Source: Sphaerochaeta associata (GTDB lineage: Bacteria; Spirochaetota; Spirochaetia; Sphaerochaetales; Sphaerochaetaceae). From it: 64,000 nucleotides of DNA. Under the pieces are notes generated by a model that had not been told where the DNA came from, ran no database searches, and saw nothing but the letters and a program-made list of their open reading frames with translations. Within the stretch, counting starts at the first letter, position 1. The number at the start of each line of letters is the position of its first letter. A program made the position numbers and the translations under genes. The DNA is taken from contig NZ_CP094929.1 of NCBI RefSeq assembly GCF_022869165.1, forward strand, positions 2,046,001 to 2,110,000. The letters run 5' to 3'. Below are positions 1 to 64,000 of the stretch, one piece after another.

Positions 1-1336
1 CGGCAGCCGGCTGGGTTGAGAGTCCTGCAGGAAGGGCTACGGCATCACGGGTGTATCGCTCGAAGTTCGGATCGGTATTCCTGCCTTCGCTGATCAACAC
101 CTCGATGGCGCTCTTGGGCAGCAATGTCGTCTCTTCCGCTTCATAGGGTATTCCTGTATAGAGAGAGACGAAGAGTCTGATTGAATCGGTTCCGACCTCC
201 TTTCCCTCGGGAATCACCGAAGCCCACAGCGTTTCCAAATTTCCCAACCGTTCGTCCAGTGATGAGCTTTGGAACGCCTGCAAAATGACTGATTCGGGAA
301 TCGTAAAGCTTTTGAGCACATCGCGATAGGTATACGATCCTCGGATGTCGGCAGGATTTGCAAGGCCTGCAAATTCACCGCTCTTTATCAGTGCCGGCTG
401 CTTGCTTGATGTCGTATTCCAAAAGCCCAATGCAACAGACAAGAGAATGCCTGCCACCAAGATTCCTGCAGTCAGCAATCCGATCTTGTTTGTCGACACC
501 ATAGCCTTGTCGGACTTCAACCCGGTCATCACCGTTTCAGGAACCGGACACGCACGGTCGCTGGTGCACTCCATGCAGGAAATGCACTGCGCCGAACGCA
601 CAACCGAGCCGCCTTGTACATCGATGTTCATCGGACAGGCGTGGTTGCACTTGGAGCAGCTGATGCAAGTCGGCTCGTTGCGTCTGATTTTGAAGACTCT
701 GATTTTATTGAAAAGCCCCAAGAAGGCTCCGTAAGGGCACGCATACTTGCAGAACGGACGTTCCACAAAGAGAGAAAGCAGCACCACGATGCCCAATATA
801 ATGGTTCCTGTAAGCGAGAATTCACTGCGTAAAAAGGAGAAAAGTGCGTAATAAGGGTCATATGCCTGAAACACCAAGGTTGCCGAAACACTGGTCATCA
901 CCAGCACCCAAACCAGCACAACATAACGAAGCAATCGCAAAATCCGGTCTACCTTGTAAGGAATGAACGTATTGTAGCGACGCTTGAAAAGTTTCTTCCC
1001 GATGCGCCCCACCCACTCCTGAAAGGTTCCAAAAGGACAAATCCATCCACAGATGACCGGACCGAACAGGAGGGCAAGCAGGATGCCCAATACCCCCAGA
1101 ACGACGGATGAGTCATGAATTTTCCTGACCAAAGTACCTTCGGTGATCAAATTCCATGCGCTCACCACTCCACCGAATGGACAGATTGCATGCAAAGAAG
1201 CAGTACTTGGGGTGAATGGAAGCGAAACTCCTCGTTCTGCCGCCGTTCCAAGGGAAATCACCACTACCACCCAGACAAAGAACACCAACTGCACAATCGC
1301 CCGAATCCGAACACGCTTTTTCTTCAGAGTTTTCAC
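1..1336 (-). CDS. Membrane-bound 4Fe-4S polyferredoxin (NapH/NosR/CcoG-like), partial
   Basis: The frame opens at GTG (1336), with AGGAG about ten bases upstream, and stays open to the left edge, so the C-terminus is missing. An N-terminal basic stretch is followed by a membrane segment. The family signature for a cytoplasmic-side cysteine pair occurs twice: ICGWICPFG near residue 95 and FCKYACPYG further on, each beside hydrophobic helices. Two ferredoxin clusters follow, C-x2-C-x2-C-x3-C-P and C-x2-C-x2-C-x4-C-P. The last 150 residues form a soluble extension after another hydrophobic helix. Members of this group pass electrons between quinol and periplasmic or cytoplasmic partners; the partner here cannot be told. 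It is divergent from the serpin gene. The family assignment is firm, the exact role is not. Confidence 0.85.
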   Translation of the reverse strand, partial: MKTLKKKRVRIRAIVQLVFFVWVVVVISLGTAAERGVSLPFTPSTASLHAICPFGGVVSAWNLITEGTLVRKIHDSSVVLGVLGILLALLFGPVICGWICPFGTFQEWVGRIGKKLFKRRYNTFIPYKVDRILRLLRYVVLVWVLVMTSVSATLVFQAYDPYYALFSFLRSEFSLTGTIILGIVVLLSLFVERPFCKYACPYGAFLGLFNKIRVFKIRRNEPTCISCSKCNHACPMNIDVQGGSVVRSAQCISCMECTSDRACPVPETVMTGLKSDKAMVSTNKIGLLTAGILVAGILLSVALGFWNTTSSKQPALIKSGEFAGLANPADIRGSYTYRDVLKSFTIPESVILQAFQSSSLDERLGNLETLWASVIPEGKEVGTDSIRLFVSLYTGIPYEAEETTLLPKSAIEVLISEGRNTDPNFERYTRDAVALPAGLSTQPAA

Positions 1337-1456
1337 GTTTTACCCGCTCCTGTAGTTTGAGACTATGGCGCAAGTGTGTGAATTCTATGGAGCGTTGCTT
1401 CAGTCTCGGTAAATCATGCAGAGTATGCTACACTTTGTCTCAAACAGGAGGGCCAT

Positions 1457-2677
1457 ATGCGCACGTGCACCCTAAGTCTTCTACTGCTTCTCATCGGTTT
1501 TTCCGCGATTGCCATGCCGTTGCAGGAAGAACAAGGAACCACCCTATCGGGTGAGCAACAGACTGCATTGTTTACACAATCGGTTCAAGCATTCTCCGAC
1601 AAACTCTTTTTCGCTGCCGACGTTGCCGGCCGGAATCGAATGATTTCCCCCTTGTCGGTACTGCTCGCCCTCGGCATGACCGCCAATGGATCGGTTGGAG
1701 CCACCCAACAGGAAATGCTCGCAGTCCTCACCGATTCCTCACTCACTGTCGAGGATTTGAATCAGGCGAGCCTTTCCTATCTGAAGTCGGCGGGAAAGGA
1801 GCTGAGCATCGCCAACAGCCTATGGCTCAACGACAGGATGGATCTCTCTTCGCGTTTTCTCTCCCGTGTACGGAAAAACTACCAAGCTGAAGCAAGAAAT
1901 CTTGATTTTCATACACAGAAGAGCACAAAAGTCATCAACGACTGGGTCAGCGACGCAACAAGGGGAGCCATCGACGGCATTATCGATCAGGTTCAACCCG
2001 ATGTGATTCTCTACCTCATCAATGCCATCAGCTTCAAGGATGCATGGAGAAATGAATTCGAGGAGCGCTCTACCCGGGATATGACATTCCATGCCAAAAC
2101 AGGAGACATTCGTTCACCATTCCTCAATCAGACAAGTCATTACAGGTACCTGCACCAAAATGGAGCTTCCTATCTTTACCTGCCCTACAAGAACGAGCGG
2201 TATGCGATGACGGCGATTCTTCCTGATGAGGGCGGTGATGTGTACACATTCTTGGATACGCAAAAGAGAGCGGGCTTTTCCTCCTCCCTCTTTGCGTATC
2301 TCCAGCAGGCAGAATACGAGAACATCACCCTATCCTTTCCTAAATTCGAAAGCAATTATGCCGACGGCTTGGTCGATGAACTTCAGCGTTTGGGAATGAA
2401 GCGCTGCTTCGATGCAAGTCTGGCTGATTTCTCGGCCATGCTTGCCTCAAACAGACCGGATGCGGTCATCGACGAGGTCTTGCACAAGACATTCATCCGA
2501 GTCGATGAAACAGGAACGGAAGCCGCCGCCGTCACCGCAGTCATCATGAAGGCGACCAGCATGGCACCAACAGAAACACTGCGACTGTTGTTCGACAGGC
2601 CTTTTTTCTATGCGATTTTGGATTTGGAAAGGAACATCCCGCTCTTTATGGGAGTCCTGGACAATCCGAAACCTTGA
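1457..2677 (+). CDS. Secreted serpin (serine protease inhibitor)
   Basis: A 406-residue protein with a signal peptide (hydrophobic LSLLLLLIGFSAIA, type I cleavage likely near residue 19) and a complete serpin fold: ISPLSVLLALGM near residue 55, NSLWLN near 110, NAISFKDAW near 195 and the C-terminal RPFFYAIL / PLFMGVLDNP block. The reactive-centre hinge reads GTEAAAVTAV from about residue 353, small residues as in inhibitory serpins. The scissile bond is probably near TSM-AP, about residues 367-370, but the loop is a few residues longer on the C-terminal side than in antitrypsin, so P1 is uncertain. The start has AGGAGG seven bases upstream. Its place in or beyond the periplasm suggests defence against foreign proteases. 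Confidence 0.93.
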   Translation: MRTCTLSLLLLLIGFSAIAMPLQEEQGTTLSGEQQTALFTQSVQAFSDKLFFAADVAGRNRMISPLSVLLALGMTANGSVGATQQEMLAVLTDSSLTVEDLNQASLSYLKSAGKELSIANSLWLNDRMDLSSRFLSRVRKNYQAEARNLDFHTQKSTKVINDWVSDATRGAIDGIIDQVQPDVILYLINAISFKDAWRNEFEERSTRDMTFHAKTGDIRSPFLNQTSHYRYLHQNGASYLYLPYKNERYAMTAILPDEGGDVYTFLDTQKRAGFSSSLFAYLQQAEYENITLSFPKFESNYADGLVDELQRLGMKRCFDASLADFSAMLASNRPDAVIDEVLHKTFIRVDETGTEAAAVTAVIMKATSMAPTETLRLLFDRPFFYAILDLERNIPLFMGVLDNPKP

Positions 2678-2688
2678 ACAAAACGTAG

Positions 2689-2717
2689 TTGAGAAGCGGC
2701 ATTCGGTGAGGTACACT
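2689..2717 (+). promoter_or_regulatory. Predicted promoter for the GPH transporter-acyltransferase pair
   Basis: TTGAGA (2689-2694), a 17-base spacer and TACACT (2712-2717). It lies just after the serpin stop codon and before GGAGG at 2729-2733. Confidence 0.5.
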
Positions 2718-2754
2718 GCATACAAAGTGGAGGTACATCATTACTAAGCTTAGC

Positions 2755-4068
2755 ATGCGCACCAAACTCGGATTCGGTGTAGGGGATTTGGGCGGTAATC
2801 TGTTTTTCACCATCATGGGGTTCTACCTGCTTTTTTATCTCACCGACGTTGTGGGTCTGCTTCCGGCTCTTGCCGGAACCGCATTGATGATCGGCAAGAT
2901 CTGGGATGCCATCACCGACCCGATCACCGGCTATGTCTCCGATCGCACCCGCACCCGCTGGGGACGACGAAGGCCGTACATGTTCATAGGATCGATCATC
3001 TCCTTCTTCTGCATGGGCCTTATATTCACTCCCCTGCAGCTCTCCAGCCAAATGAGACTGTTCGTGTATGTGACGTTTCTTTACTGCGCACTCAATACGG
3101 CATACACGCTGGTCAATATTCCTTACGCAGCCTTGCTTCCCGAGCTTACCGAGGACTACAACCAGCGCACCATTCTCACCGGCTACCGCATGAGCTTTGC
3201 GGTGGTGGGAACCTTTGTCGGGGCCGCATTGGTGATGCCGATCATCGGCATGTTCAGCAATGTTTCCGTGGGATGGTCGATGATGGGTACCTTCATGGGA
3301 GCTGTCATGCTCTTCTCCACCTTGGCTACGATTTTCGCCATCAAGGAACCCACATATACCGGAACCAGTGAACTGGAGGGATTTGCAACCACGTTCGTGG
3401 AGGTGATGAAGGAGAAGGTATTTCTCTCGGCCCTGCTTCCCTGGACGTTCTTCATCACCGGCACTTCAATGATCCAAGGGGCGTTGGTCTACTACTTCGC
3501 CTACATTTTCGGCAACGAAGGGCTCTTCCAACTCGCCTTGGTCGCCCTGCTCTCCTTCAGCCTGCTCTGCATACCGATCTGGGTTCAGATCTCCAAGCGC
3601 ATCGGCAAGAAAGCGTGCTACATGATCGGTATGTCCATCATGGCCGCAGCGGTCATGCTGTTCAGCCTGTTGGGCAAATCGCTCGGGCCCGCATTCGGAG
3701 TCATCGTCATGGGTTTTGCAGGAGTGGGTCTTTCCACCCACTATGTGATGCCCCACTCCATACTTCCGGACATTGTCGAGTACGATGCGGTAACACGAAA
3801 CAAAGGAAGACGGGAGGGAGTGTTCTCCAGCTTGTGGACCTTCTCCAGCAAGCTCGGACAAGCACTCGCCCTTGCCTTGAACGGATGGATTCTTGCACTC
3901 TTCGGCTATCATAGCGAACAGATCACCGAGCTGGCACAAATCGGCATCATACTCATCTGCGGTCCGTTGCCGCTGCTGTGGTATCTTGCAGGACTTTGGA
4001 TTCTGAGAACCTATCCCATCGACCGGGCTTACTACGAGCACTTGATTGCAACACGGGAAGCGCCGTGA
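2755..4068 (+). CDS. GPH-family (MelB-like) cation symporter
   Basis: A 437-residue, twelve-helix transporter of the glycoside-pentoside-hexuronide group. The N-terminus has the family hallmark GFGVGDLGGNL, then WDAITDPITGYVSDRTRTRWGR, the conserved loop 2-3 region with its Asp and Arg residues. Later PHSILPDIVEYD matches the family's central signature. The substrate is not readable. The only Shine-Dalgarno sequence, GGAGG at 2729-2733, is 21 bases from the ATG but 6 bases from an in-frame ATT at 2740, which would add five residues that match the usual N-terminus of the family; the real start may be that ATT. The stop codon overlaps the next gene's GTG. Coupling to an acyltransferase suggests a lipid-like substrate (inference; compare the GPH lysolipid carrier Mfsd2a). 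Confidence 0.88.
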   Translation: MRTKLGFGVGDLGGNLFFTIMGFYLLFYLTDVVGLLPALAGTALMIGKIWDAITDPITGYVSDRTRTRWGRRRPYMFIGSIISFFCMGLIFTPLQLSSQMRLFVYVTFLYCALNTAYTLVNIPYAALLPELTEDYNQRTILTGYRMSFAVVGTFVGAALVMPIIGMFSNVSVGWSMMGTFMGAVMLFSTLATIFAIKEPTYTGTSELEGFATTFVEVMKEKVFLSALLPWTFFITGTSMIQGALVYYFAYIFGNEGLFQLALVALLSFSLLCIPIWVQISKRIGKKACYMIGMSIMAAAVMLFSLLGKSLGPAFGVIVMGFAGVGLSTHYVMPHSILPDIVEYDAVTRNKGRREGVFSSLWTFSSKLGQALALALNGWILALFGYHSEQITELAQIGIILICGPLPLLWYLAGLWILRTYPIDRAYYEHLIATREAP

Positions 4069-5282
4069 GTACAGTCAAGCAATTCCCTACACCACACTTT
4101 TCAAAGCCTGTCCATTGGTTCAGCCGCATTGCAGGAGCATTGTATGTGAGGTCGGCCCTCGGCATCAATGAGCTCAGGATTGCGAACCCACACGTGCTTG
4201 GGCAGGAGGTCAAAGCCTTCAAGCAAGGGAGGCAGAGCCTCATCCTTGCCTTCAGGCATACAGCGAAGGAGGACGCCCCGGCCCTGTTGGTTGCGGTGAA
4301 ACAGAGTCATCTCTGCTTCCTATACGGACGCGATGTACTCAATTGGGCGGGCAACGCCACCAAGTTCCTCTTCCCGCGTCTCGGATTCGTCGCCGTTCAG
4401 AATCGAGGAAACAACAAGGAAGGCATGCACTATCTGCGCAGGGAAGTGCAACAGGGAAGATGGCCCATCGCCTTGGCCCCCGAAGGACAGGTGACGTATC
4501 ACTGCCATCGTTGTGAGCCGATTGAGATGGGAGTGGCCAACCTCGCTTCCTGGGCCTTGGAGAGCGGCAAGGATGTTTGCATCCTTCCCATCGCAGTCGG
4601 ATATCGTTACAGGGATAGTCTGGACGCCCTGCTCGAGCGCTGGAAGAAGGAGACAGGCCTGGACCTAACCCGGGCCGGGAACCGGCAACGATTGGGAGAA
4701 GCCTGCGACAAGAGTCTGGCCCTGGTGGCATCGTTCTTCGGCCTTGTCCTCCCTTCAGATCCCGACTTCATCACCCGAAGGAATCTGCTTTGTGAGGCAT
4801 TGCTTGCACTTGGAGAAGAGCAAGCGCACCTGAAGGCAGGACAAGGGACCATCCTTGACCGGCTTTTCAGGCTGCGTTATCAGGGTGAGGATACGCTGTT
4901 CAACCAAGAGGAAACCCCACACGCCTTGGTCGAGGGGGCCAAGGCAGCCTACGAGCAGGAACAAGCCCGTCACTTTTTACGAATCAGTCAGGTGGTGGAT
5001 ATACTTGAATACCTCGATCCTTCCTATCTGGATGAAGGAGAGGAGGGAAACCGCCTCTTCGAAGTCGCCCTCAATCTCCTGGACATCAACAACAGGCTCT
5101 GCGGAGGCTCGATCAACACACGGTACAGTCCGAGGGGGAAGCGAGCCACAATCCTGGTCGGAGAGCCTATACGCTTTGAAAAGCATAGTCCGCAGCAAGG
5201 CGGGCGCAGAAAGCGCTTGTCCCTCATCCATGAAGCGGTGTACCAAGGACTTAAGAAAACCAGCAGGGAACTCAAGCCTTGA
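4065..5282 (+). CDS. PlsC-like glycerophospholipid acyltransferase
   Basis: I start this at GTG 4065, which overlaps the preceding TGA (GTGA), giving 405 residues; upstream in-frame codons lie inside the transporter gene. The acyltransferase motif H-x4-D is H65-TAKE-D70 and the phosphate-binding motif is PEG at 139-141, followed by QVT instead of the usual TRS. The C-terminal 200 residues are an extension not seen in the small PlsC enzymes. It should transfer an acyl chain to a lysolipid or glycolipid at the inner membrane. Translational coupling to the GPH transporter suggests a joint task. The 3' end overlaps the convergent plsC-like gene by 11 bases. Family certain, acceptor unknown. Confidence 0.8.
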   Translation: MSTVKQFPTPHFSKPVHWFSRIAGALYVRSALGINELRIANPHVLGQEVKAFKQGRQSLILAFRHTAKEDAPALLVAVKQSHLCFLYGRDVLNWAGNATKFLFPRLGFVAVQNRGNNKEGMHYLRREVQQGRWPIALAPEGQVTYHCHRCEPIEMGVANLASWALESGKDVCILPIAVGYRYRDSLDALLERWKKETGLDLTRAGNRQRLGEACDKSLALVASFFGLVLPSDPDFITRRNLLCEALLALGEEQAHLKAGQGTILDRLFRLRYQGEDTLFNQEETPHALVEGAKAAYEQEQARHFLRISQVVDILEYLDPSYLDEGEEGNRLFEVALNLLDINNRLCGGSINTRYSPRGKRATILVGEPIRFEKHSPQQGGRRKRLSLIHEAVYQGLKKTSRELKP

Positions 5283-5946
5283 GTGTCCTCGTAAGTGTAA
5301 AGACAATATCCTTGTCCTTGTAGTGGCCCCTCATCTCATTGGGCATCATGATCGCCAAACGCATCATGATCTCATCGGCAAGGGCTTGGCGGGTATCTGC
5401 ATCAATGCGCCCACCCTTTTGAACGATCTCAAACACCTCTCCGACCTTGATGGTGATCACAGTGCGCCTGAGGCGCTTGATGTTCTTGGAAAACGAGGGG
5501 AAGCCCATGACTGCCACCGGAATCATCGGAACATCCTTCTTGTGTGCGATGAAGGCCACCCCGCCCTTGCCCTCTTGAAGGTTTCCATCCTTGCTTCGCG
5601 TCCCTTCAGGGGCGATGGCCAGAATATGCCGGTCCTCAAGGACCTTGAAACAGGCATCCATGGTACTTCTACCCATATTCTGCCGGTCGACGGGAATGCT
5701 CTTCCACATATTCATCAGGTAGGCCATGAACTTTTGTTCCCACAACTCCTGTTTGGCAAGTGCGTGCAACGGCCGAGGCTGGAGGAATGCATAGAGCATC
5801 GGTCCTTCCAGATTCGAGGTGTGGTTCACCATCATTAAAAGAGGACCGGCCTGGGGAACCTTGGCAAGCTCGCTTCGGTCGATACGAAAAAAGAGCCTGA
5901 AGAATGTCCTGAGCAGGCTGTTGATCATGCGTTCTGACAGTTTCAT
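5272..5946 (-). CDS. 1-acyl-sn-glycerol-3-phosphate acyltransferase family protein
   Basis: A 224-residue PlsC-type protein. The catalytic block is NHTSNLEGP at 41-49: the histidine is present but the usual aspartate of H-x4-D is glutamate (E47). The second motif PEGTRS is intact, as are the basic residues after it. A hydrophobic segment near the N-terminus would anchor it to the inner membrane. It follows an MFS transporter gene by 46 bases on the same strand, an arrangement like lplT-aas of enteric bacteria. Expected job: acylation of lysophosphatidate or another lysophospholipid. The Asp-to-Glu change may lower or retune activity. Confidence 0.85.
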   Translation of the reverse strand: MKLSERMINSLLRTFFRLFFRIDRSELAKVPQAGPLLMMVNHTSNLEGPMLYAFLQPRPLHALAKQELWEQKFMAYLMNMWKSIPVDRQNMGRSTMDACFKVLEDRHILAIAPEGTRSKDGNLQEGKGGVAFIAHKKDVPMIPVAVMGFPSFSKNIKRLRRTVITIKVGEVFEIVQKGGRIDADTRQALADEIMMRLAIMMPNEMRGHYKDKDIVFTLTRTLKA

Positions 5947-5992
5947 TGCCCCATAATAGCAGACTGCCCCGCTCCTGCCAAGAAGTACAGAC

Positions 5993-7183
5993 TTACCTTT
6001 TCTGCTTGGAAAGCATCACCAAGTAGGGGATGACCAACATCGTGGCAATCGAGGAGAGCAGAGTGAAGGCGTGATTGAGAGAAGCAAGGTTTCCGATCAA
6101 TCCCACCAAAGGGAAGATGGCGATCATGAACAGGCTGTACGCCATGCTCTGGAAACTGAGAATCGTCGCCCTGAACCTTGAGGGAATGAGTTGGTTCAGG
6201 TACGTGGAGATGGTGGGGATCAACAGTCCTTCTATGGAAGCCGAGAGTGTATAGAAAACCATCGAATAGGGGGTGAGCGCCACTCCCCAGAGGGTGAGAA
6301 GAAGCATGAGCGGGCAACATACCAAAAGGCCTCTTTGGCCGATTATCTTTTCTATGGCATGGGCTTTCACCGAAAAAACCGCTGCAATGGCTGCATGCAG
6401 GGAGAAAACCATACCGATTATCGCCGGGCTGTATCCCAGATTCGTCCAATGATTCTGCAAGTAAAAGAACTGACAGACCATGAAGGCGAACAACGACTCG
6501 CTGAAGAGAATGAAGAAGCCGATTCGAGGGGTTTTCCTGAATACTTTCCCGCTGTCCAGAATCTGGCTCTTCAATGAGAAAAGCACACTTCCCGGCAACG
6601 ACATTTTCCTCTGAATCTCTGCTTTCTCAAGCTCGGGTTCGATGAAAAAGAGTGCAATGAAGAAACCAAGCACGGCCGAGCCGACGGTTGCATAGAATGC
6701 GATGCCGAAATTCAGGGAAGCGAGGTATCCGCCAAGTAAAAACGAAAGGATCGAACCGATTTGGTTGATAAGCTCATCGTTTCCCTTCACCTTGATGTAC
6801 CGCCCTTCATCCCCATCGAGCAAAAGCGAGTCATAGAGCAGTGCATCCCCCGCCCCCGATTCCAAATTATACCCCAGGGCACTGAGCATGAAAGCGACGA
6901 CCTGCAGAAGGAACGTAGTACCGTGGAACATGAATATGAGGCTCAAGCCGTAACACAAGCGGCCGGCAATACGGCTTGCCTTTCTGCCCCAGATATCAGC
7001 AACCGATCCGGTTGGGACTTCCATGAGAAATGAAGTGACATGAAAAAAGGCCTCAAGCAAACCCAGATGGACGAGGGAGAAACCCTTACCGGCAAGATAG
7101 ATCATCCAGATGCCATGGGTGAAGGAAAGACTGAGAGAAAATGAGAAAGCATACGCCAAACCGATGTTTCTTTTGTATTTCAC
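5993..7183 (-). CDS. MFS transporter
   Basis: A protein of about 396 residues with twelve hydrophobic segments and the MFS loop 2-3 signature, here PTGSVADIWGRKAS. The start is GTG at 7183, chosen because AAGGAGGAGG ends five bases upstream; the ATG at 7204 lies upstream of that ribosome site. The C-terminus is short and basic (SKQKR). The substrate is unknown. It lies directly upstream of a PlsC-type acyltransferase on the same strand, so a lysophospholipid flippase like LplT is one reasonable guess; drug or sugar efflux is the alternative. Confidence 0.85.
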   Translation of the reverse strand: MKYKRNIGLAYAFSFSLSLSFTHGIWMIYLAGKGFSLVHLGLLEAFFHVTSFLMEVPTGSVADIWGRKASRIAGRLCYGLSLIFMFHGTTFLLQVVAFMLSALGYNLESGAGDALLYDSLLLDGDEGRYIKVKGNDELINQIGSILSFLLGGYLASLNFGIAFYATVGSAVLGFFIALFFIEPELEKAEIQRKMSLPGSVLFSLKSQILDSGKVFRKTPRIGFFILFSESLFAFMVCQFFYLQNHWTNLGYSPAIIGMVFSLHAAIAAVFSVKAHAIEKIIGQRGLLVCCPLMLLLTLWGVALTPYSMVFYTLSASIEGLLIPTISTYLNQLIPSRFRATILSFQSMAYSLFMIAIFPLVGLIGNLASLNHAFTLLSSIATMLVIPYLVMLSKQKR

Positions 7184-7319
7184 AGTCCTCCTCCTTCTTG
7201 GCAAACCTTGACCATCATACGCTCAGAAGCCTCTGCTGACAAGAAATCCACCCATCATATACCCATTTTTTTCAGGTTTTATGCTATGCTGAATGAGATA
7301 CCGTACAAAGGAGCAATCG

Positions 7320-8462
7320 ATGGAAACACGAACGTGGAATACAGAAGGCTTGAGCACTTCCCTTTTAGGGTTCGGTGCGATGCGCCTGCCGATGACAGAG
7401 AATGGAAGCATCGATAGAGTTGAAGCAACCGCCATGCTCGGCGAAGCGTATGCAAACGGCGTAACGTATTTTGACACTGCCTATACCTACCATAACGGCG
7501 AGAGCGAGCCCTTCCTTGGCTCATTTCTCAAGCAACTGAAGCGGGAAAGCTACCAGCTTGCAACCAAGCTGCCTCAGTGGCTTGTACATACCCTTGATGA
7601 CGCCAAGCGACTGTTTTCCGAACAGCTTGAACGGTTGCAACACGATTACTTTGACTTCTATCTCATTCACTCCATCGACAAGGAGGCGTATGTACGCATG
7701 GTCGACCTCGGGGTGGTCTCCTACCTGGAAGAGGAGCAGAAAAACGGCAGGATCAAGCACCTGGGCTTTTCGTTCCATTCCATCTATGAGGATTTCGAAT
7801 ATATCGCCGCTTCCCGCACCTGGGATTTCTGCCAGCTGCAGTACAACTACCTCGATACCGAGGAGCAGGCGGGTGACAAAGGGTATGAGCTGAGTACCAA
7901 ACTCGGCATCCCGGTCATTGTAATGGAACCCATCAAAGGAGGATCGCTTGCCAACCTTCCTCCCGATCTTGAAGCGAGATTGAACGAACTTAATACTGGT
8001 GCAAGCAGTGCATCCTATGCACTTCGCTGGGTAGCCGATCATCCGAATGTGAAGGTGATTCTCAGCGGCATGTCCACCAGGCAGCAGGTTCGTGAGAATT
8101 TGGAAACATTCAATTCGCCGAAGCCCCTGACGGAGGTGGAACGCTCCACCCTCGATGCAATAGGCCAAACCATGCGCGACAGGGTCGGCAACGGATGTAC
8201 AGGATGCAAGTATTGCATACCCTGCCCCTTCGGCGTCGATATCCCGGGCAACTTCGCCCTGTGGAACAAGGCTCGAATGTTCGACTCGTACGAGGTGGTA
8301 CGAAGCCAGTGGGAGAATCCGAAGGAGAACGACAAGCGACCTCTTTCCTGCACCGAGTGCGGACAATGCGTACCTTTGTGCCCGCAGCATATCAACATTC
8401 CCGAGGACCTCAAACTGGTGCAAAGCGAACTTGAAGGGAAGCGGCTGCAAAAGCTCTCGTAA
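7320..8462 (+). CDS. Aldo/keto reductase with C-terminal 4Fe-4S ferredoxin domain
   Basis: A 380-residue protein starting at ATG 7320 with AAAGGAG upstream. The first 280 residues are an aldo/keto reductase barrel with the catalytic Asp and Tyr in FDTAYTYHNGE, Lys in ATKLPQW and His in LIHSID. The C-terminal 90 residues carry two 4Fe-4S motifs, CTGCKYCIPCPFG and CTECGQCVPLCPQ, each C-x2-C-x2-C-x3-C-P. This is the COG1453 group of iron-sulphur aldo/keto reductases found in anaerobes; their physiological substrate is generally unknown. It is the first gene of a run of four on the + strand. Confidence 0.9.
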   Translation: METRTWNTEGLSTSLLGFGAMRLPMTENGSIDRVEATAMLGEAYANGVTYFDTAYTYHNGESEPFLGSFLKQLKRESYQLATKLPQWLVHTLDDAKRLFSEQLERLQHDYFDFYLIHSIDKEAYVRMVDLGVVSYLEEEQKNGRIKHLGFSFHSIYEDFEYIAASRTWDFCQLQYNYLDTEEQAGDKGYELSTKLGIPVIVMEPIKGGSLANLPPDLEARLNELNTGASSASYALRWVADHPNVKVILSGMSTRQQVRENLETFNSPKPLTEVERSTLDAIGQTMRDRVGNGCTGCKYCIPCPFGVDIPGNFALWNKARMFDSYEVVRSQWENPKENDKRPLSCTECGQCVPLCPQHINIPEDLKLVQSELEGKRLQKLS

Positions 8463-8503
8463 TTTGTTGCACATTGCTATATCGTGATTTCAGGAGTGAG
8501 GTG

Positions 8504-9448
8504 ATGGACAGCAGAGAGCGCTCGATCGCAATCCTTACAGGATGGTTCACAGGTGATGGGATGGGCAGCCAGACCGATGGCATGCAATACAGCGAGGTAG
8601 AGGCCTTGTGTCCCGAGGGGATAGAGGAAGTCTATACGCTCGAGGAAATCAGGCCATTGTGCGGAATGTCAAGCGAAGTCAGTGATTTGCCTGCCTTGCT
8701 CGCCCTCAGCATCGCAGCGAACAAGGCCTGTGATGTGCACCATGTAAAAGCGAGTTATCGCAAGTACATTCAGGAAGGCGAGGGACCGGGCGAGCATATC
8801 CGTCACATTTTGCAAACTGAAGCCTCCAAGGCCGATCACAGCCTTGCGCTGATCCGCACTCCGATCCACGGGATTCTGAAAGCATCGCAAGCCCAGAAGA
8901 AATGGCTTGCTTTTTTCAAGGCGGAAAGCCAAATCACCAGCAGCAGCGACCTCTGCCTGCAGACGGCGCTGCTGTTCTCCTACGGCTATGCCTCCTTGAT
9001 CGAAGATGAGTTTGACGATGCTCTCCACTTTGTAGGTGAGTTGGCCGATCTGGCAAAGCGCAACCGCCTGGATGAGCGTATCATCGCCGCCCTGCACACA
9101 GCCCTCAACCAGAAACCACTTGCCGTGTATGACGCAAAACAGAGCTCCTTCGTTCTTACAACCCTGTTGGTTGTCATGCACACCCTCATAGCCTTCGACT
9201 CATACGAGGAAGGTATCAAGGCCCTGGTCATGAGGGGGGAGAATGCACGGCTTGTCTGCGCCCTCTATGGGGGCTTTGCAGCAGGCCTGTATGGAGACCG
9301 AAGCATTCCCGAGCGTTGGGTCGATGAGGTGTTTCCCTCACCCGCCCTTGAGGCGATGATCAAGAAACAAACACTCTTCAAGCGCGAGACAATTCGATTG
9401 GAGAAGCTGGCGGTCTCACTGACGGCCGGTCTTCTTGAGCTGGACTGA
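8504..9448 (+). CDS. ADP-ribosylglycohydrolase-like protein with degenerate metal site
   Basis: A 314-residue protein that follows the DraG/ARH helical fold. The N-terminal block GWFTGDGMGSQTDGM matches the family's GDALG motif, and the C-terminal block ALYGGFAAGLYGDRSIPERW matches the segment after the metal-binding motif. In active enzymes that motif is GGDTDT; here it reads RGENAR, and the usual acidic residues after the first block are missing too. It is therefore likely inactive as a magnesium-dependent hydrolase, or changed in function. ATG 8504 has AGGAG seven bases upstream. It lies between two aldo/keto reductase genes, 41 bases after the first and 14 before the second. Confidence 0.65.
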   Translation: MDSRERSIAILTGWFTGDGMGSQTDGMQYSEVEALCPEGIEEVYTLEEIRPLCGMSSEVSDLPALLALSIAANKACDVHHVKASYRKYIQEGEGPGEHIRHILQTEASKADHSLALIRTPIHGILKASQAQKKWLAFFKAESQITSSSDLCLQTALLFSYGYASLIEDEFDDALHFVGELADLAKRNRLDERIIAALHTALNQKPLAVYDAKQSSFVLTTLLVVMHTLIAFDSYEEGIKALVMRGENARLVCALYGGFAAGLYGDRSIPERWVDEVFPSPALEAMIKKQTLFKRETIRLEKLAVSLTAGLLELD

Positions 9449-9462
9449 AACAGGAGGATGCG

Positions 9463-10434
9463 ATGAACTACAAACCTTTGGGAAAAACCGGCATCATGGT
9501 ATCACAATTGTGCTTCGGCACCATGTCGTTCGGCTCACGTGCAGACAAGGAGCAGTCCCATGCGATGTACAGCATGTGCAGGGAGAGTGGCATCAACTTC
9601 TTCGACTGTGCAAATGTCTATCAGAAAGGGGTGGCAGAAGAGTATCTGGGTTCATTCATTGCCGGTGAACGAGACAAGGTCGTTGTCACCACCAAAGCCT
9701 ACGGGGCGATGGGTGAAGGGGTCAATGACAAGGGTTGTTCGGCAAAAAACCTGCGAAGATCCCTCCATCAGAGCCTCAAGCGCCTTGGTACCGACTATGT
9801 CGATGTATTTTTCCTCCACCACTACGATCCTTGTACAAGCGAGGAGGAGGTGCTCAGAACCCTTGACTCATTTGTACGGGAGGGAAAGGTATTGAGCATC
9901 GGGGTGAGCAACTATGCAGCCTATCAGGTGGAACGTCTTCTGAGGACAAGCGATGTTAAACATCTCGTAGGGGTGCAGTGCATCCAACCGATGTACAACC
10001 TTGCCAAGCGTATGGCCGAAGTCGAACTTTTTCCCATGGCGCAAGCCGAAGGCATGGGCGTGATCACCTACAGCCCGCTTGCCGGAGGACTGCTGACCGG
10101 AAGGTATGCCAAGGCCGACGGGAAAAGCAGCGGTCGCCTCGTTGAGAATCCAAAGTACAAAGTGCGGTATGAAGGACCCTTTTATGAACAAGTAGGTGCT
10201 TCTTTTGCCGAATATGCCGCCTCTTTGGGTTTACACCCGGCAACCCTCGGCATCGCCTGGGTGATGGCGAATCCTGCTGTCACCGCACCTATTCTCGGAG
10301 CAGCCAGCCCAGAGCAGCTCATGCCCTCCCTCCAGGCAATCTCACACCCTTTGAACGGCGAAGTACTCAAGCATCTGGATACGATCAGCCCTCCCCTGCC
10401 TCCGGCCCACGACCGCACCGAGGAGAGAAGCTGA
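9463..10434 (+). CDS. Aldo/keto reductase
   Basis: A 323-residue NADP-dependent oxidoreductase of the YajO/PdxI-like barrel group. The catalytic tetrad is visible: Asp and Tyr in FFDCANVYQKG, Lys in VVTTKAYG and His in FFLHHYD. The cofactor loop near the C-terminus (PILGAASPEQL) is present. AGGAGG lies seven bases upstream of ATG 9463. Fourteen bases separate it from the ADP-ribosylglycohydrolase-like gene, so the two are probably cotranscribed. Physiological carbonyl substrate unknown. Confidence 0.9.
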   Translation: MNYKPLGKTGIMVSQLCFGTMSFGSRADKEQSHAMYSMCRESGINFFDCANVYQKGVAEEYLGSFIAGERDKVVVTTKAYGAMGEGVNDKGCSAKNLRRSLHQSLKRLGTDYVDVFFLHHYDPCTSEEEVLRTLDSFVREGKVLSIGVSNYAAYQVERLLRTSDVKHLVGVQCIQPMYNLAKRMAEVELFPMAQAEGMGVITYSPLAGGLLTGRYAKADGKSSGRLVENPKYKVRYEGPFYEQVGASFAEYAASLGLHPATLGIAWVMANPAVTAPILGAASPEQLMPSLQAISHPLNGEVLKHLDTISPPLPPAHDRTEERS

Positions 10435-10459
10435 AGCAAACCGGGGTCGAGGACTCCTA

Positions 10460-12070
10460 GTGGGTATGCAGCTCGAAGCAACCATTCATACGCTTGCCAA
10501 AGAGGTTTTCGGCATTCAAACGCTCAGGCCGTTTCAGCATGTCGTCATCCAACGAATTCTTGAACTCGATCGGCAGTCGGCTGACCACAGCGGCTTGTTG
10601 GTGACCCTCCCGACAGGCAGCGGCAAGAGCTTGTGCTTCATGCTCCCGTCCCTGCTCGTCGAAGGGCTTACCGTCATCGTCTATCCCCTCCTCTCATTGA
10701 TGAACGACCAGGTACGCCGTTTCACCAGCAAAGGAATTGGTTGTGTTGCCATTCAGGGAGGGCAGACTCAAGAACTGAGAAAGAGGTTGTTCGACGACCT
10801 TGCCTTGCAGAAGTGCAAGGTGGTCATCACCAATGCAGAGTGTATGGGCCAGGCCTCGGTCATAGCAGAGCTCGCCCGTCATCGGATCAGCCTGCTGGTG
10901 ATCGACGAGGCCCACACCATCGTCCGTTGGGGAGAGGGCTTCAGGCCGGCTTTAGCCGCCCTCGGTCCCCTGATCGCCTTTCTTCCAATCAAACAGGTTC
11001 TCTGCTTTACCGCAACCGCCGACGATGGGGTCGTCGAAGGATTGAATCATCTGATCTTCACGAAACACAAACCCCATGTGGTTCGAGCCAGCAGCGATCG
11101 ACCGAATATCAGCTACCATGTCTTTCGTACTCTTTGCAAGGACCACACCCTCTCCACCCTGCTCGAGTACAGCCTTTCACGTCCGGCCATCGTGTTTTGC
11201 AACACCCGCGAAGGTACGCATTTTGCCTGCAATGCGTTTCTTCGCTCCCACCCCGGCATCCCGTGCAGGTACTATCACGCTGGGTTGGATGCAAACCAGA
11301 GAAAAGCTTTGGAAGCGTGGTTTGAGAACCAAAAGGAAGGCGTACTCTTTTCAACGAATGCTTTCGGCATGGGTGTGGATAAAAGCAATATCAGAACAGT
11401 AATCCACCGGGAGGTGCCTGGTGACGCCCTCTCCTATCTGCAGGAGAGCGGAAGAGCAGGCCGTGACGGCAACCATAGCCGGGCGGTCGTCCTGCTCGAT
11501 GGAACTGAAAAAGAAGGCCTGGCGGCAGTCTTTTCATCCACCACTGCGTGTCATCGGCAGAGCCTGCTCGCAGAACTCGGTGAGGAGCTCGAATTCTGCA
11601 ATGGTTGTGATGTGTGCAGGCATTCGGTTTACACCGAACGCGAGGGAGAGGCCGCTCTGCTGCGGTGCATTGCCGTTCATCCCTTGCACTACAGCCCCAG
11701 TTCACTCTCGGCTCTGCTTTCCTATAAGAAAGCGTACAACAGTTTCAGTCGAACCCTTTCGGGCTGGACGCAAAAGGAAGTTAGATCGGCTCTGCATCTT
11801 TTACTGGCAGAGGGAAAAGTAGGAACCACCAAACGTCACAGACGGCTCTTTCTTCGGTATGAAGCCTATGGGCAGCTCTTGACTTCGCTTCACTTGTATC
11901 GAATGCTGAAGTATGGAACGAAAAGAACAGGAAAACACACCTATAAAAACGTACCATACGCTTCCCCGCCCGTTCCTTCCGGTGAAACAGGTGCAACCCA
12001 AGCATACACCCCCAGCACAGAAACCGGTTTTCTCATGGAAGAAATTGTTCCTGTTGCTCACCCTCGATGA
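10460..12070 (+). CDS. RecQ-family ATP-dependent DNA helicase
   Basis: A 536-residue superfamily 2 helicase with motif I LPTGSGKS, motif II DEAH, FTATA as motif III, and motif VI QESGRAGRDG. The RecQ zinc site is kept as a Cys in CHRQ and CNGCDVC. The winged-helix region after it is short and no HRDC domain is seen, so the protein is shorter than E. coli RecQ (about 610). GTG 10460 has GAGG at a better distance than ATG 10466, two codons later. The 3' end overlaps the convergent LacI-type gene by 38 bases. Role: 3'-5' unwinding in recombination and repair. Confidence 0.9.
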   Translation: MGMQLEATIHTLAKEVFGIQTLRPFQHVVIQRILELDRQSADHSGLLVTLPTGSGKSLCFMLPSLLVEGLTVIVYPLLSLMNDQVRRFTSKGIGCVAIQGGQTQELRKRLFDDLALQKCKVVITNAECMGQASVIAELARHRISLLVIDEAHTIVRWGEGFRPALAALGPLIAFLPIKQVLCFTATADDGVVEGLNHLIFTKHKPHVVRASSDRPNISYHVFRTLCKDHTLSTLLEYSLSRPAIVFCNTREGTHFACNAFLRSHPGIPCRYYHAGLDANQRKALEAWFENQKEGVLFSTNAFGMGVDKSNIRTVIHREVPGDALSYLQESGRAGRDGNHSRAVVLLDGTEKEGLAAVFSSTTACHRQSLLAELGEELEFCNGCDVCRHSVYTEREGEAALLRCIAVHPLHYSPSSLSALLSYKKAYNSFSRTLSGWTQKEVRSALHLLLAEGKVGTTKRHRRLFLRYEAYGQLLTSLHLYRMLKYGTKRTGKHTYKNVPYASPPVPSGETGATQAYTPSTETGFLMEEIVPVAHPR

Positions 12071-13022
12071 CCAAACAGGGAAGAACGGTGGTGCCCGGCT
12101 CGATCCGGCCTGAGAGCATGGACAGCAGTTTGTGCGTTGCTTCTTCATACAGCTGAAAACTTTGGATGTCCACGCTCGCCACCTTGCTGCCGAGTAATGT
12201 TGAAAAGGGAGAAGCATCATACCCCACTGCAGGAACAGCAAGAGTGCTTTGCATCAGCAGGTCGAAAAGAGTAAGGTCGTTTACAGCGGCAACCCCATCG
12301 ATGTCCTCTCTTGCAAGCAATGCTTCCACCTGATCGAGTATCGATGATATGCAAGTGGGCGAACCTATGGTGGTGTTAATCACCACAGCATCGGGAAAGA
12401 CGCTTAAGAAGCCTTCCAACCGCTTTGCATGAGGCTGGACGCTCTCTCCATAGCCGGTTATATACAACGGCTTCGTACATCCCTTTTGCTGCAGGTATCG
12501 GCCTTGCAACATGCCTCCATGCAGGTTGTCGGTTCGGACACTGCATCCGCCGGCGGTCTCACCGAGATGGTGTGAAAGCACATACGGGATTGTAATGCCC
12601 TCGAACATGGACAGCTCTTCACGTGTGTCAACGTCATAGGCGAGGATCCCGTCGCACTGCGTTTGAAGCGCCTTCAGCTCCTCCTTACGGCCCACTTTAT
12701 AGAAACGTAATTGCCAGGAGCTTTGCCCCAGGGCCTTCTGTACACCACGTACGGCCCTGCCGAAAAACCAATCAAAGCTGGGAAAACTTCCCCAATAATA
12801 GGGTCTGCCTGTCTTGTTGAACTCAACGAAGGCGAGGGTGCCGGTACCCTTGCGCCGCAATTGTGCGGCCAGGGTGTTGGGCGCATATCCAAGCACTCTC
12901 GCCGCTTCATGCACGCGCTTTTTCAAATCCTCGGAGACAGAGTCGGGATTGTTGTAGACTCGGGAAACCGTTGCACTGCTGACATCGGCGAGCGTCGCTA
13001 CGCTATCACGGGTTATCCGCAT
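12033..13022 (-). CDS. LacI/GalR-family transcriptional regulator, probable gal repressor
   Basis: A 329-residue protein with an N-terminal LacI helix-turn-helix (VATLADVSSATVSRVYNNP) and hinge helix (NTLAAQLRR), then a periplasmic-binding-protein-like sensor domain. It is divergent from galT-galK and a perfect 14-base palindrome sits over the galT promoter, so a galactose-responsive repressor is likely. The C-terminal half contains a few differences from GalR that prevent reading the effector. A strong G-rich ribosome site (GGGGGGGCTGG) precedes the ATG at 13022. Confidence 0.88.
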   Translation of the reverse strand: MRITRDSVATLADVSSATVSRVYNNPDSVSEDLKKRVHEAARVLGYAPNTLAAQLRRKGTGTLAFVEFNKTGRPYYWGSFPSFDWFFGRAVRGVQKALGQSSWQLRFYKVGRKEELKALQTQCDGILAYDVDTREELSMFEGITIPYVLSHHLGETAGGCSVRTDNLHGGMLQGRYLQQKGCTKPLYITGYGESVQPHAKRLEGFLSVFPDAVVINTTIGSPTCISSILDQVEALLAREDIDGVAAVNDLTLFDLLMQSTLAVPAVGYDASPFSTLLGSKVASVDIQSFQLYEEATHKLLSMLSGRIEPGTTVLPCLVIEGEQQEQFLP

Positions 13023-13041
13023 CCAGCCCCCCCATTTTTTG

Positions 13042-13081
13042 TTGACAAAGCGTTATCACAGGTGTAGTGTACACGTGTACA
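13042..13081 (+). promoter_or_regulatory. galTK promoter with palindromic operator
   Basis: TTGACA (13042-13047), 17-base spacer, TAGTGT (13065-13070). The perfect palindrome TGTACACGTGTACA (13068-13081) covers the end of the -10 box and the expected transcription start, an ideal place for repression by the divergent LacI-type protein. Confidence 0.75.
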
Positions 13082-13110
13082 TTGAAGAAAGCAAGAGGAA
13101 TCAACCACCT

Positions 13111-14163
13111 ATGGATTTACAATTCGATACGCACAACCGCTACAATCCACTGCTTGGAGAGTGGGTGAAGGTCTCTCCCCACCGAACCAAACGCCCATGG
13201 AACGGACAAGTGGAGAAACCAAATCTGGAGGAGCTGCCCCGATATGACAGCACCTGTTATCTCTGTCCGGGCAATGTTCGATCAGGGGGGGTGCGCAATC
13301 CTGAATATCAGGATGTCTATGTGTTTGACAATGACTTTGCCTCCTTGCTGCCGAGCACTCCAAGCGACCGCATCGAAGAGGGGCCCAACGGCCTCTTGAA
13401 GGCCAGCGGAGAGAAGGGACGATGCCGGGTCGTATGCTTTTCACCTCGGCATGACCTCACCCTCTCACGCATGGATATCGCCGATATTGAAAAAGTTTTG
13501 AGCGTGTGGCAGGACGAGTATGAGAAACTCGGCAGCAGCGCCATGATCAACTATGTACAAATATTCGAGAACCGGGGAGCGATCATGGGTTGCTCGAATC
13601 CTCATCCGCATGCACAGATTTGGAGCGAGGAGATCATTCCCGACATTCCTGTGAAGGAACTTACCAACGAAGAGAGCTACTTCGAAGCGCATGCGAGCCA
13701 TATGCTTCTCGATTACGCGCAGTATGAATGTGAAGTCAAGGAACGCATCATCGTGCAGGGCGGACATTTTCTGGCTGTCGTTCCCTTTTGGGCTGTTTGG
13801 CCGTATGAAGCCCTGATCATTCCCTACAAACGCAATCTCCAAAGCCTTGGAGAACTTGCCGATGAGGAAAGAACCGACTTGGCTTGGACGATGCAGCAGC
13901 TGGGCATCCGTTACGACAATCTCTTCCAAACCAGCTTCCCCTACTCCATGGGATTCCACCAGAAACCCACCGACGGGAAGGCTTACCCCGCCCATACCAT
14001 GCACCTGCACTACTTCCCGCCTTTGCTTCGCAGTGCCACCGTCAAGAAATTCATGGTAGGATATGAAATGATGGCAATGCCCCAACGCGATATTACTGCT
14101 GAGCAAGCTGCTCGAAAGCTCAGGGAACAGAGCGATATCCACTATCGCAGCATACTACATTAG
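13111..14163 (+). CDS. galT: Galactose-1-phosphate uridylyltransferase
   Basis: A 350-residue enzyme of the Leloir pathway that swaps UDP between UDP-glucose and galactose-1-phosphate. The active-site histidine triad is in NPHPHAQIW, and a second HIT block contains GFHQKPTDG and HLHYFPP. The zinc site at the N-terminus (CYLCPGN) is kept. I use ATG 13111 because AGAGGAA lies ten bases upstream and the protein begins in the usual way (FDTHNRYNPLLGEWVKVSPHR). galK follows after nine bases. Regulated by the palindrome overlapping the promoter. Confidence 0.96.
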   Translation: MDLQFDTHNRYNPLLGEWVKVSPHRTKRPWNGQVEKPNLEELPRYDSTCYLCPGNVRSGGVRNPEYQDVYVFDNDFASLLPSTPSDRIEEGPNGLLKASGEKGRCRVVCFSPRHDLTLSRMDIADIEKVLSVWQDEYEKLGSSAMINYVQIFENRGAIMGCSNPHPHAQIWSEEIIPDIPVKELTNEESYFEAHASHMLLDYAQYECEVKERIIVQGGHFLAVVPFWAVWPYEALIIPYKRNLQSLGELADEERTDLAWTMQQLGIRYDNLFQTSFPYSMGFHQKPTDGKAYPAHTMHLHYFPPLLRSATVKKFMVGYEMMAMPQRDITAEQAARKLREQSDIHYRSILH

Positions 14164-14172
14164 GAGATACCC

Positions 14173-15447
14173 ATGGCAACCAAACACGCTGTTGAACAAG
14201 GACTTTTACACCAAATCTACCCCTCTTTGTATGGGGATGCCTTCGATCAGGCCGATATGGATCGACGTTTCATCCGCCTTGTCGAGACCCATCAGAGCCT
14301 GTTCTCCCAAGCCTCGCCATCGCTGTTCTCCACTGCCGGCCGTACAGAGCTTGGAGGCAATCACACCGACCACAACCTGGGTCGGGTAATCGCGGCCACC
14401 ATCAACCTCGATACCATTGCCGCGGTGACCATGCGTGATGACCAAAAGATTGTACTCACCAGTGAAGGATATCCTGCAGTGGAAGTCGACCTTTCCAACC
14501 TGGAGGTGGTGGAAAGCGAAAAGAACACAACCGAGGCGTTGGTCCGCGGCATCGCCTTTGCTTTTTCCAAGCGAGGCTTACGCATAGGCGGCTGGCAGGC
14601 CAACACCACCAGCCGGGTGCTCAAGGGCTCCGGGCTCTCCTCTTCAGCAGCCGTAGAGGTGTTGTGCGGTACTATTTTCAATCACCTGTACAACGACGAT
14701 GCCCTTTCTCCTGTCGACCTGGCCATCATCGGCAAGTTCAGTGAGAACACATACTTCGGCAAGCCTTCGGGCTTGATGGACCAGATGGCCTGCGCCTATG
14801 GGGGAATCATCGGCATCGATTTTGCCGATGAACAAAAGCCTGTCATCGAGCCGATCCAATACTCGTTCTCACAGCAAGGCTATCACCTGTGCATCGTCGA
14901 TACCGGCGGGAACCATGCCGACCTCACTCCCGCGTATGCTTCAGTCCCTATCGAGATGCGCAAGGTGGCAGCATATTTTGGCAAAGACCACCTGCGGCAA
15001 GTTGACCGGAACACCTTCTTCCAAGCCTTGCCCGAACTTCGACTGACCCTCAGCAACGATCGCTGTCTCCTCAGGGCTATGCACTTCTTCCAAGAGAATG
15101 CGAGAGTGGAGAACATGCTCAAGGCACTCGCCAACGATGACATCAATTCCTACCTGTCCCTGGTCAGGCAGAGCGGTGAAAGTTCCTTCTGCTTTTTGCA
15201 GAATCTCTACCCCTCGTTCTTCCCCGAGGAGCAGGGTTTGAGTCTTGCCATTGCCATGACCAAGTCCCTGCTCGGCAGCGAAGCCACAGTGAGAGTCCAC
15301 GGCGGTGGATTTGCCGGAACCATCCAAGCCTACGTACGAGAACATGAGCTGAATCAATACATCCAAGGTATGGAGGCTGTATTCGGCAAGGGCAGTGTCA
15401 CCCCGATAGCGATACGAAGCAAGCCTGCTTGCTGTATAGCAGAATAG
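14173..15447 (+). CDS. galK: Galactokinase
   Basis: A 424-residue GHMP kinase that phosphorylates galactose at C1. Seen are the galactokinase signature GRTELGGNHTDHNLG near residue 57, the ATP-binding GSGLSSSAAVEV, and the third GHMP motif RVHGGGFAGT. It is about 40 residues longer than E. coli GalK. TAGGAG lies upstream of the ATG, nine bases after galT. The last codons (SKPACC) lie on a short direct repeat, GCCTGCTTGCTGT, that recurs just after the terminator. Confidence 0.95.
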   Translation: MATKHAVEQGLLHQIYPSLYGDAFDQADMDRRFIRLVETHQSLFSQASPSLFSTAGRTELGGNHTDHNLGRVIAATINLDTIAAVTMRDDQKIVLTSEGYPAVEVDLSNLEVVESEKNTTEALVRGIAFAFSKRGLRIGGWQANTTSRVLKGSGLSSSAAVEVLCGTIFNHLYNDDALSPVDLAIIGKFSENTYFGKPSGLMDQMACAYGGIIGIDFADEQKPVIEPIQYSFSQQGYHLCIVDTGGNHADLTPAYASVPIEMRKVAAYFGKDHLRQVDRNTFFQALPELRLTLSNDRCLLRAMHFFQENARVENMLKALANDDINSYLSLVRQSGESSFCFLQNLYPSFFPEEQGLSLAIAMTKSLLGSEATVRVHGGGFAGTIQAYVREHELNQYIQGMEAVFGKGSVTPIAIRSKPACCIAE

Positions 15448-15464
15448 CTGAGAAAACACCTTTA

Positions 15465-15490
15465 AAGCAGGCCGGAATTCCGGCCTGCTT
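15465..15490. terminator. Hairpin after galK
   Basis: A perfect 26-base palindrome built on GCAGGCCGG-AATT-CCGGCCTGC. It can fold on either strand. No long T-run follows, so it may act as a weak or Rho-assisted terminator. Confidence 0.6.
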
Positions 15491-15651
15491 GCTGTCCAGA
15501 TTCAAAAAAACCTCATGCTGAACCTGAAAAGCGCATACATAACGTAGATTTCCGTACAATTCAAGGACTTTCTCATTATATTCACCAATATGTTGAACTT
15601 ATACGAATAATTCTTGAAATATTCTGAGCAATCCATAAACAAGGCGCAAAT
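15491..15651. other. AT-rich intergenic stretch left of the IS66 element
   Basis: No gene, RNA or strong promoter seen. It is richer in A and T than the flanking genes. The sequence abuts the left terminal inverted repeat of the IS element at 15652. Confidence 0.5.
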
Positions 15652-17281
15652 GTAACTACTCAGGTATCCCAATTAGAATCTAATCGAAGAAAGCCAGGGA
15701 GAATGAGTTGTTGAACAGCTGTTCCAAGGCTTTTAACGGGTTTCCACCGTTCTTCCTGACCGTGTCGATGATGGAGAATATCCAGCAGAAGTTCGACCCT
15801 CCATCGGCAGAGCGGAACGAACCGGCCGTCTTCATCTTGAGCTTGCTCATGCAGAAGGACCGTTCGGCGATGTTGTTGGAAAACGGAACCCGGAAGTCGG
15901 TGAAGAACCGAAGCACATCGTCTTTCAGATCCCTCAGTCTTTCGAGAAGGCACAGGACCTTTCCCTTTTTGGGCTTTCCCCGCTTTCTCTCTTTCGGCTC
16001 TTGGTAGGGGTTTCTGGAGAACCCCCTTTCCAGGATCCTGTCGTACCCGGCGGAGAATTCCTGCACCAGCTTCTTCGGCGCGCTGGCCTGCCCCCTCGCC
16101 GTAAGCTTGCTCTTGGTCTTATACAGCTTGGCCAGCAGATTCTGCATGCTCTTTGCCCATCCCTGCCTGTGGTTCTGGATGACGCCCTCCAGTTCCCTGT
16201 CTATGTGTGCGCCGCAGCATGCATGGGTTGCATGCTTGAATGCGTCATTGTAGTAGGAGCTCCAGCAGTCGTGTGCGACCACGCCCCCTGCAACGATGCC
16301 TCCACGCTCCGCTTGGGATTGACGGTGATCATCGTTACCCTGTCGGTGGCGGCGGTGAGGGAAACACCTGCAAGGACCTCCACCAGCTCGCAGATCCTCG
16401 AGGCGCCGACCATGCCGAAGGAGGAGAGGGCTGCGACCATCACCTTGAGGTTGGTGCCGTATTGCAGATGGGTGTTCACACCTTCCGGAAAGCTCCCTTT
16501 CAGGGTCTTTCCTGATCAGGGGCAGAGAACCTGGACGCACTCGTACCGGCTTTGCTCCGATGTGATGCGCACGTCCACCACGTTCCTGGTCTCGACGACG
16601 GACCGTTGGGCCTTGCATTTCTTGGCATGCCTGCAGGCGATGCAGTCGGAGGGAAGGCACTGCAGCACCACGTCCGGCTCATCCTTGAGCCTCATGGTCG
16701 AACCCTCATGGCCCTTCTGGCCGCCGCTCTTCCTCTTGAGACCCTGTCCGCCCTTGTTGATTGAGGAAGGCTTGGGCTTGTGTTAGAAATCACTTGATGG
16801 CGGCTTGCTGCTGTTGGTGCTGTTCTTGTTCTTCTGCTGCTCAAGCTCGGCTATCCGTGCATCCTTTTCGTCGATGGCCTGCTTGAGTTCTCCGACGGTG
16901 CGGGAAAGCTCTTCGATGACCCGGGACTGGGTCTTGTTCTGGTCATGGAGCTCGGAGAGCTGGGAAGACTGTTTGATTCCCTGCTGGACCAGTTTCTCGT
17001 TGGTCGCGGAAATACGGTCAATCTTGCGATTGAGCAATTCCAATTCCTTCTTCCAAGAGCTTTCCAACTTCACCTAATTACTATCTCCACTTGAAGATAG
17101 TATAGCAAGAACAGCATCAAATTACAATCCGAACTCGTTTATTTACAAGGAAGTAGCACGAATTCTCAAAGGTTCGGGGAGTCAGATTTTCATGGTGAGA
17201 ATGCGGTTCTTCTCAAGCCAGCTAACAACAACCGAGAAGACCTTTCTGCTTAGGATCGGACGAGTACACCTGAGCAGTTAC
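15652..17281 (-). mobile_element. Decayed IS66-family insertion sequence (single-transposase type)
   Basis: The ends form imperfect terminal inverted repeats: left GTAACTACTCAGGTAT (from 15652) and right, read inward on the reverse strand, GTAACTGCTCAGGTGT (from 17281), differing at two of the first sixteen bases. Ends starting GTAA are typical of IS66. The 1630-bp length with one transposase gene and no tnpA or tnpB fits the ISBst12-like branch. No 8-bp target duplication can be seen in the flanks (GCGCAAAT against TAAATCAC), so one side has changed since insertion. About 190 bases between the transposase start and the right end contain no gene. Confidence 0.85.
15680..17073 (-). pseudogene. 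IS66 transposase (tnpC type), inactivated by two stops and a frameshift
   Basis: Read from 17073 leftward: a coiled-coil N-terminus ending in SSKPPSSDF, an in-frame TAA at 16785-16783, then a continuing frame with KPKPSSINKGGQG, the zinc-finger segment (CIACRHAKKC), an in-frame TGA near 16514, and SGKTLKGSFPEGVNTHLQYG, the usual continuation. At about 16299 one base is missing; the next frame gives VVAHDCWSSYY, GAHIDREL and the catalytic C-terminal block FSNNIAERSFCMSKLKMKTAGSFRS. The pieces align as one IS66 transposase of about 465 residues, now non-functional. The stops are of two kinds, so readthrough or recoding is unlikely. Confidence 0.85.
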
Positions 17282-17428
17282 TAAATCACAATAAAAGTCT
17301 ATAATAATTGCTTGCATTCTTAATATTTATATCAACTAAAAGAGGGCACTAAGAGGTGGTAGATGGGAGTGTTTTAAGCCCTGATGTAAGCCTCCTGAGT
17401 ACTTACGTCGCTTGAGTATATTCTTGGT
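17282..17428. other. AT-rich stretch between the IS end and the truncated outer-membrane gene
   Basis: No gene or clear ribosome site is seen. It contains several in-frame stops relative to the following gene (last at 17396-17398) and no signal-peptide-like sequence, which is the main reason to call that gene 5'-truncated. Confidence 0.5.
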
Positions 17429-19294
17429 TTGGGAAAGAGTGCTAATACGAGCGATATCACCACAGTCTTGAACGATCAGGACCACCAGCTGTACCCTACG
17501 TTCGAACTGGGAGGCGATGCCTACCTAAAAGCCGGTCCTATAGGGCTGGAGGTACTGGGAACATTGAAGGATACTGTTTCAGTGTTCGATATTACCCAAG
17601 CCTATCCCAACACGTTGCAGGCCGACCTGCAGAACATTCTCAATCTCTATAATCCCATCGATTTCGCCAACGAGTTCGACTACACCAACGAGGTGCCCAG
17701 AAAGTTCGACAATAATAACCAGTTTCTGGTCAAGGTGTCGTCCTTCGGACCTGCATTGACGTACCAGTTCGGTGATCAGAAAACAACATTCCAGAAGGAG
17801 ACCATCAAGGACCTGCTCTTCAGGGGTACCTCGATCGGCCTTGATTTGGGCTTCTTGGAGTTGAAGGTAGGCAAAGGCCTGACCGACCTGGGACTCTATC
17901 AGGTTGCCTGGCCGCAGAACTTCTTCGGGTTTCAGTTTGCAATCAAGGTCAAGAAAGCCTGGTACCTGCAAACCAACGTCTCTTTCATAAGCGCATTGCA
18001 GGGCAGATACACCGACTTGAAGCAAAGCGGAGCAACATCGGATATCGGGACTTTGTATGACTTGAGCGGCATTCTTCCCGATCAGAACATGGTGTTCGGG
18101 CTGAGTACAGGCCACGCCAACAAGTACTTCAGTGTGGATGCCTCGTTCTCGCTGAGTCTGTACAATGAGAATGCGGGGACCATCGTTGATGTGAATCAGT
18201 TGGCAACCGACCTTGAAAACCAGGGAGGCCCCGACCTCGATACCTATGTAGGGTACCTGGACAAGATCCACGCCGTGTTCCCGATTCTCGACTACTTCCT
18301 GCCTTCCAATGGGTTGGTCTCGGGCATCGTCGACAAGGACCTGTGGGGCATCAGCTACGGAGTGGAGGCAAAGGTGCCGAAGCTGGGCATCCAAGCCTGG
18401 ATCCGTAAGACCGACGCCACCTATAAGAGCCTGGGCTCCTCGTTGGCCACCGATGAGTTCACCTTCGGCTCAACGGTAGAGCAACGGTATGGGGATTTTT
18501 CCTTCCGTGGAGGATACTCCTTCAAGATGGACAATATCGCCGACATCCTGTTCAACGACATCATTGCCTTGGTCAAACCCGATCTGGCTCCGACTTCTAC
18601 GCCCACTGCAGCCGATATCTCCAACATCGTTCATACCGTGCAAGCCGGCGTAGATACTCCGCAGCACAAGCTTTTAGGAACCTTGGGCTTCGATTACACC
18701 TTTGCCTATGAGACTACCAATGCTGAAGCCCTGGCAAAGGATGCGGCCGATGCAGCGACCGAGACGGCCATCAAAACCTCGACCGACAACGATACCACCC
18801 TATCTCATACCGGGGAACTGCGATGGCGCAGCGCTCGGTACAAGATTGGTTCTGTTACGACAAATTTCGGGGCGAAAACCAAGGATTCCTATGTTACCAA
18901 ACACACCGTCGATGGAACAGCGGATGGAACTACCTTCTGGGAGCTTGGCTATGCACTCTCGGGGAGCGTGAACTTCAGTCGGTACACACTCTCGCTGGGC
19001 TTCGATCAAACATGGAGTACGGAACCCAGTTCACTCACTTCTTTTGGATATGATGCCAAGTTCGGTATTAAAGAGACGTTCTTTGATACAATCAACTTTA
19101 CCGCATCCTTCGACCAAGCTTTCAGGGCGTCACTTGAAGCGTATAAGGTTACCGGCTCGTTCGCCTTGGAAAAACGCTTGGGTTTGATTACCGTTTCCAC
19201 CAACCTCGATGTCAGTTTCTATGATTCACTGCTTGACGACAGTGATGATGCAATCACGTCAACGCTGACGGTGAAGGGAGTATTCAGCAAGTAG
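17429..19294 (+). CDS. Outer-membrane beta-barrel-type protein, apparently missing its 5' end
   Basis: About 621 residues from a possible TTG, in a frame open from 17399. The sequence has alternating-hydrophobicity strands with aromatic girdles (for example FFGFQFAIKVKKAWYLQTNV, FSFRGGYSF, FWELGYALSGSV) and a C-terminal TLTVKGVFSK, as in surface barrels of treponeme-like spirochaetes. No signal peptide, ATG or Shine-Dalgarno sequence is present at the 5' end, and a decayed IS element lies 148 bases upstream. I infer that the promoter and signal sequence were lost in the rearrangement. The rest is intact, without frameshifts, so the loss may be recent. I do not recognise a specific family; a porin-like or adhesin role is possible. 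Confidence 0.6.
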   Translation: MGKSANTSDITTVLNDQDHQLYPTFELGGDAYLKAGPIGLEVLGTLKDTVSVFDITQAYPNTLQADLQNILNLYNPIDFANEFDYTNEVPRKFDNNNQFLVKVSSFGPALTYQFGDQKTTFQKETIKDLLFRGTSIGLDLGFLELKVGKGLTDLGLYQVAWPQNFFGFQFAIKVKKAWYLQTNVSFISALQGRYTDLKQSGATSDIGTLYDLSGILPDQNMVFGLSTGHANKYFSVDASFSLSLYNENAGTIVDVNQLATDLENQGGPDLDTYVGYLDKIHAVFPILDYFLPSNGLVSGIVDKDLWGISYGVEAKVPKLGIQAWIRKTDATYKSLGSSLATDEFTFGSTVEQRYGDFSFRGGYSFKMDNIADILFNDIIALVKPDLAPTSTPTAADISNIVHTVQAGVDTPQHKLLGTLGFDYTFAYETTNAEALAKDAADAATETAIKTSTDNDTTLSHTGELRWRSARYKIGSVTTNFGAKTKDSYVTKHTVDGTADGTTFWELGYALSGSVNFSRYTLSLGFDQTWSTEPSSLTSFGYDAKFGIKETFFDTINFTASFDQAFRASLEAYKVTGSFALEKRLGLITVSTNLDVSFYDSLLDDSDDAITSTLTVKGVFSK

Positions 19295-19308
19295 GTTGGA
19301 TGGTAGTG

Positions 19309-19340
19309 AAAGACAGGGCAGCGAACGCTGCCCTGTCTTT
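19309..19340. terminator. Bidirectional terminator between convergent genes
   Basis: Perfect 15-base stem, AAAGACAGGGCAGCG pairing with CGCTGCCCTGTCTTT, around a two-base loop. It lies between the barrel gene (+) and thrC (-), with A-rich and T-rich edges suited to both directions. Confidence 0.85.
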
Positions 19341-19341
19341 A

Positions 19342-20610
19342 TCAATTGAATAAATCCTTGTAATCGGTCCCTATCGCCTTGAAGCTAGCATTCTTATCCA
19401 GCAGCTTCGCCAGATTTTCAGGAACCTCTATGGTTGTACCTATCAAAGGTTCGACCACCTGTTCAAACTTGGCAGGATGGGCTGTCGATACAACAATGGT
19501 TGGTTGGCCGGCAAAGTAATCGCGTCTGACGCGCTCGCCTGTTGCAGTATGCGGGCAGAGAATATATCCAAGCCCTCCATACACTTCCTTGATCGTCGCC
19601 TCGATGGTCGGGTCATCCACAGAGTAAGCGGTGAGCATTCGTGCAAGGGTATCGGTATCAGGATACAGGTGGAAGAGCCGCTCCATGTTGCTTGGAGCTC
19701 CAACATCCATGGCATTAGCCAAGGTTTGCACCGAGTCGCGGGGCTGGTATGTTCCGCTTGAGAGAAAGTCGGGAATGGTTCTGTTCTCATTCACCGAAAG
19801 GACTATCCTCTCGATGGGGGCGCCCATCGTGAGAGCCCAAAATGCTGCACAGCTGTTGCCGACATTTCCGCTGGGAATAATGATGGTCGGCTTCTTCCCG
19901 AACGCCTGGTTGTAGAGGTGCGATGCAAAGACGTAGTACACGCTCTGTGGAAGCAAACGTCCCAAGTTGATGGAGTTTGCACTGGATAGTCCCCATTGGA
20001 GGGAAATATCCTTGTCCATGAAAGCTTCCTTGACCATTTTCTGACAATCATCAAAGGATCCGTCCACCTCATAGGCCTGGATGTTCCCCCCCCAACAGGT
20101 AAGCTGTTGTTGTTGCCTTCCACTCACTCTTCCTTTTGGATACAGCACCTTTACATCGATGCCTTTGCGGTTGGCGAACGCTGCAGCGACCGCCCCTCCG
20201 GTATCGCCGCTTGTTGCTACCAGAATGGTCAACCTGCGCTGCTGCTTGGCAAGCATCCGTTCCATACACGCAGCAAGAAACCGGGCACCGAAATCCTTGA
20301 ACGCGGCCGTAGGTCCGTGAAAAAGTTCAAGGACGGTCTCCTGCTCCCTGAGTGTGACCAAGGGAACGGGAAAGTTGAAGGCATCCATGCAGATTTCTGC
20401 AAGATCTTCCCTCAGTGGATCATCTTCGAAAAAGGGAGCGAGAACCTCGAATGCAAGTTCGGGATAGCTCGATATCTCATGGATTGCAAGATGCGTCAGA
20501 GGAGGAAACGACTGCGGTACATACAGACCGCCATCGGGTGCGAGTCCCTGCATGATCGCCTCACTGGCACATACCGCCGGCGCTTTGCCACGGGTTGAAA
20601 CAAACTTCAT
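19342..20610 (-). CDS. thrC: Threonine synthase
   Basis: A 422-residue PLP enzyme of fold type II that converts O-phosphohomoserine to threonine. The PLP lysine is in HGPTAAFKDFGARF near residue 105; the phosphate-binding loop is in PSGNVGN; ATSGDTGGA near 130 is also typical. The ribosome site TAGGAGGAAG overlaps the stop codon of thrA, so translation is coupled. No homoserine kinase gene (thrB) lies in this operon. Confidence 0.95.
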   Translation of the reverse strand: MKFVSTRGKAPAVCASEAIMQGLAPDGGLYVPQSFPPLTHLAIHEISSYPELAFEVLAPFFEDDPLREDLAEICMDAFNFPVPLVTLREQETVLELFHGPTAAFKDFGARFLAACMERMLAKQQRRLTILVATSGDTGGAVAAAFANRKGIDVKVLYPKGRVSGRQQQQLTCWGGNIQAYEVDGSFDDCQKMVKEAFMDKDISLQWGLSSANSINLGRLLPQSVYYVFASHLYNQAFGKKPTIIIPSGNVGNSCAAFWALTMGAPIERIVLSVNENRTIPDFLSSGTYQPRDSVQTLANAMDVGAPSNMERLFHLYPDTDTLARMLTAYSVDDPTIEATIKEVYGGLGYILCPHTATGERVRRDYFAGQPTIVVSTAHPAKFEQVVEPLIGTTIEVPENLAKLLDKNASFKAIGTDYKDLFN

Positions 20611-20622
20611 TTTTTCTTCCTC

Positions 20623-23019
20623 CTAAATCCTTGCACCAAGATATGCAGCAAGACGAAGCATATCGGAGAACACTCCACCTGCCGTCACTTCCCTGCCCGC
20701 CCCCGGTCCTTTGATAACCAAAGGCTGGCTCAAATACCGGTCGGTGGTGAAACAGATCACATTGTCGGTCCCGCTCGTCTGTGCGAATGGATGATCACCA
20801 TTGAAGCTGGCAAGCGATGCACTGCAGGCTCCCTTCTCATCGACGATGCCTACATATCGGAGTTTCTCACCCTTCTCGCATGCATCATGGTATGCCTGTT
20901 CAATGTATACATCAAGCTCCTCCAGGTTCTGCATGAATTCCTCGATAGAGAGCGAGGCCATCCCCTCTGGAACCAAGCTCTGGATCGGAATGTCCTCAAC
21001 CTCAACCTCATACCCCATCTCACGGGCAAGAATGACCGTCTTGCGTCCGACATCCATTCCCGATAGATCGTCACGGGGATCAGGTTCGGTGTAGCCCATC
21101 TCTTTGGCCTGTCTGACCAGTGCGCTGAAAGGAACCGTACCATCATAGGTGGAGAACAACCAAGCCAGGGTTCCGCTGACAATTCCTTCGATGCGATGAA
21201 TCCTGTCTCCTGTCTGGACCAAGTCCTTCAGGGTGCAGATGACAGGAAGCCCCGCACCGACGGTGGTTTCATATAAGAAACGGCGCCCGGTTCTCAGGCA
21301 GGTGTCAAAAAGCTTGTTGTAGTAGGCCATGGGCGCGGTGCCGGCCTTCTTGTTCGGAGTGATGACATGGATTCCCATCTCAAGCCAACTGTCGTACTGC
21401 TGGGCAAGCTGACTGCTGGTGGAGCAATCGATTACCAGGGAGTGAGGAAAATAGGTGGCTCCGATGTGGTGGATGAAAAGGTCAAGGTCCAAGGGGACCG
21501 CTTCCTGTTCGAAACGAGTTTTCCATGACCCCGGGTCTATTGCATCCTGGTCCAGCACCATCTTCTTGGAATTTGCAATACCGCGGATATGGATGTCTAC
21601 CCCGAACTGCTCTCTCAGCCTCTGGCTCTCGGACTCAATTTGTTCAAGCAGGGTGCTGCCGATATTGCCCGGCCCGATCAAGCCGACGGAGAGGGCTTGC
21701 TTGGAGAGGAAGAAGCGGGCATGCAAGGCCCTAAGGGCCTTCTTGGAGTCACTGCCCTTGATGACCGCACTGATGTTGGTTTCGCTTGAACCCTGGGCGA
21801 TCGCTATCACATTGACCGATGCCCTGCCGAGGGATGAGAAGAACTTGCCGGCAATTCCTGCCTGGCCGGTCATCTGCTTGCCGACAGCGGCAAGAATGGC
21901 CAGACCCGACTCTCCTTCGATGCTTTGAATCAGGTGTTCGCTCAGTTCGTGGGAGAAGGCCTCCCTTGCAACGATGCAGGCTCGTTCCATCTGGCTGGCG
22001 GGAACAGCGAAGCAGATGGAGTATTCACTGCTGGCCTGGCTGATGAGCACCACCGATATGGAAGCCTCACGCATGGCGGTGAACAGCCTGCTGGCGATGC
22101 CGATCACCCCGCTCATACCCGCGCCTTCCACATTTATCAGGGCTATATCGTGGATAATGGAAAATCCTTTTACCTTATTCAGCTGTTCCGCCTCTCCATC
22201 CTTGCTGATGCTGGTTCCTTCATCCTTCTCATCACCCCACCAACGCAGATGTACATTGATCGATTCATTGATGGCGGGAAGCAGGGCCTGCGGATGGATG
22301 ACCGGGGCACCGAAGAAGGAGAGCTCGGTCGCCTCGGAGTATGAAAGAGAGCGGATGACCAAGGCCGAGGGGACTTCATTGCTATCGGCGTTTTTCAGCA
22401 ACGAGGAGTTGTTCCAGAAGGTGACGCCCTGCGCCTTGAGCACTCCGGCGAGTTGGGAGGCGGCATATTCACTTCTCCCGTCCCGCAGGACGCTGCCTTC
22501 CGCCTGGGGAAGCTGACCGTAGACAAATAGCAGCTGCGCAGATATCGAGGTGCCGGCATTCAGGGTTGCATACTCGGCAAGATCGGCGGTAAAACCCTTC
22601 GTGACAGCATAGTGACAGAGAAGGTCGGCGATCCAGCTGTCGCAGAGTTTCTCCAGATAGCGCTGCACTCCGGAAGAGACCTCTTCCACCAACCAAACTG
22701 AGCGGAGAATGTCCTCAATATCGGCAAATCCCTGGGTAATGCGCTCCAAGACACTTCTGCCGGCGGGGACGGTCAAAATGTTCTCAACCAGCTCCGTCCA
22801 GCTGGAGAATCGTTGCTCCTGCAGCGACCAAAGCCGCTCGTCGTGTTCTTTAGCCGAAATCAGGAGGCTTGAGAGCTCGAAAGCTGTATCGCGAAGTGGC
22901 GCCAGGACAAAAATCTGCCGAGATTCCTTTCCAAGGCTGAAAATTCTCAACAGCTTCTCACAACCCTCTTTCGATACCAGGTTGGCACTCTCTACTGCAT
23001 GTACACGGATACTGCTCAT
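20623..23019 (-). CDS. thrA: ThrA-type fusion: degenerate aspartokinase domain, ACT domains, homoserine dehydrogenase
   Basis: A 798-residue protein. Residues 1-270 align along their length with an aspartokinase (SYSEATELSFFGAPVIHPQ matches the family's SYQEAMELSYFGAKVLHP) but lack the N-terminal KFGGTS nucleotide motif (here HAVESANL), the GRNGSDYSA motif (here RDGRSEYAA) and the WTDVDGVY loop (here WNNSSLLKN). Two ACT domains follow (about 285-440; GMSGVIGIASRLF). The homoserine dehydrogenase part is intact: GLIGPGNIG near 447, ITPNKKAG, GIVSGTLAWL and DPRDDLSGMDVGRK. So only the dehydrogenase should be active and the kinase-like part may serve allosteric control. I prefer ATG 23019, after GGGGG, to ATG 23034, which has no ribosome site. 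thrC follows. Confidence 0.9.
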   Translation of the reverse strand: MSSIRVHAVESANLVSKEGCEKLLRIFSLGKESRQIFVLAPLRDTAFELSSLLISAKEHDERLWSLQEQRFSSWTELVENILTVPAGRSVLERITQGFADIEDILRSVWLVEEVSSGVQRYLEKLCDSWIADLLCHYAVTKGFTADLAEYATLNAGTSISAQLLFVYGQLPQAEGSVLRDGRSEYAASQLAGVLKAQGVTFWNNSSLLKNADSNEVPSALVIRSLSYSEATELSFFGAPVIHPQALLPAINESINVHLRWWGDEKDEGTSISKDGEAEQLNKVKGFSIIHDIALINVEGAGMSGVIGIASRLFTAMREASISVVLISQASSEYSICFAVPASQMERACIVAREAFSHELSEHLIQSIEGESGLAILAAVGKQMTGQAGIAGKFFSSLGRASVNVIAIAQGSSETNISAVIKGSDSKKALRALHARFFLSKQALSVGLIGPGNIGSTLLEQIESESQRLREQFGVDIHIRGIANSKKMVLDQDAIDPGSWKTRFEQEAVPLDLDLFIHHIGATYFPHSLVIDCSTSSQLAQQYDSWLEMGIHVITPNKKAGTAPMAYYNKLFDTCLRTGRRFLYETTVGAGLPVICTLKDLVQTGDRIHRIEGIVSGTLAWLFSTYDGTVPFSALVRQAKEMGYTEPDPRDDLSGMDVGRKTVILAREMGYEVEVEDIPIQSLVPEGMASLSIEEFMQNLEELDVYIEQAYHDACEKGEKLRYVGIVDEKGACSASLASFNGDHPFAQTSGTDNVICFTTDRYLSQPLVIKGPGAGREVTAGGVFSDMLRLAAYLGARI

Positions 23020-23080
23020 AGCAACGACCCCCATTTCAAGATAATGAACAACTCACTGAACAAATGTATCGTCTGAATAT

Positions 23081-23106
23081 ACAAAAAGAGCCCAAAAGTG
23101 GGCTCT
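23081..23106 (-). terminator. Terminator after rpmB
   Basis: On the reverse strand AGAGCCCA-CTTT-TGGGCTCT is followed by TTTTTGT. It ends the rpmB transcript 30 bases after the stop codon. Confidence 0.85.
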
Positions 23107-23136
23107 CTGTCGATCGAGATTGCGTAACAACTGCTG

Positions 23137-23367
23137 TTATACGAGCTTCTCGACCTTTCCGCTCCTCAAGCAACGAGTGCAAATCTTAATGGTGCGGGGA
23201 GCTCCGTTGACCAAAGTCTTGATCGTTACGAGATTAGGGCGGAATACGCGCTTCGTGGTTACACCGATGTGCTGACCTACACCACCATGCTTCTTGGCCT
23301 GACCTTTTCTCGGAACACTGTTTCCGGCTACCGTTCCTTTTCCGCAAATCTCACATCTACGAGCCAT
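23137..23367 (-). CDS. rpmB: 50S ribosomal protein L28
   Basis: A 76-residue protein beginning MARRCEICGKG with the L28 pattern (GNSVPRKGQAKKHG, RVFRPNLVTIK) and a zinc-type cysteine set CEIC near the start and CTRC near the end. I start at ATG 23367; AAGGTGG lies eight bases upstream, while the codon four positions earlier has no ribosome site. Monocistronic, with its own terminator. Confidence 0.96.
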   Translation of the reverse strand: MARRCEICGKGTVAGNSVPRKGQAKKHGGVGQHIGVTTKRVFRPNLVTIKTLVNGAPRTIKICTRCLRSGKVEKLV

Positions 23368-23566
23368 AGCTATATCCACCTTGTCTTAATAATTCGTTAG
23401 TTGGCCGAACCGAGGCCTGTCAAAGTCACGGCTATCCTTGTACGGGCAACCTCTTGTCCGTGAGCAGTTCCACAAGGTTATCGCATTGGAGACTTCAACC
23501 TTTGCCAAATTACCAGATAACGGCTTTTGTGTAAAGAGAAAGGGTGCATCTTTTCTACTTTTTCCC

Positions 23567-23595
23567 TTGTCGAGCTTTGTTTGCTTGACTATCCT
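23567..23595 (+). promoter_or_regulatory. Predicted promoter for the unknown gene at 23602 (leaderless)
   Basis: TTGTCG (23567-23572), 17-base spacer, TATCCT (23590-23595). Only six bases separate the -10 box from the ATG. Confidence 0.35.
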
Positions 23596-23601
23596 TATGG
23601 T

Positions 23602-24048
23602 ATGGAAAGCTATTACATCCTCAGGTTGGGTAAGGACCTAAGAACAAAGTTGATGAAATTGAGGACGCAGTTGTTCGAGATAAGCGGTAAAGGCAGTTTC
23701 TGCTGTCTCGAGCCCTGCGTCATCCTCGGTCCCTGCGATTGTTCATCCACCCTCCCCTTTGTGCCCTGTCCCCGGCTCCCGATAACCATCGATGGAACGC
23801 TTAGGTATGAGGAGGGGCAGCTCTTTCTCCCCCTCGATCCAACAATTCTTTCCGACATTCGCACTGCATTGGGAACCGAGTATCCGATTTCCGGCATCCA
23901 CCTCGGCACGGATCATGTGTCGGTACCTAGTGAAAGCTTTACGATCAGAAGTGTGAGCCTGGCTGTTCTCACCGTGGAACGGAGAGAGGACCTCACCCTT
24001 TGGAACGTGCTTTCAGAAAGGCATCTCGACTCGGACAGAGAGAACTGA
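23602..24048 (+). CDS. Unknown protein, 148 residues
   Basis: I do not recognise the family. It begins MESYYILRLGKDLRTKLMKLR, with a first half that could be an alpha/beta fold (LEPCVILGPCD) and later strands (GTLRYEEGQLFLPL). The arrangement is faintly like the 2H phosphoesterase fold but neither HxT motif is present, so I do not assign it. No Shine-Dalgarno sequence precedes ATG 23602, and a promoter -10 box ends six bases before it, so the mRNA may be leaderless. The 3' end overlaps the convergent nth gene by 56 bases. Confidence 0.55.
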   Translation: MESYYILRLGKDLRTKLMKLRTQLFEISGKGSFCCLEPCVILGPCDCSSTLPFVPCPRLPITIDGTLRYEEGQLFLPLDPTILSDIRTALGTEYPISGIHLGTDHVSVPSESFTIRSVSLAVLTVERREDLTLWNVLSERHLDSDREN

Positions 24049-24637
24049 GCGGGCAATCCTCGCACTCGGGCTTCTTGGCATGGCAGGTTGTTCTTCCAAA
24101 TAGATTGGCTGTCATGGAGAACCGGTACTGCTTGTCCTCTTCCAAGAGAGCGGCTATCTCCTTCTCTACTTTCTCCGGGTCCTTTGCATTCACCAAGCCC
24201 AGACGGTTGACCACCCGTGAAAAATGCGTATCAACAATAATGGCACTCTTTCCGTAGATGTCGCCAAGGACACAACTGGCGGTCTTGCGTCCTACCCCAG
24301 GCAGCTTGATCAACTCATCCATGGTGTCGGGAAGCCCGCGGCCAAGCAAGGCTTTCGAGCAGGCGATGATGTTCTTTGCTTTGTTACGGTAATACCCTGT
24401 AGGATAGATAATGGATTCTACATCTTCAGCTGAAGCAGAAGCGAGCGAGGCTTTGTCAGGATACTTCGCAAACAGTTCCTTTACGACGATGTTCACGATC
24501 CTGTCGGTTGTCTGGGCCGAGAGAATGACGCTGATAAGAAAGCGGAAGGGATCACGTTGCTCCAAAAACTGGATGTCGGAGGGAAGCTGTGTGTCCAAGA
24601 CGGTAAATATCTCTTGCATGCGTTGTTTCTTGTCCAT
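23993..24637 (-). CDS. nth: Endonuclease III
   Basis: A 214-residue base-excision-repair glycosylase/AP lyase. The helix-hairpin-helix is LPGVGRKTA, with the catalytic lysine in it, and the catalytic aspartate is in IVDTHFSRV. The C-terminal 4Fe-4S cluster motif C-x6-C-x2-C-x5-C is complete (CHAKKPECEDCPLSSLC). It removes oxidised pyrimidines. It is divergent from the tRNA-Pro gene. Confidence 0.96.
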   Translation of the reverse strand: MDKKQRMQEIFTVLDTQLPSDIQFLEQRDPFRFLISVILSAQTTDRIVNIVVKELFAKYPDKASLASASAEDVESIIYPTGYYRNKAKNIIACSKALLGRGLPDTMDELIKLPGVGRKTASCVLGDIYGKSAIIVDTHFSRVVNRLGLVNAKDPEKVEKEIAALLEEDKQYRFSMTANLFGRTTCHAKKPECEDCPLSSLCPSRDAFLKARSKG

Positions 24638-24656
24638 AGGCTTCCTATGGTACCCC

Positions 24657-24686
24657 TTGACGCTTTGCTTCTCAAGTGCGTATACT
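24657..24686 (+). promoter_or_regulatory. tRNA-Pro promoter
   Basis: TTGACG (24657-24662), 18-base spacer, TATACT (24681-24686); transcription would start a few bases before the tRNA. Confidence 0.65.
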
Positions 24687-24697
24687 CCAGAAAGTTT

Positions 24698-24770
24698 CGG
24701 GGCGTAGCCCAGTGGCTAGGGCACCTGCTTTGGGAGCAGGATATCGAAGGTTCGAGTCCTTTCGCCCCGA
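24698..24770 (+). tRNA. tRNA-Pro (anticodon TGG)
   Basis: Full cloverleaf of 73 bases: acceptor CGGGGCG/CGCCCCG, D-stem GCCC/GGGC, anticodon stem CCTGC/GCAGG with loop TTTGGGA, T-arm GAAGG-TTCGAGT-CCTTT. Discriminator A; CCA is not encoded. Confidence 0.95.
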
Positions 24771-24778
24771 TTCATGAA

Positions 24779-24804
24779 GGCAACCAGTGTTGGTTGCCTT
24801 TTTT
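24779..24804 (+). terminator. Terminator after tRNA-Pro
   Basis: GGCAACCA-GTGT-TGGTTGCC followed by six T. Eight bases after the tRNA. Confidence 0.85.
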
Positions 24805-24811
24805 CACGAGT

Positions 24812-24835
24812 AAAGGCCGCTTCCGAGCGGCCTTT
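24812..24835. terminator. Hairpin between tRNA-Pro and the 24905 gene
   Basis: Perfect stem AAAGGCCGCT-TCCG-AGCGGCCTTT. It is symmetrical and could act in either direction as a second-line terminator. Confidence 0.5.
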
Positions 24836-24852
24836 GGTGTCTGGATATAACA

Positions 24853-24873
24853 AAAGGTGGCAACGCCACCTTT
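24853..24873 (-). terminator. Terminator after the 24905 gene
   Basis: On the reverse strand AAAGGTGGC-GTT-GCCACCTTT runs into TTGTT. About 30 bases after the gene's stop codon. Confidence 0.7.
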
Positions 24874-24904
24874 CAAGTTACAAATAAACTGGAGATATAT
24901 CTAA

Positions 24905-25318
24905 TTACGCTGCGTATTTGATCGACAGCAGTTTGGCAAGAATTCTTCCGATGGTCTTTCCATACTGTGCGTTGTAATCAAGTACTGCATCATATGCGTT
25001 CACTTCTTTCTGCTTCTCTACACTGAGATAGTACAGATGGTCACACACCTCGAAGAACAGGTCAGCTTTCCTTTTGCCGGGGAAGCTCATCTGCGTGGTC
25101 CAGGTTTCCATCACTTGGCTGATGGGCTCATACAGGTTGCTCATCCAGGAATAGACTGCTTCATCCCACGTGATAGGCATATTCAGGTTCTTTCCCAAAA
25201 AGTAGCGGTGGCCCTCGATATGAGAGGCGAGTTTATTATAATCTGCATCAAGGAACATATCGGTGTTCTTGATCAGGAATTCAATACTTTCTTTCTTGTG
25301 TAAATCATTTTTATCCAT
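24905..25318 (-). CDS. Unknown protein, 137 residues
   Basis: A soluble, largely helical, acidic protein (MDKNDLHKKESIEFLIKN to LLSIKYAA) with conserved-looking aromatic residues (HRYFLGKNLNMPITWDEAV, SWMSNLYEPI). No family recognised; no signal peptide or membrane segment. AAAGGAG nine bases upstream supports ATG 25318. It has its own promoter and terminator, so it is a single-gene unit. Confidence 0.7.
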   Translation of the reverse strand: MDKNDLHKKESIEFLIKNTDMFLDADYNKLASHIEGHRYFLGKNLNMPITWDEAVYSWMSNLYEPISQVMETWTTQMSFPGKRKADLFFEVCDHLYYLSVEKQKEVNAYDAVLDYNAQYGKTIGRILAKLLSIKYAA

Positions 25319-25353
25319 GATTTGCTCCTTTCGTTTGTTCTGTTTACACTGGT

Positions 25354-25383
25354 ATTGTAAGGAGTTATGGCAATCTTAAGCAA
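25354..25383 (-). promoter_or_regulatory. Predicted promoter of the 24905-25318 gene
   Basis: On the reverse strand TTGCTT (25383-25378), 18-base spacer, TACAAT (25359-25354). Confidence 0.5.
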
Positions 25384-25497
25384 GTACTAAAAGACTAATA
25401 TATTTGTACTGTTCCGCTCAATATTTGGATATTTCCGTACTCTGTTTGCTATTAATTCACAGTTTGTATATTCCTCACACAGTTTTGATGCAAACAA

Positions 25498-25531
25498 AAG
25501 TCCCTCCTTTACATCAACAAAGAAGGGACTT
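25498..25531 (-). terminator. Terminator after superoxide dismutase
   Basis: On the reverse strand AAGTCCCT pairs with AGGGACTT, with a further inner CTTT/AAAG pairing, followed by TTGTTT. Confidence 0.7.
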
Positions 25532-25547
25532 CACAAGGCTGTGGAAC

Positions 25548-26174
25548 CTACTGGTATTTGATCACCTGTTCGTACCGTTTCTGTACCTCGGACCAATCAA
25601 GGACCGACCAGAAAGCCTTGATATATTCGGCTCTCAGGTTCTTGTACTTCAGATAGTACGCATGTTCCCAAACATCGATTCCAAGAATCGGTACCCCCCC
25701 ATTTTTCTGCATCAGCGGAGAGTCCTGGTTCGGAGTATTTACTACCGAGAGCCTGCCGTCGGCATGAGCGACCAGAAACGCCCAACCTGATCCAAACCTT
25801 CCGGCTGCCTGCTTGCCGATCTCATCCTTCAGTGCATCAAGGCTTCCGAATCCTTCTTTAATTCTCGTCTCCAGAATTCCGGATGGACTCTTTTTGGCAT
25901 TCGGAGAGAGTGTCGCGAAGTACAGATTGTGGTTGGCAAAACCACCTCCGTTGTTTCGCACTGTCGTTCGCAGTGATTCATCCTTTATGCTGTCAAGATT
26001 GGAAAGAATATCCTCGATAGTGCGATCTTTCAGGCTTGCATCCTTATCCAAGGCTGCATTCAAATTATTAGTATAGGCTGCATGGTGCTTTGTATAGTGC
26101 GTCACCATCGTCAGTTCATCGATATGTGGCTCAAGGTCGGCATATCCATAGGGAAGTGCAACTTGTGTAAACAT
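25548..26174 (-). CDS. sodA: Superoxide dismutase (Fe/Mn family)
   Basis: A 208-residue Fe/Mn-type SOD. The metal ligands are seen: His in THYTKHHAAY near residue 26, His in GGGFANHNLYF, Asp and His in GIDVWEHAYY. Fe or Mn use cannot be settled by eye. ATG 26174 has AGGAGG seven bases upstream; the earlier ATG at 26192 lies within that site. The untranslated leader contains a 17-base inverted repeat, a likely operator. Detoxifies superoxide in the cytoplasm, useful for an anaerobe meeting oxygen. Confidence 0.95.
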   Translation of the reverse strand: MFTQVALPYGYADLEPHIDELTMVTHYTKHHAAYTNNLNAALDKDASLKDRTIEDILSNLDSIKDESLRTTVRNNGGGFANHNLYFATLSPNAKKSPSGILETRIKEGFGSLDALKDEIGKQAAGRFGSGWAFLVAHADGRLSVVNTPNQDSPLMQKNGGVPILGIDVWEHAYYLKYKNLRAEYIKAFWSVLDWSEVQKRYEQVIKYQ

Positions 26175-26203
26175 GAAGGTACCTCCTAACAAGTACTTTT
26201 ATT

Positions 26204-26256
26204 CCTAGTAGTTTACTAGGTAAATACAGTATACCCATTATTCTTCCATTAGGCAA
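26204..26256 (-). promoter_or_regulatory. sod promoter with inverted-repeat operator
   Basis: On the reverse strand TTGCCT (26256-26251), 17-base spacer, TATACT (26233-26228), then the inverted repeat CCTAGTA-AAC-TACTAGG (26220-26204) at about the transcription start. The ACTAGG half-site recurs in the cysK leader. Confidence 0.65.
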
Positions 26257-26378
26257 GCCCAAATATAATGGAACACCATTGTATCTGTACCAATACGTTT
26301 CTTCACAAGGCATCTTTACCTTTTTTCTGATTTACGGTAAGGTTTCCACGTTTCGGACACTTCAGTGTCTTTAAACGT

Positions 26379-26452
<74 letters not shown>

Positions 26453-26480
26453 AAACAAACAAAGTACTACCTAGAAATAA

Positions 26481-26513
26481 GATACTAGCAAGTTGGCTGG
26501 TATCTTTTCTTTT
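26481..26513 (+). terminator. Element-borne terminator for tRNA-Arg
   Basis: GATACTAGC-AAGTTG-GCTGGTATC then TTTTCTTTT. The stem resembles the original terminator now displaced to 28795-28828 (GATACCAAC...GTTGGTATC), so the insertion has kept tRNA termination. Confidence 0.8.
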
Positions 26514-26570
26514 ACCCAGTCAACAAGTCACCCTTGACTTACATCAAATTCTACATCAAAACTAGAGACC

Positions 26571-27737
26571 ATGAGACATGAATACACTCTTTTCAAGCGC
26601 TACAAGGATGCCAAGAACAAGAAAGGCGTAGTTTGGTTCTTCTACTACTACGATGATGATGGAACGAGAAAACCTAAATCCACAGGCAAATCACTGAAGC
26701 ATGAAGCCGTTGCCGTAGTGGAAAAGTTCCTTGCCCAGAATGACAGCAAAGACAGAACATTGAATGAGTATGCCAAGACGTTCTTTGTATGGGATGAATG
26801 TTTGTATATCAAACGTCAGCTGGCAAAGGGAAAGAGGTTTTCCAAGACCAATGCCACATTGAGAAGAAATCATCTGGACAACTACATCCTACCCCAATTC
26901 GGGAAACGCAAACTTTCCTCCTTGAATCGTGTGGAGATTGAAAACTGGCTCGTAGCATTGAAGAGCAAGAACACAGGGGAAGCTTTGTCCAACCAGACGA
27001 AGAATCATATTCTCTATGCCTTTCGTACCATTCTCAGAGAAGCGGAGCGAGAAGGCATTATTCCCTACAACTGTCTTTCCATTGTTGAGTCTCTAGCGGT
27101 TCAGCCAAAGACCAGAGATGTATTTTCCCAAGAAGAGCTACAGAAGCTATTCCCGAGCGACCTCGAAGCACTGACGAAGATTTGGAGGGAGGAAGAGTAT
27201 GCATATTACTTTTTCATCCTGGCAACAACAGGTATGAGAAGAGGTGAAGCCAGAGCTTTGAAATGGAAGCATGTAATCGAGGACAAGAAGCGAAATGGTT
27301 TATTGATTGAAGAATCCATCAAGAACGATGATTCCACTGGGAGCACCAAGACAGGAAAAAGCAGAGTTGTGGTATTGAGCCAGAGAGCAGAGGAGATTCT
27401 GGAACATTGGAAAGCGAGTACGCCTTTCCATGATCCAGAGGATTTGATTTTCTATGGGAGCAATGGCAGCAGACCAATCATGGGAAAGACGCTGCAGAAC
27501 AGATTTCAGAAAGCTTTGGAGAATGCAAAAATAGAGATTAACGGAAGGAATCTGGTAATCCACAGTTTCAGACATACCTACAATACTCTTTTGAAGAATG
27601 TACTTCCCTTGGATATTCTGCAAGAGACTACAGGCCATAGTTCAGAGAGCATGACCGAGAGATACAACCACCCTTCTTTGAAGGATAGTTATAGCAGAAT
27701 CTTAGAGCACGAGGATGCATTTGATGGGCTCTTCTGA
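26571..27737 (+). CDS. Tyrosine recombinase (phage-type integrase)
   Basis: A 388-residue integrase with an N-terminal arm-type DNA-binding region (FFYYYDDDGTRKPKSTGKS), a SAM-like core-binding domain (about 60-165) and a catalytic domain. Catalytic residues are visible: Arg in TTGMRRGEARAL near 223, Lys in STKTGKSRVVVLS, H-x-x-R in HSFRHTYNT near 331, His in TTGHSSESM and the nucleophile Tyr in ERYNHP near 364. It starts 118 bases after the tRNA-Arg target, as usual for tRNA-targeting elements. No strong Shine-Dalgarno sequence is seen before ATG 26571. Confidence 0.95.
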   Translation: MRHEYTLFKRYKDAKNKKGVVWFFYYYDDDGTRKPKSTGKSLKHEAVAVVEKFLAQNDSKDRTLNEYAKTFFVWDECLYIKRQLAKGKRFSKTNATLRRNHLDNYILPQFGKRKLSSLNRVEIENWLVALKSKNTGEALSNQTKNHILYAFRTILREAEREGIIPYNCLSIVESLAVQPKTRDVFSQEELQKLFPSDLEALTKIWREEEYAYYFFILATTGMRRGEARALKWKHVIEDKKRNGLLIEESIKNDDSTGSTKTGKSRVVVLSQRAEEILEHWKASTPFHDPEDLIFYGSNGSRPIMGKTLQNRFQKALENAKIEINGRNLVIHSFRHTYNTLLKNVLPLDILQETTGHSSESMTERYNHPSLKDSYSRILEHEDAFDGLF

Positions 27738-27765
27738 TTCACACAACCATTAATCATTCTTTCCG

Positions 27766-27957
27766 CTACACTCGGTGATTTTGGTAAGCAAGCTCACTCA
27801 AAATATTCCTAGCTAAAGAAGAGAAGAGTTTAGAGAGTTTTCTAACAGAGCCTTGGTTTTTGAGCCAAGGTTTTGTCTTTATTAGGAGGACGCCAAAGAG
27901 TCCTGAATATGCCCAAACGGCCAGATATGGAGTAATAGATAAACCAGAGAGCTCCAT
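27766..27957 (-). CDS. Possible small hydrophobic protein, 63 residues (doubtful)
   Basis: An open frame five bases after the stop codon of the 27963 gene, starting ATG 27957 with only a weak GGAAT upstream. It has one hydrophobic stretch (YLAVWAYSGLFGVLLI) and a basic C-terminus. The integrase terminator hairpin lies inside it, which argues against coding. Confidence 0.2.
   Translation of the reverse strand: MELSGLSITPYLAVWAYSGLFGVLLIKTKPWLKNQGSVRKLSKLFSSLARNILSELAYQNHRV
27850..27880 (+). terminator. Probable terminator after the integrase
   Basis: GCCTTGG-TTTTTGAG-CCAAGGT followed by TTTGTCTTT, about 110 bases beyond the integrase stop codon. Confidence 0.55.
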
Positions 27958-27962
27958 ATCTT

Positions 27963-28544
27963 CTATTCCAAATCTTCAAAATGCTTTCTTACTTTATTTA
28001 CCAAAGTACTAAGTTCGATGTCTGTTCTTCCTAGCTGAGAGCTATAAGCAAGAAAAGAATCCGAATAATCAAGACTCAATTCTTCAGGTTCTATACCCTG
28101 CATCAATGGCTGGTTCTGTATCAAATATTCACAATGTGTATAGAATAGCCAGAAGTCTTCATATAATGCTTCAGTTAGGAACGGTGCATTTCCATATAAC
28201 TTTTCCTTAAACTTTTCCAACCATTCCAATGCTTCATGATGACGTTTTTGAGTCTCTACTAACAAATCATGAGCGTTTCCTCCAAAATCCTCTATTTGAG
28301 GAAATATCTTGAATGAAGCTTCTGAAAGATAATGTGCTACTTCTGACAAATCTTTGCAAATTGCAAACTCTTCATCGAACCGAATATCACAAATATGCTT
28401 ACCTTTCTGGAGTCCGTATTCTTCAATAAGTAATGATCGCTCGGCTTTAGCTTTTTTCCTTGCAAGATATAATGAGCTAGCAAAAGCTAGCACTGCCGTA
28501 ATCGTTGAAATCACCAACTGACTGCATAATGTATTCATAAACAT
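27963..28544 (-). CDS. Membrane-anchored protein of unknown function, cargo of the tRNA-Arg element
   Basis: A 193-residue protein with one N-terminal membrane helix (LVISTITAVLAFASSLYLA) followed by a basic stop (RKKAKAERS), so the helical C-terminal 170 residues should be cytoplasmic. These are rich in acidic and aromatic residues (EALEWLEKFKEKLY, EDFWLFYTHCEYL) with heptad-like spacing. No known family recognised. The low GC content differs from the surrounding chromosome. As the only cargo of the element it could be a defence or superinfection-exclusion factor, but nothing in the sequence proves it. No clear ribosome site precedes ATG 28544. Confidence 0.7.
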   Translation of the reverse strand: MFMNTLCSQLVISTITAVLAFASSLYLARKKAKAERSLLIEEYGLQKGKHICDIRFDEEFAICKDLSEVAHYLSEASFKIFPQIEDFGGNAHDLLVETQKRHHEALEWLEKFKEKLYGNAPFLTEALYEDFWLFYTHCEYLIQNQPLMQGIEPEELSLDYSDSFLAYSSQLGRTDIELSTLVNKVRKHFEDLE

Positions 28545-28742
28545 AAGAATATCACATCAATATCCATACCGATAGCTATAACCACTACACCAATTCTACA
28601 TCAAATATCCTAATAACCCCTACTTTTGATGTATAATCGCTGATAGTTCTTGATAAAACCACTTGTTCTATATCGACTCTAATTCATTATATATTAATCG
28701 CTTATGATAGCTTTTAATAAAGTTTGATAAACCTAAAATTGC

Positions 28743-28786
28743 GCCTTCTAAGCAGTAGGTCAGAGGTTCGAGACCTCTTTGGCGTA
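28743..28786 (+). repeat. Attachment-site repeat, distal side
   Basis: Exact 44-base copy of 26409-26452. It is only the tRNA 3' part, so it cannot encode a functional tRNA. Confidence 0.92.
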
Positions 28787-28794
28787 GTAGATGT

Positions 28795-28828
28795 GATACC
28801 AACGGCATTGTTGGTATCCTTTTTTTTA
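28795..28828 (+). terminator. Original tRNA-Arg terminator, displaced by the element
   Basis: GATACCAAC-GGCATT-GTTGGTATC followed by C and eight T. Before integration it lay eight bases after the tRNA. Confidence 0.88.
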
Positions 28829-29112
28829 TTCCTCCTTCTTTGCTTACCGGCCAGCTTGAACCATCTTCTGATTTCCATTGAGAAGACCAAGGCAGCTTCT
28901 GCCACAGCGAACCTAATACTGAAAAATCGATGGTTCGGTTGAAAATTGATCAGAGCCTAATCTTGACGCCTTGCATAGAAGGCCCTACGCTTATGTCATG
29001 AGAGGCATACGCTTGTACTGCTTGTATGCGTCGCCTCGCATAAAGTTCAACAAACGCCTGTCCTTCATCAAACACCTTGAGGTGCGTGTACAATGCGAAG
29101 GAGACCCTGAGA
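28829..29112. other. Intergenic stretch without a recognisable gene
   Basis: Short frames on both strands lack ribosome sites. One weak inverted repeat is seen (GCATAC...GTATGC near 29008-29031). TACAAT at 29089-29094 could be a -10 box for the small gene at 29113, without a clear -35. Confidence 0.4.
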
Positions 29113-29304
29113 ATGTTGCCATTTGATCTGCGCATCCAGACACAACAGCATTTTGATTATTGCAGGGTCTTCAATTTCCCAAAGGAGGCCAAGCTGCTGA
29201 GATTCACGCGACTGAAATGGTTTGGGTACGACGAAGAAGGACCGGCGGTATATCGGGAGGACCCGGATACAGGGGAGGTTGTCCGCATCGATTTTCTCCA
29301 TTGA
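29113..29304 (+). CDS. Unknown small protein, 63 residues
   Basis: Starts at ATG 29113 with AAGGAG nine bases upstream. A compact, charged, soluble protein (MLPFDLRIQTQQHFDYCRVF, then KWFGYDEEGPAVYREDPDT). The tryptophan-tyrosine-acidic core and the good ribosome site support coding. Family not recognised. Confidence 0.6.
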   Translation: MLPFDLRIQTQQHFDYCRVFNFPKEAKLLRFTRLKWFGYDEEGPAVYREDPDTGEVVRIDFLH

Positions 29305-29484
29305 ATACACACGAGAAAAGCTCGCTATGCTGGACAGAACCGCAATATTGGTTTAGCCTTGACAAACAATTCGTTTTTTTATGCGACTCTCGTCATGCCT
29401 TGATACTCTTCTTTTTTATAAGTATTTGCATTGATTGGTTTTATTCTCTATTTTCCCAAGTAGGGCAAATTTTAGGCAAACTGC

Positions 29485-29513
29485 TTGACAGAGGCTCATA
29501 AATATTCGATATT
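29485..29513 (+). promoter_or_regulatory. Predicted potABCD promoter
   Basis: TTGACA (29485-29490), 17-base spacer, GATATT (29508-29513), 78 bases before the potA start. Confidence 0.6.
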
Positions 29514-29591
29514 CGCAGTGAATCGTAAAGGCTCCAAGGCCTCAAGTTTTGGAAATTCTATGCCTGAAGCGAGTGGAGGGAATGGAAAAGA

Positions 29592-30722
29592 TTGAAAGGT
29601 GTTGAAGTTACTGTCGAACGGGTTTCCCGCTCCTATGGCGATTTCAAGGCACTCAACGATGTGAGTGTCAAGATAAACAAAGGTGAGTTCTTCTCACTGC
29701 TGGGGCCTTCAGGGTGTGGCAAGACCACCCTCTTAAGGATTATCGCTGGGTTTGATTACCCTGATACTGGAAGCGTGGCGTTTGACAACAAGGACATCTT
29801 GCCCTTGCCGCCGGACAAACGGCAATCCAACACTGTGTTCCAGACCTACGCCCTTTTTCCCCATCTTACCGTCTACGAAAACATCGCCTTCCCTTTACGT
29901 CTCAGGCGAGTGGACAAGCAAACAATCGAAGCAAAAGTCATGGAATATGTCCGCCTTGTGCAGCTGGAAGACCATGTATATAAAAAGCCTTCCATGCTCA
30001 GCGGCGGCCAAAAGCAACGTGTTGCCATTGCCAGGGCCCTGATCAACGAGCCGAGTGTACTTCTGCTCGACGAACCGCTCTCCGCCCTTGACGCAAAACT
30101 CAGGCAAAACCTGTTGGTTGAACTGGACCAAATCCATGACAAGGTAGGAATCACCTTCATTTATGTCACCCACGACCAAAGTGAAGCGCTATCGGTCTCG
30201 GACCGCATCGCCGTCATGAATAAAGGCAAAGTACTGCAGATTGGCACCCCCTATGAGATTTATGAGGCTCCTGCAACCCGCTTTGTCGCCCAATTCATCG
30301 GCGAATCCAACAGTTTCCCCTGCAAGGTGCTCTCATGCGAACCGTTTGAAGAGGAATACCTGATTCGTGTCGATGTTCCTGCCTTGCAAGGAGAAATATC
30401 GGTTACCGATTCCCAGCCGCAGGAGATCGGGGCGAATCTCGACTTCACGGTTCGACCCGAGAAGGTGAGAATCTCCACCAATCCTCCCCGTACAACGGCA
30501 AAGGAGCTCAACACATTCAAGGGAGTTGTTGATGAACCTGTGTATTCAGGCTTTCAATCAAAATTCTATGTTAAGCTCGAGCAGGCGCCTTCCACCCAGG
30601 TCAAAGTCTTCAAGCAACACACGGTGTTCCTTGAGGACGGCCCCGATATTGAATGGAAGGACACCGTCTACGTCAGCTGGACTGCAGCCGACGGTTATCT
30701 GGTAAAGGATACCGACCGATGA
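29592..30722 (+). CDS. potA: Spermidine/putrescine ABC transporter, ATP-binding subunit
   Basis: A 376-residue ABC ATPase with Walker A GPSGCGKTT near residue 38, signature LSGGQKQRVAIARAL, Walker B LLLDEP, switch histidine in THDQSEAL, and a C-terminal TOBE-like domain (FTVRPEKVRIS). The start is TTG at 29592, with GGAGGG eleven bases upstream; no ATG or GTG suits the frame. Its stop overlaps potB by four bases (ATGA). It powers uptake of polyamines with PotBCD. Confidence 0.93.
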   Translation: MKGVEVTVERVSRSYGDFKALNDVSVKINKGEFFSLLGPSGCGKTTLLRIIAGFDYPDTGSVAFDNKDILPLPPDKRQSNTVFQTYALFPHLTVYENIAFPLRLRRVDKQTIEAKVMEYVRLVQLEDHVYKKPSMLSGGQKQRVAIARALINEPSVLLLDEPLSALDAKLRQNLLVELDQIHDKVGITFIYVTHDQSEALSVSDRIAVMNKGKVLQIGTPYEIYEAPATRFVAQFIGESNSFPCKVLSCEPFEEEYLIRVDVPALQGEISVTDSQPQEIGANLDFTVRPEKVRISTNPPRTTAKELNTFKGVVDEPVYSGFQSKFYVKLEQAPSTQVKVFKQHTVFLEDGPDIEWKDTVYVSWTAADGYLVKDTDR

Positions 30723-31660
30723 AAAAGACCCTCAAACCAAGGGAACGTGAACAACTGCTGGGGACCATCTATGGTGGTCCCATGGGCTTATGGTTCACCC
30801 TCTTCTTCACGGTCCCCTTGGGTATAATAATACTCTACAGCTTCATGAAACGAGGCCTGTATGGAGGTGTGGAGTGGGAGTTCACCCTGACCGCCTACAA
30901 GCAGATGTTCAACCCGAGCTTTGCAATGGTTGTGGTCAGGACACTGTGGATCAGCGTACTTTCCACATTCCTGTGCATTCTCATAGCCATCCCGTGCGGC
31001 TATGCCATGGCAAAGAGCAAACACCAGACCTTTCTGCTCTTTCTTATCATCATTCCGTTTTGGACCAACTCACTGATCAGAATCTATGCATGGATATCGA
31101 TCCTCTCCACAGAGGGGTTCATCAACAGCGTGCTCATGCGCCTTGGCCTCATTGATCAAGGGCTGAAGCTTATCTACAACAACGGGGCGGTGGTACTGGT
31201 ACTCATCTACATGTACCTGCCCTTCGCCATCCTTCCGCTGTTCACCACCATCGACAAGTTCGACTTCTCCCTGCTCGACGCAGCGCGCGACCTTGGGGCC
31301 ACCAAACTCGGCTCCATCGTCAAGGTGATGTTCCCCAACATCAAGAGCGGACTGAGCACCGCCTTCATCTTTACCTTCATCCCCATTTTTGGAGCGTACA
31401 CCGTACCCCTGCTGGTTGGAGGAAAGGATTCGACGATGATCGGGAACATCATCGTCGATCAAGTATCGAAGACAAGAAACTGGCCGCTGGCTTCTGCTTT
31501 CTCCATGATCCTCACCCTGATCTCACTGGTCGGAGTATTCTGGATGCTTTACAACGGCAAGCGGGAGCAGATGCAAAAAGAAGGTGGAACCAAGAAAACC
31601 ACCCAACAGGCGCTTGAACACAACATCAAGGCACACCACAGCCATCGAGGCACCAAATGA
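30719..31660 (+). CDS. potB: Spermidine/putrescine ABC transporter, permease
   Basis: A 313-residue membrane protein with six helices and the EAA loop LLDAARDLGATKLGSIVKVMFPNI written in the family's place for docking PotA. ATG 30719 overlaps the potA stop (ATGA); the frame extends upstream but without a ribosome site. The tail (TTQQALEHNIKAHHSHRG) is long, basic and histidine-rich. Confidence 0.92.
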   Translation: MKKTLKPREREQLLGTIYGGPMGLWFTLFFTVPLGIIILYSFMKRGLYGGVEWEFTLTAYKQMFNPSFAMVVVRTLWISVLSTFLCILIAIPCGYAMAKSKHQTFLLFLIIIPFWTNSLIRIYAWISILSTEGFINSVLMRLGLIDQGLKLIYNNGAVVLVLIYMYLPFAILPLFTTIDKFDFSLLDAARDLGATKLGSIVKVMFPNIKSGLSTAFIFTFIPIFGAYTVPLLVGGKDSTMIGNIIVDQVSKTRNWPLASAFSMILTLISLVGVFWMLYNGKREQMQKEGGTKKTTQQALEHNIKAHHSHRGTK

Positions 31661-32460
31661 ACTACCATAAATACCAAAGCAAATCCGGTTTTTCATTTTC
31701 CTATGTGATGTTGGCACTGGTCGTCGTTTTTCTGTTCATACCCCTGTTTGTTGTAGTGTTCTTCTCCTTCAACAGCGCCAAGGGCATGCAATGGGACCAC
31801 GCTTCGCTGATATGGTACAAGACCTTGATTTTCAACAGCCCCTCGCTTTGGGCTGCCTTCAAGAACAGCCTTATCATCGCACTGACCAGTGCTGTTACGG
31901 CAACTGCACTGGGCTCGCTTGCCGCCATCGGCATCAAGTGGTACCGCTTCCACGGCAGAAGCTACATCACCACTGTAAGCTATCTGCCCATGGTCCTTCC
32001 CGAAGTCATCATCGGTATCTCAATGCTGATTTTCTTCTCTGCGGTAAAGGTAAGACTGGGAATGTTCACCATCTTCGCAGCCCATACGACGTTCAACCTG
32101 CCCTTTGTGTTCATGATGGTTACTGCACGCTTGGATGAGTTCGATTACTCCACCGTAGAGGCTGCAAGGGACCTCGGAGCCAATGAACGGCAGACGTTGA
32201 CCAAAGTCATCATTCCCAGCATCATACCTGCAGTACTCTCAGGGTTTTTGATGTGTATCACCATGTCCCTTGAGGACTTCGTCATTACATTCTTTGTATC
32301 CGGGCCTGGTTCGGGTACCTTACCCCTGTACGTGTATTCGATGATTCGCTACGGCGTCTCCCCGGTTATCAACGCACTGTCGTTCGTTATGATTCTCGGT
32401 ACCATGGTCATCGCATTCACCTTCAGGAAATTCCTAAAGACTGTGGCTGCAAGCAGCTAA
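31657..32460 (+). CDS. potC: Spermidine/putrescine ABC transporter, permease
   Basis: A 267-residue, six-helix permease with the EAA loop VEAARDLGANERQTLTKVIIP. ATG 31657 overlaps the potB stop by four bases. It pairs with PotB to form the channel. Confidence 0.93.
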   Translation: MNYHKYQSKSGFSFSYVMLALVVVFLFIPLFVVVFFSFNSAKGMQWDHASLIWYKTLIFNSPSLWAAFKNSLIIALTSAVTATALGSLAAIGIKWYRFHGRSYITTVSYLPMVLPEVIIGISMLIFFSAVKVRLGMFTIFAAHTTFNLPFVFMMVTARLDEFDYSTVEAARDLGANERQTLTKVIIPSIIPAVLSGFLMCITMSLEDFVITFFVSGPGSGTLPLYVYSMIRYGVSPVINALSFVMILGTMVIAFTFRKFLKTVAASS

Positions 32461-32493
32461 GGTTGGAGGCATCATTTCGTTCGGAGGTGCGTC

Positions 32494-33549
32494 ATGCACA
32501 AAACATCTCGGTTTTTTCTCATACTGTTAGTCTGCATACTCATAGTGAGCAGTGTAGGCTGTAAGAAATCCAGCGGTCGGAATGGCAAATTGTATTTGTA
32601 CAATTGGACCTACTACACACCCGACTCCCTGGTAGAGCAGTTCGAGAAGGAGACCGGCATCGATGTGGTGATCGACAATTTCGCCTCCAACGAAGAGATG
32701 TTTGCAAAAATCATGGCAGGCGGGAACGAGGGCTACGATGTCATTTTCCCGTCCTCCGACTATACCGCCATTATGATCAAGTTGGGACTTCTTGCTGAAC
32801 TTGATCACAATTTATTGCCCAACCTCAAGTACCTCTCCCCGCTCTTCAAGGAAAAAGCTGCCTATGACCCCACATACCGCTACTCCGTCCCCTACTTCAT
32901 GGGTTCCAGCGGCATTGCGGTAAACACCGAACGCGTTCCAAGCGACTACGATCGAACCTGGGCCATTTTCGCCGATGCACGTATGGCAGGCAGCATGTCG
33001 ATGCTCGACGATATGCGTGAGGTAATGGGAGCCGCCCTGAAACATCTGGGATACAGCGGGAACTCCACCGACATAGAGGAGCTTCAGAGGGCGACCGACC
33101 TGATCAACACACAGTGGAAACCCAATCTGGTTAAGTTCGACTCTGAGTCCTTCGGCAAGGCCTTCAGCAGGGGTGAGTTTGTCGTAGTACATGCCTATCC
33201 GGAGAATGTTTTTGCTGAGATCAGCGCCGACAAATGGTCCACGATCGACTTCTTCATCCCCCCTGAAGGCGGCATGATGTACATCGACAACATGGTCATC
33301 CCCAAAGGTGCAAGGAACAATCAAGCCGCTCACGCCTTCATCAACTTCATCCATGACCCCAAGAATTATGCAGTATTTCTGGATACCTTCAGTCTTCCGC
33401 CTACCACCAATACCGGCGCATCGGCTTTCATGAAAACCGAACATAGCTTCTTCTCAATCGAAGATTTGTCCAATTCGGACAACATCAGTGACTTGGGATC
33501 GAAACTGGAGCTGTACAACGAGTTGTGGCAAACCATACGGTATCAATAA
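32494..33549 (+). CDS. potD: Polyamine-binding lipoprotein
   Basis: A 351-residue solute-binding protein with a lipoprotein signal peptide; the lipobox VSSVGC puts the lipidated Cys at about residue 23. The mature protein has the PotD pattern (LYLYNWTYYTPDSLVEQFEK, ASNEEMFAKI, YDVIFPSSDYT, PYFMGSSGIAVN). The Trp and acidic residues that hold the amine are seen in NWTYY and in SDY. Best candidate ligand: spermidine or putrescine. GGAGG lies before ATG 32494. Confidence 0.92.
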   Translation: MHKTSRFFLILLVCILIVSSVGCKKSSGRNGKLYLYNWTYYTPDSLVEQFEKETGIDVVIDNFASNEEMFAKIMAGGNEGYDVIFPSSDYTAIMIKLGLLAELDHNLLPNLKYLSPLFKEKAAYDPTYRYSVPYFMGSSGIAVNTERVPSDYDRTWAIFADARMAGSMSMLDDMREVMGAALKHLGYSGNSTDIEELQRATDLINTQWKPNLVKFDSESFGKAFSRGEFVVVHAYPENVFAEISADKWSTIDFFIPPEGGMMYIDNMVIPKGARNNQAAHAFINFIHDPKNYAVFLDTFSLPPTTNTGASAFMKTEHSFFSIEDLSNSDNISDLGSKLELYNELWQTIRYQ

Positions 33550-33553
33550 AAAC

Positions 33554-33576
33554 GTGCATATTTATGCATGATTTTT
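33554..33576 (+). terminator. Weak terminator after potD
   Basis: GTGCATA-TT-TATGCAT followed by GATTTTT, five bases after the stop codon. AT-rich stem, so probably leaky. Confidence 0.5.
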
Positions 33577-33597
33577 ACATTCTGTTCTGTTTTTCTC

Positions 33598-33626
33598 TTG
33601 CAACGTGGTTTTACAACAGGTATTCT
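33598..33626 (+). promoter_or_regulatory. Predicted promoter of the sodium symporter gene
   Basis: TTGCAA (33598-33603), 17-base spacer, TATTCT (33621-33626). Confidence 0.6.
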
Positions 33627-33661
33627 GAACCAACATGCTTTTGATGGGGAGAGAATATTCC

Positions 33662-35158
33662 ATGAACAGTTATCAACTAATCACAGCCCTCGCCTTTGCC
33701 CTCTACCTTGGCCTTATGCTGGCCATCGGCTTTTTTACCTTCCGCAAAACAAAGTCCACCAGCGACTACTTCCTCGGCGGTCGTTCCATCGGTCCATGGT
33801 TTACGGCCCTCAGCGCCGAGGCATCCGACATGAGCGGATGGCTCTTGATGGGCCTTCCCGGACTCGCCTACTTTACAGGTTTGCAGGAAGCTTTCTGGAC
33901 AGCCGTAGGCCTTCTGGTGGGAACCTACCTGAACTGGCTTTTTGTAGCCAAACGAATGCGCAAGTACACCATCCATGCAAAGGACTCCATCACCATCCCC
34001 GAGTTCCTGGCAAACCGGTTCCATGACAAATCGAAAGTACTGCAGACAGTCAGCTCGATCATCATTCTCGTATTCTTCGTCGTGTATACAGCCAGTGGAT
34101 TCTTGGCCTGCGCCAAGCTCTTCACCGCTGTATTCGGCATGAACTATTATGCAGCCCTCCTTCTTGGAGTGGTGGTCATCCTCGGCTACACCCTTCTGGG
34201 AGGGTACCTCGCCGTCGTCGCTACGGATTTCGTGCAGGGCAGTCTCATGTTTGTTGCATTGGTTGCAACAGGCTTCTTTGCCTTAGTGGCGGTAGGAGGT
34301 CCTGCACACACCTTTGCAAAGCTTGGTGAATTCGGACAGCACTTCATCAACCCCTTCATAACTCCTCCGGGAACCACGTATGGATTCCTGCAGATTCTCA
34401 GTGCTCTTGCCTGGGGCTTGGGATACTTCGGCATGCCCCATATTCTGGTTCGGTTCATGTCCATCAGAAGCAACTCCGAGGTAAAAACCAGCCGCAGGAT
34501 CGCCATGGTCTGGGTTACCATTGCAATGGCGGCCGCCCTGCTCGTCGGTGTTGTCGGCAAGCTGTTCCTCCTCCCCATGACCTATGACAGCCAGAGTGCC
34601 GCCGAAGCAGTCTTCATCGCCAGCATGCAGAAGATATTCCCCACGTTCATCGCAGGTTTCTTCCTCTGTGCAATCCTCGCAGCCAGTATGAGCACCGCCG
34701 ACAGCCAGCTTCTGGTGGCCTCATCAGCCTTCAGCAAGGATGTCTACAAGGCTCTGCTCCGAAAGGACGCCTCCGACAAGGAGACGTTGCTTGTAAGTCG
34801 TGTCACCGTGATTGTCATCACCATCATCGCAATCTTTTTGGCGATGGATCCCAACTCGTCCATCTTCGATGTTGTCAGCTACGCTTGGGCTGGATTCGGT
34901 GCCACCTTCGGGCCCGTCATCATCGCAGCCCTCTTCTGGAGAAGGGCAACACGCAATGGAGCCATCGCAGCAATGGTCGGCGGCGGTGCTACGGTAATCA
35001 TTTGGAAACAGCTCTCAGGAGGACTCTTCGACGTCTATGAACTACTTCCAGGCTTCATTCTCGCCTCACTGTTGATGATCGTCTTCAGCCTTCTGGATAA
35101 AAATCCCGATAAAGCGATGCTTGCAGAATTCGATGCCTATATGGCCATCGAGGACTAG
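33662..35158 (+). CDS. putP: Sodium/solute symporter, PutP type (probable Na+/proline symporter)
   Basis: A 498-residue SSS-family transporter. The PutP hallmarks are present: DYFLGGRSIGPWFTALSAEASDMSGWLLMGLPG near residues 35-70 (the Na+ and proline site), GLGYFGMPHILVRFMSIRS, and the LAASMSTADSQLL block that contributes Na2-site serines. ATG 33662 is chosen with GGGGAG eleven bases upstream; the earlier ATG codons precede that site. Single gene with its own promoter and terminator. Confidence 0.9.
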   Translation: MNSYQLITALAFALYLGLMLAIGFFTFRKTKSTSDYFLGGRSIGPWFTALSAEASDMSGWLLMGLPGLAYFTGLQEAFWTAVGLLVGTYLNWLFVAKRMRKYTIHAKDSITIPEFLANRFHDKSKVLQTVSSIIILVFFVVYTASGFLACAKLFTAVFGMNYYAALLLGVVVILGYTLLGGYLAVVATDFVQGSLMFVALVATGFFALVAVGGPAHTFAKLGEFGQHFINPFITPPGTTYGFLQILSALAWGLGYFGMPHILVRFMSIRSNSEVKTSRRIAMVWVTIAMAAALLVGVVGKLFLLPMTYDSQSAAEAVFIASMQKIFPTFIAGFFLCAILAASMSTADSQLLVASSAFSKDVYKALLRKDASDKETLLVSRVTVIVITIIAIFLAMDPNSSIFDVVSYAWAGFGATFGPVIIAALFWRRATRNGAIAAMVGGGATVIIWKQLSGGLFDVYELLPGFILASLLMIVFSLLDKNPDKAMLAEFDAYMAIED

Positions 35159-35165
35159 AGGTGCA

Positions 35166-35190
35166 ACCGGGGAGAAATCCCCGGTTTTTT
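35166..35190 (+). terminator. Terminator after putP
   Basis: ACCGGGGA-GAAA-TCCCCGGT followed by six T. Confidence 0.9.
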
Positions 35191-35219
35191 ACTACTTCGC
35201 AAAAATTGTTACAAACCCC

Positions 35220-35248
35220 TTGACGTAAGCGAACCCGGACTTTATACT
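35220..35248 (+). promoter_or_regulatory. metYA promoter
   Basis: TTGACG (35220-35225), 17-base spacer, TATACT (35243-35248): one of the best promoter matches in the window. Transcription should start near 35255, leaving about 245 bases of leader before metY. Confidence 0.75.
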
Positions 35249-35299
35249 ACTGCATTATCCAGCCTTTCGGTAGGATATTTTACTTGGAGGAGGCACACC

Positions 35300-35365
35300 A
35301 TGATGCAGATGCAAAGCGCAACTGAATCTTCCGATCCTATGATGTGCCACATGGCACTCGCCTAA
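35300..35365 (+). CDS. Methionine-rich leader peptide, 21 codons
   Basis: ATG 35300 to TAA 35363-35365. A near-perfect ribosome site, GGAGGAGG (35286-35293), lies six bases upstream. Six of the 21 residues are Met (positions 1, 2, 4, 14, 15, 18), with one Cys (16); Met14-Met15-Cys16 lie near the end. It lies about 45 bases after the expected start of a transcript whose first full genes make methionine. A small hairpin (GTGCC-ACAT-GGCAC, 35344-35357) overlaps the last codons. I infer a leader peptide that senses charged tRNA-Met by ribosome stalling. A Met-rich metal-binding microprotein is the alternative. Confidence 0.65.
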   Translation: MMQMQSATESSDPMMCHMALA

Positions 35366-35498
35366 ACAAACTCCAAGGAACCTTCATGAAACAAGCAAAA
35401 CATCCTCGCTGTGGCTCTGTAGTCGACCACATGTGACGCTTCTGGTCTTACGCACCCCACGAACAGTCGTTCGTGCATATTTACACCAGGAGACACCT
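35366..35498 (+). promoter_or_regulatory. Candidate attenuator region of the metYA leader
   Basis: Between the Met-rich mini-ORF and metY. By eye, TGTGG (35410-35414) can pair with CCACA (35427-35431), while GACCA (35425-35429) can pair with TGGTC (35443-35447); the two stems exclude each other. A stronger hairpin, CACGAAC-AGTC-GTTCGTG (35458-35475), ends 12 bases before the metY ribosome site AGGAG (35488-35492). No U-run follows it, so control at translation or by Rho seems likelier than intrinsic termination. Confidence 0.45.
35386..35436 (+). CDS. Second mini-ORF in the metY leader, 16 codons
   Basis: ATG 35386 to TGA 35434-35436, with AAGGAA six bases upstream. The peptide reads MKQAKHPRCGSVVDHM. 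The last Met codon lies inside the alternative stem CCACA/TGTGG, so its translation would influence folding. It may be a second sensing ORF or chance. Confidence 0.35.
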   Translation: MKQAKHPRCGSVVDHM

Positions 35499-36797
35499 AT
35501 GGCTACCCATCATTTCGAAACAATCGCCCTCCATGCAGGACAGGAACAACCGGACATTGCAACCGGAGCAAGAGCAGTTCCGATCTATCAGACCACCAGT
35601 TTTGTTTTTGACAACTGCGCCCATGCCGAAGCTCGGTTCAATCTCTCTGAACCGGGTAACATCTACAGCAGATTGACCAACCCCACCCAGGAGGCCTTTG
35701 AGAAGCGCATTGCTGCCCTTGAAGGAGGCGTCGGAGCCCTTGCTGTTGCGAGTGGATCGGCTGCGATCACCTACAGCCTGCTCAATCTTGCTAGAACAGG
35801 AGACCACATCGTTTCCTCTGCCACCATCTATGGCGGTACCTACAACCTCTTCTCCCATACCCTCAGTGAGTGGGGTATCACCACCACATTCGTCGACGTT
35901 TCGAATCTGGCCGAGGTAGAAGCTGCCATCACCGAAAACACCAAGGCGCTCTTTGTGGAGACCATCGGCAACCCCAACGCAACTCTGTGCGACCTTGGGC
36001 AGTTGGCCGTCATCGCCCACCGTCACAGCATCCCCTTGGTGGTGGATAACACATTCGCTACCCCCTATCTGGTGCGACCCATCGAATTGGGCGCCGATAT
36101 TGTCGTGCACTCGGCCACCAAGTTCATCGGTGGACACGGAACCAGCCTGGGGGGTGTCATTGTAGACAGCGGCAACTTCGATTGGGAGGCAAGCGGCAGG
36201 TTCCCCTCGCTCACCGAACCCAATCCCAGCTACCACGGGATTAGCTTCACCCAGGCCTGCGGTCGGGCTGCTTTCATCACCAAGGCACGGGCGGTGATCC
36301 TGAGGGACACCGGTGCATGCCTGTCCCCTTTCCACTCCTTCTTTTTCCTCCAAGGCCTTGAAACCCTCGCCCTGCGAGTAGCCCGCCACGTTGAGAACAC
36401 AGAAAAAGTGGTTGATTTCCTTTCGAAGCATCCTGGTGTTGCAACAGTCAGGCATCCCTTGCTCGCAGACAATCCCTACCATGGGCTGTACAAGCGGTAT
36501 TTTCCCAAAGGAGGCATCAGCATCTTCACCTTCGACATACAAGGGACCGAAAAGCAGGCAAGAGCCTTCATCGACTCGCTCAAGCTCTTCAGCCTGCTTG
36601 CCAATGTGGCGGATGTGAAGTCGCTGGTAATCCATCCTGCGACCACCACCCACTCCCAGCTGACAACCCAAGAGCAGATCAGCCAGGGAATACAGGGCAC
36701 GACCATCCGTCTCTCCATCGGGTGTGAACACGCACAGGACCTCATCGACGACCTGGCCCAGGCCTTCGACGCAATAGGAGGCTCTCCATGCCGGTGA
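35499..36797 (+). CDS. metY: O-acetylhomoserine sulfhydrylase
   Basis: A 432-residue PLP enzyme of the Cys/Met metabolism family, which makes homocysteine from O-acetylhomoserine and sulphide. The start is ATG 35499 with AGGAG six bases upstream (MATHHFETIALHAGQ). The PLP lysine is in VVHSATKFIGGHGTS near residue 206. The length (about 430) and the long mid-domain favour MetY over cystathionine gamma-synthase (about 380). It overlaps metA by ten bases. Confidence 0.92.
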   Translation: MATHHFETIALHAGQEQPDIATGARAVPIYQTTSFVFDNCAHAEARFNLSEPGNIYSRLTNPTQEAFEKRIAALEGGVGALAVASGSAAITYSLLNLARTGDHIVSSATIYGGTYNLFSHTLSEWGITTTFVDVSNLAEVEAAITENTKALFVETIGNPNATLCDLGQLAVIAHRHSIPLVVDNTFATPYLVRPIELGADIVVHSATKFIGGHGTSLGGVIVDSGNFDWEASGRFPSLTEPNPSYHGISFTQACGRAAFITKARAVILRDTGACLSPFHSFFFLQGLETLALRVARHVENTEKVVDFLSKHPGVATVRHPLLADNPYHGLYKRYFPKGGISIFTFDIQGTEKQARAFIDSLKLFSLLANVADVKSLVIHPATTTHSQLTTQEQISQGIQGTTIRLSIGCEHAQDLIDDLAQAFDAIGGSPCR

Positions 36798-37711
36798 CAA
36801 TCCCCCAAGACCTGCCTGCCGCCGAAGTGCTCAAGCAGGAGAACATCTTCTTCATGACCAAGGAACGGGCCATTCACCAGGATATCAGGCCGTTGCAGAT
36901 AGCTCTGCTCAACCTCATGCCGAACAAGATTCGTACCGAGGAGCAGTTCCTCAGATTGTTGGGAAACACCGCTTTGCAGGTTGAACTGACATTTCTTACT
37001 ACAGCGACATACCAAAGCAAACACACTCCCATCTCCTATCTACAGACCTTCTACCAGACATTCGAACAGGTACGAGGGAGCCATTTCGATGCCCTGATCA
37101 TCACCGGGAGCCCGGTTGAGACGCTTGCCTTTGAAGAGGTAGCCTACTGGAAGGAACTTACCGAGATCCTTGCGTGGGCCGATGAACATGTGTATTCGTC
37201 CTTCTTTGTATGTTGGGCGGCCCAGGCCGCCCTCTACCACCACTATGGCATCGAAAAACATTTGCTTCCCAAGAAGCTTTCCGGCGTCTACAGCCATACA
37301 GTGAAGCAGAAAGGACACCCACTGGTCCGCGGCTTCGACGACTTTTTCTGGGCGCCGCACTCGCGCAATACGGCAGTCGATGAGACAAAGCTGTCTTCTG
37401 TTCAAGACTTGATTGTCTTGTCGGACTCAGAAGAGGCGGGGCTGTATCTTGCAGCAAGCAAGGATGGGAGGAAGGTGTTCGTCACCGGTCACAGCGAGTA
37501 CGATGAGCTGACTTTGCATGATGAGTACCAACGCGACCTTGCAGCAGCACTGAATCCGGAGAAACCCTTGAATTATTATCAAGGTGACGAGGTGACGGTG
37601 CGCTGGCGGGGCCATGCTCACCTTCTGTTCAGCAACTGGCTGAACTACCATATCTACCAGAGTACGCCGTATCAGTTGGATCAGATCAGCAAGGTCTTGC
37701 AGCACAGCTGA
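36788..37711 (+). CDS. metA: Homoserine O-acetyltransferase (MetA family)
   Basis: A 307-residue MetA-type acyltransferase with the nucleophile Cys142 in FVCWAAQAAL, His in GHSEYD and Glu in the LHDEYQRD block. Residue 111 is Glu (GSPVE); in this family Glu111 goes with acetyl-CoA and Gly111 with succinyl-CoA, so the product should be O-acetylhomoserine, the substrate of the overlapping metY. The two thus form a complete step from homoserine to homocysteine. The 3' end overlaps the convergent mtnP-like gene by 31 bases. Confidence 0.93.
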   Translation: MPVTIPQDLPAAEVLKQENIFFMTKERAIHQDIRPLQIALLNLMPNKIRTEEQFLRLLGNTALQVELTFLTTATYQSKHTPISYLQTFYQTFEQVRGSHFDALIITGSPVETLAFEEVAYWKELTEILAWADEHVYSSFFVCWAAQAALYHHYGIEKHLLPKKLSGVYSHTVKQKGHPLVRGFDDFFWAPHSRNTAVDETKLSSVQDLIVLSDSEEAGLYLAASKDGRKVFVTGHSEYDELTLHDEYQRDLAAALNPEKPLNYYQGDEVTVRWRGHAHLLFSNWLNYHIYQSTPYQLDQISKVLQHS

Positions 37712-38379
37712 GTCATCTCTTCCCTCAAAACGGCAATCTGCTCATCACCTATGAAGCTCACATTCGCCTGCTCGACTCCTGCAGCCCAGTTGATGCTGTA
37801 TGCAAGAGCGAGCGTGCGGATGCCGGCTTCCCTTAAAAGCGACACTTCGGTGGACAGTGTCATTCCCACCACATCACAACCCAACCGAGCGTACAGGCGG
37901 ATTTCAGCCTTTGTCTCAAGCCGCGGACCGTTTGTGCATACATACACTCCGGCGTCCTTAAGCCGGGGGCTCAGTGTTTGCATCCGTTCCTTCAATGATG
38001 CATCGAACACATCGTCCATCGGGATGTGGCGCACCCCGCTTTCGCCTCCGGTATAAAAGGTCTGCTCCCGCGATCCCCCGGTAAAATCGACAAAGTCTGA
38101 AACCATGCCTATTTCTCCGGGTTTCAATGCCGAGGAAATGGAACCTACTGCATAGATTCCGATAGCCTGATCCACCCCCAATTCGGTAAGTGCAGCAACG
38201 TTTGCACGATAGTTGACCAAATGCGGCGGCAAAGAGTGGGACGATCCGTGGCGGGGAAGAAAAACCAATCGGTCGCCGACAAACAGCTCAACCTCCCCAT
38301 ACAGGGTTTGTACCAATGTTCGCTTGAGAGGGATGCCGTCCAAGGCATCGACGCCTGTTCCTCCAATAATTGCTTTCAC
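37681..38379 (-). CDS. mtnP: 5'-methylthioadenosine/methylthioinosine phosphorylase
   Basis: A 232-residue nucleoside phosphorylase of the PNP/MTAP trimeric family. Phosphate site GGTG (7-9) and PRHG (42-45), ribose-side GPRLETKAEI and VGMTLSTEVSLLREAGI are present. In adenine-specific MTAPs two Asp residues follow in TDYD; here the place reads SINWAAG with Asn197 and Ala199, a pattern that fits 6-oxopurines (methylthioinosine phosphorylases). Start GTG 38379 has AAGGAG seven bases upstream and overlaps the mtnA stop (GTGA). Releases methylthioribose-1-phosphate for the upstream isomerase. Confidence 0.87.
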   Translation of the reverse strand: MKAIIGGTGVDALDGIPLKRTLVQTLYGEVELFVGDRLVFLPRHGSSHSLPPHLVNYRANVAALTELGVDQAIGIYAVGSISSALKPGEIGMVSDFVDFTGGSREQTFYTGGESGVRHIPMDDVFDASLKERMQTLSPRLKDAGVYVCTNGPRLETKAEIRLYARLGCDVVGMTLSTEVSLLREAGIRTLALAYSINWAAGVEQANVSFIGDEQIAVLREEMTQLCCKTLLI

Positions 38380-39398
38380 TGAAAGCTCCTTTTCACCTGT
38401 TCCGGCTTGAGTATGCCTTTGGGGGTCACCAAGGCGGTAACCAAAGCCGGCGGGATAATGTCGAATGCCGGATAGAGGCCCCCTATGGAATCCAAGGTCG
38501 TGGGAAGCCCCATGCACCGTGTAATTTCCTTGGGAGACCTCATTTCCATGTTCACATCGTCCCTTCCTTGTTTCGTTTGGTCGGGGGAGATGCTGAAGGC
38601 ATAGTAAGGGACACCGATGTAACGGGCGGCGATGGCGTTGGAGAGGGTCCCCACCTTGTTCACCACCGTACCATCCATGCAGAGAAGGTCGACAGCGGTC
38701 ATGTATGCATCAACCTTTCCTTCCACGAGGAACGTTGCGCCCATGCCGTCGGTGACGACCTGCACTTTGATGCCCATCTCCTCAAGGCTTGGGGCCGTCA
38801 GTCGCGAACCCTGAAGATAGGGACGGGTCTCATTGGCCAGTACCCGTATCTTCTTTCCACTCTCTTGTGCATAGGCAAGGGAGAGCAAAAACGTATGCTC
38901 TGCAAAACACGTAGTAAGCACCACCGAATCCTGATCCAAAAGCGTACTTCCCATCCGTCCCATCTGATGATACAACCGGTCAAAGCCGTCAAGTATGGAT
39001 TGCACCTGCCGTCCTACTGCTTGGGCAAGCTCATCAGGATCGGAAGCAAACATCCGTACTTGGGCGAGCAAACCTTGCAGGGTCCGCTGCATGGTCGTAT
39101 TGGTCGGTCTGGCTGCAATGAGTTGGTCAGCCGCATCGGCAAGTGTTGAAAACCCGCTTGGGAGGTCCCCGCTTTGCATCTGTCTTGTTACGAAAACCAT
39201 GGTCTGCAATGCAACCTCAAGAGGACCTCCCCCTTGTGTCACCATCGAGCGCAGGGCTTGGGCGACCTGAGCAACAGAGCTGCATACCTCAAACCGTTTT
39301 TCGAAGGGGAACACCCTGCGGTCCCCGATGAGAATGTTCCCGCCTTCCAAACGGCAGATATTTTCATGTTTGAGCAGATAGGGAAGCTCGATCATCAA
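38376..39398 (-). CDS. mtnA: Methylthioribose-1-phosphate isomerase-like protein (eIF2B/MtnA family)
   Basis: A 340-residue protein of the MtnA/eIF2B fold. The catalytic Cys (C164 in LTTCFAEH) and Asp (D237 in AVDLLCMDGTVVNKVGT) are in place. The N-terminal Arg of the usual RGAPAIG motif is replaced by Gln55 (TQGGGPLEVA), so substrate binding may differ from classical MtnA. ATG 39398 overlaps the stop of the deaminase gene (ATGA), and the stop overlaps the mtnP-like start. Should turn methylthioribose-1-phosphate into methylthioribulose-1-phosphate; ribose-1,5-bisphosphate isomerase-like activity is the alternative. Confidence 0.82.
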   Translation of the reverse strand: MMIELPYLLKHENICRLEGGNILIGDRRVFPFEKRFEVCSSVAQVAQALRSMVTQGGGPLEVALQTMVFVTRQMQSGDLPSGFSTLADAADQLIAARPTNTTMQRTLQGLLAQVRMFASDPDELAQAVGRQVQSILDGFDRLYHQMGRMGSTLLDQDSVVLTTCFAEHTFLLSLAYAQESGKKIRVLANETRPYLQGSRLTAPSLEEMGIKVQVVTDGMGATFLVEGKVDAYMTAVDLLCMDGTVVNKVGTLSNAIAARYIGVPYYAFSISPDQTKQGRDDVNMEMRSPKEITRCMGLPTTLDSIGGLYPAFDIIPPALVTALVTPKGILKPEQVKRSFQ

Positions 39399-39904
39399 TG
39401 CACCCAGAAGGAGAGATGGTCGGCGATGATCGCTTGTTCAAGATCCTTATCATCGGTGGGTCCCACCACCTCGATGTCCTTCTGTCCGTGGGCAAGCACC
39501 TCGTGGCTGGGCAGATCGAAGGTGGGATTCTGTTCATCGGCACCAGTCAGCTCAAGCAGCTTCGCTTCGGTGATGCCGAAGACAAGCCTGCGGACATTGG
39601 TCCAGTACATGGCGCCGGTACACATCACACAGGGCTCGGCATTGGTATAGAGCGTGCAGGTGGAGAGAAAGGCCGGATCGTACAGCTTGCCTGCCTTGAA
39701 AAGAAGCAGGGTTTCGGCGTGCATTGCAGAGCCTCCTTCCTCATAACTGTTCTCCTGTTCAAGCAGGATGTTGCCGTCCTTGTCGGCCAGCAAGGCTCCG
39801 AAGGGGTGGTTCCCCTTGCGTTTCGCCTGCGCAGCGATACGCACCGTCTCATATAAAAGGTGTATGTCCTGTGCATTGGGAATACTGCGTGTAATAGTGC
39901 TCAT
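39395..39904 (-). CDS. CDA-superfamily nucleoside/base deaminase (guanine deaminase-like)
   Basis: A 169-residue zinc deaminase. The zinc ligands and proton shuttle are H62-A-E64 and P91-C92-V-M-C95, with NHPFGALL before them, the pattern of the guanine deaminase/TadA group. It is the first gene of a fully overlapping operon with the mtnA- and mtnP-like genes, so its substrate is probably methylthioadenosine, or adenine released from it, rather than guanine or tRNA. That is inference from context. Strong ribosome site AAGGAGAA before ATG 39904. Confidence 0.85.
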   Translation of the reverse strand: MSTITRSIPNAQDIHLLYETVRIAAQAKRKGNHPFGALLADKDGNILLEQENSYEEGGSAMHAETLLLFKAGKLYDPAFLSTCTLYTNAEPCVMCTGAMYWTNVRRLVFGITEAKLLELTGADEQNPTFDLPSHEVLAHGQKDIEVVGPTDDKDLEQAIIADHLSFWVH

Positions 39905-40056
39905 GGTCCTTGTTCTCCTTAGTATTCTGTCACCCTACCATGCAATGTTTTCATTGGCAATGCGCTTTAAGTTCACAAAACTACAAGAATGGACGTATCT
40001 GATGATAATATAGTACAATAAGAAATATAGTCGGCGTAATCTTGAGAAATTGAGCA

Positions 40057-40085
40057 TTGACGTTTGACTTGAGAGAACGTACAGT
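40057..40085 (+). promoter_or_regulatory. Predicted promoter of the FKBP gene
   Basis: TTGACG (40057-40062), 17-base spacer, TACAGT (40080-40085). The rest of the 228-base gap from 39905 is AT-rich and holds nothing else I recognise. Confidence 0.5.
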
Positions 40086-40132
40086 ATGGGGAAGTTGCTA
40101 GAGTAGCAACCACCCTACAAAAAGGAAAGACT

Positions 40133-41386
40133 ATGAATAAGAGTAATCGAACAAAGGTGGTCGTGACCCTGTTGGCCATGATCCTCATTTCCTCAAGCCT
40201 CTTCGCGATGGGTATGAAAGAAAGCGATCCAGCAGCTGTAACCGTACGCATCCTTACTACTATGAATCAGAATGGCCAGGTAACCCTGGTTGCCAGAAGC
40301 GCCGATAACCAGGATCTTACCTTCCAGGCGGGATCCTACACCGATGCAAGTTATCCAATCGCCAGCCTTGGTGCAGGTGATTATGTGGAAGTGGTTCTCG
40401 ACAACAACAAGGCGATGAACATCCGCTATATCAACCCCTTGGTGACACTGGGTGTCCTGCCCTACTCCATCAGCATGGAGCGGGCAACCGAGCTTGAGAG
40501 CCTGACCGACCGCTTCAGCTATACCTACGGCTATCTGCTGATCCAGTCCTTCTCCTCCCAAGGGTTGTTCTTCGATGCCGGCTACTATGTAAAGGGAGCT
40601 CTCGATGGATACAAGGATTCGTTGAGTGAAGTCCCCAATGGTTACTACTCTCTCGAAGAGCTGTACGCAAATGTCAACGACTACCAGGAGAAAGTCTGGA
40701 ACGCAGGTCTTGCCAATACCGATTACGGTAAGAGTTATACCAGTATCAGTGAAGTCACCGGCTTGGCCAAGCCTGAGGATTTGTCCGATGCATTCAGCTA
40801 TACGTACGGCTACCTGCTCGCCCTCAATATGGCCGGCCAGGGAATCACCGTCAACGGGGATCTGTACGCCCAGGGAGCTCTGGACTATGCCTGCGATAAT
40901 CAGCTGTTGATGAACGACGCGGAGATGCAGGTTGCTTTCACTGAATACCAGCAGATCCTTGAAAAGGAGTACCAGGAATGGATTGCCGAGATTGCCGTCA
41001 GCAACCTGGCCGAGGCTGAAGCTTTCCTTGCACAAAATTCATCCAATGAGGGAGTCGTCGTCACACCAAGCGGTCTTCAGTACCAGGTGCTTACCCCGGC
41101 AACGGGAAACAAGCCGGTTCTCGCCGACACCGTCGAGGTGAACTACCAGCTCCAGCTCATCGATGGAACAGTGGTTGAGAGTTCCTATGATATGGGGCAG
41201 ACTGCACACTTCCCGGTAAATGGGTTGATCGAGGGATTCACCGAAGCCCTGCTTGCCATGAATACCGGCAGCGTCGTCAGAACCTGGATTCACCCCAGCC
41301 TCGGGTATGGTGAAATGGGGACCGAGACCATTCTTCCCAATGCTCTGCTGATTTTCGACATTGAGCTTGTTGGAATCGACCAGTAA
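40133..41386 (+). CDS. Periplasmic FKBP-type peptidyl-prolyl isomerase with duplicated N-domain
   Basis: A 417-residue protein: signal peptide (VVVTLLAMILISSSLFA), a small beta domain (about 35-105), two copies of an FKBP_N-like helical unit (FSYTYGYLLIQSFSSQG near 128 and FSYTYGYLLALNMAGQG near 222, each followed by an ALD segment) and a C-terminal FKBP domain (SGLQYQVLTPATG to LLIFDIELVGI). Some aromatic residues of the FKBP pocket differ from FkpA, so isomerase activity is likely but not certain. AAGGAAAG precedes ATG 40133. Role: folding of envelope proteins. Confidence 0.88.
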   Translation: MNKSNRTKVVVTLLAMILISSSLFAMGMKESDPAAVTVRILTTMNQNGQVTLVARSADNQDLTFQAGSYTDASYPIASLGAGDYVEVVLDNNKAMNIRYINPLVTLGVLPYSISMERATELESLTDRFSYTYGYLLIQSFSSQGLFFDAGYYVKGALDGYKDSLSEVPNGYYSLEELYANVNDYQEKVWNAGLANTDYGKSYTSISEVTGLAKPEDLSDAFSYTYGYLLALNMAGQGITVNGDLYAQGALDYACDNQLLMNDAEMQVAFTEYQQILEKEYQEWIAEIAVSNLAEAEAFLAQNSSNEGVVVTPSGLQYQVLTPATGNKPVLADTVEVNYQLQLIDGTVVESSYDMGQTAHFPVNGLIEGFTEALLAMNTGSVVRTWIHPSLGYGEMGTETILPNALLIFDIELVGIDQ

Positions 41387-41404
41387 CAAATTTTTGCTCG
41401 ATCC

Positions 41405-41435
41405 TTGGCCGCAGCCGTTGCCTGCGGCCAATTTT
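41405..41435 (+). terminator. Terminator after the FKBP gene
   Basis: TTGGCCGCAG-CCGTTGC-CTGCGGCCAA followed by TTTTG. Confidence 0.88.
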
Positions 41436-41447
41436 GTTGGGCTATGC

Positions 41448-41476
41448 TAGTCACACAGGATTGCTTTGGCTATACT
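41448..41476 (+). promoter_or_regulatory. Predicted promoter of the GntR gene (leaderless)
   Basis: TAGTCA (41448-41453), 17-base spacer, TATACT (41471-41476); seven bases separate the -10 box from the ATG at 41484. Confidence 0.5.
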
Positions 41477-41483
41477 GCAACTG

Positions 41484-42140
41484 ATGGACAACACGACAAA
41501 AAGCCAACTGATTGATACAATCTACAACCATCTCAAACATCAGATTCGCCAAGGATTGCTCCCAAACGGAGCCAAGCTTTCGGAGAATACCCTTGCCAAG
41601 GAGTTCTCCTGCTCCCGCACCCCGGTCAGGGAGGCGCTCAAGCGCTTGGAGCAGGACGGTTTTGTGGTCATCGTCGCCCATAGCGGAAGCTACGTGAAAG
41701 ATATTACCATGGTCGACTACCAACAGCTGACCGAAGTCAGGGCGTATCTTGAGGCACTGGCCATCCGCCTCGCTTGCGAGAACGGAGCAGACCCCGCCAT
41801 CCTGGACCAGATTCTCGACCGCATGGATGCATTGTGGAAGGGAGGCAAGGCCTTTGATGTGCAGACCTTCAGCAGCCTGCACTACCAGTTCCATCTTGAA
41901 CTGGTCAAGCTTTCCGGAAACAACCTGCTTGCACTCACCTACAGCCGCCTGAACCTCAGCGAAGCCGCCCTGTTGTTCGCTCAGAACATCAACGACCGGG
42001 GAATTGCAAAAACCCAAGCCGAACACCGCCGTCTTGTCGATGCCATCCGAGCGAGGGACGAAAAAGAAGGAGAGCGATTCATGCTCTCCCACCTCTGGCG
42101 TAAACGAGATCGATTCAGAGCTCAGACTCAGGTAATTTGA
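41484..42140 (+). CDS. GntR/FadR-family transcriptional regulator
   Basis: A 218-residue regulator with an N-terminal winged helix (SENTLAKEFSCSRTPVREALKRLEQDGFV) and a C-terminal all-helical FCD domain whose Asp and His ligands (HYQFHLELVKLSGN, EHRRLVDAI) suggest a metal-bound carboxylate effector. ATG 41484 has no ribosome site and lies seven bases after a TATACT box, so translation is probably leaderless. Convergent with the yhcH-like gene, overlapping by 26 bases. Targets unknown. Confidence 0.88.
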   Translation: MDNTTKSQLIDTIYNHLKHQIRQGLLPNGAKLSENTLAKEFSCSRTPVREALKRLEQDGFVVIVAHSGSYVKDITMVDYQQLTEVRAYLEALAIRLACENGADPAILDQILDRMDALWKGGKAFDVQTFSSLHYQFHLELVKLSGNNLLALTYSRLNLSEAALLFAQNINDRGIAKTQAEHRRLVDAIRARDEKEGERFMLSHLWRKRDRFRAQTQVI

Positions 42141-42507
42141 AAATCACCTTCTTGACTGCGCACTCACTGGTAAGCACCTGCTGATGGCGATAGGTTTCAC
42201 CTTTTGCCACCAGCACGAACGAACCTGTGGTCAAATGAGAAACCACCACAGGTTGTTTCTCATCCTGTAGACTGAACAGCTCCTCTCCTTCGAGCACTAC
42301 GTGCAGTTGACGCTCGCCTGCAATCTGCAGACTGCCCAACTCATTGGTGACATAGGCTAAAACCTGATAGCCAAGCCCGTCGACACTATGCTGACCTGCC
42401 GCATCCTCGTAAGGAAGGCTGCGATCAAGAATGTCAATGACTGTCTGTACGGCGGGATGAAGTGCTCGATACCATTCAAGATTGTCCAGAAGGTCGATCA
42501 GCATCAA
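42115..42507 (-). CDS. YhcH/YjgK/YiaL (DUF386) family cupin-like protein
   Basis: A 130-residue protein beginning LIDLLDNLEWYRALHPAVQTVIDILD, the family's opening pattern, then a double-stranded beta-helix with HVVLEGEELFSL and VKKVIFKL. Some metal-ligand histidines of the usual motif (VHRKYIDIQ) are changed (GERQLHVVLEG), and the length is about 20 less than typical. The family is linked to sialic acid and beta-galactoside use. ATG 42507 overlaps the preceding stop (ATGA). Confidence 0.8.
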   Translation of the reverse strand: MMLIDLLDNLEWYRALHPAVQTVIDILDRSLPYEDAAGQHSVDGLGYQVLAYVTNELGSLQIAGERQLHVVLEGEELFSLQDEKQPVVVSHLTTGSFVLVAKGETYRHQQVLTSECAVKKVIFKLPESEL

Positions 42508-43145
42508 ATCACCTGGCCCTTATGTGCACTGTATAGTTTCTCAAACATGATGATCTGCTCTGCACACCCCTCGATGCCCAGCCTTCCGCTGTCAAGGCTC
42601 AAATCGTAGGTGCGGCACATACCCCACTTGCGGTCGCTGTAATAGTTGTAGAAATTCGCACGCTGCTTGTCAGTTTTCAAGCAGATGTCCTCCGCCTTGT
42701 TTTCTGGCACATCATATACCCTGACGGCACGCTCGACGCGGTTTTTCAGGTCTGCATGGATGAAGACGTTCACCACATTGTCCATATCCCTGAGGATATA
42801 GTCGGCACAGCGGCCTACGATGACGCACGAACCCTCCGAAGCCAGGCGTTTGATCGTCTTGCTCTGGATTAGGAACAATTGGTCGTTGAGAGGCATCTCC
42901 GTAACGCCCAATGCACCACTGGCCATAGGATAGTTGCCCATCACCAACGAGTAGAAGATGCTGCTGGTGGCTTTCTCATCCGCATTCGAGAACAGAGCCT
43001 CACTCAGTCCGCTGTCGCGGGCGCTTATTGCGATGAGCTCCTTATCATAGAAGGGTATGCCAAGCTTCTGTGCCAAGGTTTTCCCCACCTGTCTTCCACC
43101 GCTTCCGAACTGTCTGCCGATTGTAAACACAACGTTTGTACTCAT
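42504..43145 (-). CDS. Cytidylate kinase-like family protein
   Basis: A 213-residue P-loop protein of the cytidylate_kin2 family: FTIGRQFGSGGRQVGKTLAQKLG is the nucleotide-binding loop, IVGRCADYIL and VFIHADLKNRVERA follow. I start at ATG 43145, where GGAGGAA lies about ten bases upstream. It differs from true Cmk in the lid and substrate region; the substrate in this family is not known. Coupled to the yhcH-like gene (ATGA). Confidence 0.85.
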   Translation of the reverse strand: MSTNVVFTIGRQFGSGGRQVGKTLAQKLGIPFYDKELIAISARDSGLSEALFSNADEKATSSIFYSLVMGNYPMASGALGVTEMPLNDQLFLIQSKTIKRLASEGSCVIVGRCADYILRDMDNVVNVFIHADLKNRVERAVRVYDVPENKAEDICLKTDKQRANFYNYYSDRKWGMCRTYDLSLDSGRLGIEGCAEQIIMFEKLYSAHKGQVI

Positions 43146-43254
43146 ATGCAGGTTCCTCCACTGCCTATAGTATACCACAGATGGGAATACTCTGCCTAAG
43201 GGAACTTGCAACAAGGATTACATTGCCGTACGATGCCGATAAGGGAGAAACTGC

Positions 43255-44118
43255 ATGATTACCTTGAGAAACAACAACCTCACGATGGAAATTTCTGAAG
43301 TGGGTGCCGAGATTCACTCACTGTACAACACTCAAACGGACGTCCAATATATTTTCGACGGGAACCCCGTCTTTTGGCCGCGTCACACACCCCTGCTCTT
43401 TCCGGTCACCGGGCCTCTGGCGGACGGAACAGTGGAAGCAAAGGGAAAAACCTACACCATGCCGGTCAACGGTTTTGCTCGCGATCTGAACTTCAAGACA
43501 ACACAAGAGAAACCCTATGAAGCCACCTTCGTGCTGTGCAGTGATGATCGAACACGAGCCTTCTACCCTTTTGAATTCAGCCTGACGGTAACCCATACCC
43601 TGTTTGAGAACGGCTATACCAGCAAGGCTGTCATCAAGGCTGAAGAGCAGCTGTACTGCACATTCGGTTGGCATCCGGCTTTCAGCTTGAACATGAACGG
43701 AAACGATGCACCCTTGGAGTCGTACTATGTCCAGTTCGAAAAAAAGGAGAGTGCAGACAGGCTCTATCCGGTCAACGGCGTCTTTGCAAGACAGGAACGC
43801 TTTTTGGACGACCAGGACATTTTAAAGCTTACCAGAGAGGAGTTGGACAAGGGCCCGATCGTACTCAACGGCCTTAAGAGCCGGTATGTCAGCCTTAAAA
43901 GCCGAAATGGCAAGGCAGGTGTCACAATAGACCGTGGGGAACTACCCACCTTGGTCATTTGGACCAAGGAGAAGGTCGACGCCCCCTATGTCTGCGTCGA
44001 GCCGATGTACAGCTTCCAGGATGCAACCCGAAAACGTGACCTCAGTGAGATGGAAGGCATGATGCACCTGAAGGCAGGCGAGAGCAGAACGTTCTCCAAC
44101 ACCTTTACCGTGTTCTAG
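43255..44118 (+). CDS. Aldose 1-epimerase family protein (LacX/YihR-like)
   Basis: A 287-residue galactose mutarotase-like beta-sandwich. Typical elements: GAEIHSL, WPRHTPLLFPVTGPL, PVNGFARDLNF (His replaced by Asn-Gly), GWHPAF with a catalytic-type His, and EPMYSFQDA with the Glu. AAGGGAG lies nine bases upstream of ATG 43255. Probably interconverts anomers of a sugar or sugar phosphate. The last four bases overlap the convergent hemA-cyclase gene. Confidence 0.85.
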   Translation: MITLRNNNLTMEISEVGAEIHSLYNTQTDVQYIFDGNPVFWPRHTPLLFPVTGPLADGTVEAKGKTYTMPVNGFARDLNFKTTQEKPYEATFVLCSDDRTRAFYPFEFSLTVTHTLFENGYTSKAVIKAEEQLYCTFGWHPAFSLNMNGNDAPLESYYVQFEKKESADRLYPVNGVFARQERFLDDQDILKLTREELDKGPIVLNGLKSRYVSLKSRNGKAGVTIDRGELPTLVIWTKEKVDAPYVCVEPMYSFQDATRKRDLSEMEGMMHLKAGESRTFSNTFTVF

Positions 44119-45821
44119 GCTTCATAGGTTGCAACCACCCTGGCCGGCGATCCATCGGCATGCTTGTAGGAAAGAGGCAGGGCGGTCAACTGAACGGTTC
44201 TATGGAGTATGTGTTCGAGGTTCACCAGATTCTCAAGAATCAGGGCGTTGGAGCCGAGAATGGTGTGGTGGATGGGGAAGTCAAGGTCCCCATCCCGGTC
44301 ACAGTTTCCCGTGTCGAAGCCAAACATCCTTACACCGCGCTCAACAAGGTATGCCGCAGCCTCTTGGGTCAGATACGACTTCCCCTTCGTATACAAGAGA
44401 ACGGCATCGCAGTCCGAATCGATGCATGAGACCTTTTCTACTGTAATGTCGCAATCCTCCGAACAATCCAAGACACAGGCCGTTGCAAAGAAACGGGAGA
44501 CGGGAATCTCGTCCAAGGACGAACCTTCAGGCAACAGATGAGCCGGGCTGTCCATATGGGTTGCCGCATGCGAGCCGAATTGCAGCTTTGTAAGCCGCCA
44601 TCCCTCCCTTTCCAAGGTATGGAAGGGTGCAATAACAACGGCGGGATCGCCGGAATAGCCGGCCTGTCCGTTCTCAAGCGGCATGGAAAGATCGAGATGC
44701 ATGCGTTTTGCCTGCTCTTTTTTTTGCGCATACAGATAGTGGCTGAAAGCTTTTCGGGCCGTCTCATGAATGACTTGGGCCAAATCAGTATTCTCCGCCA
44801 TTGCCTGCTTAAGCGGAGCCTGCAACCGGTACACCAGATCATTTGCTGCATCGACTGCCAGACTCTGCAACTCCGGTACGGCTGACCGATAGTGCAGATA
44901 GTGTTCAGTTTTAGCACATGCCGTTTCGATGATACCGAGGGCTTTCTGCGTCTCTCGTTCACGGCTTGGAAGGTCAATATCGAGGTCTTGGATGCGTACA
45001 ACACCTTCGATTTCGGGGTCGATATCCCTCACCGGTGCCAAATCGATATAGAGATGGGTGCCTTCCACCTGCTCTTTTGTCAGGGTGTACTCCATCCCCT
45101 TCGTCGCACTGATGACAACATGACAGCGAGACAGATAGGATAATCGCTTCTCATAGGCGACTGCCTCAACCTTGGGAGGAACCAAAAGATCGGCTTTCTC
45201 TGTATCGCGGATCGTCATGTATACGATAAAATCTCTTCGAGCCAGGCAGGAGGCGACAGAGCGGGCAAGTGCGCTGCTTCCTATGACAAGCACCGGCTGC
45301 TTCTCATAGGCTGACACCAGGCTGTAGACGCGCTCAGCCACACTCTCATCTACGATCTGAAGATCAACCTTGCTCTGGACCTGCTTGGCGGTGGTTATCA
45401 CCTCCCGTACAAGATAAGAGAGCAGCGATGAAGCGCACCCCACCCCTACCGAGCGGGTATAAGCTTGTTGCACTTGGCTGATGATCTGGTCCTCTCCGAA
45501 GAGCGGGCTGAGCAATCCACACGCCAGAGACATACAGTGCAGAAGACTCTCCTGCGACGAAATTGAATACGTCTGACTTGTCCAAGTCAATGGCGAGAGT
45601 GAAAGGCTGCGAAGCAGCGGTTCCACGGTGCCGGTCCTTGGCTGTTCGCACCAAAGCTCGATTCGATCGCAGGTGGCCAGCAGCAGGACCGACTTGCTCT
45701 GGGTTTGCTTTTTGATTTTCACACAAGCTTCGCTGAGTCTGCCATCCTCAAAGGCAAACAAGGCCTGCTTGGAAGGAGGCAGATGGTCGAACCGAAGGCC
45801 GACAATAGAGAGGGCAATCAC
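44115..45821 (-). CDS. hemA: Glutamyl-tRNA reductase fused to a cyclase/kynurenine-formamidase domain
   Basis: A single 568-residue frame. Residues 1-370 are GluTR: the catalytic Cys51 in LATCDRIELW, GEDQIISQVQQAY (the family's GEPQILGQVK block), LVIGSSALARSVA as the NADPH site, and a C-terminal dimer helix. Residues 374-568 are a PF04199 cyclase domain: DLSMPLENG, YSGDP, the metal motif HAATHMDSPAH at 418-428 and FGFDTGN. No break or repeat lies at the junction. Start GTG 45821 with GGAGG six bases upstream, overlapping the glycosylase stop (GTGA). The first part should make glutamate-1-semialdehyde for tetrapyrroles; the second is a metal-dependent amidohydrolase of unknown substrate. No other hem gene lies nearby. 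Confidence 0.88.
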   Translation of the reverse strand: MIALSIVGLRFDHLPPSKQALFAFEDGRLSEACVKIKKQTQSKSVLLLATCDRIELWCEQPRTGTVEPLLRSLSLSPLTWTSQTYSISSQESLLHCMSLACGLLSPLFGEDQIISQVQQAYTRSVGVGCASSLLSYLVREVITTAKQVQSKVDLQIVDESVAERVYSLVSAYEKQPVLVIGSSALARSVASCLARRDFIVYMTIRDTEKADLLVPPKVEAVAYEKRLSYLSRCHVVISATKGMEYTLTKEQVEGTHLYIDLAPVRDIDPEIEGVVRIQDLDIDLPSRERETQKALGIIETACAKTEHYLHYRSAVPELQSLAVDAANDLVYRLQAPLKQAMAENTDLAQVIHETARKAFSHYLYAQKKEQAKRMHLDLSMPLENGQAGYSGDPAVVIAPFHTLEREGWRLTKLQFGSHAATHMDSPAHLLPEGSSLDEIPVSRFFATACVLDCSEDCDITVEKVSCIDSDCDAVLLYTKGKSYLTQEAAAYLVERGVRMFGFDTGNCDRDGDLDFPIHHTILGSNALILENLVNLEHILHRTVQLTALPLSYKHADGSPARVVATYEA

Positions 45822-46579
45822 AACCGACCTCCTTGGGTACGCTCAAAGTGAAACAGGTACTGCTGGGCGAGCGCCGCATAGGGGGTGAAATATGAAGCAT
45901 CACGACCGGGATAGCGCGTCTTCATCACCTTCAGCATCCAGGTATCGAGGGGAAAGGCTTGTTGACGATGGAAGGCAAAGGCCAGTATGCAAAGGGCTAC
46001 CTTCGGACCCACTCCACGGATTGTCTGCAAGGCACGATAAGCTTCTTCATCGCCAAGGTCCGGGATGGCTTGCAGGAGTGCATGATTCTGAATTGCATCC
46101 AGCAGATAGGGTGCTCGAAATCCCATACCCAATTGCCGCAGATCCTGTTCGCTGACATTCATCAGTTGCTCCGGGCGGGGGAAGGCATACCAAGGACCTT
46201 CGACATGGGTGCCGAAATGCTTGGACAACAGCTCATACATGCCTCGTATACGCTTGATATTGTTGTTCTGGCTGAGTAAAAAACCCATCAGGACCTCCCA
46301 TGGATCCTGGTTGAGGATATGCAGACCCTTGTAGGCCTGTATTGCACGAGCGAGATGAGGGTCGAGGGAGGACAGGTACGACTCTGCCCTCCCGTATTCC
46401 CAGTCCATGTCAAAATAACGGCGCAGCGCTCCATTTTGAGCAAGCAATGGGTCAAAGGTCTTTTCGGTAAAACAGACCAGCTGCCGCCCCACCACTGCCT
46501 GATAGACTCCGTCCTGCTTCGACCAGGCAAACGTCTGTCCTGAAAATAGGGTTGCGTCTAGATCAATGGATGCACTCAT
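45818..46579 (-). CDS. 8-oxoguanine DNA glycosylase (OGG1 family)
   Basis: A 253-residue HhH-GPD glycosylase. N-terminal LFSGQTFAWSKQDG resembles the OGG1 fold's first domain; the hairpin TIRGVGPKVALCILAF holds the catalytic Lys, and FPLDTWMLKVM the catalytic Asp. Removes 8-oxoguanine paired with C. I start at ATG 46579 (MSASIDLDATLF); a promoter TTGCAT-17-TACAGT ends six bases before it and there is no ribosome site, so the transcript looks leaderless. Followed by the hemA-cyclase gene. Confidence 0.9.
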   Translation of the reverse strand: MSASIDLDATLFSGQTFAWSKQDGVYQAVVGRQLVCFTEKTFDPLLAQNGALRRYFDMDWEYGRAESYLSSLDPHLARAIQAYKGLHILNQDPWEVLMGFLLSQNNNIKRIRGMYELLSKHFGTHVEGPWYAFPRPEQLMNVSEQDLRQLGMGFRAPYLLDAIQNHALLQAIPDLGDEEAYRALQTIRGVGPKVALCILAFAFHRQQAFPLDTWMLKVMKTRYPGRDASYFTPYAALAQQYLFHFERTQGGRL

Positions 46580-46585
46580 GCGCCT

Positions 46586-46614
46586 ACTGTAACAAAGCGC
46601 TGAAGCTAATGCAA
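46586..46614 (-). promoter_or_regulatory. Promoter of the glycosylase-hemA operon (leaderless)
   Basis: On the reverse strand TTGCAT (46614-46609), 17-base spacer, TACAGT (46591-46586), six bases before the ATG. Confidence 0.55.
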
Positions 46615-46652
46615 GCAAAGCGAACCAGTACAGCAAAAGGGAGGCTCGTTGC

Positions 46653-47297
46653 ATGGAAACCATTGAACACATCCGCTACAACCGCTTGGTTCATCGAGGA
46701 GGTGCTTTGCTGCATCTCTTTGATGTGGGCCAGCTGAAGCTCATCGGCAGGATTGCAGCTTCACTGCCGCCCGATGATTTCTCCCTGCTCTACCCCTTCT
46801 CGTTTGCAGACATCCACCTCGGTGCCCATCAGAACCTAGGCACCGTGTTTGCATCCTTGACGGAGACAGAACAATGCAGGGTATTGGATGTAGCCATCGA
46901 GCTCTCAAGAGAAGACGAAACAAAAGCAATGCTCTCAGTGTCACATGAGAGCGGGGCGGTCTGCCTGTTGGGTTTGGGAAAACAAACGTCGACACTGATT
47001 GACCGAGCGACCCACTACCTGGCCAGTCCCCTGCTCATAACCATGGTCGATCCCGTCCTAGAACCCGATGTACATCAAGTGCTGCAGCACTCTGGTATGG
47101 CCCTGGATCAGGGAGAATGGGAGACTGAGGCGTGTTGTATCTGCATCGCCGCATGCAGTGAAGAGTTCTTCGCAGAACACATCTTCACCTTTCCTCTCAC
47201 CGCACGGTTTTCCCTGACCTGGGGCCCGACCAAGGACAGGTATGGTCGATTGGTCCCTACCTACCTTCACGAGGCGACCGGGCATTCACCTCGATGA
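46653..47297 (+). CDS. Unknown protein, 214 residues
   Basis: GGGAGG lies eight bases before ATG 46653. The protein is soluble, with a mixed alpha/beta composition (LKLIGRIAASLPPDDFSLLYPF, EQCRVLDVAIELSRED, a GAVCLLGLGKQ loop) and several Cys (EACCICIAACSEEF). No family recognised. Divergent from the glycosylase gene and convergent with the next unknown gene, with a 41-base overlap. Confidence 0.7.
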   Translation: METIEHIRYNRLVHRGGALLHLFDVGQLKLIGRIAASLPPDDFSLLYPFSFADIHLGAHQNLGTVFASLTETEQCRVLDVAIELSREDETKAMLSVSHESGAVCLLGLGKQTSTLIDRATHYLASPLLITMVDPVLEPDVHQVLQHSGMALDQGEWETEACCICIAACSEEFFAEHIFTFPLTARFSLTWGPTKDRYGRLVPTYLHEATGHSPR

Positions 47298-47697
47298 AAC
47301 CATTGAACAGAACAGAAAAGTTTCCGTTCTGACTGGGCAGTGAGAGGTTCTGTGACTTGGTGTTTATAAACATGAGCGGTGCATACATGACAACGGCTTT
47401 TTCTAGTCGGGCGTGATTCAGCACCTGCTTGGCGATTTCGGCGGAGAGGGCGGGTGCATGAGGATACATGGCAGCCTCCACCACGACCCACCACAACCGC
47501 TCATCCTTCCTGGCTGCTTTCAGATGGGGAAATCGGCTTTGGCTTCCACTGCGAAAAACAATCTTGAATCGGTCGGACTCCAAGACCTGCTCGACATGGG
47601 CCACCGCCATGGCATGGAGGGCCTGGTCGCTGAGCAGGCGATAGGATGCAACCGTACGGGCTGCTTGGATATCAGGGTATCGAAACAGCTCTCTCAT
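47257..47697 (-). CDS. Unknown protein, 146 residues
   Basis: Starts MRELFRYPDIQAARTVASYR. Alpha/beta composition with a hydrophobic core (RLWWVVVEAAMYPHAP, AVVMYAPLMFINT). Family not recognised. A promoter, TTGAGA-16-TATACT, ends five bases before the ATG and no useful ribosome site fits, so it too may be leaderless. Overlaps the convergent gene by 41 bases. Confidence 0.65.
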   Translation of the reverse strand: MRELFRYPDIQAARTVASYRLLSDQALHAMAVAHVEQVLESDRFKIVFRSGSQSRFPHLKAARKDERLWWVVVEAAMYPHAPALSAEIAKQVLNHARLEKAVVMYAPLMFINTKSQNLSLPSQNGNFSVLFNGFIEVNARSPREGR

Positions 47698-47702
47698 ACC
47701 CT

Positions 47703-47730
47703 AGTATACCATGGATGCGCCGCTTCTCAA
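47703..47730 (-). promoter_or_regulatory. Promoter of the 47257-47697 gene (leaderless)
   Basis: On the reverse strand TTGAGA (47730-47725), 16-base spacer, TATACT (47708-47703), five bases before the start codon. Confidence 0.55.
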
Positions 47731-48656
47731 GCCTCGCTGAACAGCCAGGTCGAAAGATAGCGCTCACCGGTATCGGGAAGCATAACCACAATGGTTTTTC
47801 CAGCCCACTCGTCTCTCTGTGCATAGGTGAGGGCTGCGCTCAGAGCGGCACCGCTGGAGATTCCGACCAACAGCCCGTCAAGCTTGGCTGCCTGCCTGGC
47901 TGCCTCTCCGGCTTTTGCATCTTCAACAGTGTAGATTTCATCGATGACCGAACGGTCGAGCGTGGCAGGAACAAAGCCCGCCCCGATTCCCTGGATTTTA
48001 TGGGGACCACCGTAGCCTTCGCTGAGCACGGGACTGGTGGCAGGCTCGACCGCCACGATCTTGACCGAAGGATTTTTTTCCTTGAGATACCGGCCGACCC
48101 CGGTGATGGTTCCACCGGTGCCTACCCCGGCTATGAACAGGTCCACCTTCTCTCCGCTGTCCGTCCATATTTCAGGACCGGTTGTGGCATAGTGAACACT
48201 CGGGTTGTCGGGGTTCTCGAATTGGGAGGGAATGAAGGAATCGGGGGTGTGGCGGGAGATTTCCTCAGCCTTGGCTATCGCCCCTTTCATCCCTAACGAT
48301 CCGTCGGTGAGTATCAACTCCGCACCAAGGGCTGAAAGCAGCTTCCTGCGCTCTACACTCATTGTCTCGGGCATGGTAATGATAAGTTTATATCCCTTCA
48401 CCGCTGCAATATAGGCAAGGCCAACGCCGGTATTTCCACTGGTCGGCTCAATAATAACCGAGCCGCTCTTCAACTGACCGCGTTTCTCTGCGCCTTCAAT
48501 CATCGCCAGGGCGATACGGTCCTTCACACTGGAAAGAGGGTTGAAACTCTCGACCTTCACCAAGATCGTCGCCTTGGTTGTGTTGAGCCTGTTGAGTCGA
48601 ATCAAAGGGGTGTTGCCGATTTTCTCGGTGATATTCTGATATATGCGTGCACTCAT
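47727..48656 (-). CDS. cysK: Cysteine synthase A (O-acetylserine sulfhydrylase)
   Basis: A 309-residue PLP enzyme. The lysine is in NPLSSVKDRIAL near residue 45; EPTSGNTGVGLAY, PSQFENPDNP and VGTGGTITGVGRYLKEKNP are all typical of CysK. It joins sulphide to O-acetylserine. The leader carries an inverted-repeat-like box after a near-consensus promoter; a pair of Rrf2 regulators lies immediately upstream on the same strand, so regulation by a CymR-like protein is plausible. Ribosome site GGGAGGAGG precedes ATG 48656. Confidence 0.95.
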   Translation of the reverse strand: MSARIYQNITEKIGNTPLIRLNRLNTTKATILVKVESFNPLSSVKDRIALAMIEGAEKRGQLKSGSVIIEPTSGNTGVGLAYIAAVKGYKLIITMPETMSVERRKLLSALGAELILTDGSLGMKGAIAKAEEISRHTPDSFIPSQFENPDNPSVHYATTGPEIWTDSGEKVDLFIAGVGTGGTITGVGRYLKEKNPSVKIVAVEPATSPVLSEGYGGPHKIQGIGAGFVPATLDRSVIDEIYTVEDAKAGEAARQAAKLDGLLVGISSGAALSAALTYAQRDEWAGKTIVVMLPDTGERYLSTWLFSEA

Positions 48657-48684
48657 GCTAAGCAGCCTCCTCCCGGTACGGGTT

Positions 48685-48738
48685 ATATCCTAGTAAGTTT
48701 GTAGATATAATAGTAATTACAAGATGCTCCTTCGTCAA
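48685..48738 (-). promoter_or_regulatory. cysK promoter and candidate Rrf2 box
   Basis: On the reverse strand TTGACG (48738-48733), 17-base spacer, TACTAT (48715-48710), then the box ATATCTAC...TACTAGGATAT (48708-48685), whose outer five bases are inverted repeats. ACTAGG is shared with the sod operator. Confidence 0.6.
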
Positions 48739-48749
48739 GCCCCTCTTTC

Positions 48750-49166
48750 CTAAATAACATAGGTGAACCACTGCGCTTTGGTGACCTCACTGAGCGATAA
48801 CCCCTCGAAGACCTTCTTCACCTCTTGGTCGAGTTTCTGATAGAAATGCAACCGGATCACCCGTTCAATGGCATTCTCCTCACCTTGAGGGGGTTCTTCA
48901 AAAGCAATGTTGCCTTCCAACAAATCCAGGACATCGTAAATCATGATCGCTTCAGCACTGCGTTCGAGCAAATACCCGCCGCCGGAACCTTTCACCGAAG
49001 TCAAGAAACCTCCGCGGGTGAGCAGCAAAGCCACCTGCTGTAAATATTTCTCACTCAAGGCTTGACGCTTGGCCACCACCGTCAGGGCGATCGGTCCTTC
49101 ATTGGAATGCTCGGCGATATCAACGAGCAGCCTCAGGCCATACCGGCCGCGTGTAGAAATTTTCAT
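48750..49166 (-). CDS. Rrf2-family regulator without cluster cysteines (CymR-like)
   Basis: A 138-residue Rrf2 winged-helix protein (MKISTRGRYGLRLLVDIAEH, SEKYLQQVALLLTRGGFL, KGSGGGYLLERS). It has no Cys in the usual iron-sulphur loop, as in CymR, which works with CysK. It lies just upstream of cysK on the same strand. ATG 49166 overlaps the stop of the second Rrf2 gene by four bases. Confidence 0.88.
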   Translation of the reverse strand: MKISTRGRYGLRLLVDIAEHSNEGPIALTVVAKRQALSEKYLQQVALLLTRGGFLTSVKGSGGGYLLERSAEAIMIYDVLDLLEGNIAFEEPPQGEENAIERVIRLHFYQKLDQEVKKVFEGLSLSEVTKAQWFTYVI

Positions 49167-49570
49167 ATACCACCCCCCGCCTCACTCTCCACCAGATGGG
49201 AGGCCAACTCTTCTATGGTCACCTGATTGGAAAAATCCACGACGGCACTTTGCAACAAGGACCAGATTTGATGCGTCTTACAGGCATCGGTACGGGTGCA
49301 GTTCTTACAGGGAGCCGGTTCGAAATCACCCTCGCTGGCAGTAAGCACCTCTTTGCAGGTTATATCGGCCTTGGCAAGACGGTATCCACCCTGCACCCCG
49401 CGTTCAGCCTGCACAAGACCTGCACGGCGAAGCGGAATCATCAGCTGCTCAAGGTAACCACTGCTGATGCCGGTGGCTTCACTGATACTGCGAATGCTGC
49501 AGTTATCCCTGCACGTGGCCAGATAGACCATGGTTTGGAGGGAGTATCTTCCTTTTGTCGATAATTTCAT
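49163..49570 (-). CDS. Rrf2-family regulator with cluster-type cysteines (IscR-like)
   Basis: A 135-residue protein (MKLSTKGRYSLQTMVYLA, SSGYLEQLMIPLRRAGLV) with the loop CKNCTRTDACKTHQIW near residues 88-103, three Cys and a His as in iron-sulphur or redox-sensing members. Promoter TTGACG-17-TACCTT ends six bases before ATG 49570 with no ribosome site, so the transcript should be leaderless. Coupled to the second Rrf2 gene, suggesting a pair or heterodimer. Confidence 0.88.
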   Translation of the reverse strand: MKLSTKGRYSLQTMVYLATCRDNCSIRSISEATGISSGYLEQLMIPLRRAGLVQAERGVQGGYRLAKADITCKEVLTASEGDFEPAPCKNCTRTDACKTHQIWSLLQSAVVDFSNQVTIEELASHLVESEAGGGI

Positions 49571-49576
49571 ATCTAG

Positions 49577-49605
49577 AAGGTATCAGTACCATAGATGCAC
49601 GTCAA
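49577..49605 (-). promoter_or_regulatory. Promoter of the Rrf2 pair (leaderless)
   Basis: On the reverse strand TTGACG (49605-49600), 17-base spacer, TACCTT (49582-49577), then six bases to the ATG. Confidence 0.6.
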
Positions 49606-49723
49606 GCAGTCTATAAGCTTTCCAATGTTCCTCCAAAGTAAAACTTGTGATACAATCAGTACCTGATTGGGGTTGTGACCGCAACTGCAAGCATTACTTC
49701 ATCATATATTGCAAGGATTCCTT

Positions 49724-50764
49724 ATGAATTTACTTCTACTTGTTCTACTCCATGTGGTTGGAGCCCTTGGCGGTCTGTTGCTGAGAAAACTCCGACTCCC
49801 GGCAGGAGCTCTTGTCGGAGCCATGCTGGGTGTCATGATTTTCAATAGTTTCACCACCCTGGTACCCTCCTATCCCCACGAATTGAGAATCCTCGTGCAA
49901 ATCGTCTCGGGGCTGGTCATCGGCACCCGTTTTTCCCGATCCGATGTGCAATCACTGAGGACCATGGCCCTTCCGGTCATCGTGTTGGTCACGGTTCTGC
50001 TTGCGACCAACCTGGTGTTCGCCTTCCTGATGGAGCACTTCACCTCGCTCAGCTTTATGACATCGTTCTTTGCCTGTGCTCCCGGGGGTGTCTCCGACCT
50101 CGCCCTCGTAGCAACCGATTTCGGTGCAGTAATGGAACATGTCGCCCTGCTGCAGCTCTTCAGACTCACCTTGGTGATCATAGTCTTTCCACCGATGATC
50201 CGTGCCATGCTGAAAATCAAGCAGCCCGGCAACCATCTCGATCAGAGCGAAATACCGAGAGCGAACAAACAAACGAAGTCGTTGCGCCACTATGCGCTGA
50301 CCTTTCTCTGCGCTCTCGCCGGCGGCCTGCTTCTCTACGTTCTCAAGATTCCCGCCGGAGCCATCCTGGGTTCGATCGTTGCTGTAGCCATACTCAACGT
50401 GGCAAGGCAGAATGCTGTGTATCCGAGCAGCGTGAAAGTGCTCGTACAGATATTCGCCGGTACGTACATCGGCAGTAAAATCACCGCCCAGACATTCTTG
50501 GAAGTGAACATCCTGCTCGTTCCCTCATTCATTCTCACCCTGGAACTCTTTGTAATGGCCTTCCTGACCGCCTACATCCTTCACAAGGTCTGCAGGATGG
50601 ACTGGGCTACAGCCCTTTTCTCCTCCACTCCAGGCGGCATACAGGAAATGGGGCTCATCAGCGACGAGTTGGGACTACAAACCCCCAAGATAGTCCTGAT
50701 GCATACATTCCGCATCCTGGCCGTCCTGGGGGTTCTTCCCGTCCTAGCAGGGTTGTTCGGTTGA
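49724..50764 (+). CDS. AbrB-family (PF05145) membrane protein
   Basis: A 346-residue protein of two similar halves, each with about four or five helices: GGLLLRKLRLPAGALVGAMLGVM and GGLLLYVLKIPAGAILGSIVAVA start them, and FACAPGGVSDLALVATDFG and FSSTPGGIQEMGLISDELG end them. This is the duplicated family often misnamed ammonia monooxygenase; function is likely small-molecule transport. AAGGA six bases before ATG 49724 decides the start. Confidence 0.88.
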   Translation: MNLLLLVLLHVVGALGGLLLRKLRLPAGALVGAMLGVMIFNSFTTLVPSYPHELRILVQIVSGLVIGTRFSRSDVQSLRTMALPVIVLVTVLLATNLVFAFLMEHFTSLSFMTSFFACAPGGVSDLALVATDFGAVMEHVALLQLFRLTLVIIVFPPMIRAMLKIKQPGNHLDQSEIPRANKQTKSLRHYALTFLCALAGGLLLYVLKIPAGAILGSIVAVAILNVARQNAVYPSSVKVLVQIFAGTYIGSKITAQTFLEVNILLVPSFILTLELFVMAFLTAYILHKVCRMDWATALFSSTPGGIQEMGLISDELGLQTPKIVLMHTFRILAVLGVLPVLAGLFG

Positions 50765-50765
50765 A

Positions 50766-52280
50766 CTAGGCTGGATTGTAGAGATTGGAAGTCGGAAACC
50801 GAGGCTCGCTGGTCACATTCAGCACAAGCTTGCGCAACCCCGAAGAGTCGCCGGACGAGGGGATATGGGTCATATGAACCTCACAAGCATTGAGGAGGGG
50901 AAGCACTGCCGAAGCCTTCTTCGCCTCCCCGCTGATAGCACAGCTCATAGCCAGACAGATGAGCACCTCATCCAGGTTCAGGCTCACACCCCTGCCCTTC
51001 AGAACATCACGTTTCATGGCGGTCACCGACTGCACAATGGCCGGTGGAATGAGATCCACCTCATGGTCGATATTCGCCAGCACCTTCACAGCATTTAAAA
51101 TCAATGCCGAGGAAGCGTGCAGGAACGGAGAGTTGCAACCTGTCACGATACGCCCGTCGGGAAGTTCGATTGCAGCAGCGCAGACAATGCCGTTAAGGCC
51201 CTTGCCCCTGGCAATACCATCCTCCAGAGCTTTTTGTGCTGCAGGAACAACTGACCGGTCATTGATGGAAAGCTTCGCTCCCTCCATGATGGATCGACTG
51301 CGTTCCACCGTCTCCTTACTGCCGATTCCTTGCACATACTCGCAGGCGGCACGGTAATATCGACGAATGATTTCCTGCTGGCCCGCCTTGCGAACCACTG
51401 CATCGTTGATGATGCCAAACCCGCAGCGGTTGACACCCATATCGGTAGGACTCTTGTAGAGACAATCGGTACCGGTGATCTTACTCAAGATCCTGTTCAG
51501 CAGCGGATACGCTTCCAAATCACGGGAGTAATTGACCGTAATGGCTCCATAGGCACTGGCATGAAAATGGTCGATGAGATTCTTGTCCCCCAAATCGGCG
51601 GTCGCGCTTTCATAAGCGATGTTTACTGGGTGGTCGATCGGCAGGTTCCAGATCGGGAAAGTCTCGAACTTGGAGTAGCCGCTGCGCCTGCCATCCTTGT
51701 AGTCATGGTACATTTGGGAAAGACAGGTTCCCAGCTTTCCCGATCCAGGGCCTGGACCGGTGACAATGACAACAGGATGCTCGGTCTCAATATACGGGTT
51801 CGCTCCGTAGCCTTCGTCGCTGACGATCAGGTCAACGTCGTTGGGATACCCGCGTGTCGCCTTATGGGTGTATACGGTAATACCGCGCTGCTCAAGAAGA
51901 TTCTTGAAGTGTACAGCCCCCGGCTCCTCATCGAAGCGGGTGATGACCACACGGGTGACCGTCAGACCCCACTTGGAGAAGTCGTCGATCATCTTGAAGA
52001 CATCGGTGTCGTAGGTGATACCGAAGTCGCTTCGCATTTTGCGTCGTTCAATGTCTCCGCTGTGGATGCAGATGATGACGTCGATTTGGTCTTTCAATGA
52101 CTGAAACACCCGCATCTTCACATTCGGATCGAAGCCCGGGAGCACCCGGGCTGCATGATAATCGAAGAGTAATTTCCCCCCGCATTCGAGATAGAGCTTT
52201 CCGTCGCTCTGCTTCACCCGTTCAAGGATGAAGTGCCTTTGTTCACAAAGGTACTTCTCGTTGTCAAACCCAATCTCCAT
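50766..52280 (-). CDS. DUF1846 (UPF0371) family protein
   Basis: A 504-residue conserved protein: GFDNEKYLCEQRHFILERV at the start, GGKLLFDYHAARVLPGFDP, a P-loop-like VTGPGPGSGKLGTCLSQMYHD near 175 and MGVNRCGF later. I use ATG 52280, which has GGGGTGG five to six bases upstream, rather than the overlapping GTG 52289. Function unknown; nucleotide binding is likely. It ends the DAHP synthase-DJ-1 gene row. Confidence 0.92.
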   Translation of the reverse strand: MEIGFDNEKYLCEQRHFILERVKQSDGKLYLECGGKLLFDYHAARVLPGFDPNVKMRVFQSLKDQIDVIICIHSGDIERRKMRSDFGITYDTDVFKMIDDFSKWGLTVTRVVITRFDEEPGAVHFKNLLEQRGITVYTHKATRGYPNDVDLIVSDEGYGANPYIETEHPVVIVTGPGPGSGKLGTCLSQMYHDYKDGRRSGYSKFETFPIWNLPIDHPVNIAYESATADLGDKNLIDHFHASAYGAITVNYSRDLEAYPLLNRILSKITGTDCLYKSPTDMGVNRCGFGIINDAVVRKAGQQEIIRRYYRAACEYVQGIGSKETVERSRSIMEGAKLSINDRSVVPAAQKALEDGIARGKGLNGIVCAAAIELPDGRIVTGCNSPFLHASSALILNAVKVLANIDHEVDLIPPAIVQSVTAMKRDVLKGRGVSLNLDEVLICLAMSCAISGEAKKASAVLPLLNACEVHMTHIPSSGDSSGLRKLVLNVTSEPRFPTSNLYNPA

Positions 52281-52291
52281 GCTTTCCACCC

Positions 52292-52837
52292 CTAAAATTT
52301 TACTTGCTCTGCGATTGCATCAGCAGTTTTCTGATCAAACAATGCTGCGATGACAGCCAGGGAAAAATGCAAGGCACTGCCGGCTGCCTGGGCGGTTATC
52401 AGCCTGTCGTCTGTTATAACCTTCTCATTCTCCAGTTTCAAACCAGGGCAGAGTTCCTCTGTTGATGGATACCCGGTCACCCGCTTTCCCTCAAGAAGCC
52501 CCGTCTTGCCCAAGACGACTGCAGGAGCAGCGCAGATGGCCGCAACATACCCCGTTTGGGCTGTCTTAATCACCGCCTCCATCACACTGAAGGAGGAAGC
52601 AAGGTTTTGAGAACCCTTGCCGCCGCCGGGCAGAACCACACAGTCAAACACTTCATCCATGCACTCACTGAGCAGTCGATCGCAACCGACAACCAAACCG
52701 TGCGAGCCTTTAACCATCAAATCATCAAGGCCGGCAACCACAACCTTCGCTCCGCTTCGCCTGAGCAAATCGATGGGTGTGACCGCTTCCACTTCTTCAA
52801 AGCCTTCAGCAAGAATAACCAATACAGATGGAACCAT
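52292..52837 (-). CDS. DJ-1/PfpI-family protein
   Basis: A 181-residue DJ-1-fold protein with the nucleophile Cys102 in AAICAAPAV and the supporting Glu in AEGFEEVEAV (14-15). Members act as deglycases/glyoxalases or redox chaperones; which applies is unknown. Eleven bases separate it from DUF1846 and fourteen from DAHP synthase. Confidence 0.92.
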   Translation of the reverse strand: MVPSVLVILAEGFEEVEAVTPIDLLRRSGAKVVVAGLDDLMVKGSHGLVVGCDRLLSECMDEVFDCVVLPGGGKGSQNLASSFSVMEAVIKTAQTGYVAAICAAPAVVLGKTGLLEGKRVTGYPSTEELCPGLKLENEKVITDDRLITAQAAGSALHFSLAVIAALFDQKTADAIAEQVKF

Positions 52838-52851
52838 ACCATCCCCCTTAT

Positions 52852-53928
52852 CTACAGCGGCTGAACACTACCGCCTTCGAGTCGAGCCTTGCGAAGCAAT
52901 TCGCAAGCATGCACCAATATCCTTTGGGTTTCGTCCCATCCGATGCAGGCATCGGTGACGGAAACCCCATACTTGAGATTCGCCAAATCATCGGGAATTT
53001 TCTGGCAACCAGGCAGGAGATTGCTCTCCAGCATGAAACCGCGGATGGCTTTTTCCCCCCAGCACACCTGATCGATGATCGAACGCAGCACCCGCTTCTG
53101 CCTTTCGTAGTTCTTGCGGGAGTTTGAGTGACTGCAATCGACGATGATGGCCGGCTCGAGGCCTTCCTTCTCAAGAAGCAGGCGTGCACTCTCTACATCA
53201 TCCTCATAGTAGTTGGGACTCTGGTCGCCGCCGCGAAGGATGAGATGGCAACAGTCGTTGCCGGTGGTGCGGAAGATTGCGCTTGCGCCCTTCCCGTCCA
53301 TACCTATGAACGAGGCCGGCTGGTAGGCACTCTTGATTGCATTGACTGCGGTGACCAAATCACCGCTGGTGCTGTTCTTGAACCCCACTGCAACGCTCAA
53401 GCCGCTGGCAAGATTTCGATGAATCTGGCTCTCGGTGGTTCTGGCTCCGATACTCGACCAACTCATCAGCTCATCGATGTATTGGGGAATGATTGGATCG
53501 AGCACCTCACACCCAACAGGCAGGCCGAGTTTGACGATTTCCAGCAGCAGGGACCTGGCCAAGGCGATGCCTCCGCCGATGTCGTAGCTTCCATCCATCT
53601 TCGGATCAAGGATTAGTCCCTTCCATCCTCCGACCGTCCGGGGTTTCTCAAAATAGGTGCGCATCACTACAAACATCTCATCCTCGATGTCGCGGGAGAG
53701 AGTTTTCAGCTTTTTCGCATAATCGAGTGCGGCAACAGGGTCATGAAGAGAGCAGGGACCTACGATTGCCAACAATCGCCGGTCCCTTCCCTGGATGATA
53801 TCATTTACAGTCTGCCGAGTCTGGTGTATCGAGTCGCTGGTTGCCTCATCCACGGGGAACTGTGTGTACAGTTCATCGGGGGTGGCAAGAGCCTCCACCT
53901 TTCGAATCCTGATGTCTACGTTTGCCAT
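52852..53928 (-). CDS. aroF: 3-deoxy-7-phosphoheptulonate (DAHP) synthase, type I
   Basis: A 358-residue AroF/G/H-type enzyme: LLAIVGPCSLHDP near residue 55, MRTYFEKPRTVGGWKGLI near 90, GARTTESQIHR, FKNSTSGD and DCSHSNS. It joins PEP and erythrose-4-phosphate, the first step to aromatic amino acids. Which amino acid inhibits it cannot be told; aroF is used for the family only. Start ATG 53928 with AAAGGAAA upstream. Confidence 0.93.
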   Translation of the reverse strand: MANVDIRIRKVEALATPDELYTQFPVDEATSDSIHQTRQTVNDIIQGRDRRLLAIVGPCSLHDPVAALDYAKKLKTLSRDIEDEMFVVMRTYFEKPRTVGGWKGLILDPKMDGSYDIGGGIALARSLLLEIVKLGLPVGCEVLDPIIPQYIDELMSWSSIGARTTESQIHRNLASGLSVAVGFKNSTSGDLVTAVNAIKSAYQPASFIGMDGKGASAIFRTTGNDCCHLILRGGDQSPNYYEDDVESARLLLEKEGLEPAIIVDCSHSNSRKNYERQKRVLRSIIDQVCWGEKAIRGFMLESNLLPGCQKIPDDLANLKYGVSVTDACIGWDETQRILVHACELLRKARLEGGSVQPL

Positions 53929-53971
53929 GGTTTTTCCTTTCGAAAGATATACCACACCAACGGCTCAAGAC

Positions 53972-55798
53972 TCAAGTCTGTGGTTTCTCCTTTGACCCAT
54001 CATCTTTGATTCTCGAGTAGAGGAATCGTTTGATCTTCTGGGTCGGAGTGCGCTGGAAGGGCTCCTCCTGCAGCTCGACGGCACTGATCCTGCTGAAAGC
54101 ACTGAGCTCCTTGTTGACATCCTCACGAAGCTTGGCCACGTACTTGAGGGCTTCGGTTTTTGCATCGTTGACGTTGATCGCCATTTTCTGGGCGAACATA
54201 TCAAAGTCAATCTTGACCAAGGCGATGAGGCCACCGTGCTCGGGTACCACCAACGATTCGGTGACAAAACTCTGGTTGTTGATGACCGCCTCGATAAGCT
54301 CGGGATAGATGTTCTCACCCCCGCTTCCCAGGATCATCGTCTTGGTTCTTCCCTTGATGGAGAGCCTGCCGTGCTTGTCCAAATGGCCAAGGTCGCCGGT
54401 ACGGAAGTAGCCGTCACTGGTGAAAACCTCGGCGTTGAGGGAGGGATTGTCGTAATAGCCCTGCATGACGTTGGGTCCCTTGACCAGGATCTCACCCACA
54501 CCCGTGGCAGGATCGGGGTTTTCAAGTTTGACATCCACATGTTCCACCAATTTCCCGATGGCTCCGACATAGTGCTTCTTCGGCTGTCCTCCGGCGATCA
54601 AGGGAGAGGTCTCGGTCAGACCGTAGCCGATGGCATACGGGAACTTTGCATCGCTGAGGAACTGCTCAACCTCGCGGTCCAATGGAGCCCCCCCGATACC
54701 AAAGAACTTGAGCCTTCCGCCGAACGTCATTTTCAGCTTGCGGCCGATGACGCGGCAGATGAACCGCCGCACCACTGGATACTTAAGCCATTTTTCCAAG
54801 TTCTTGTTGTCCCTGAGCACCGGCAGGACCGAGCTGCGGTACACCTTCTCCATGAGCAGGGGAACAGTCATGACGATACGTGGACGGACTTCCTTGAGAG
54901 CAGGGAGCAGAACCGACGGTGCCGGGGCCTTGCCCAGGTAGACAATCTCACAACCCCGCATCAGTTCCAGAATCTGACCGGTGGTGAATTCATACACATG
55001 GCTGATGGGAAGAATGGAAAGAACCTTGTCACCGGGTTTCAGATTCACATATACATCGGTGGAGATGTCTGCATTCCACACCAGATTCTTGTGGGTGAGC
55101 ATGACACCCTTGCTGTTTCCGGTTGTCCCGCTGGTATAGATCAAGGAGGCGAGATCCTCTTCCCTGGCAAGCGAAGAGAGCCTGAGCTGCTCGGCCTTCT
55201 TGTCCAGCTTGCGACGCCTGATATCCCGTCCGGGGGCTGCAGCAAACTGTTGGCGGTCCACCAGCTGACTGCTGATGGGATCGGGAATATGGAAGAGATC
55301 CTCCATTCTCACCAACATCGATGGATTGTCCTTTACAAACGGAATCACCTTCTCAAAATGCTTTGCATTGACAACCACACCCTTGGCCTTGGAGTGGGCC
55401 AATATCTGACACGCTTCCTTGGCCGAGAAATCGGGAAGCACAGGCACCGCCGTACATCCGATGCTTGTTATGCCGAAATACGCGATCAACCATGTGGGGC
55501 AGCTTTCACCGAGGAGTGCGATGCGGTCGCCGCGAACGAATCCATGCTCGAGGAGAAAGACTCCGATTGCATCCTTCATGGCCTTGAGCTGGGCATAGGT
55601 CACCTCACCCTCATCCTCTCCATAGGTGCGCAGTGCAATACGCTTGGCATTCCTGCTGACGGTGCACTCAACCACCGACTCCATCGTATAGCTGGTGACA
55701 GCCTTCATGGTAAGGCCGTCCTCCCTTTTCAGCTTTCGAATGGTACGATACGACCAAACTTGACGTTTTTCTTCTTTTTTCTTGCGGTTCTTCTTCAT
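53972..55798 (-). CDS. Long-chain acyl-CoA synthetase (AMP-binding)
   Basis: A 608-residue adenylate-forming enzyme. P-loop LIYTSGTTGNSKGVMLTH, YGLTETSPLI, YFRTGDLGHLD and KGRTKTMILGSGGENIYPE are all present. A very basic N-terminus (MKKNRKKKEEKRQ) may hold it at the membrane. ATG 55798 overlaps the preceding stop (ATGA) with GGAGG upstream. Together with 56994-58913 it gives two non-identical synthetases in one operon. Confidence 0.93.
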   Translation of the reverse strand: MKKNRKKKEEKRQVWSYRTIRKLKREDGLTMKAVTSYTMESVVECTVSRNAKRIALRTYGEDEGEVTYAQLKAMKDAIGVFLLEHGFVRGDRIALLGESCPTWLIAYFGITSIGCTAVPVLPDFSAKEACQILAHSKAKGVVVNAKHFEKVIPFVKDNPSMLVRMEDLFHIPDPISSQLVDRQQFAAAPGRDIRRRKLDKKAEQLRLSSLAREEDLASLIYTSGTTGNSKGVMLTHKNLVWNADISTDVYVNLKPGDKVLSILPISHVYEFTTGQILELMRGCEIVYLGKAPAPSVLLPALKEVRPRIVMTVPLLMEKVYRSSVLPVLRDNKNLEKWLKYPVVRRFICRVIGRKLKMTFGGRLKFFGIGGAPLDREVEQFLSDAKFPYAIGYGLTETSPLIAGGQPKKHYVGAIGKLVEHVDVKLENPDPATGVGEILVKGPNVMQGYYDNPSLNAEVFTSDGYFRTGDLGHLDKHGRLSIKGRTKTMILGSGGENIYPELIEAVINNQSFVTESLVVPEHGGLIALVKIDFDMFAQKMAINVNDAKTEALKYVAKLREDVNKELSAFSRISAVELQEEPFQRTPTQKIKRFLYSRIKDDGSKEKPQT

Positions 55799-56568
55799 AG
55801 CGCCTCCGGCTGTGGACCATACCATTGGTTCTTATGGCACACCGTAAATGGGGTCTGGATGCATTGGTGTGCTGCTTTCTCCAAGAGGGCGGGATCATTG
55901 TTTACATCTGATAGATGAATAAAGTAAATATGCTTGCCGGCAAACCCGCTTTCCTGCAGGAAATACAAGGCTTGCTCGTTTGATAGATGGCCATACGAAC
56001 CATCGATGCGTCGTTTCAAGTAGAGGGGATACGGCCCGGTCTGCAGCATCCGCCTGTCATAGTTGGCTTCCAAAAAGAGGATGCCCGCCTCCTTGGCAAG
56101 ACTCATATGCTCGTCGGTGGTAAGGCCGGTATCGGTCAGAACCATCAGGTTCTGGTCCTCATAGGTGATGAACCATCCGACGGAGCCGGCACTGTCATGG
56201 CTGGTGGCAAAACAGAACAGGCTGAAGGGTCCGATTGATACCACTTCAAAAGGTTCGACGGTTGCAACCTGCTTTTCGGGTATGCAAAGCTTTGCAAACT
56301 GATCGGGCTGTTCCTGCACCGATCTTGCACTGATGTAGGCAGCTACGTTTTGCTTGCGGCACAGCGTACCGACCCCTTTTGCATGGTCGGGATGCAGATG
56401 CGTGACAAAAACAGCTTTCACCGACGCCAAATCAATGCCGAATCGGTCCAGCCTTCGCCTGAGCTCAACCACACTATAGCCTTGGTCGATGAGCAATGAG
56501 GTGGTGCCATCGGAGAATACATAACTATTTCCACTGGAACCACTGCCTAGAACAGCGTAGTGCAGCAT
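55795..56568 (-). CDS. Metallo-beta-lactamase fold hydrolase (YycJ/WalJ-like)
   Basis: A 257-residue protein with GSGSSGNSYVFSDG at the start, the metal motif THLHPDHAKG, and downstream SHDSAGSVGW and VLTDTGL ligand blocks, as in YycJ-type exonuclease-like hydrolases. Start ATG 56568 with GGGGAG eight bases upstream and one-base overlap with the arsC-like stop (TAATG). Function probably nucleic-acid-related; not proven. Confidence 0.85.
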   Translation of the reverse strand: MLHYAVLGSGSSGNSYVFSDGTTSLLIDQGYSVVELRRRLDRFGIDLASVKAVFVTHLHPDHAKGVGTLCRKQNVAAYISARSVQEQPDQFAKLCIPEKQVATVEPFEVVSIGPFSLFCFATSHDSAGSVGWFITYEDQNLMVLTDTGLTTDEHMSLAKEAGILFLEANYDRRMLQTGPYPLYLKRRIDGSYGHLSNEQALYFLQESGFAGKHIYFIHLSDVNNDPALLEKAAHQCIQTPFTVCHKNQWYGPQPEAL

Positions 56569-56903
56569 TACTGTGCTCCCCATTCCATTAAAACAGAGAG
56601 GTCGAAACCGACATGTACACGACCCTTGCACCGAAGAATCGGAGTCTTCAACAATGCGGGATGCTCGACAAGCTCTTCTCGGGCATCAAATTCACGAAAT
56701 GCATAACCTTGCTTTTTATAGTAAGAGCTCTCACTGTCCAACAGTGAGAGCGGGTCGCTGGCGGTAAAAAGTGATTTCCATTCACCCGCCGAGAGCTCGC
56801 GTTCAGCCAAGTCTACGAATTGGAACGCAATCGCTCGCTCCTTGCAGGCTCGTAAGGCCTTGGCTGTTTCCTTGCACTTCCTGGTGCCTATGATCTGGAT
56901 CAT
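56568..56903 (-). CDS. ArsC/Spx-like thioredoxin-fold protein
   Basis: A 111-residue protein starting MIQIIGTRKCKETAKALRAC. The ArsC-type Cys10 lies after a beta strand, then ACKERAIAFQFVDLAERELSAGEW and TPILRCKGRVHVGFD match the family. A second Cys of the CxxC type is absent. Likely a glutaredoxin-dependent reductase or Spx-like factor, substrate unknown. Start chosen at ATG 56903 (AGGGG upstream); the upstream hydrophobic frame has no ribosome site. Confidence 0.8.
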   Translation of the reverse strand: MIQIIGTRKCKETAKALRACKERAIAFQFVDLAERELSAGEWKSLFTASDPLSLLDSESSYYKKQGYAFREFDAREELVEHPALLKTPILRCKGRVHVGFDLSVLMEWGAQ

Positions 56904-56993
56904 TGCAACCCCTGGTTCCTTGTATATTCTATTATAGTATAGGAGACAAAGAAAAAATGCAAGAAAACCGGCAGCCTTGGCCGTGAGTGGCAT

Positions 56994-58913
56994 TTAGCTG
57001 ACGAACAGCTCCTGGATTTCATTCCGGTAGAGTTTCTGAATCTCAAAACGCTTGAGTTCCTGCTTGGCGCTCAACTCCCTGCCGACCTCGAAACTCTTTG
57101 CAAGCAGCTGGAACCGCACAATGTGTTCAAAACTCTTAAAGCCGTGTTTGCTGTTTACAATCTCACCTACCGTCTTCTCGATAAGCTCCTTCACTTCTTT
57201 CATACCGGCGATCTTGTCTGCAAGATAGGGTATCTGCTTCTCGGTAAGGTACTCCTCGATTCGCTTCTTATTCAGCACAATCAAGGCTCCCAGATACTTC
57301 TGGTCCTGTCCGAGGACAACGGCGCTTTCAATGAATTCGCTCTCACACAGCTTTGCTTCGATGGGAACCGGCTCGAGGTTCTCACCACCGCTGAGGACGA
57401 TGGTATCCTTGGCTCGCCCGCAGATGGCAAACTCGCCTTTGTGCGTCCACATGCCAAGGTCTCCGGTATCGAGCCAGCCATCCTTGGAGAGAACGCGATC
57501 GGTGAGGTCCTGACGCTTGTAGTAGCCTTTCATGACCTGCGGTCCCTTCACCAGGATGACGCCTTTCTGACCGGGCTTCACCTCGCGTCCCTCTTCATCT
57601 ACGATGCGAACCTCTGTTCCTTGCAACGCGGTGATGGTGCGCTTCACCCCGTGGGAAACCGGTCTGACCGCTACGACAGGGGCGCTTTCAGTAAGGCCGT
57701 AGCCGTCGAGCAGCTTGATGCCGATCGATGCGAAAAAGAGGTCGACACCCTCGCTGAGCGAGCCGCCTCCGCTGACTCCGGCGATGAAATTCTTACCGAG
57801 CTTTTGCTTCACCTTGGAGAATACGAGCTTGTCGCCCAGCTTGTAGAGCGGGTACAGAAGAATCGTCGGGAGCACCGAAACCAGGATGTCGAGGAATCGA
57901 CTGCGCTTTTGGAACGTCGCCACTTCCCCAAGAAGCAGGTCCTTGTTGCGGCTGTACAGCCGTGCCACCTGGATGAAGAACGCGAACAGACCTTTGGCGA
58001 TCGGACTCTTGTTTTTCGTGCTGGCGAACACACCAGCCTTAACGGCTTCCCAAATTCTGGGGACCGAGCCCATCCAATGGGGATTGACCACTGCAAGGTC
58101 GGCAAGAAGGATGGAACCAAGTGGTTTCGAGTAGGCGATGGTCGAGGCATTGCTGATGATCATGTACTGCAGGATGCGCTCGAAGGAGTGCCAGACGGGA
58201 AGAACGCTGAGCCATCGTTGGCCCGGTGCCAACTTTTCAATGAGCTTGGGCACTGCTTCCAGCTGATAGGCAAAATTCTTATGGGTGAGTATCACCCCTT
58301 TCGGGTCGCCGGTTGTTCCGCTGGTGAAAATAATGGTGGCGGTCTCATCTTCTGTACCTTTCTGCCGCTCGTCCTCGATGAATTTGGCAATGTTGCGATC
58401 GTTGAGAAGGGTTCGACCCTCCTTGACCAAGTTGCGATAGAGCAGAATTTCAACATCCTCGGGTTTGGTCACATCATCGGCCATCTTTTGGTCGAACTCC
58501 TGGTCCATGACGATCAGGTGTTTCAGGGCGGGCAGCTTGTCCAGCAGATTTACAATCTTGCGAAGCTGCACCGCATTCTCCACGAAGCAAAACCTTGCTT
58601 CGGTGATGTTGAGAATGAAGCTGATTTCATAGGGCATTGCGTCGCGGCCCCGAGGGACGTCGGCTGCTCCAAGAGTGAGAATCGCCAGATCACTGGCAAG
58701 CCATTCGCTGCGGTTGTCGCTGATCAGTCCAATGAGGTCGCCCCGTTTCACTCCCCGCTTTGCGAGTGAGGCTGCAAGACTGTTTACCTCACTGGAGAGC
58801 TCGGAATAGGACACTGAAGTAAAAATGCCATTCTTATCCTTACTCATCTGTACTGCATAGGCAGGATATTTGGATACGATTTGGGCAAATGTTTGAGGTA
58901 TGGTCTTATACAT
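56994..58913 (-). CDS. Long-chain acyl-CoA synthetase (AMP-binding)
   Basis: A 639-residue FadD-like enzyme: IIFTSGTTGDPKGVILTH, YGLTESAPVVAVRP, GWLDTGDLG and GRAKDTIVLSGGENLEPVPIE are present. The middle (about 290-370) has an added hydrophobic, basic region, as in membrane-associated bacterial LACS. GGAGG before ATG 58913, and a near-consensus promoter upstream. First gene of a four-gene row to 53972. Confidence 0.93.
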   Translation of the reverse strand: MYKTIPQTFAQIVSKYPAYAVQMSKDKNGIFTSVSYSELSSEVNSLAASLAKRGVKRGDLIGLISDNRSEWLASDLAILTLGAADVPRGRDAMPYEISFILNITEARFCFVENAVQLRKIVNLLDKLPALKHLIVMDQEFDQKMADDVTKPEDVEILLYRNLVKEGRTLLNDRNIAKFIEDERQKGTEDETATIIFTSGTTGDPKGVILTHKNFAYQLEAVPKLIEKLAPGQRWLSVLPVWHSFERILQYMIISNASTIAYSKPLGSILLADLAVVNPHWMGSVPRIWEAVKAGVFASTKNKSPIAKGLFAFFIQVARLYSRNKDLLLGEVATFQKRSRFLDILVSVLPTILLYPLYKLGDKLVFSKVKQKLGKNFIAGVSGGGSLSEGVDLFFASIGIKLLDGYGLTESAPVVAVRPVSHGVKRTITALQGTEVRIVDEEGREVKPGQKGVILVKGPQVMKGYYKRQDLTDRVLSKDGWLDTGDLGMWTHKGEFAICGRAKDTIVLSGGENLEPVPIEAKLCESEFIESAVVLGQDQKYLGALIVLNKKRIEEYLTEKQIPYLADKIAGMKEVKELIEKTVGEIVNSKHGFKSFEHIVRFQLLAKSFEVGRELSAKQELKRFEIQKLYRNEIQELFVS

Positions 58914-58942
58914 GCAAGGCCTCCATGGAGTATTCTATCTAT

Positions 58943-58971
58943 TTTATATACACTTTATCACATTTTGTCAA
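58943..58971 (-). promoter_or_regulatory. Promoter of the acyl-CoA synthetase row
   Basis: On the reverse strand TTGACA (58971-58966), 17-base spacer, TATAAA (58948-58943). A second TTGACA lies a few bases further upstream. Confidence 0.75.
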
Positions 58972-59087
58972 TCTGTCAAAATAAAACATAACTTCTTTTT
59001 ATCCCTTGTATTATCCTCTCTCGACACAGGTCATACAAACCAGAATACGCTCCCTCACCTCCTGCCCCCTGCAAACCATGATGAATA

Positions 59088-59117
59088 TTGACTATTTTGC
59101 ACCAAACAAACCATAAT
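59088..59117 (+). promoter_or_regulatory. Predicted asnS promoter
   Basis: TTGACT (59088-59093), 18-base spacer, CATAAT (59112-59117). No T-box leader is present in the short upstream stretch. Confidence 0.6.
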
Positions 59118-59146
59118 GGCGTAATTACGAGAAGGAGTCATGACCC

Positions 59147-60535
59147 ATGAAAGAACGAATTTCAGCATTGCTCAAGAGAACACCATCGACAGAGATCGTC
59201 ACGGCGGAAGGTTGGGTGAGAACCAAGCGTGACAGCAAGAATGTATGCTTCCTTGAGGTGAATGACGGTTCGTGCCTGAAAGGTCTGCAAATAGTCATCG
59301 ACAAGGACAAGCTTGGGAATTCGGATACCTTGGCCTCCATCACCACCGGATGTTCTGTAATCTGCAAGGGTCCCATCGTCGAGAGCGCCGGAGGCGACCA
59401 GGCCGTTGAGATGGCTGCGAGTGACATCACCTTGGTCGGGGAGTGTCCGGTTGACACCTACCCCTTGCAGAAGAAGCGCCACACCATCGAATATCTGCGG
59501 GAAATATCCCACCTCAGGGCAAGAACCAACATGTTCGGAGCAGTGGCACGTGTGCGCAATACCTTGAGCTTCGCCGTACATCAGTTCTTCCAGGAACGCG
59601 GATTTGCCTATGTAAACACCCCGATCATCAGCGCGAGCGATGCCGAGGGGGCCGGCGAACAATTTCTGGTGACCACGCTGGATTTGAACAATGTTCCCAG
59701 GACCGAAGAGGGGAAAATCGACTTCTCCAAGGATTTCTTCGGCCGTGAAGCGTTCCTTACGGTGAGTGGACAGCTCGAGGGCGAGACATACGCCATGGCG
59801 CTGAAGAACATATACACCTTCGGACCCACCTTCCGTGCCGAGAACTCCAACACCAAGCGCCATCTCGCCGAATTCTGGATGGTTGAACCGGAAATGGCCT
59901 TCTGTGAGCTCGACGGAAACATGGAAGTGGCGGAAGCCTTTCTCAAGTATCTCTTCAGGACGGTACTGGAGAAGTGCCCCGAGGATATGGCTTTCTTCAG
60001 CAAGTTTGTAGAAGCGGGTATGGAGCAGACCCTGCGTCAGATTGTGGAGTCTCCCTTCGCCCACATGACCTACACCGAGGCGGTAAAGGAGCTAGAGAAA
60101 CACAACTCCAGCTTTGAATTCCCAGTAGCCTGGGGCAGCGACCTGCAGAGCGAGCACGAAAAGTTCCTGACTGAAGTCGTATGCAAGCGTCCGGTCATCG
60201 TCACCGACTATCCCAAGGAGATCAAGGCCTTCTACATGCGGCTGAACGCCGACGAAAAGACGGTCAGGGGCATGGACGTGCTGGTTCCTCGTCTTGGTGA
60301 GATCATCGGGGGAAGTGAACGTGAGTCGAATCTTGATGTCCTGACACAGCGCATGCTGCAGCTCAAGCTCGACCCGCAGGCTTATTGGTGGTATCTCGAC
60401 CTCAGACGTTACGGGTCGGTTCCCCATGCCGGTTTCGGCTTGGGATTCGAACGGGCCGTCCAATATATTACAGGAATGGGAAACATCCGCGATGTCATCC
60501 CCTACCCCAGAGCCCCCAAGCTCGCAGATTTCTAG
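59147..60535 (+). CDS. asnS: Asparaginyl-tRNA synthetase
   Basis: A 462-residue class IIb synthetase. An N-terminal OB-fold (VTAEGWVRTKRDSKNVCFLEVNDGS) precedes the catalytic core with motif 2 FRAENSNTKRHLAEFWMVEPE and motif 3 GFGLGFERAVQYI. EFWMVEPE is the Asn-specific version. AAGGAG lies nine bases upstream of ATG 59147; an ATG at 59140 is out of frame. Confidence 0.96.
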   Translation: MKERISALLKRTPSTEIVTAEGWVRTKRDSKNVCFLEVNDGSCLKGLQIVIDKDKLGNSDTLASITTGCSVICKGPIVESAGGDQAVEMAASDITLVGECPVDTYPLQKKRHTIEYLREISHLRARTNMFGAVARVRNTLSFAVHQFFQERGFAYVNTPIISASDAEGAGEQFLVTTLDLNNVPRTEEGKIDFSKDFFGREAFLTVSGQLEGETYAMALKNIYTFGPTFRAENSNTKRHLAEFWMVEPEMAFCELDGNMEVAEAFLKYLFRTVLEKCPEDMAFFSKFVEAGMEQTLRQIVESPFAHMTYTEAVKELEKHNSSFEFPVAWGSDLQSEHEKFLTEVVCKRPVIVTDYPKEIKAFYMRLNADEKTVRGMDVLVPRLGEIIGGSERESNLDVLTQRMLQLKLDPQAYWWYLDLRRYGSVPHAGFGLGFERAVQYITGMGNIRDVIPYPRAPKLADF

Positions 60536-60542
60536 CACTACC

Positions 60543-60571
60543 GCGGTGGAACCTTCCACCGCTATTTTTTT
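60543..60571 (+). terminator. asnS terminator
   Basis: GCGGTGGAA-CC-TTCCACCGC followed by TATTTTTTT. Confidence 0.9.
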
Positions 60572-60615
60572 GTTTTCATGTTCACTTGCATTTTCACTTT
60601 CATTCTCATGTTATC

Positions 60616-61176
60616 TTACTGGGTACACACCTGCTTGAGCATGGCCCACACAACCAATTGACTGGTTGTGTGCACCCCGCTTTTCAGGAACAAGTGTTTC
60701 TTGTGCGCAACAACGGTCGACCGTTTGACACCCAGGCTACGGGCGATGGAAGCCATGTCCTGACCGCTGAGCATAAGAGAAAGGACTTGCTGTTCGCGCC
60801 GGGTCAACAGGACAGGCTGTTCCCTGACAGAGCCTGGTTCGTTGCCGTCGGTCAAGGAGAGCAGGGCATGTTGAAGCGACGCAGTGGAACAGGAGAGGCT
60901 TCTAGTCCTGCAATGATCATCCTCGAGCAGACTGCACATCCCGATAAGTGATTGGGGGCAGAACAGGAGCAACGACGGGCAGAGGATGTGCTGCTTCAAC
61001 AGAAGGGCTCTGGGCAGGTCGCGGGCGAAGCAGATCACCGGAAGAGCATACTCGACAGTTCTTTTTCCATCGAGCTTTTGGCAATCCAGCTCTAGAAAGG
61101 AGAATGCCGCTAGTCGGCTTTGCAGTTGTTCACGTTCCAAGCTCGTATGATAGAGAAGCATGACTGTTCGTTTCAT
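60616..61176 (-). CDS. LuxR-family transcriptional regulator
   Basis: A 186-residue protein with a C-terminal LuxR/FixJ helix-turn-helix (LTRREQQVLSLMLSGQDMASIARSLGVKRSTVVAHKKHLFLK, about 122-165). The N-terminal half is not a standard receiver; no phospho-acceptor pattern is seen, and several Cys are present. ATG 61176 and ATG 61161 are both possible. Follows the UPF0178 gene by 25 bases. Confidence 0.85.
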   Translation of the reverse strand: MKRTVMLLYHTSLEREQLQSRLAAFSFLELDCQKLDGKRTVEYALPVICFARDLPRALLLKQHILCPSLLLFCPQSLIGMCSLLEDDHCRTRSLSCSTASLQHALLSLTDGNEPGSVREQPVLLTRREQQVLSLMLSGQDMASIARSLGVKRSTVVAHKKHLFLKSGVHTTSQLVVWAMLKQVCTQ

Positions 61177-61201
61177 TACCCTTGAAGAAGCGTATACTTC
61201 C

Positions 61202-61741
61202 TTATTGCTTCAACATTGCAGTCAGCAGGGAATCGAACGCATCGCTGAATGCCTTGATCTGCTTGTTTCCCATACGTTCGTGTTTCTCGGCAAACAGGCC
61301 CATCTCCCTGAATTCAGTCATTGCATTCCGCACCGAGAGCCGCTGTGCCATATTCTCCCGGGTATAGGTCTTGCCGCGGTCATCGAGTACAATAAGGCCT
61401 TTCTCGACCAGACGGCTCGCGAGAGGGATGTCGTGGGTGATGGCAAGGGCCGGGAGCGAGGCATTCTCGACGATCCAATCGTCGGCGCTGTCCATCCCCG
61501 GTTTTACGATGACCATCGAGATTGGGCTCCTTATCGCCCGCAGGGCCATTTCATCGATCTCTCCCGCCTCTTTTGCGGCTTTCCTGAGCTCGGAGGTATG
61601 CTCCTGATACGCAATCTCAATGTCCTTCAACGGTCGGTCGGCAACAAAAAATGAGATCAGGTTCTTCCTCATGATTGCACGCAGCACAACCTGTCGGAGA
61701 TTTTTCGGGCACGAATCGGCATCAACATACAACTTCAGCAT
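61202..61741 (-). CDS. UPF0178 (YaiI/YqxD) family protein
   Basis: A 179-residue protein with the family's conserved blocks: LYVDADSCPKNLRQVVLRA at the start, GMDSADDWIV, ALAITHDIPLA and DDRGKTYT. The acidic residues at the start and centre resemble a PIN-like metal-dependent nuclease fold. Function unknown. Confidence 0.92.
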   Translation of the reverse strand: MLKLYVDADSCPKNLRQVVLRAIMRKNLISFFVADRPLKDIEIAYQEHTSELRKAAKEAGEIDEMALRAIRSPISMVIVKPGMDSADDWIVENASLPALAITHDIPLASRLVEKGLIVLDDRGKTYTRENMAQRLSVRNAMTEFREMGLFAEKHERMGNKQIKAFSDAFDSLLTAMLKQ

Positions 61742-61745
61742 GGCA

Positions 61746-64000
61746 CTAGCCTACTGTAAAAGACAAGGTCGTGTCACCTAATACCGAGTGGACCGTCAGT
61801 CGTGCTTTTCCGGCTTTTCCGATCGTCCTGACGTAAATGACTGCACTACCGCCGATGGTGCAGCTGGTTGCAGGGCTGCCCAGCGCAAGCGGGCCTTCAA
61901 TACTGACGGTGAAGGCAATTGCGGCATAGCTTAATGGAAGAACCTGTCCCTCTTTAAAGACCAATACCTGTACGGCGGCCATATCATAGGTAGGCAAAGC
62001 AAGTGAAAGAGAGGTCGCAGAACTGGTGAGCGTAAGTGTCGGAGAGAGGCCTGCCTTGAGAACCTCCACCACCTTTGCCTTGCCGTCGACCAGACCCTCG
62101 AAGCGCCAGGATACCTCCTTGCTCCCCCAGTTGCCTACATAGGTAGTGAACAGACGCACTGCATCACTATAGTTCTTGCGGTGTCTTGCGAGAAAGAAAC
62201 CCATCTTGAGGGTATCGAAAAGCGTCAGTTTTACGGCCTGCCTGCCCACCTTGCCAAGAAGGCGGGAGAGGCTCTTTCTCTGTCTTGCATTCAGGTAAGA
62301 TTCAGCCTTGAGCCGGTCACCGATGAAGTCGCCGATGATGACCGGGGGATGGGCGAGGTGGGGGAATTGCTTATAGTCGGGATAAAAAACTCCAACCACC
62401 TCATCATTGAACCATAGCCGCACCGCTTCGCAGTTGGTGGCCACAACAGCCTGATCCAGGCAGGCATTGGGGTGGTCTCCCCCTTCCATGCTGGAAAGCA
62501 CACACAGCATGGGTTGCTGCTCCATCTGGCTTATGTAGGCATATGCGGCGGCTTTGGGATTACGAGCCAAATCGATAACCCCATGGTAGCAAATCTGGTC
62601 ACCGCTTCCGAAATTCGCATGCGTATAGTAGTCATGCATGCACCAACCGATTGCTCCCGACAGTCCGGTGGTGGCTCTTGCAGCATCGAGAATGTGAAAA
62701 TGCCTGAGTGCATGCTCGCTTCTCATCATCGGCGGGTCGAATCGCTTACAGGGGTAGATGTGCCCGCAGTATTCGGTGACCAGATAAGGGAAACCCGAAG
62801 CACATATTTTCGTTTTTTTCTCCAATCCCCTGCCCTTGCCCGCATACGAAAAGTCGTTATAGGTGTAGACATCCTCCAGGAATTGACTGTGCTTGATGTT
62901 GCGCACACCCCCTGTCTGCCGATGGGGATCGATGTGACGAGCCAGTGCATTCGTGGCTTTGTAGAGTTGCTCGTCATCCGGTGACTCATTGATTCTCACC
63001 CCCCACAGGATGATGCAGGGATGGTTGCAGTCGCGCTCGATCATACAGCGGGTATTCTCAAGGCAGGCCTTTCTCCAGACCTCCCCGCTTCCGATATGCT
63101 GCCAGCCTGGGATCTCCTCGAAGACCAGCAACCCCATTTCATCACACGCATCAAGAAAGCTGGGATCCTGCGGGTAATGGCTGGTTCGTACCAGATTCAC
63201 CCCCAGCTGCTTGAGCAACAGGGCATCATGGCGCTGCAGGCTTGGAGGGGCCGCATACCCAAGATACGGGTAGTCCTGATGGCGGTTCAAACCGACAAGC
63301 GTCAGCTTCCGTCCGTTGAGATAAAACCCGTCGGCTTTGAATTCCGCATGCCTGCTGCCGAAACGAACGACTCTTTCCTCCGCATCTGCAAGCGTCACAC
63401 GAATCGTATATAGATAGGGATCGTCCAAGCTCCACTGCCTGAGCTGCAAGGCATCGAAGACAAGATGAAACAAGCCGTTTTCAACCACGGTCTCAGCGCT
63501 CGCCACCAAGGACTCACCATCCAGCAAGGAGGCTGTCACCCGCAACGAATCACTGTGCACCGCCCTTGCATGAAGTTCTGCACGATCTTTGGTGCTGCTT
63601 GTCACCGAGAGAAAGGTGATGTGCTCCTTCTCTCTGACAATCATCGTTGCCTGGCGGTAGATGCCGCAGAAGGCAAGGTAGTCCACGCTCCCCCCGAATG
63701 GGGGGAATGCGGGGTCTTCGGTCGCATCGACAACTACGGTAAGGTCGAACTCATCCATCGAACCCAGCTCAAGCGTAAAGGGAAGATAGGTGCCGAAGCT
63801 GCTGCCGACCTGCTCTCCGTTGCAGTAAAACCGTGCACTGTTTGCGATGCCGTCGAACCGGATGGAGAGCAATTGATGTGCTTCCTTTTTGACCGAGAAT
63901 CTTCGTTTGTACGTCGATAATTGCTGATATGAGAGTTCTTTACGATACCCGATCTCAAACTGGTGGGGGCTGTGCGGCAGATCCACCCGCTTCCAGGAGG
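61746..64000 (-). CDS. Glycoside hydrolase family 2 protein (beta-galactosidase/glucuronidase-like), partial
   Basis: The 5' end lies beyond the right edge; the frame continues upstream of 63986 (WKRVDLPHSP), so GTG 63986 is not the start. Over 745 residues are visible: sugar-binding jelly roll, immunoglobulin-like domain, TIM barrel with LVGLNRHQDYPYLGYA, acid-base Glu in ILWGVRINES and the likely nucleophile in YLVTEYCGHIYP, then about 300 C-terminal residues of beta domains ending in VLGDTTLSFTVG. The barrel's nucleophile context is unusual. No signal peptide can be judged. Probably a beta-galactosidase or glucuronidase. Confidence 0.88.
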   Translation of the reverse strand, partial: SWKRVDLPHSPHQFEIGYRKELSYQQLSTYKRRFSVKKEAHQLLSIRFDGIANSARFYCNGEQVGSSFGTYLPFTLELGSMDEFDLTVVVDATEDPAFPPFGGSVDYLAFCGIYRQATMIVREKEHITFLSVTSSTKDRAELHARAVHSDSLRVTASLLDGESLVASAETVVENGLFHLVFDALQLRQWSLDDPYLYTIRVTLADAEERVVRFGSRHAEFKADGFYLNGRKLTLVGLNRHQDYPYLGYAAPPSLQRHDALLLKQLGVNLVRTSHYPQDPSFLDACDEMGLLVFEEIPGWQHIGSGEVWRKACLENTRCMIERDCNHPCIILWGVRINESPDDEQLYKATNALARHIDPHRQTGGVRNIKHSQFLEDVYTYNDFSYAGKGRGLEKKTKICASGFPYLVTEYCGHIYPCKRFDPPMMRSEHALRHFHILDAARATTGLSGAIGWCMHDYYTHANFGSGDQICYHGVIDLARNPKAAAYAYISQMEQQPMLCVLSSMEGGDHPNACLDQAVVATNCEAVRLWFNDEVVGVFYPDYKQFPHLAHPPVIIGDFIGDRLKAESYLNARQRKSLSRLLGKVGRQAVKLTLFDTLKMGFFLARHRKNYSDAVRLFTTYVGNWGSKEVSWRFEGLVDGKAKVVEVLKAGLSPTLTLTSSATSLSLALPTYDMAAVQVLVFKEGQVLPLSYAAIAFTVSIEGPLALGSPATSCTIGGSAVIYVRTIGKAGKARLTVHSVLGDTTLSFTVG

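Follow-up and report, generated by a model that had tools for sequence, protein, structure and literature searches.

How is the metY-metA operon of Sphaerochaeta associata controlled, and what are the methionine codons doing that crowd a very short reading frame ahead of it? The question arises in a window of 64,000 nucleotides of contig NZ_CP094929.1 (the whole stretch analysed; positions count from its first base), in which an earlier note had described a 21-codon frame with six Met codons and had read it as a ribosome-stalling leader. We consider it probable that the leader of metY-metA, which encodes two small peptides, acts as a cascaded translational attenuator. The more specific reading, that its two stages read methionine via elongator tRNA-Met, we regard as evenly poised; if it is right, this would be the first methionine sensor built on leader peptides and, for spirochaetes, the first such cascade serving an amino acid. 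The features on which the argument is built are collected in Table 1.

Table 1. Features of the metY-metA leader and adjoining genes, in window positions
Feature	Position	Strand	Basis or remark
Terminator of the preceding (symporter) gene	35165-35186		Upstream of the promoter
Sigma-70-like promoter, TTGACG-17 nt-TATACT	35220..35248	+	Sequence scan; upstream of ORF1
H1, 5' hairpin (TATCC/GGATA, GCC/GGT)	35256..35277	+	Fold, alignment; predicted mRNA 5' end
H2 left arm, CTTGGAG, overlapping the ORF1 ribosome site	35283..35289	+	Fold; pairs with 35371-35377
Shine-Dalgarno of ORF1, GGAGGAGG	35286..35293	+	Six bases before the ATG; conserved in aligned leaders
H2b left arm, GGCACA	35292..35297	+	Pairs with TGTGCC, 35343-35348, in ORF1 (Met15-Cys16 codons)
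ORF1, leader peptide MMQMQSATESSDPMMCHMALA (then stop)	35300..35365	+	Translation; conservation in relatives
H2 right arm, CTCCAAG, overlapping the ORF2 ribosome site	35371..35377	+	Fold, clade permutation
ORF2 ribosome site, AAGGA	35375-35379	+	
ORF2, leader peptide MKQAKHPRCGSVVDHM (then stop)	35386..35436	+	Coding selection, relatives; better conserved than ORF1
H3, hairpin within ORF2 (TCGC/GTGA, TGTGG/CCACA)	35406..35436	+	Fold
Invariant Met codon 16 of ORF2	35431-35433	+	Eight clade representatives
Anti-Shine-Dalgarno, CTTCTGGT (H4 left arm)	35439..35446	+	Begins 8 nt downstream of the first Met16 nucleotide
Apical hairpin within H4, CACGAAC-AGTC-GTTCGTG	35458..35475	+	Fold, alignment; missing in some clades
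metY Shine-Dalgarno region, ACCAGGAG (H4 right arm)	35485..35492	+	Paired with the anti-Shine-Dalgarno
metY, O-acetylhomoserine sulfhydrylase, candidate controlled gene	35499..36797	+	TIGR01326, 621.5 bits (cut-off 495.1)
metA-family homoserine acyltransferase, overlapping the metY end	36788..37711	+	NF047918, TIGR01001

Translation bore out the description of the first frame, ORF1, whose six Met codons include tandem pairs at codons 1-2 and 14-15, and the ribosome site claimed for it is a good one. Its Met-richness lies beyond chance: of the window's 884 small ORFs, no other that is 25 codons long or shorter has as many as five non-start Met codons, and 60 shuffled windows contained no such frame. 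Loss of the frame in relatives had been named as a way to refute the reading, and ORF1 passed that test, since the frame, its ribosome site and its Met-richness are all kept, with drift in much of the sequence between the Met codons. Every clade has three to six Met codons in ORF1, at drifting positions, and the ORF1s of the near relatives L020, L023 and L024 differ by in-frame indels of whole codons. One Met-Cys pair is kept in every ORF1, with the Cys invariant after that Met; because these codons pair with a segment behind the ORF1 ribosome site, their invariance need not mean selection on the peptide. The pair lies 11 to 14 codons from the start, from which we infer that there is room for one queued ribosome. 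A profile search against NCBIfam and Pfam returned no match for ORF1 or for the second frame described below, though at 16-21 residues such peptides are barely long enough for this kind of search.

The methionine genes that the note had placed downstream were recovered. metY scores above the cut-off of its family model, and for the MetA-family gene NF047918 and TIGR01001 are by far the best NCBIfam models, at 444 and 436 bits, slightly under their respective cut-offs of 460.5 and 495. Upstream, the TTGAC of the promoter is kept in all aligned leaders of the genus, and the transcript is predicted to start at about 35254. Convergent to metYA, on the minus strand at 37681-39904, lie genes whose products resemble a methylthioadenosine/methylthioinosine phosphorylase, the isomerase MtnA and the deaminase TadA; they may form a methylthioadenosine salvage cluster adjoining the methionine genes.

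Beyond the single leader described before, we identified a second frame, ORF2, and a set of RNA pairings. Over codons 2-16 of ORF2 in eight clade representatives, pS is 0.71 and pN 0.27, and reading the same bases in a shifted frame reverses the pattern. Asp14 and Met16 are unvarying in all eight clades, with Met always at codon 16, and the preceding residues R-C-G-S-V-x-D are conserved despite synonymous drift. The ORF2 of L017 has RNGAST instead of RCGSVT and still contains D-H-M. Judged by this coding selection in ORF2 and by the in-frame indels of ORF1, short frames upstream of the target gene are present as in a leader-peptide translational attenuator, and both look translated. In the clade of L005-L008 (genomes G007, G008, G024 and G002), ORF2 continues past Met16 to a length of 49 to 80 codons and overlaps the metY start out of frame, suggesting direct translational coupling between ORF2 and metY there.

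The minimum-energy fold of 35255-35510 has -69.7 kcal/mol (z -2.3), and H1, H2, H2b, H3 and H4 all appear in it unprompted. For three of them we compared pairing within each genome with pairing between arms swapped among eight clade representatives, by permutation; the stretches had been picked after the pairings were seen by eye, and identical stretches served for own and swapped pairs. Own-genome pairing was stronger for H4 (-10.1 vs -6.9 kcal/mol, p=0.0006) and for H2 (-13.5 vs -11.2 kcal/mol, p=0.006). The swap test of H2b gave p=0.40; covariation cannot be shown for this helix because its core is invariant. The arms of H4 read CTTCTGGT/ACCAGGAG in the window, CTTCTGAA/TTCAGGAG in L010, CTCTTGTTG/CAACAGGAG in L017 and CTTCCTTC/GAAGGAAG in L020. 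From 15 leaders RNAalifold recovered H2 with compensatory changes and missed H4, whose arms are offset by a single alignment column from clade to clade. No local anti-Shine-Dalgarno is seen in the three long-leader clades (L018/L022, L019 and L021). In L018 and L022 the gap between ORF1 and ORF2 is 173-175 bases, and the codons that close ORF2 (GATCGAATG) show complementarity to CATTCGATC, directly upstream of the metY ribosome site, a different geometry with possibly a similar effect.

No intrinsic terminator-like site was found on the plus strand from 35190 to 35499, so that translational control fits better than transcription attenuation; the choice between intrinsic terminator and antiterminator that a classical attenuator offers ahead of its first gene was not seen in this leader. 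The attenuator reading of the earlier note is kept, as a probably translational one. Near the predicted transcript start, at the position of H1, lies an inverted repeat whose right arm resembles GGTAGG or AGGTTT, and in one clade H1 is swapped for CCGGGC/GCCCGG or CCGGAC/GTCCGG. Similar repeats stand before metY in L026 (for example CCTACCAGGTTGGTAGG), L150, L152, L153, L155 and L157, even in genera without leader ORFs, and may serve as an operator or fold into a 5' hairpin. It is conceivable, and in our estimate very improbable, that transcription attenuation or a transcription factor bound at this repeat controls the operon and that the small ORFs are secondary: the recurrence of the repeat, in altered form, in genera that have no such ORFs (L026, L150-L155) speaks for it, but the missing intrinsic terminator between ORF1 and metY does not agree with it, nor does the covariation that ties the ribosome sites together.

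To relate the pairings to translation, a ribosome footprint was moved along ORF2 in a model, and the opening energy of the metY site was computed for each A-site codon. The footprint was assumed to extend, from the first nucleotide of the A-site codon, some 15 bases upstream and 12 downstream. For clades A to E the metY site is predicted to stay closed until the A site stands at ORF2 codons 14 to 16, where its opening energy drops from about 7-13 to about 1.5-4 kcal/mol (five of eight clades); by this profile, Met16 marks the earliest point where a pausing ribosome would set metY free. Of 200 spacer shuffles for each of clades A to E, 8, 8, 2, 3 and 0 reached the native closed state, as did 19 of 200 for L018. 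In L018 the modelled profile does not single out Met16, and in L022, L019 and L021 the effect is slight, which leaves five of the eight clades in support of the geometry. In the same proportion of clades, H4 covariation and the opening profile together indicate a sequestered target site that a leader ribosome could break open. As for the first step, a ribosome on ORF1 is predicted to ease access to the ORF2 site in L010 (from 8.6 to 2.4 kcal/mol) and L020 (from 7.1 to 3.9 kcal/mol) and hardly to alter it in the window (from 2.9 to 2.3 kcal/mol); by these calculations the passage from ORF1 to ORF2 is the weaker part of the cascade. The leader of the earlier note is real and conserved, but it is one of two, and the helix predicted to hide the metY ribosome site adjoins the Met codon of the other.

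The arrangement is widespread in the genus. We examined 26 genus genomes, one per species, and found both ORFs directly before metY in all 23 that have a readable metY leader; of the others, G014 and G004 are without a close metY match, and in G020 metY is cut by the contig end. A covariance model of the leader detected one copy per genome, at metY, in the 23, and no convincing copy away from metY in the 26. Another genus in the same family (G179, L149) also has both frames before metY, with MMSMSMTDSPDGMMCRRA as ORF1 and MKNASCPRCRSVKDRMGF as ORF2. Further genera of the family (L151, L154, L156, L163, L164 and L165) have only an ORF2-like peptide there, such as one beginning MSRAYNTYHRYGSVRSSM or the complete MNRKQTTMLFRCSSVRDRMRA. 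Four of these loci show complementarity between the ribosome sites of ORF2 and metY (-12 to -18 kcal/mol), a suggestive likeness that stands on complementarity without covariation. In L151, L154, L156 and L163, where the single leader ORF has a ribosome site complementary to metY's, metY lies behind a small gene for a putative ribosomal protein S21-like product and its terminator. Across 297 genomes of the class, a strict ORF2 DNA pattern matched only in the genus and the covariance model gave strong matches only in the genus; its three weak matches elsewhere (E 0.002-0.007 per genome) equal the chance expectation over 297 genomes. No significant ORF2-like peptide was found before metY outside the family in 83 upstream regions, Clostridia, Bifidobacterium, Streptococcus and Treponema included.

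Given these results, we propose that without ribosomes the ORF1 site would be paired with the ORF2 site through H2, and the metY site with the segment right behind ORF2 through H4. When methionyl-tRNA is plentiful, ribosomes would cross both leaders quickly, H2 and H4 would re-form and metY would be poorly translated. When it is scarce, ribosomes would pause at Met codons of ORF1, either near the start or at the MMC motif with a queued ribosome behind, and would thereby block the ORF1 site and leave the ORF2 site open. Translation of ORF2 would then pause at Met16, where the front edge of the ribosome would cover the anti-Shine-Dalgarno segment, and the freed metY site would allow metY-metA to be translated. 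Charged tRNA-Met is the candidate signal, to judge from the codon content, the controlled gene and the direction of the response: since a stall would switch metY on, scarcity should cause the stall. ORF2 has an invariant Met codon at the very place where a halted ribosome would expose the metY start site, and so the pair of ORFs has the look of a sensor that gauges methionine supply in two steps. A point against this reading is that Met starts every protein, so that deep Met starvation would limit initiation too.

The pairings alone link translation of ORF2 to metY, and in the four genomes with extended frames ORF2 overlaps metY out of frame. Both facts would suit a plain translational coupling, in which translation of ORF1 and ORF2 opens the metY site, so that output is constant or follows overall translation and no amino acid is sensed. 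We judge this improbable, as it leaves unexplained the Met enrichment of ORF1, found in every clade, as well as the invariance of Met16 and its exact position.

The conserved R-C-G-S-V of ORF2 and the invariant Cys of ORF1 exceed what sensing by Met codons needs. The conservation of the ORF2 residues through synonymous drift, the constant distance of Met16 from the ORF2 start within the genus, and the relatives that read on past Met16 rather than stop would all be expected if ORF2, and perhaps ORF1, were an arrest peptide of the TnaC/SpeFL type, stalling at Met16 on a small molecule and so freeing the metY site. We think nascent-chain arrest of this kind unlikely, if less so than simple coupling: L017 retains D-H-M with RNGAST for RCGSVT upstream, and since a stall turns metY on, methionine or SAM as inducer would have the wrong sign, so that the arrest signal would have to be a precursor or sulfide.

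Cysteine, which occurs in both peptides of nearly all genomes, is a live alternative to methionine or a co-signal. In its full form, with the leaders sensing cysteine or both sulfur amino acids and the ORF1 Met-Cys and ORF2 Cys codons being the critical ones, this proposal has in our view a low probability. It would account for the Cys that follows Met in the conserved pair of every ORF1 and for the ORF2 Cys, present in all genus genomes but one, and MetY-type enzymes can make cysteine too, as the family name of TIGR01326 has it. But the ORF2 Cys is lost in L017 and several other genera that retain the Met, and by the opening profile a stall at this Cys, codon 9, would be too far upstream to uncover the metY site.

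The earlier note had remarked that SAM riboswitches would be expected in spirochaetes; the SAM-I riboswitch was absent from 26 of 26 genus genomes, and an Rfam covariance scan of 34000-38000 gave no match up to E=5 to any known riboswitch, T-box or leader family. One T-box per genome was found in 24 of the 26. That of the window's genome (G000:C1:3328600-3328847; L174 1501-1748, minus strand) lies before a threonyl-tRNA synthetase-like (thrS-like) gene and scores 91 bits, just under the 93-bit cut-off. A literature search among open-licence papers found no methionine leader-peptide system described. Leader-peptide sensors are known for many amino acids, and one that reads methionine codons must work although Met starts every protein.

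The trp, his, leu and ilv attenuators have a leader ORF rich in codons of the operon's own amino acid and switch a transcription terminator. The metY-metA leader resembles them in the enrichment of codons for the product amino acid and differs in having two ORFs instead of one and a helix that hides a ribosome site, with no terminator found. The arrest peptides TnaC and SpeFL sense free Trp or ornithine, unlike the sensor proposed here; the likeness is that of a conserved short peptide with a stall proposed at its last codons, and no sequence similarity is claimed.

Among sulfur-metabolism genes, short leader ORFs with sulfur-amino-acid codons likewise precede the cys operons of Actinobacteria, with their Cys leader peptides (PMC1262725), and cysS, with the uORF motif uORFC-8-2 (PMC8632094), but these involve Cys, other phyla and a single ORF, and their mechanism is unsettled or transcriptional. 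The actinobacterial survey reported no conserved RNA structure before methionine operons (PMC1262725), and a survey that looked for structured RNAs and uORFs, in spirochaetes among other groups, mentions neither metY nor methionine in its main text (PMC8632094). Described methionine control consists of repressors, SAM riboswitches or T-boxes (PMC4239095 among other sources); proteobacterial metY is under MetJ or SAM-II control, with SAM-II before metY in alpha-proteobacteria (PMC4239095). Like SAM-I, SAM-II and Met T-boxes, the leader studied here would be a 5' RNA that controls the same genes, metY included.

The closest architectural parallel is ermA, for which stalling on ermAL1 is proposed to activate ermAL2, and stalling on ermAL2 to lead to ermA translation (PMC8274638). 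Both loci have two short ORFs before the target and a proposed stall cascade, but erm leaders stall through macrolide-bound ribosomes, whereas the signal suspected for metY-metA lies in a Met codon, and these genes serve methionine synthesis. The likeness would be one of working and architecture, and we claim no kinship of sequence. A two-leader cascade would be a rare architecture outside antibiotic-resistance genes, and the genus provides a natural alignment with covariation that makes the mechanism testable.
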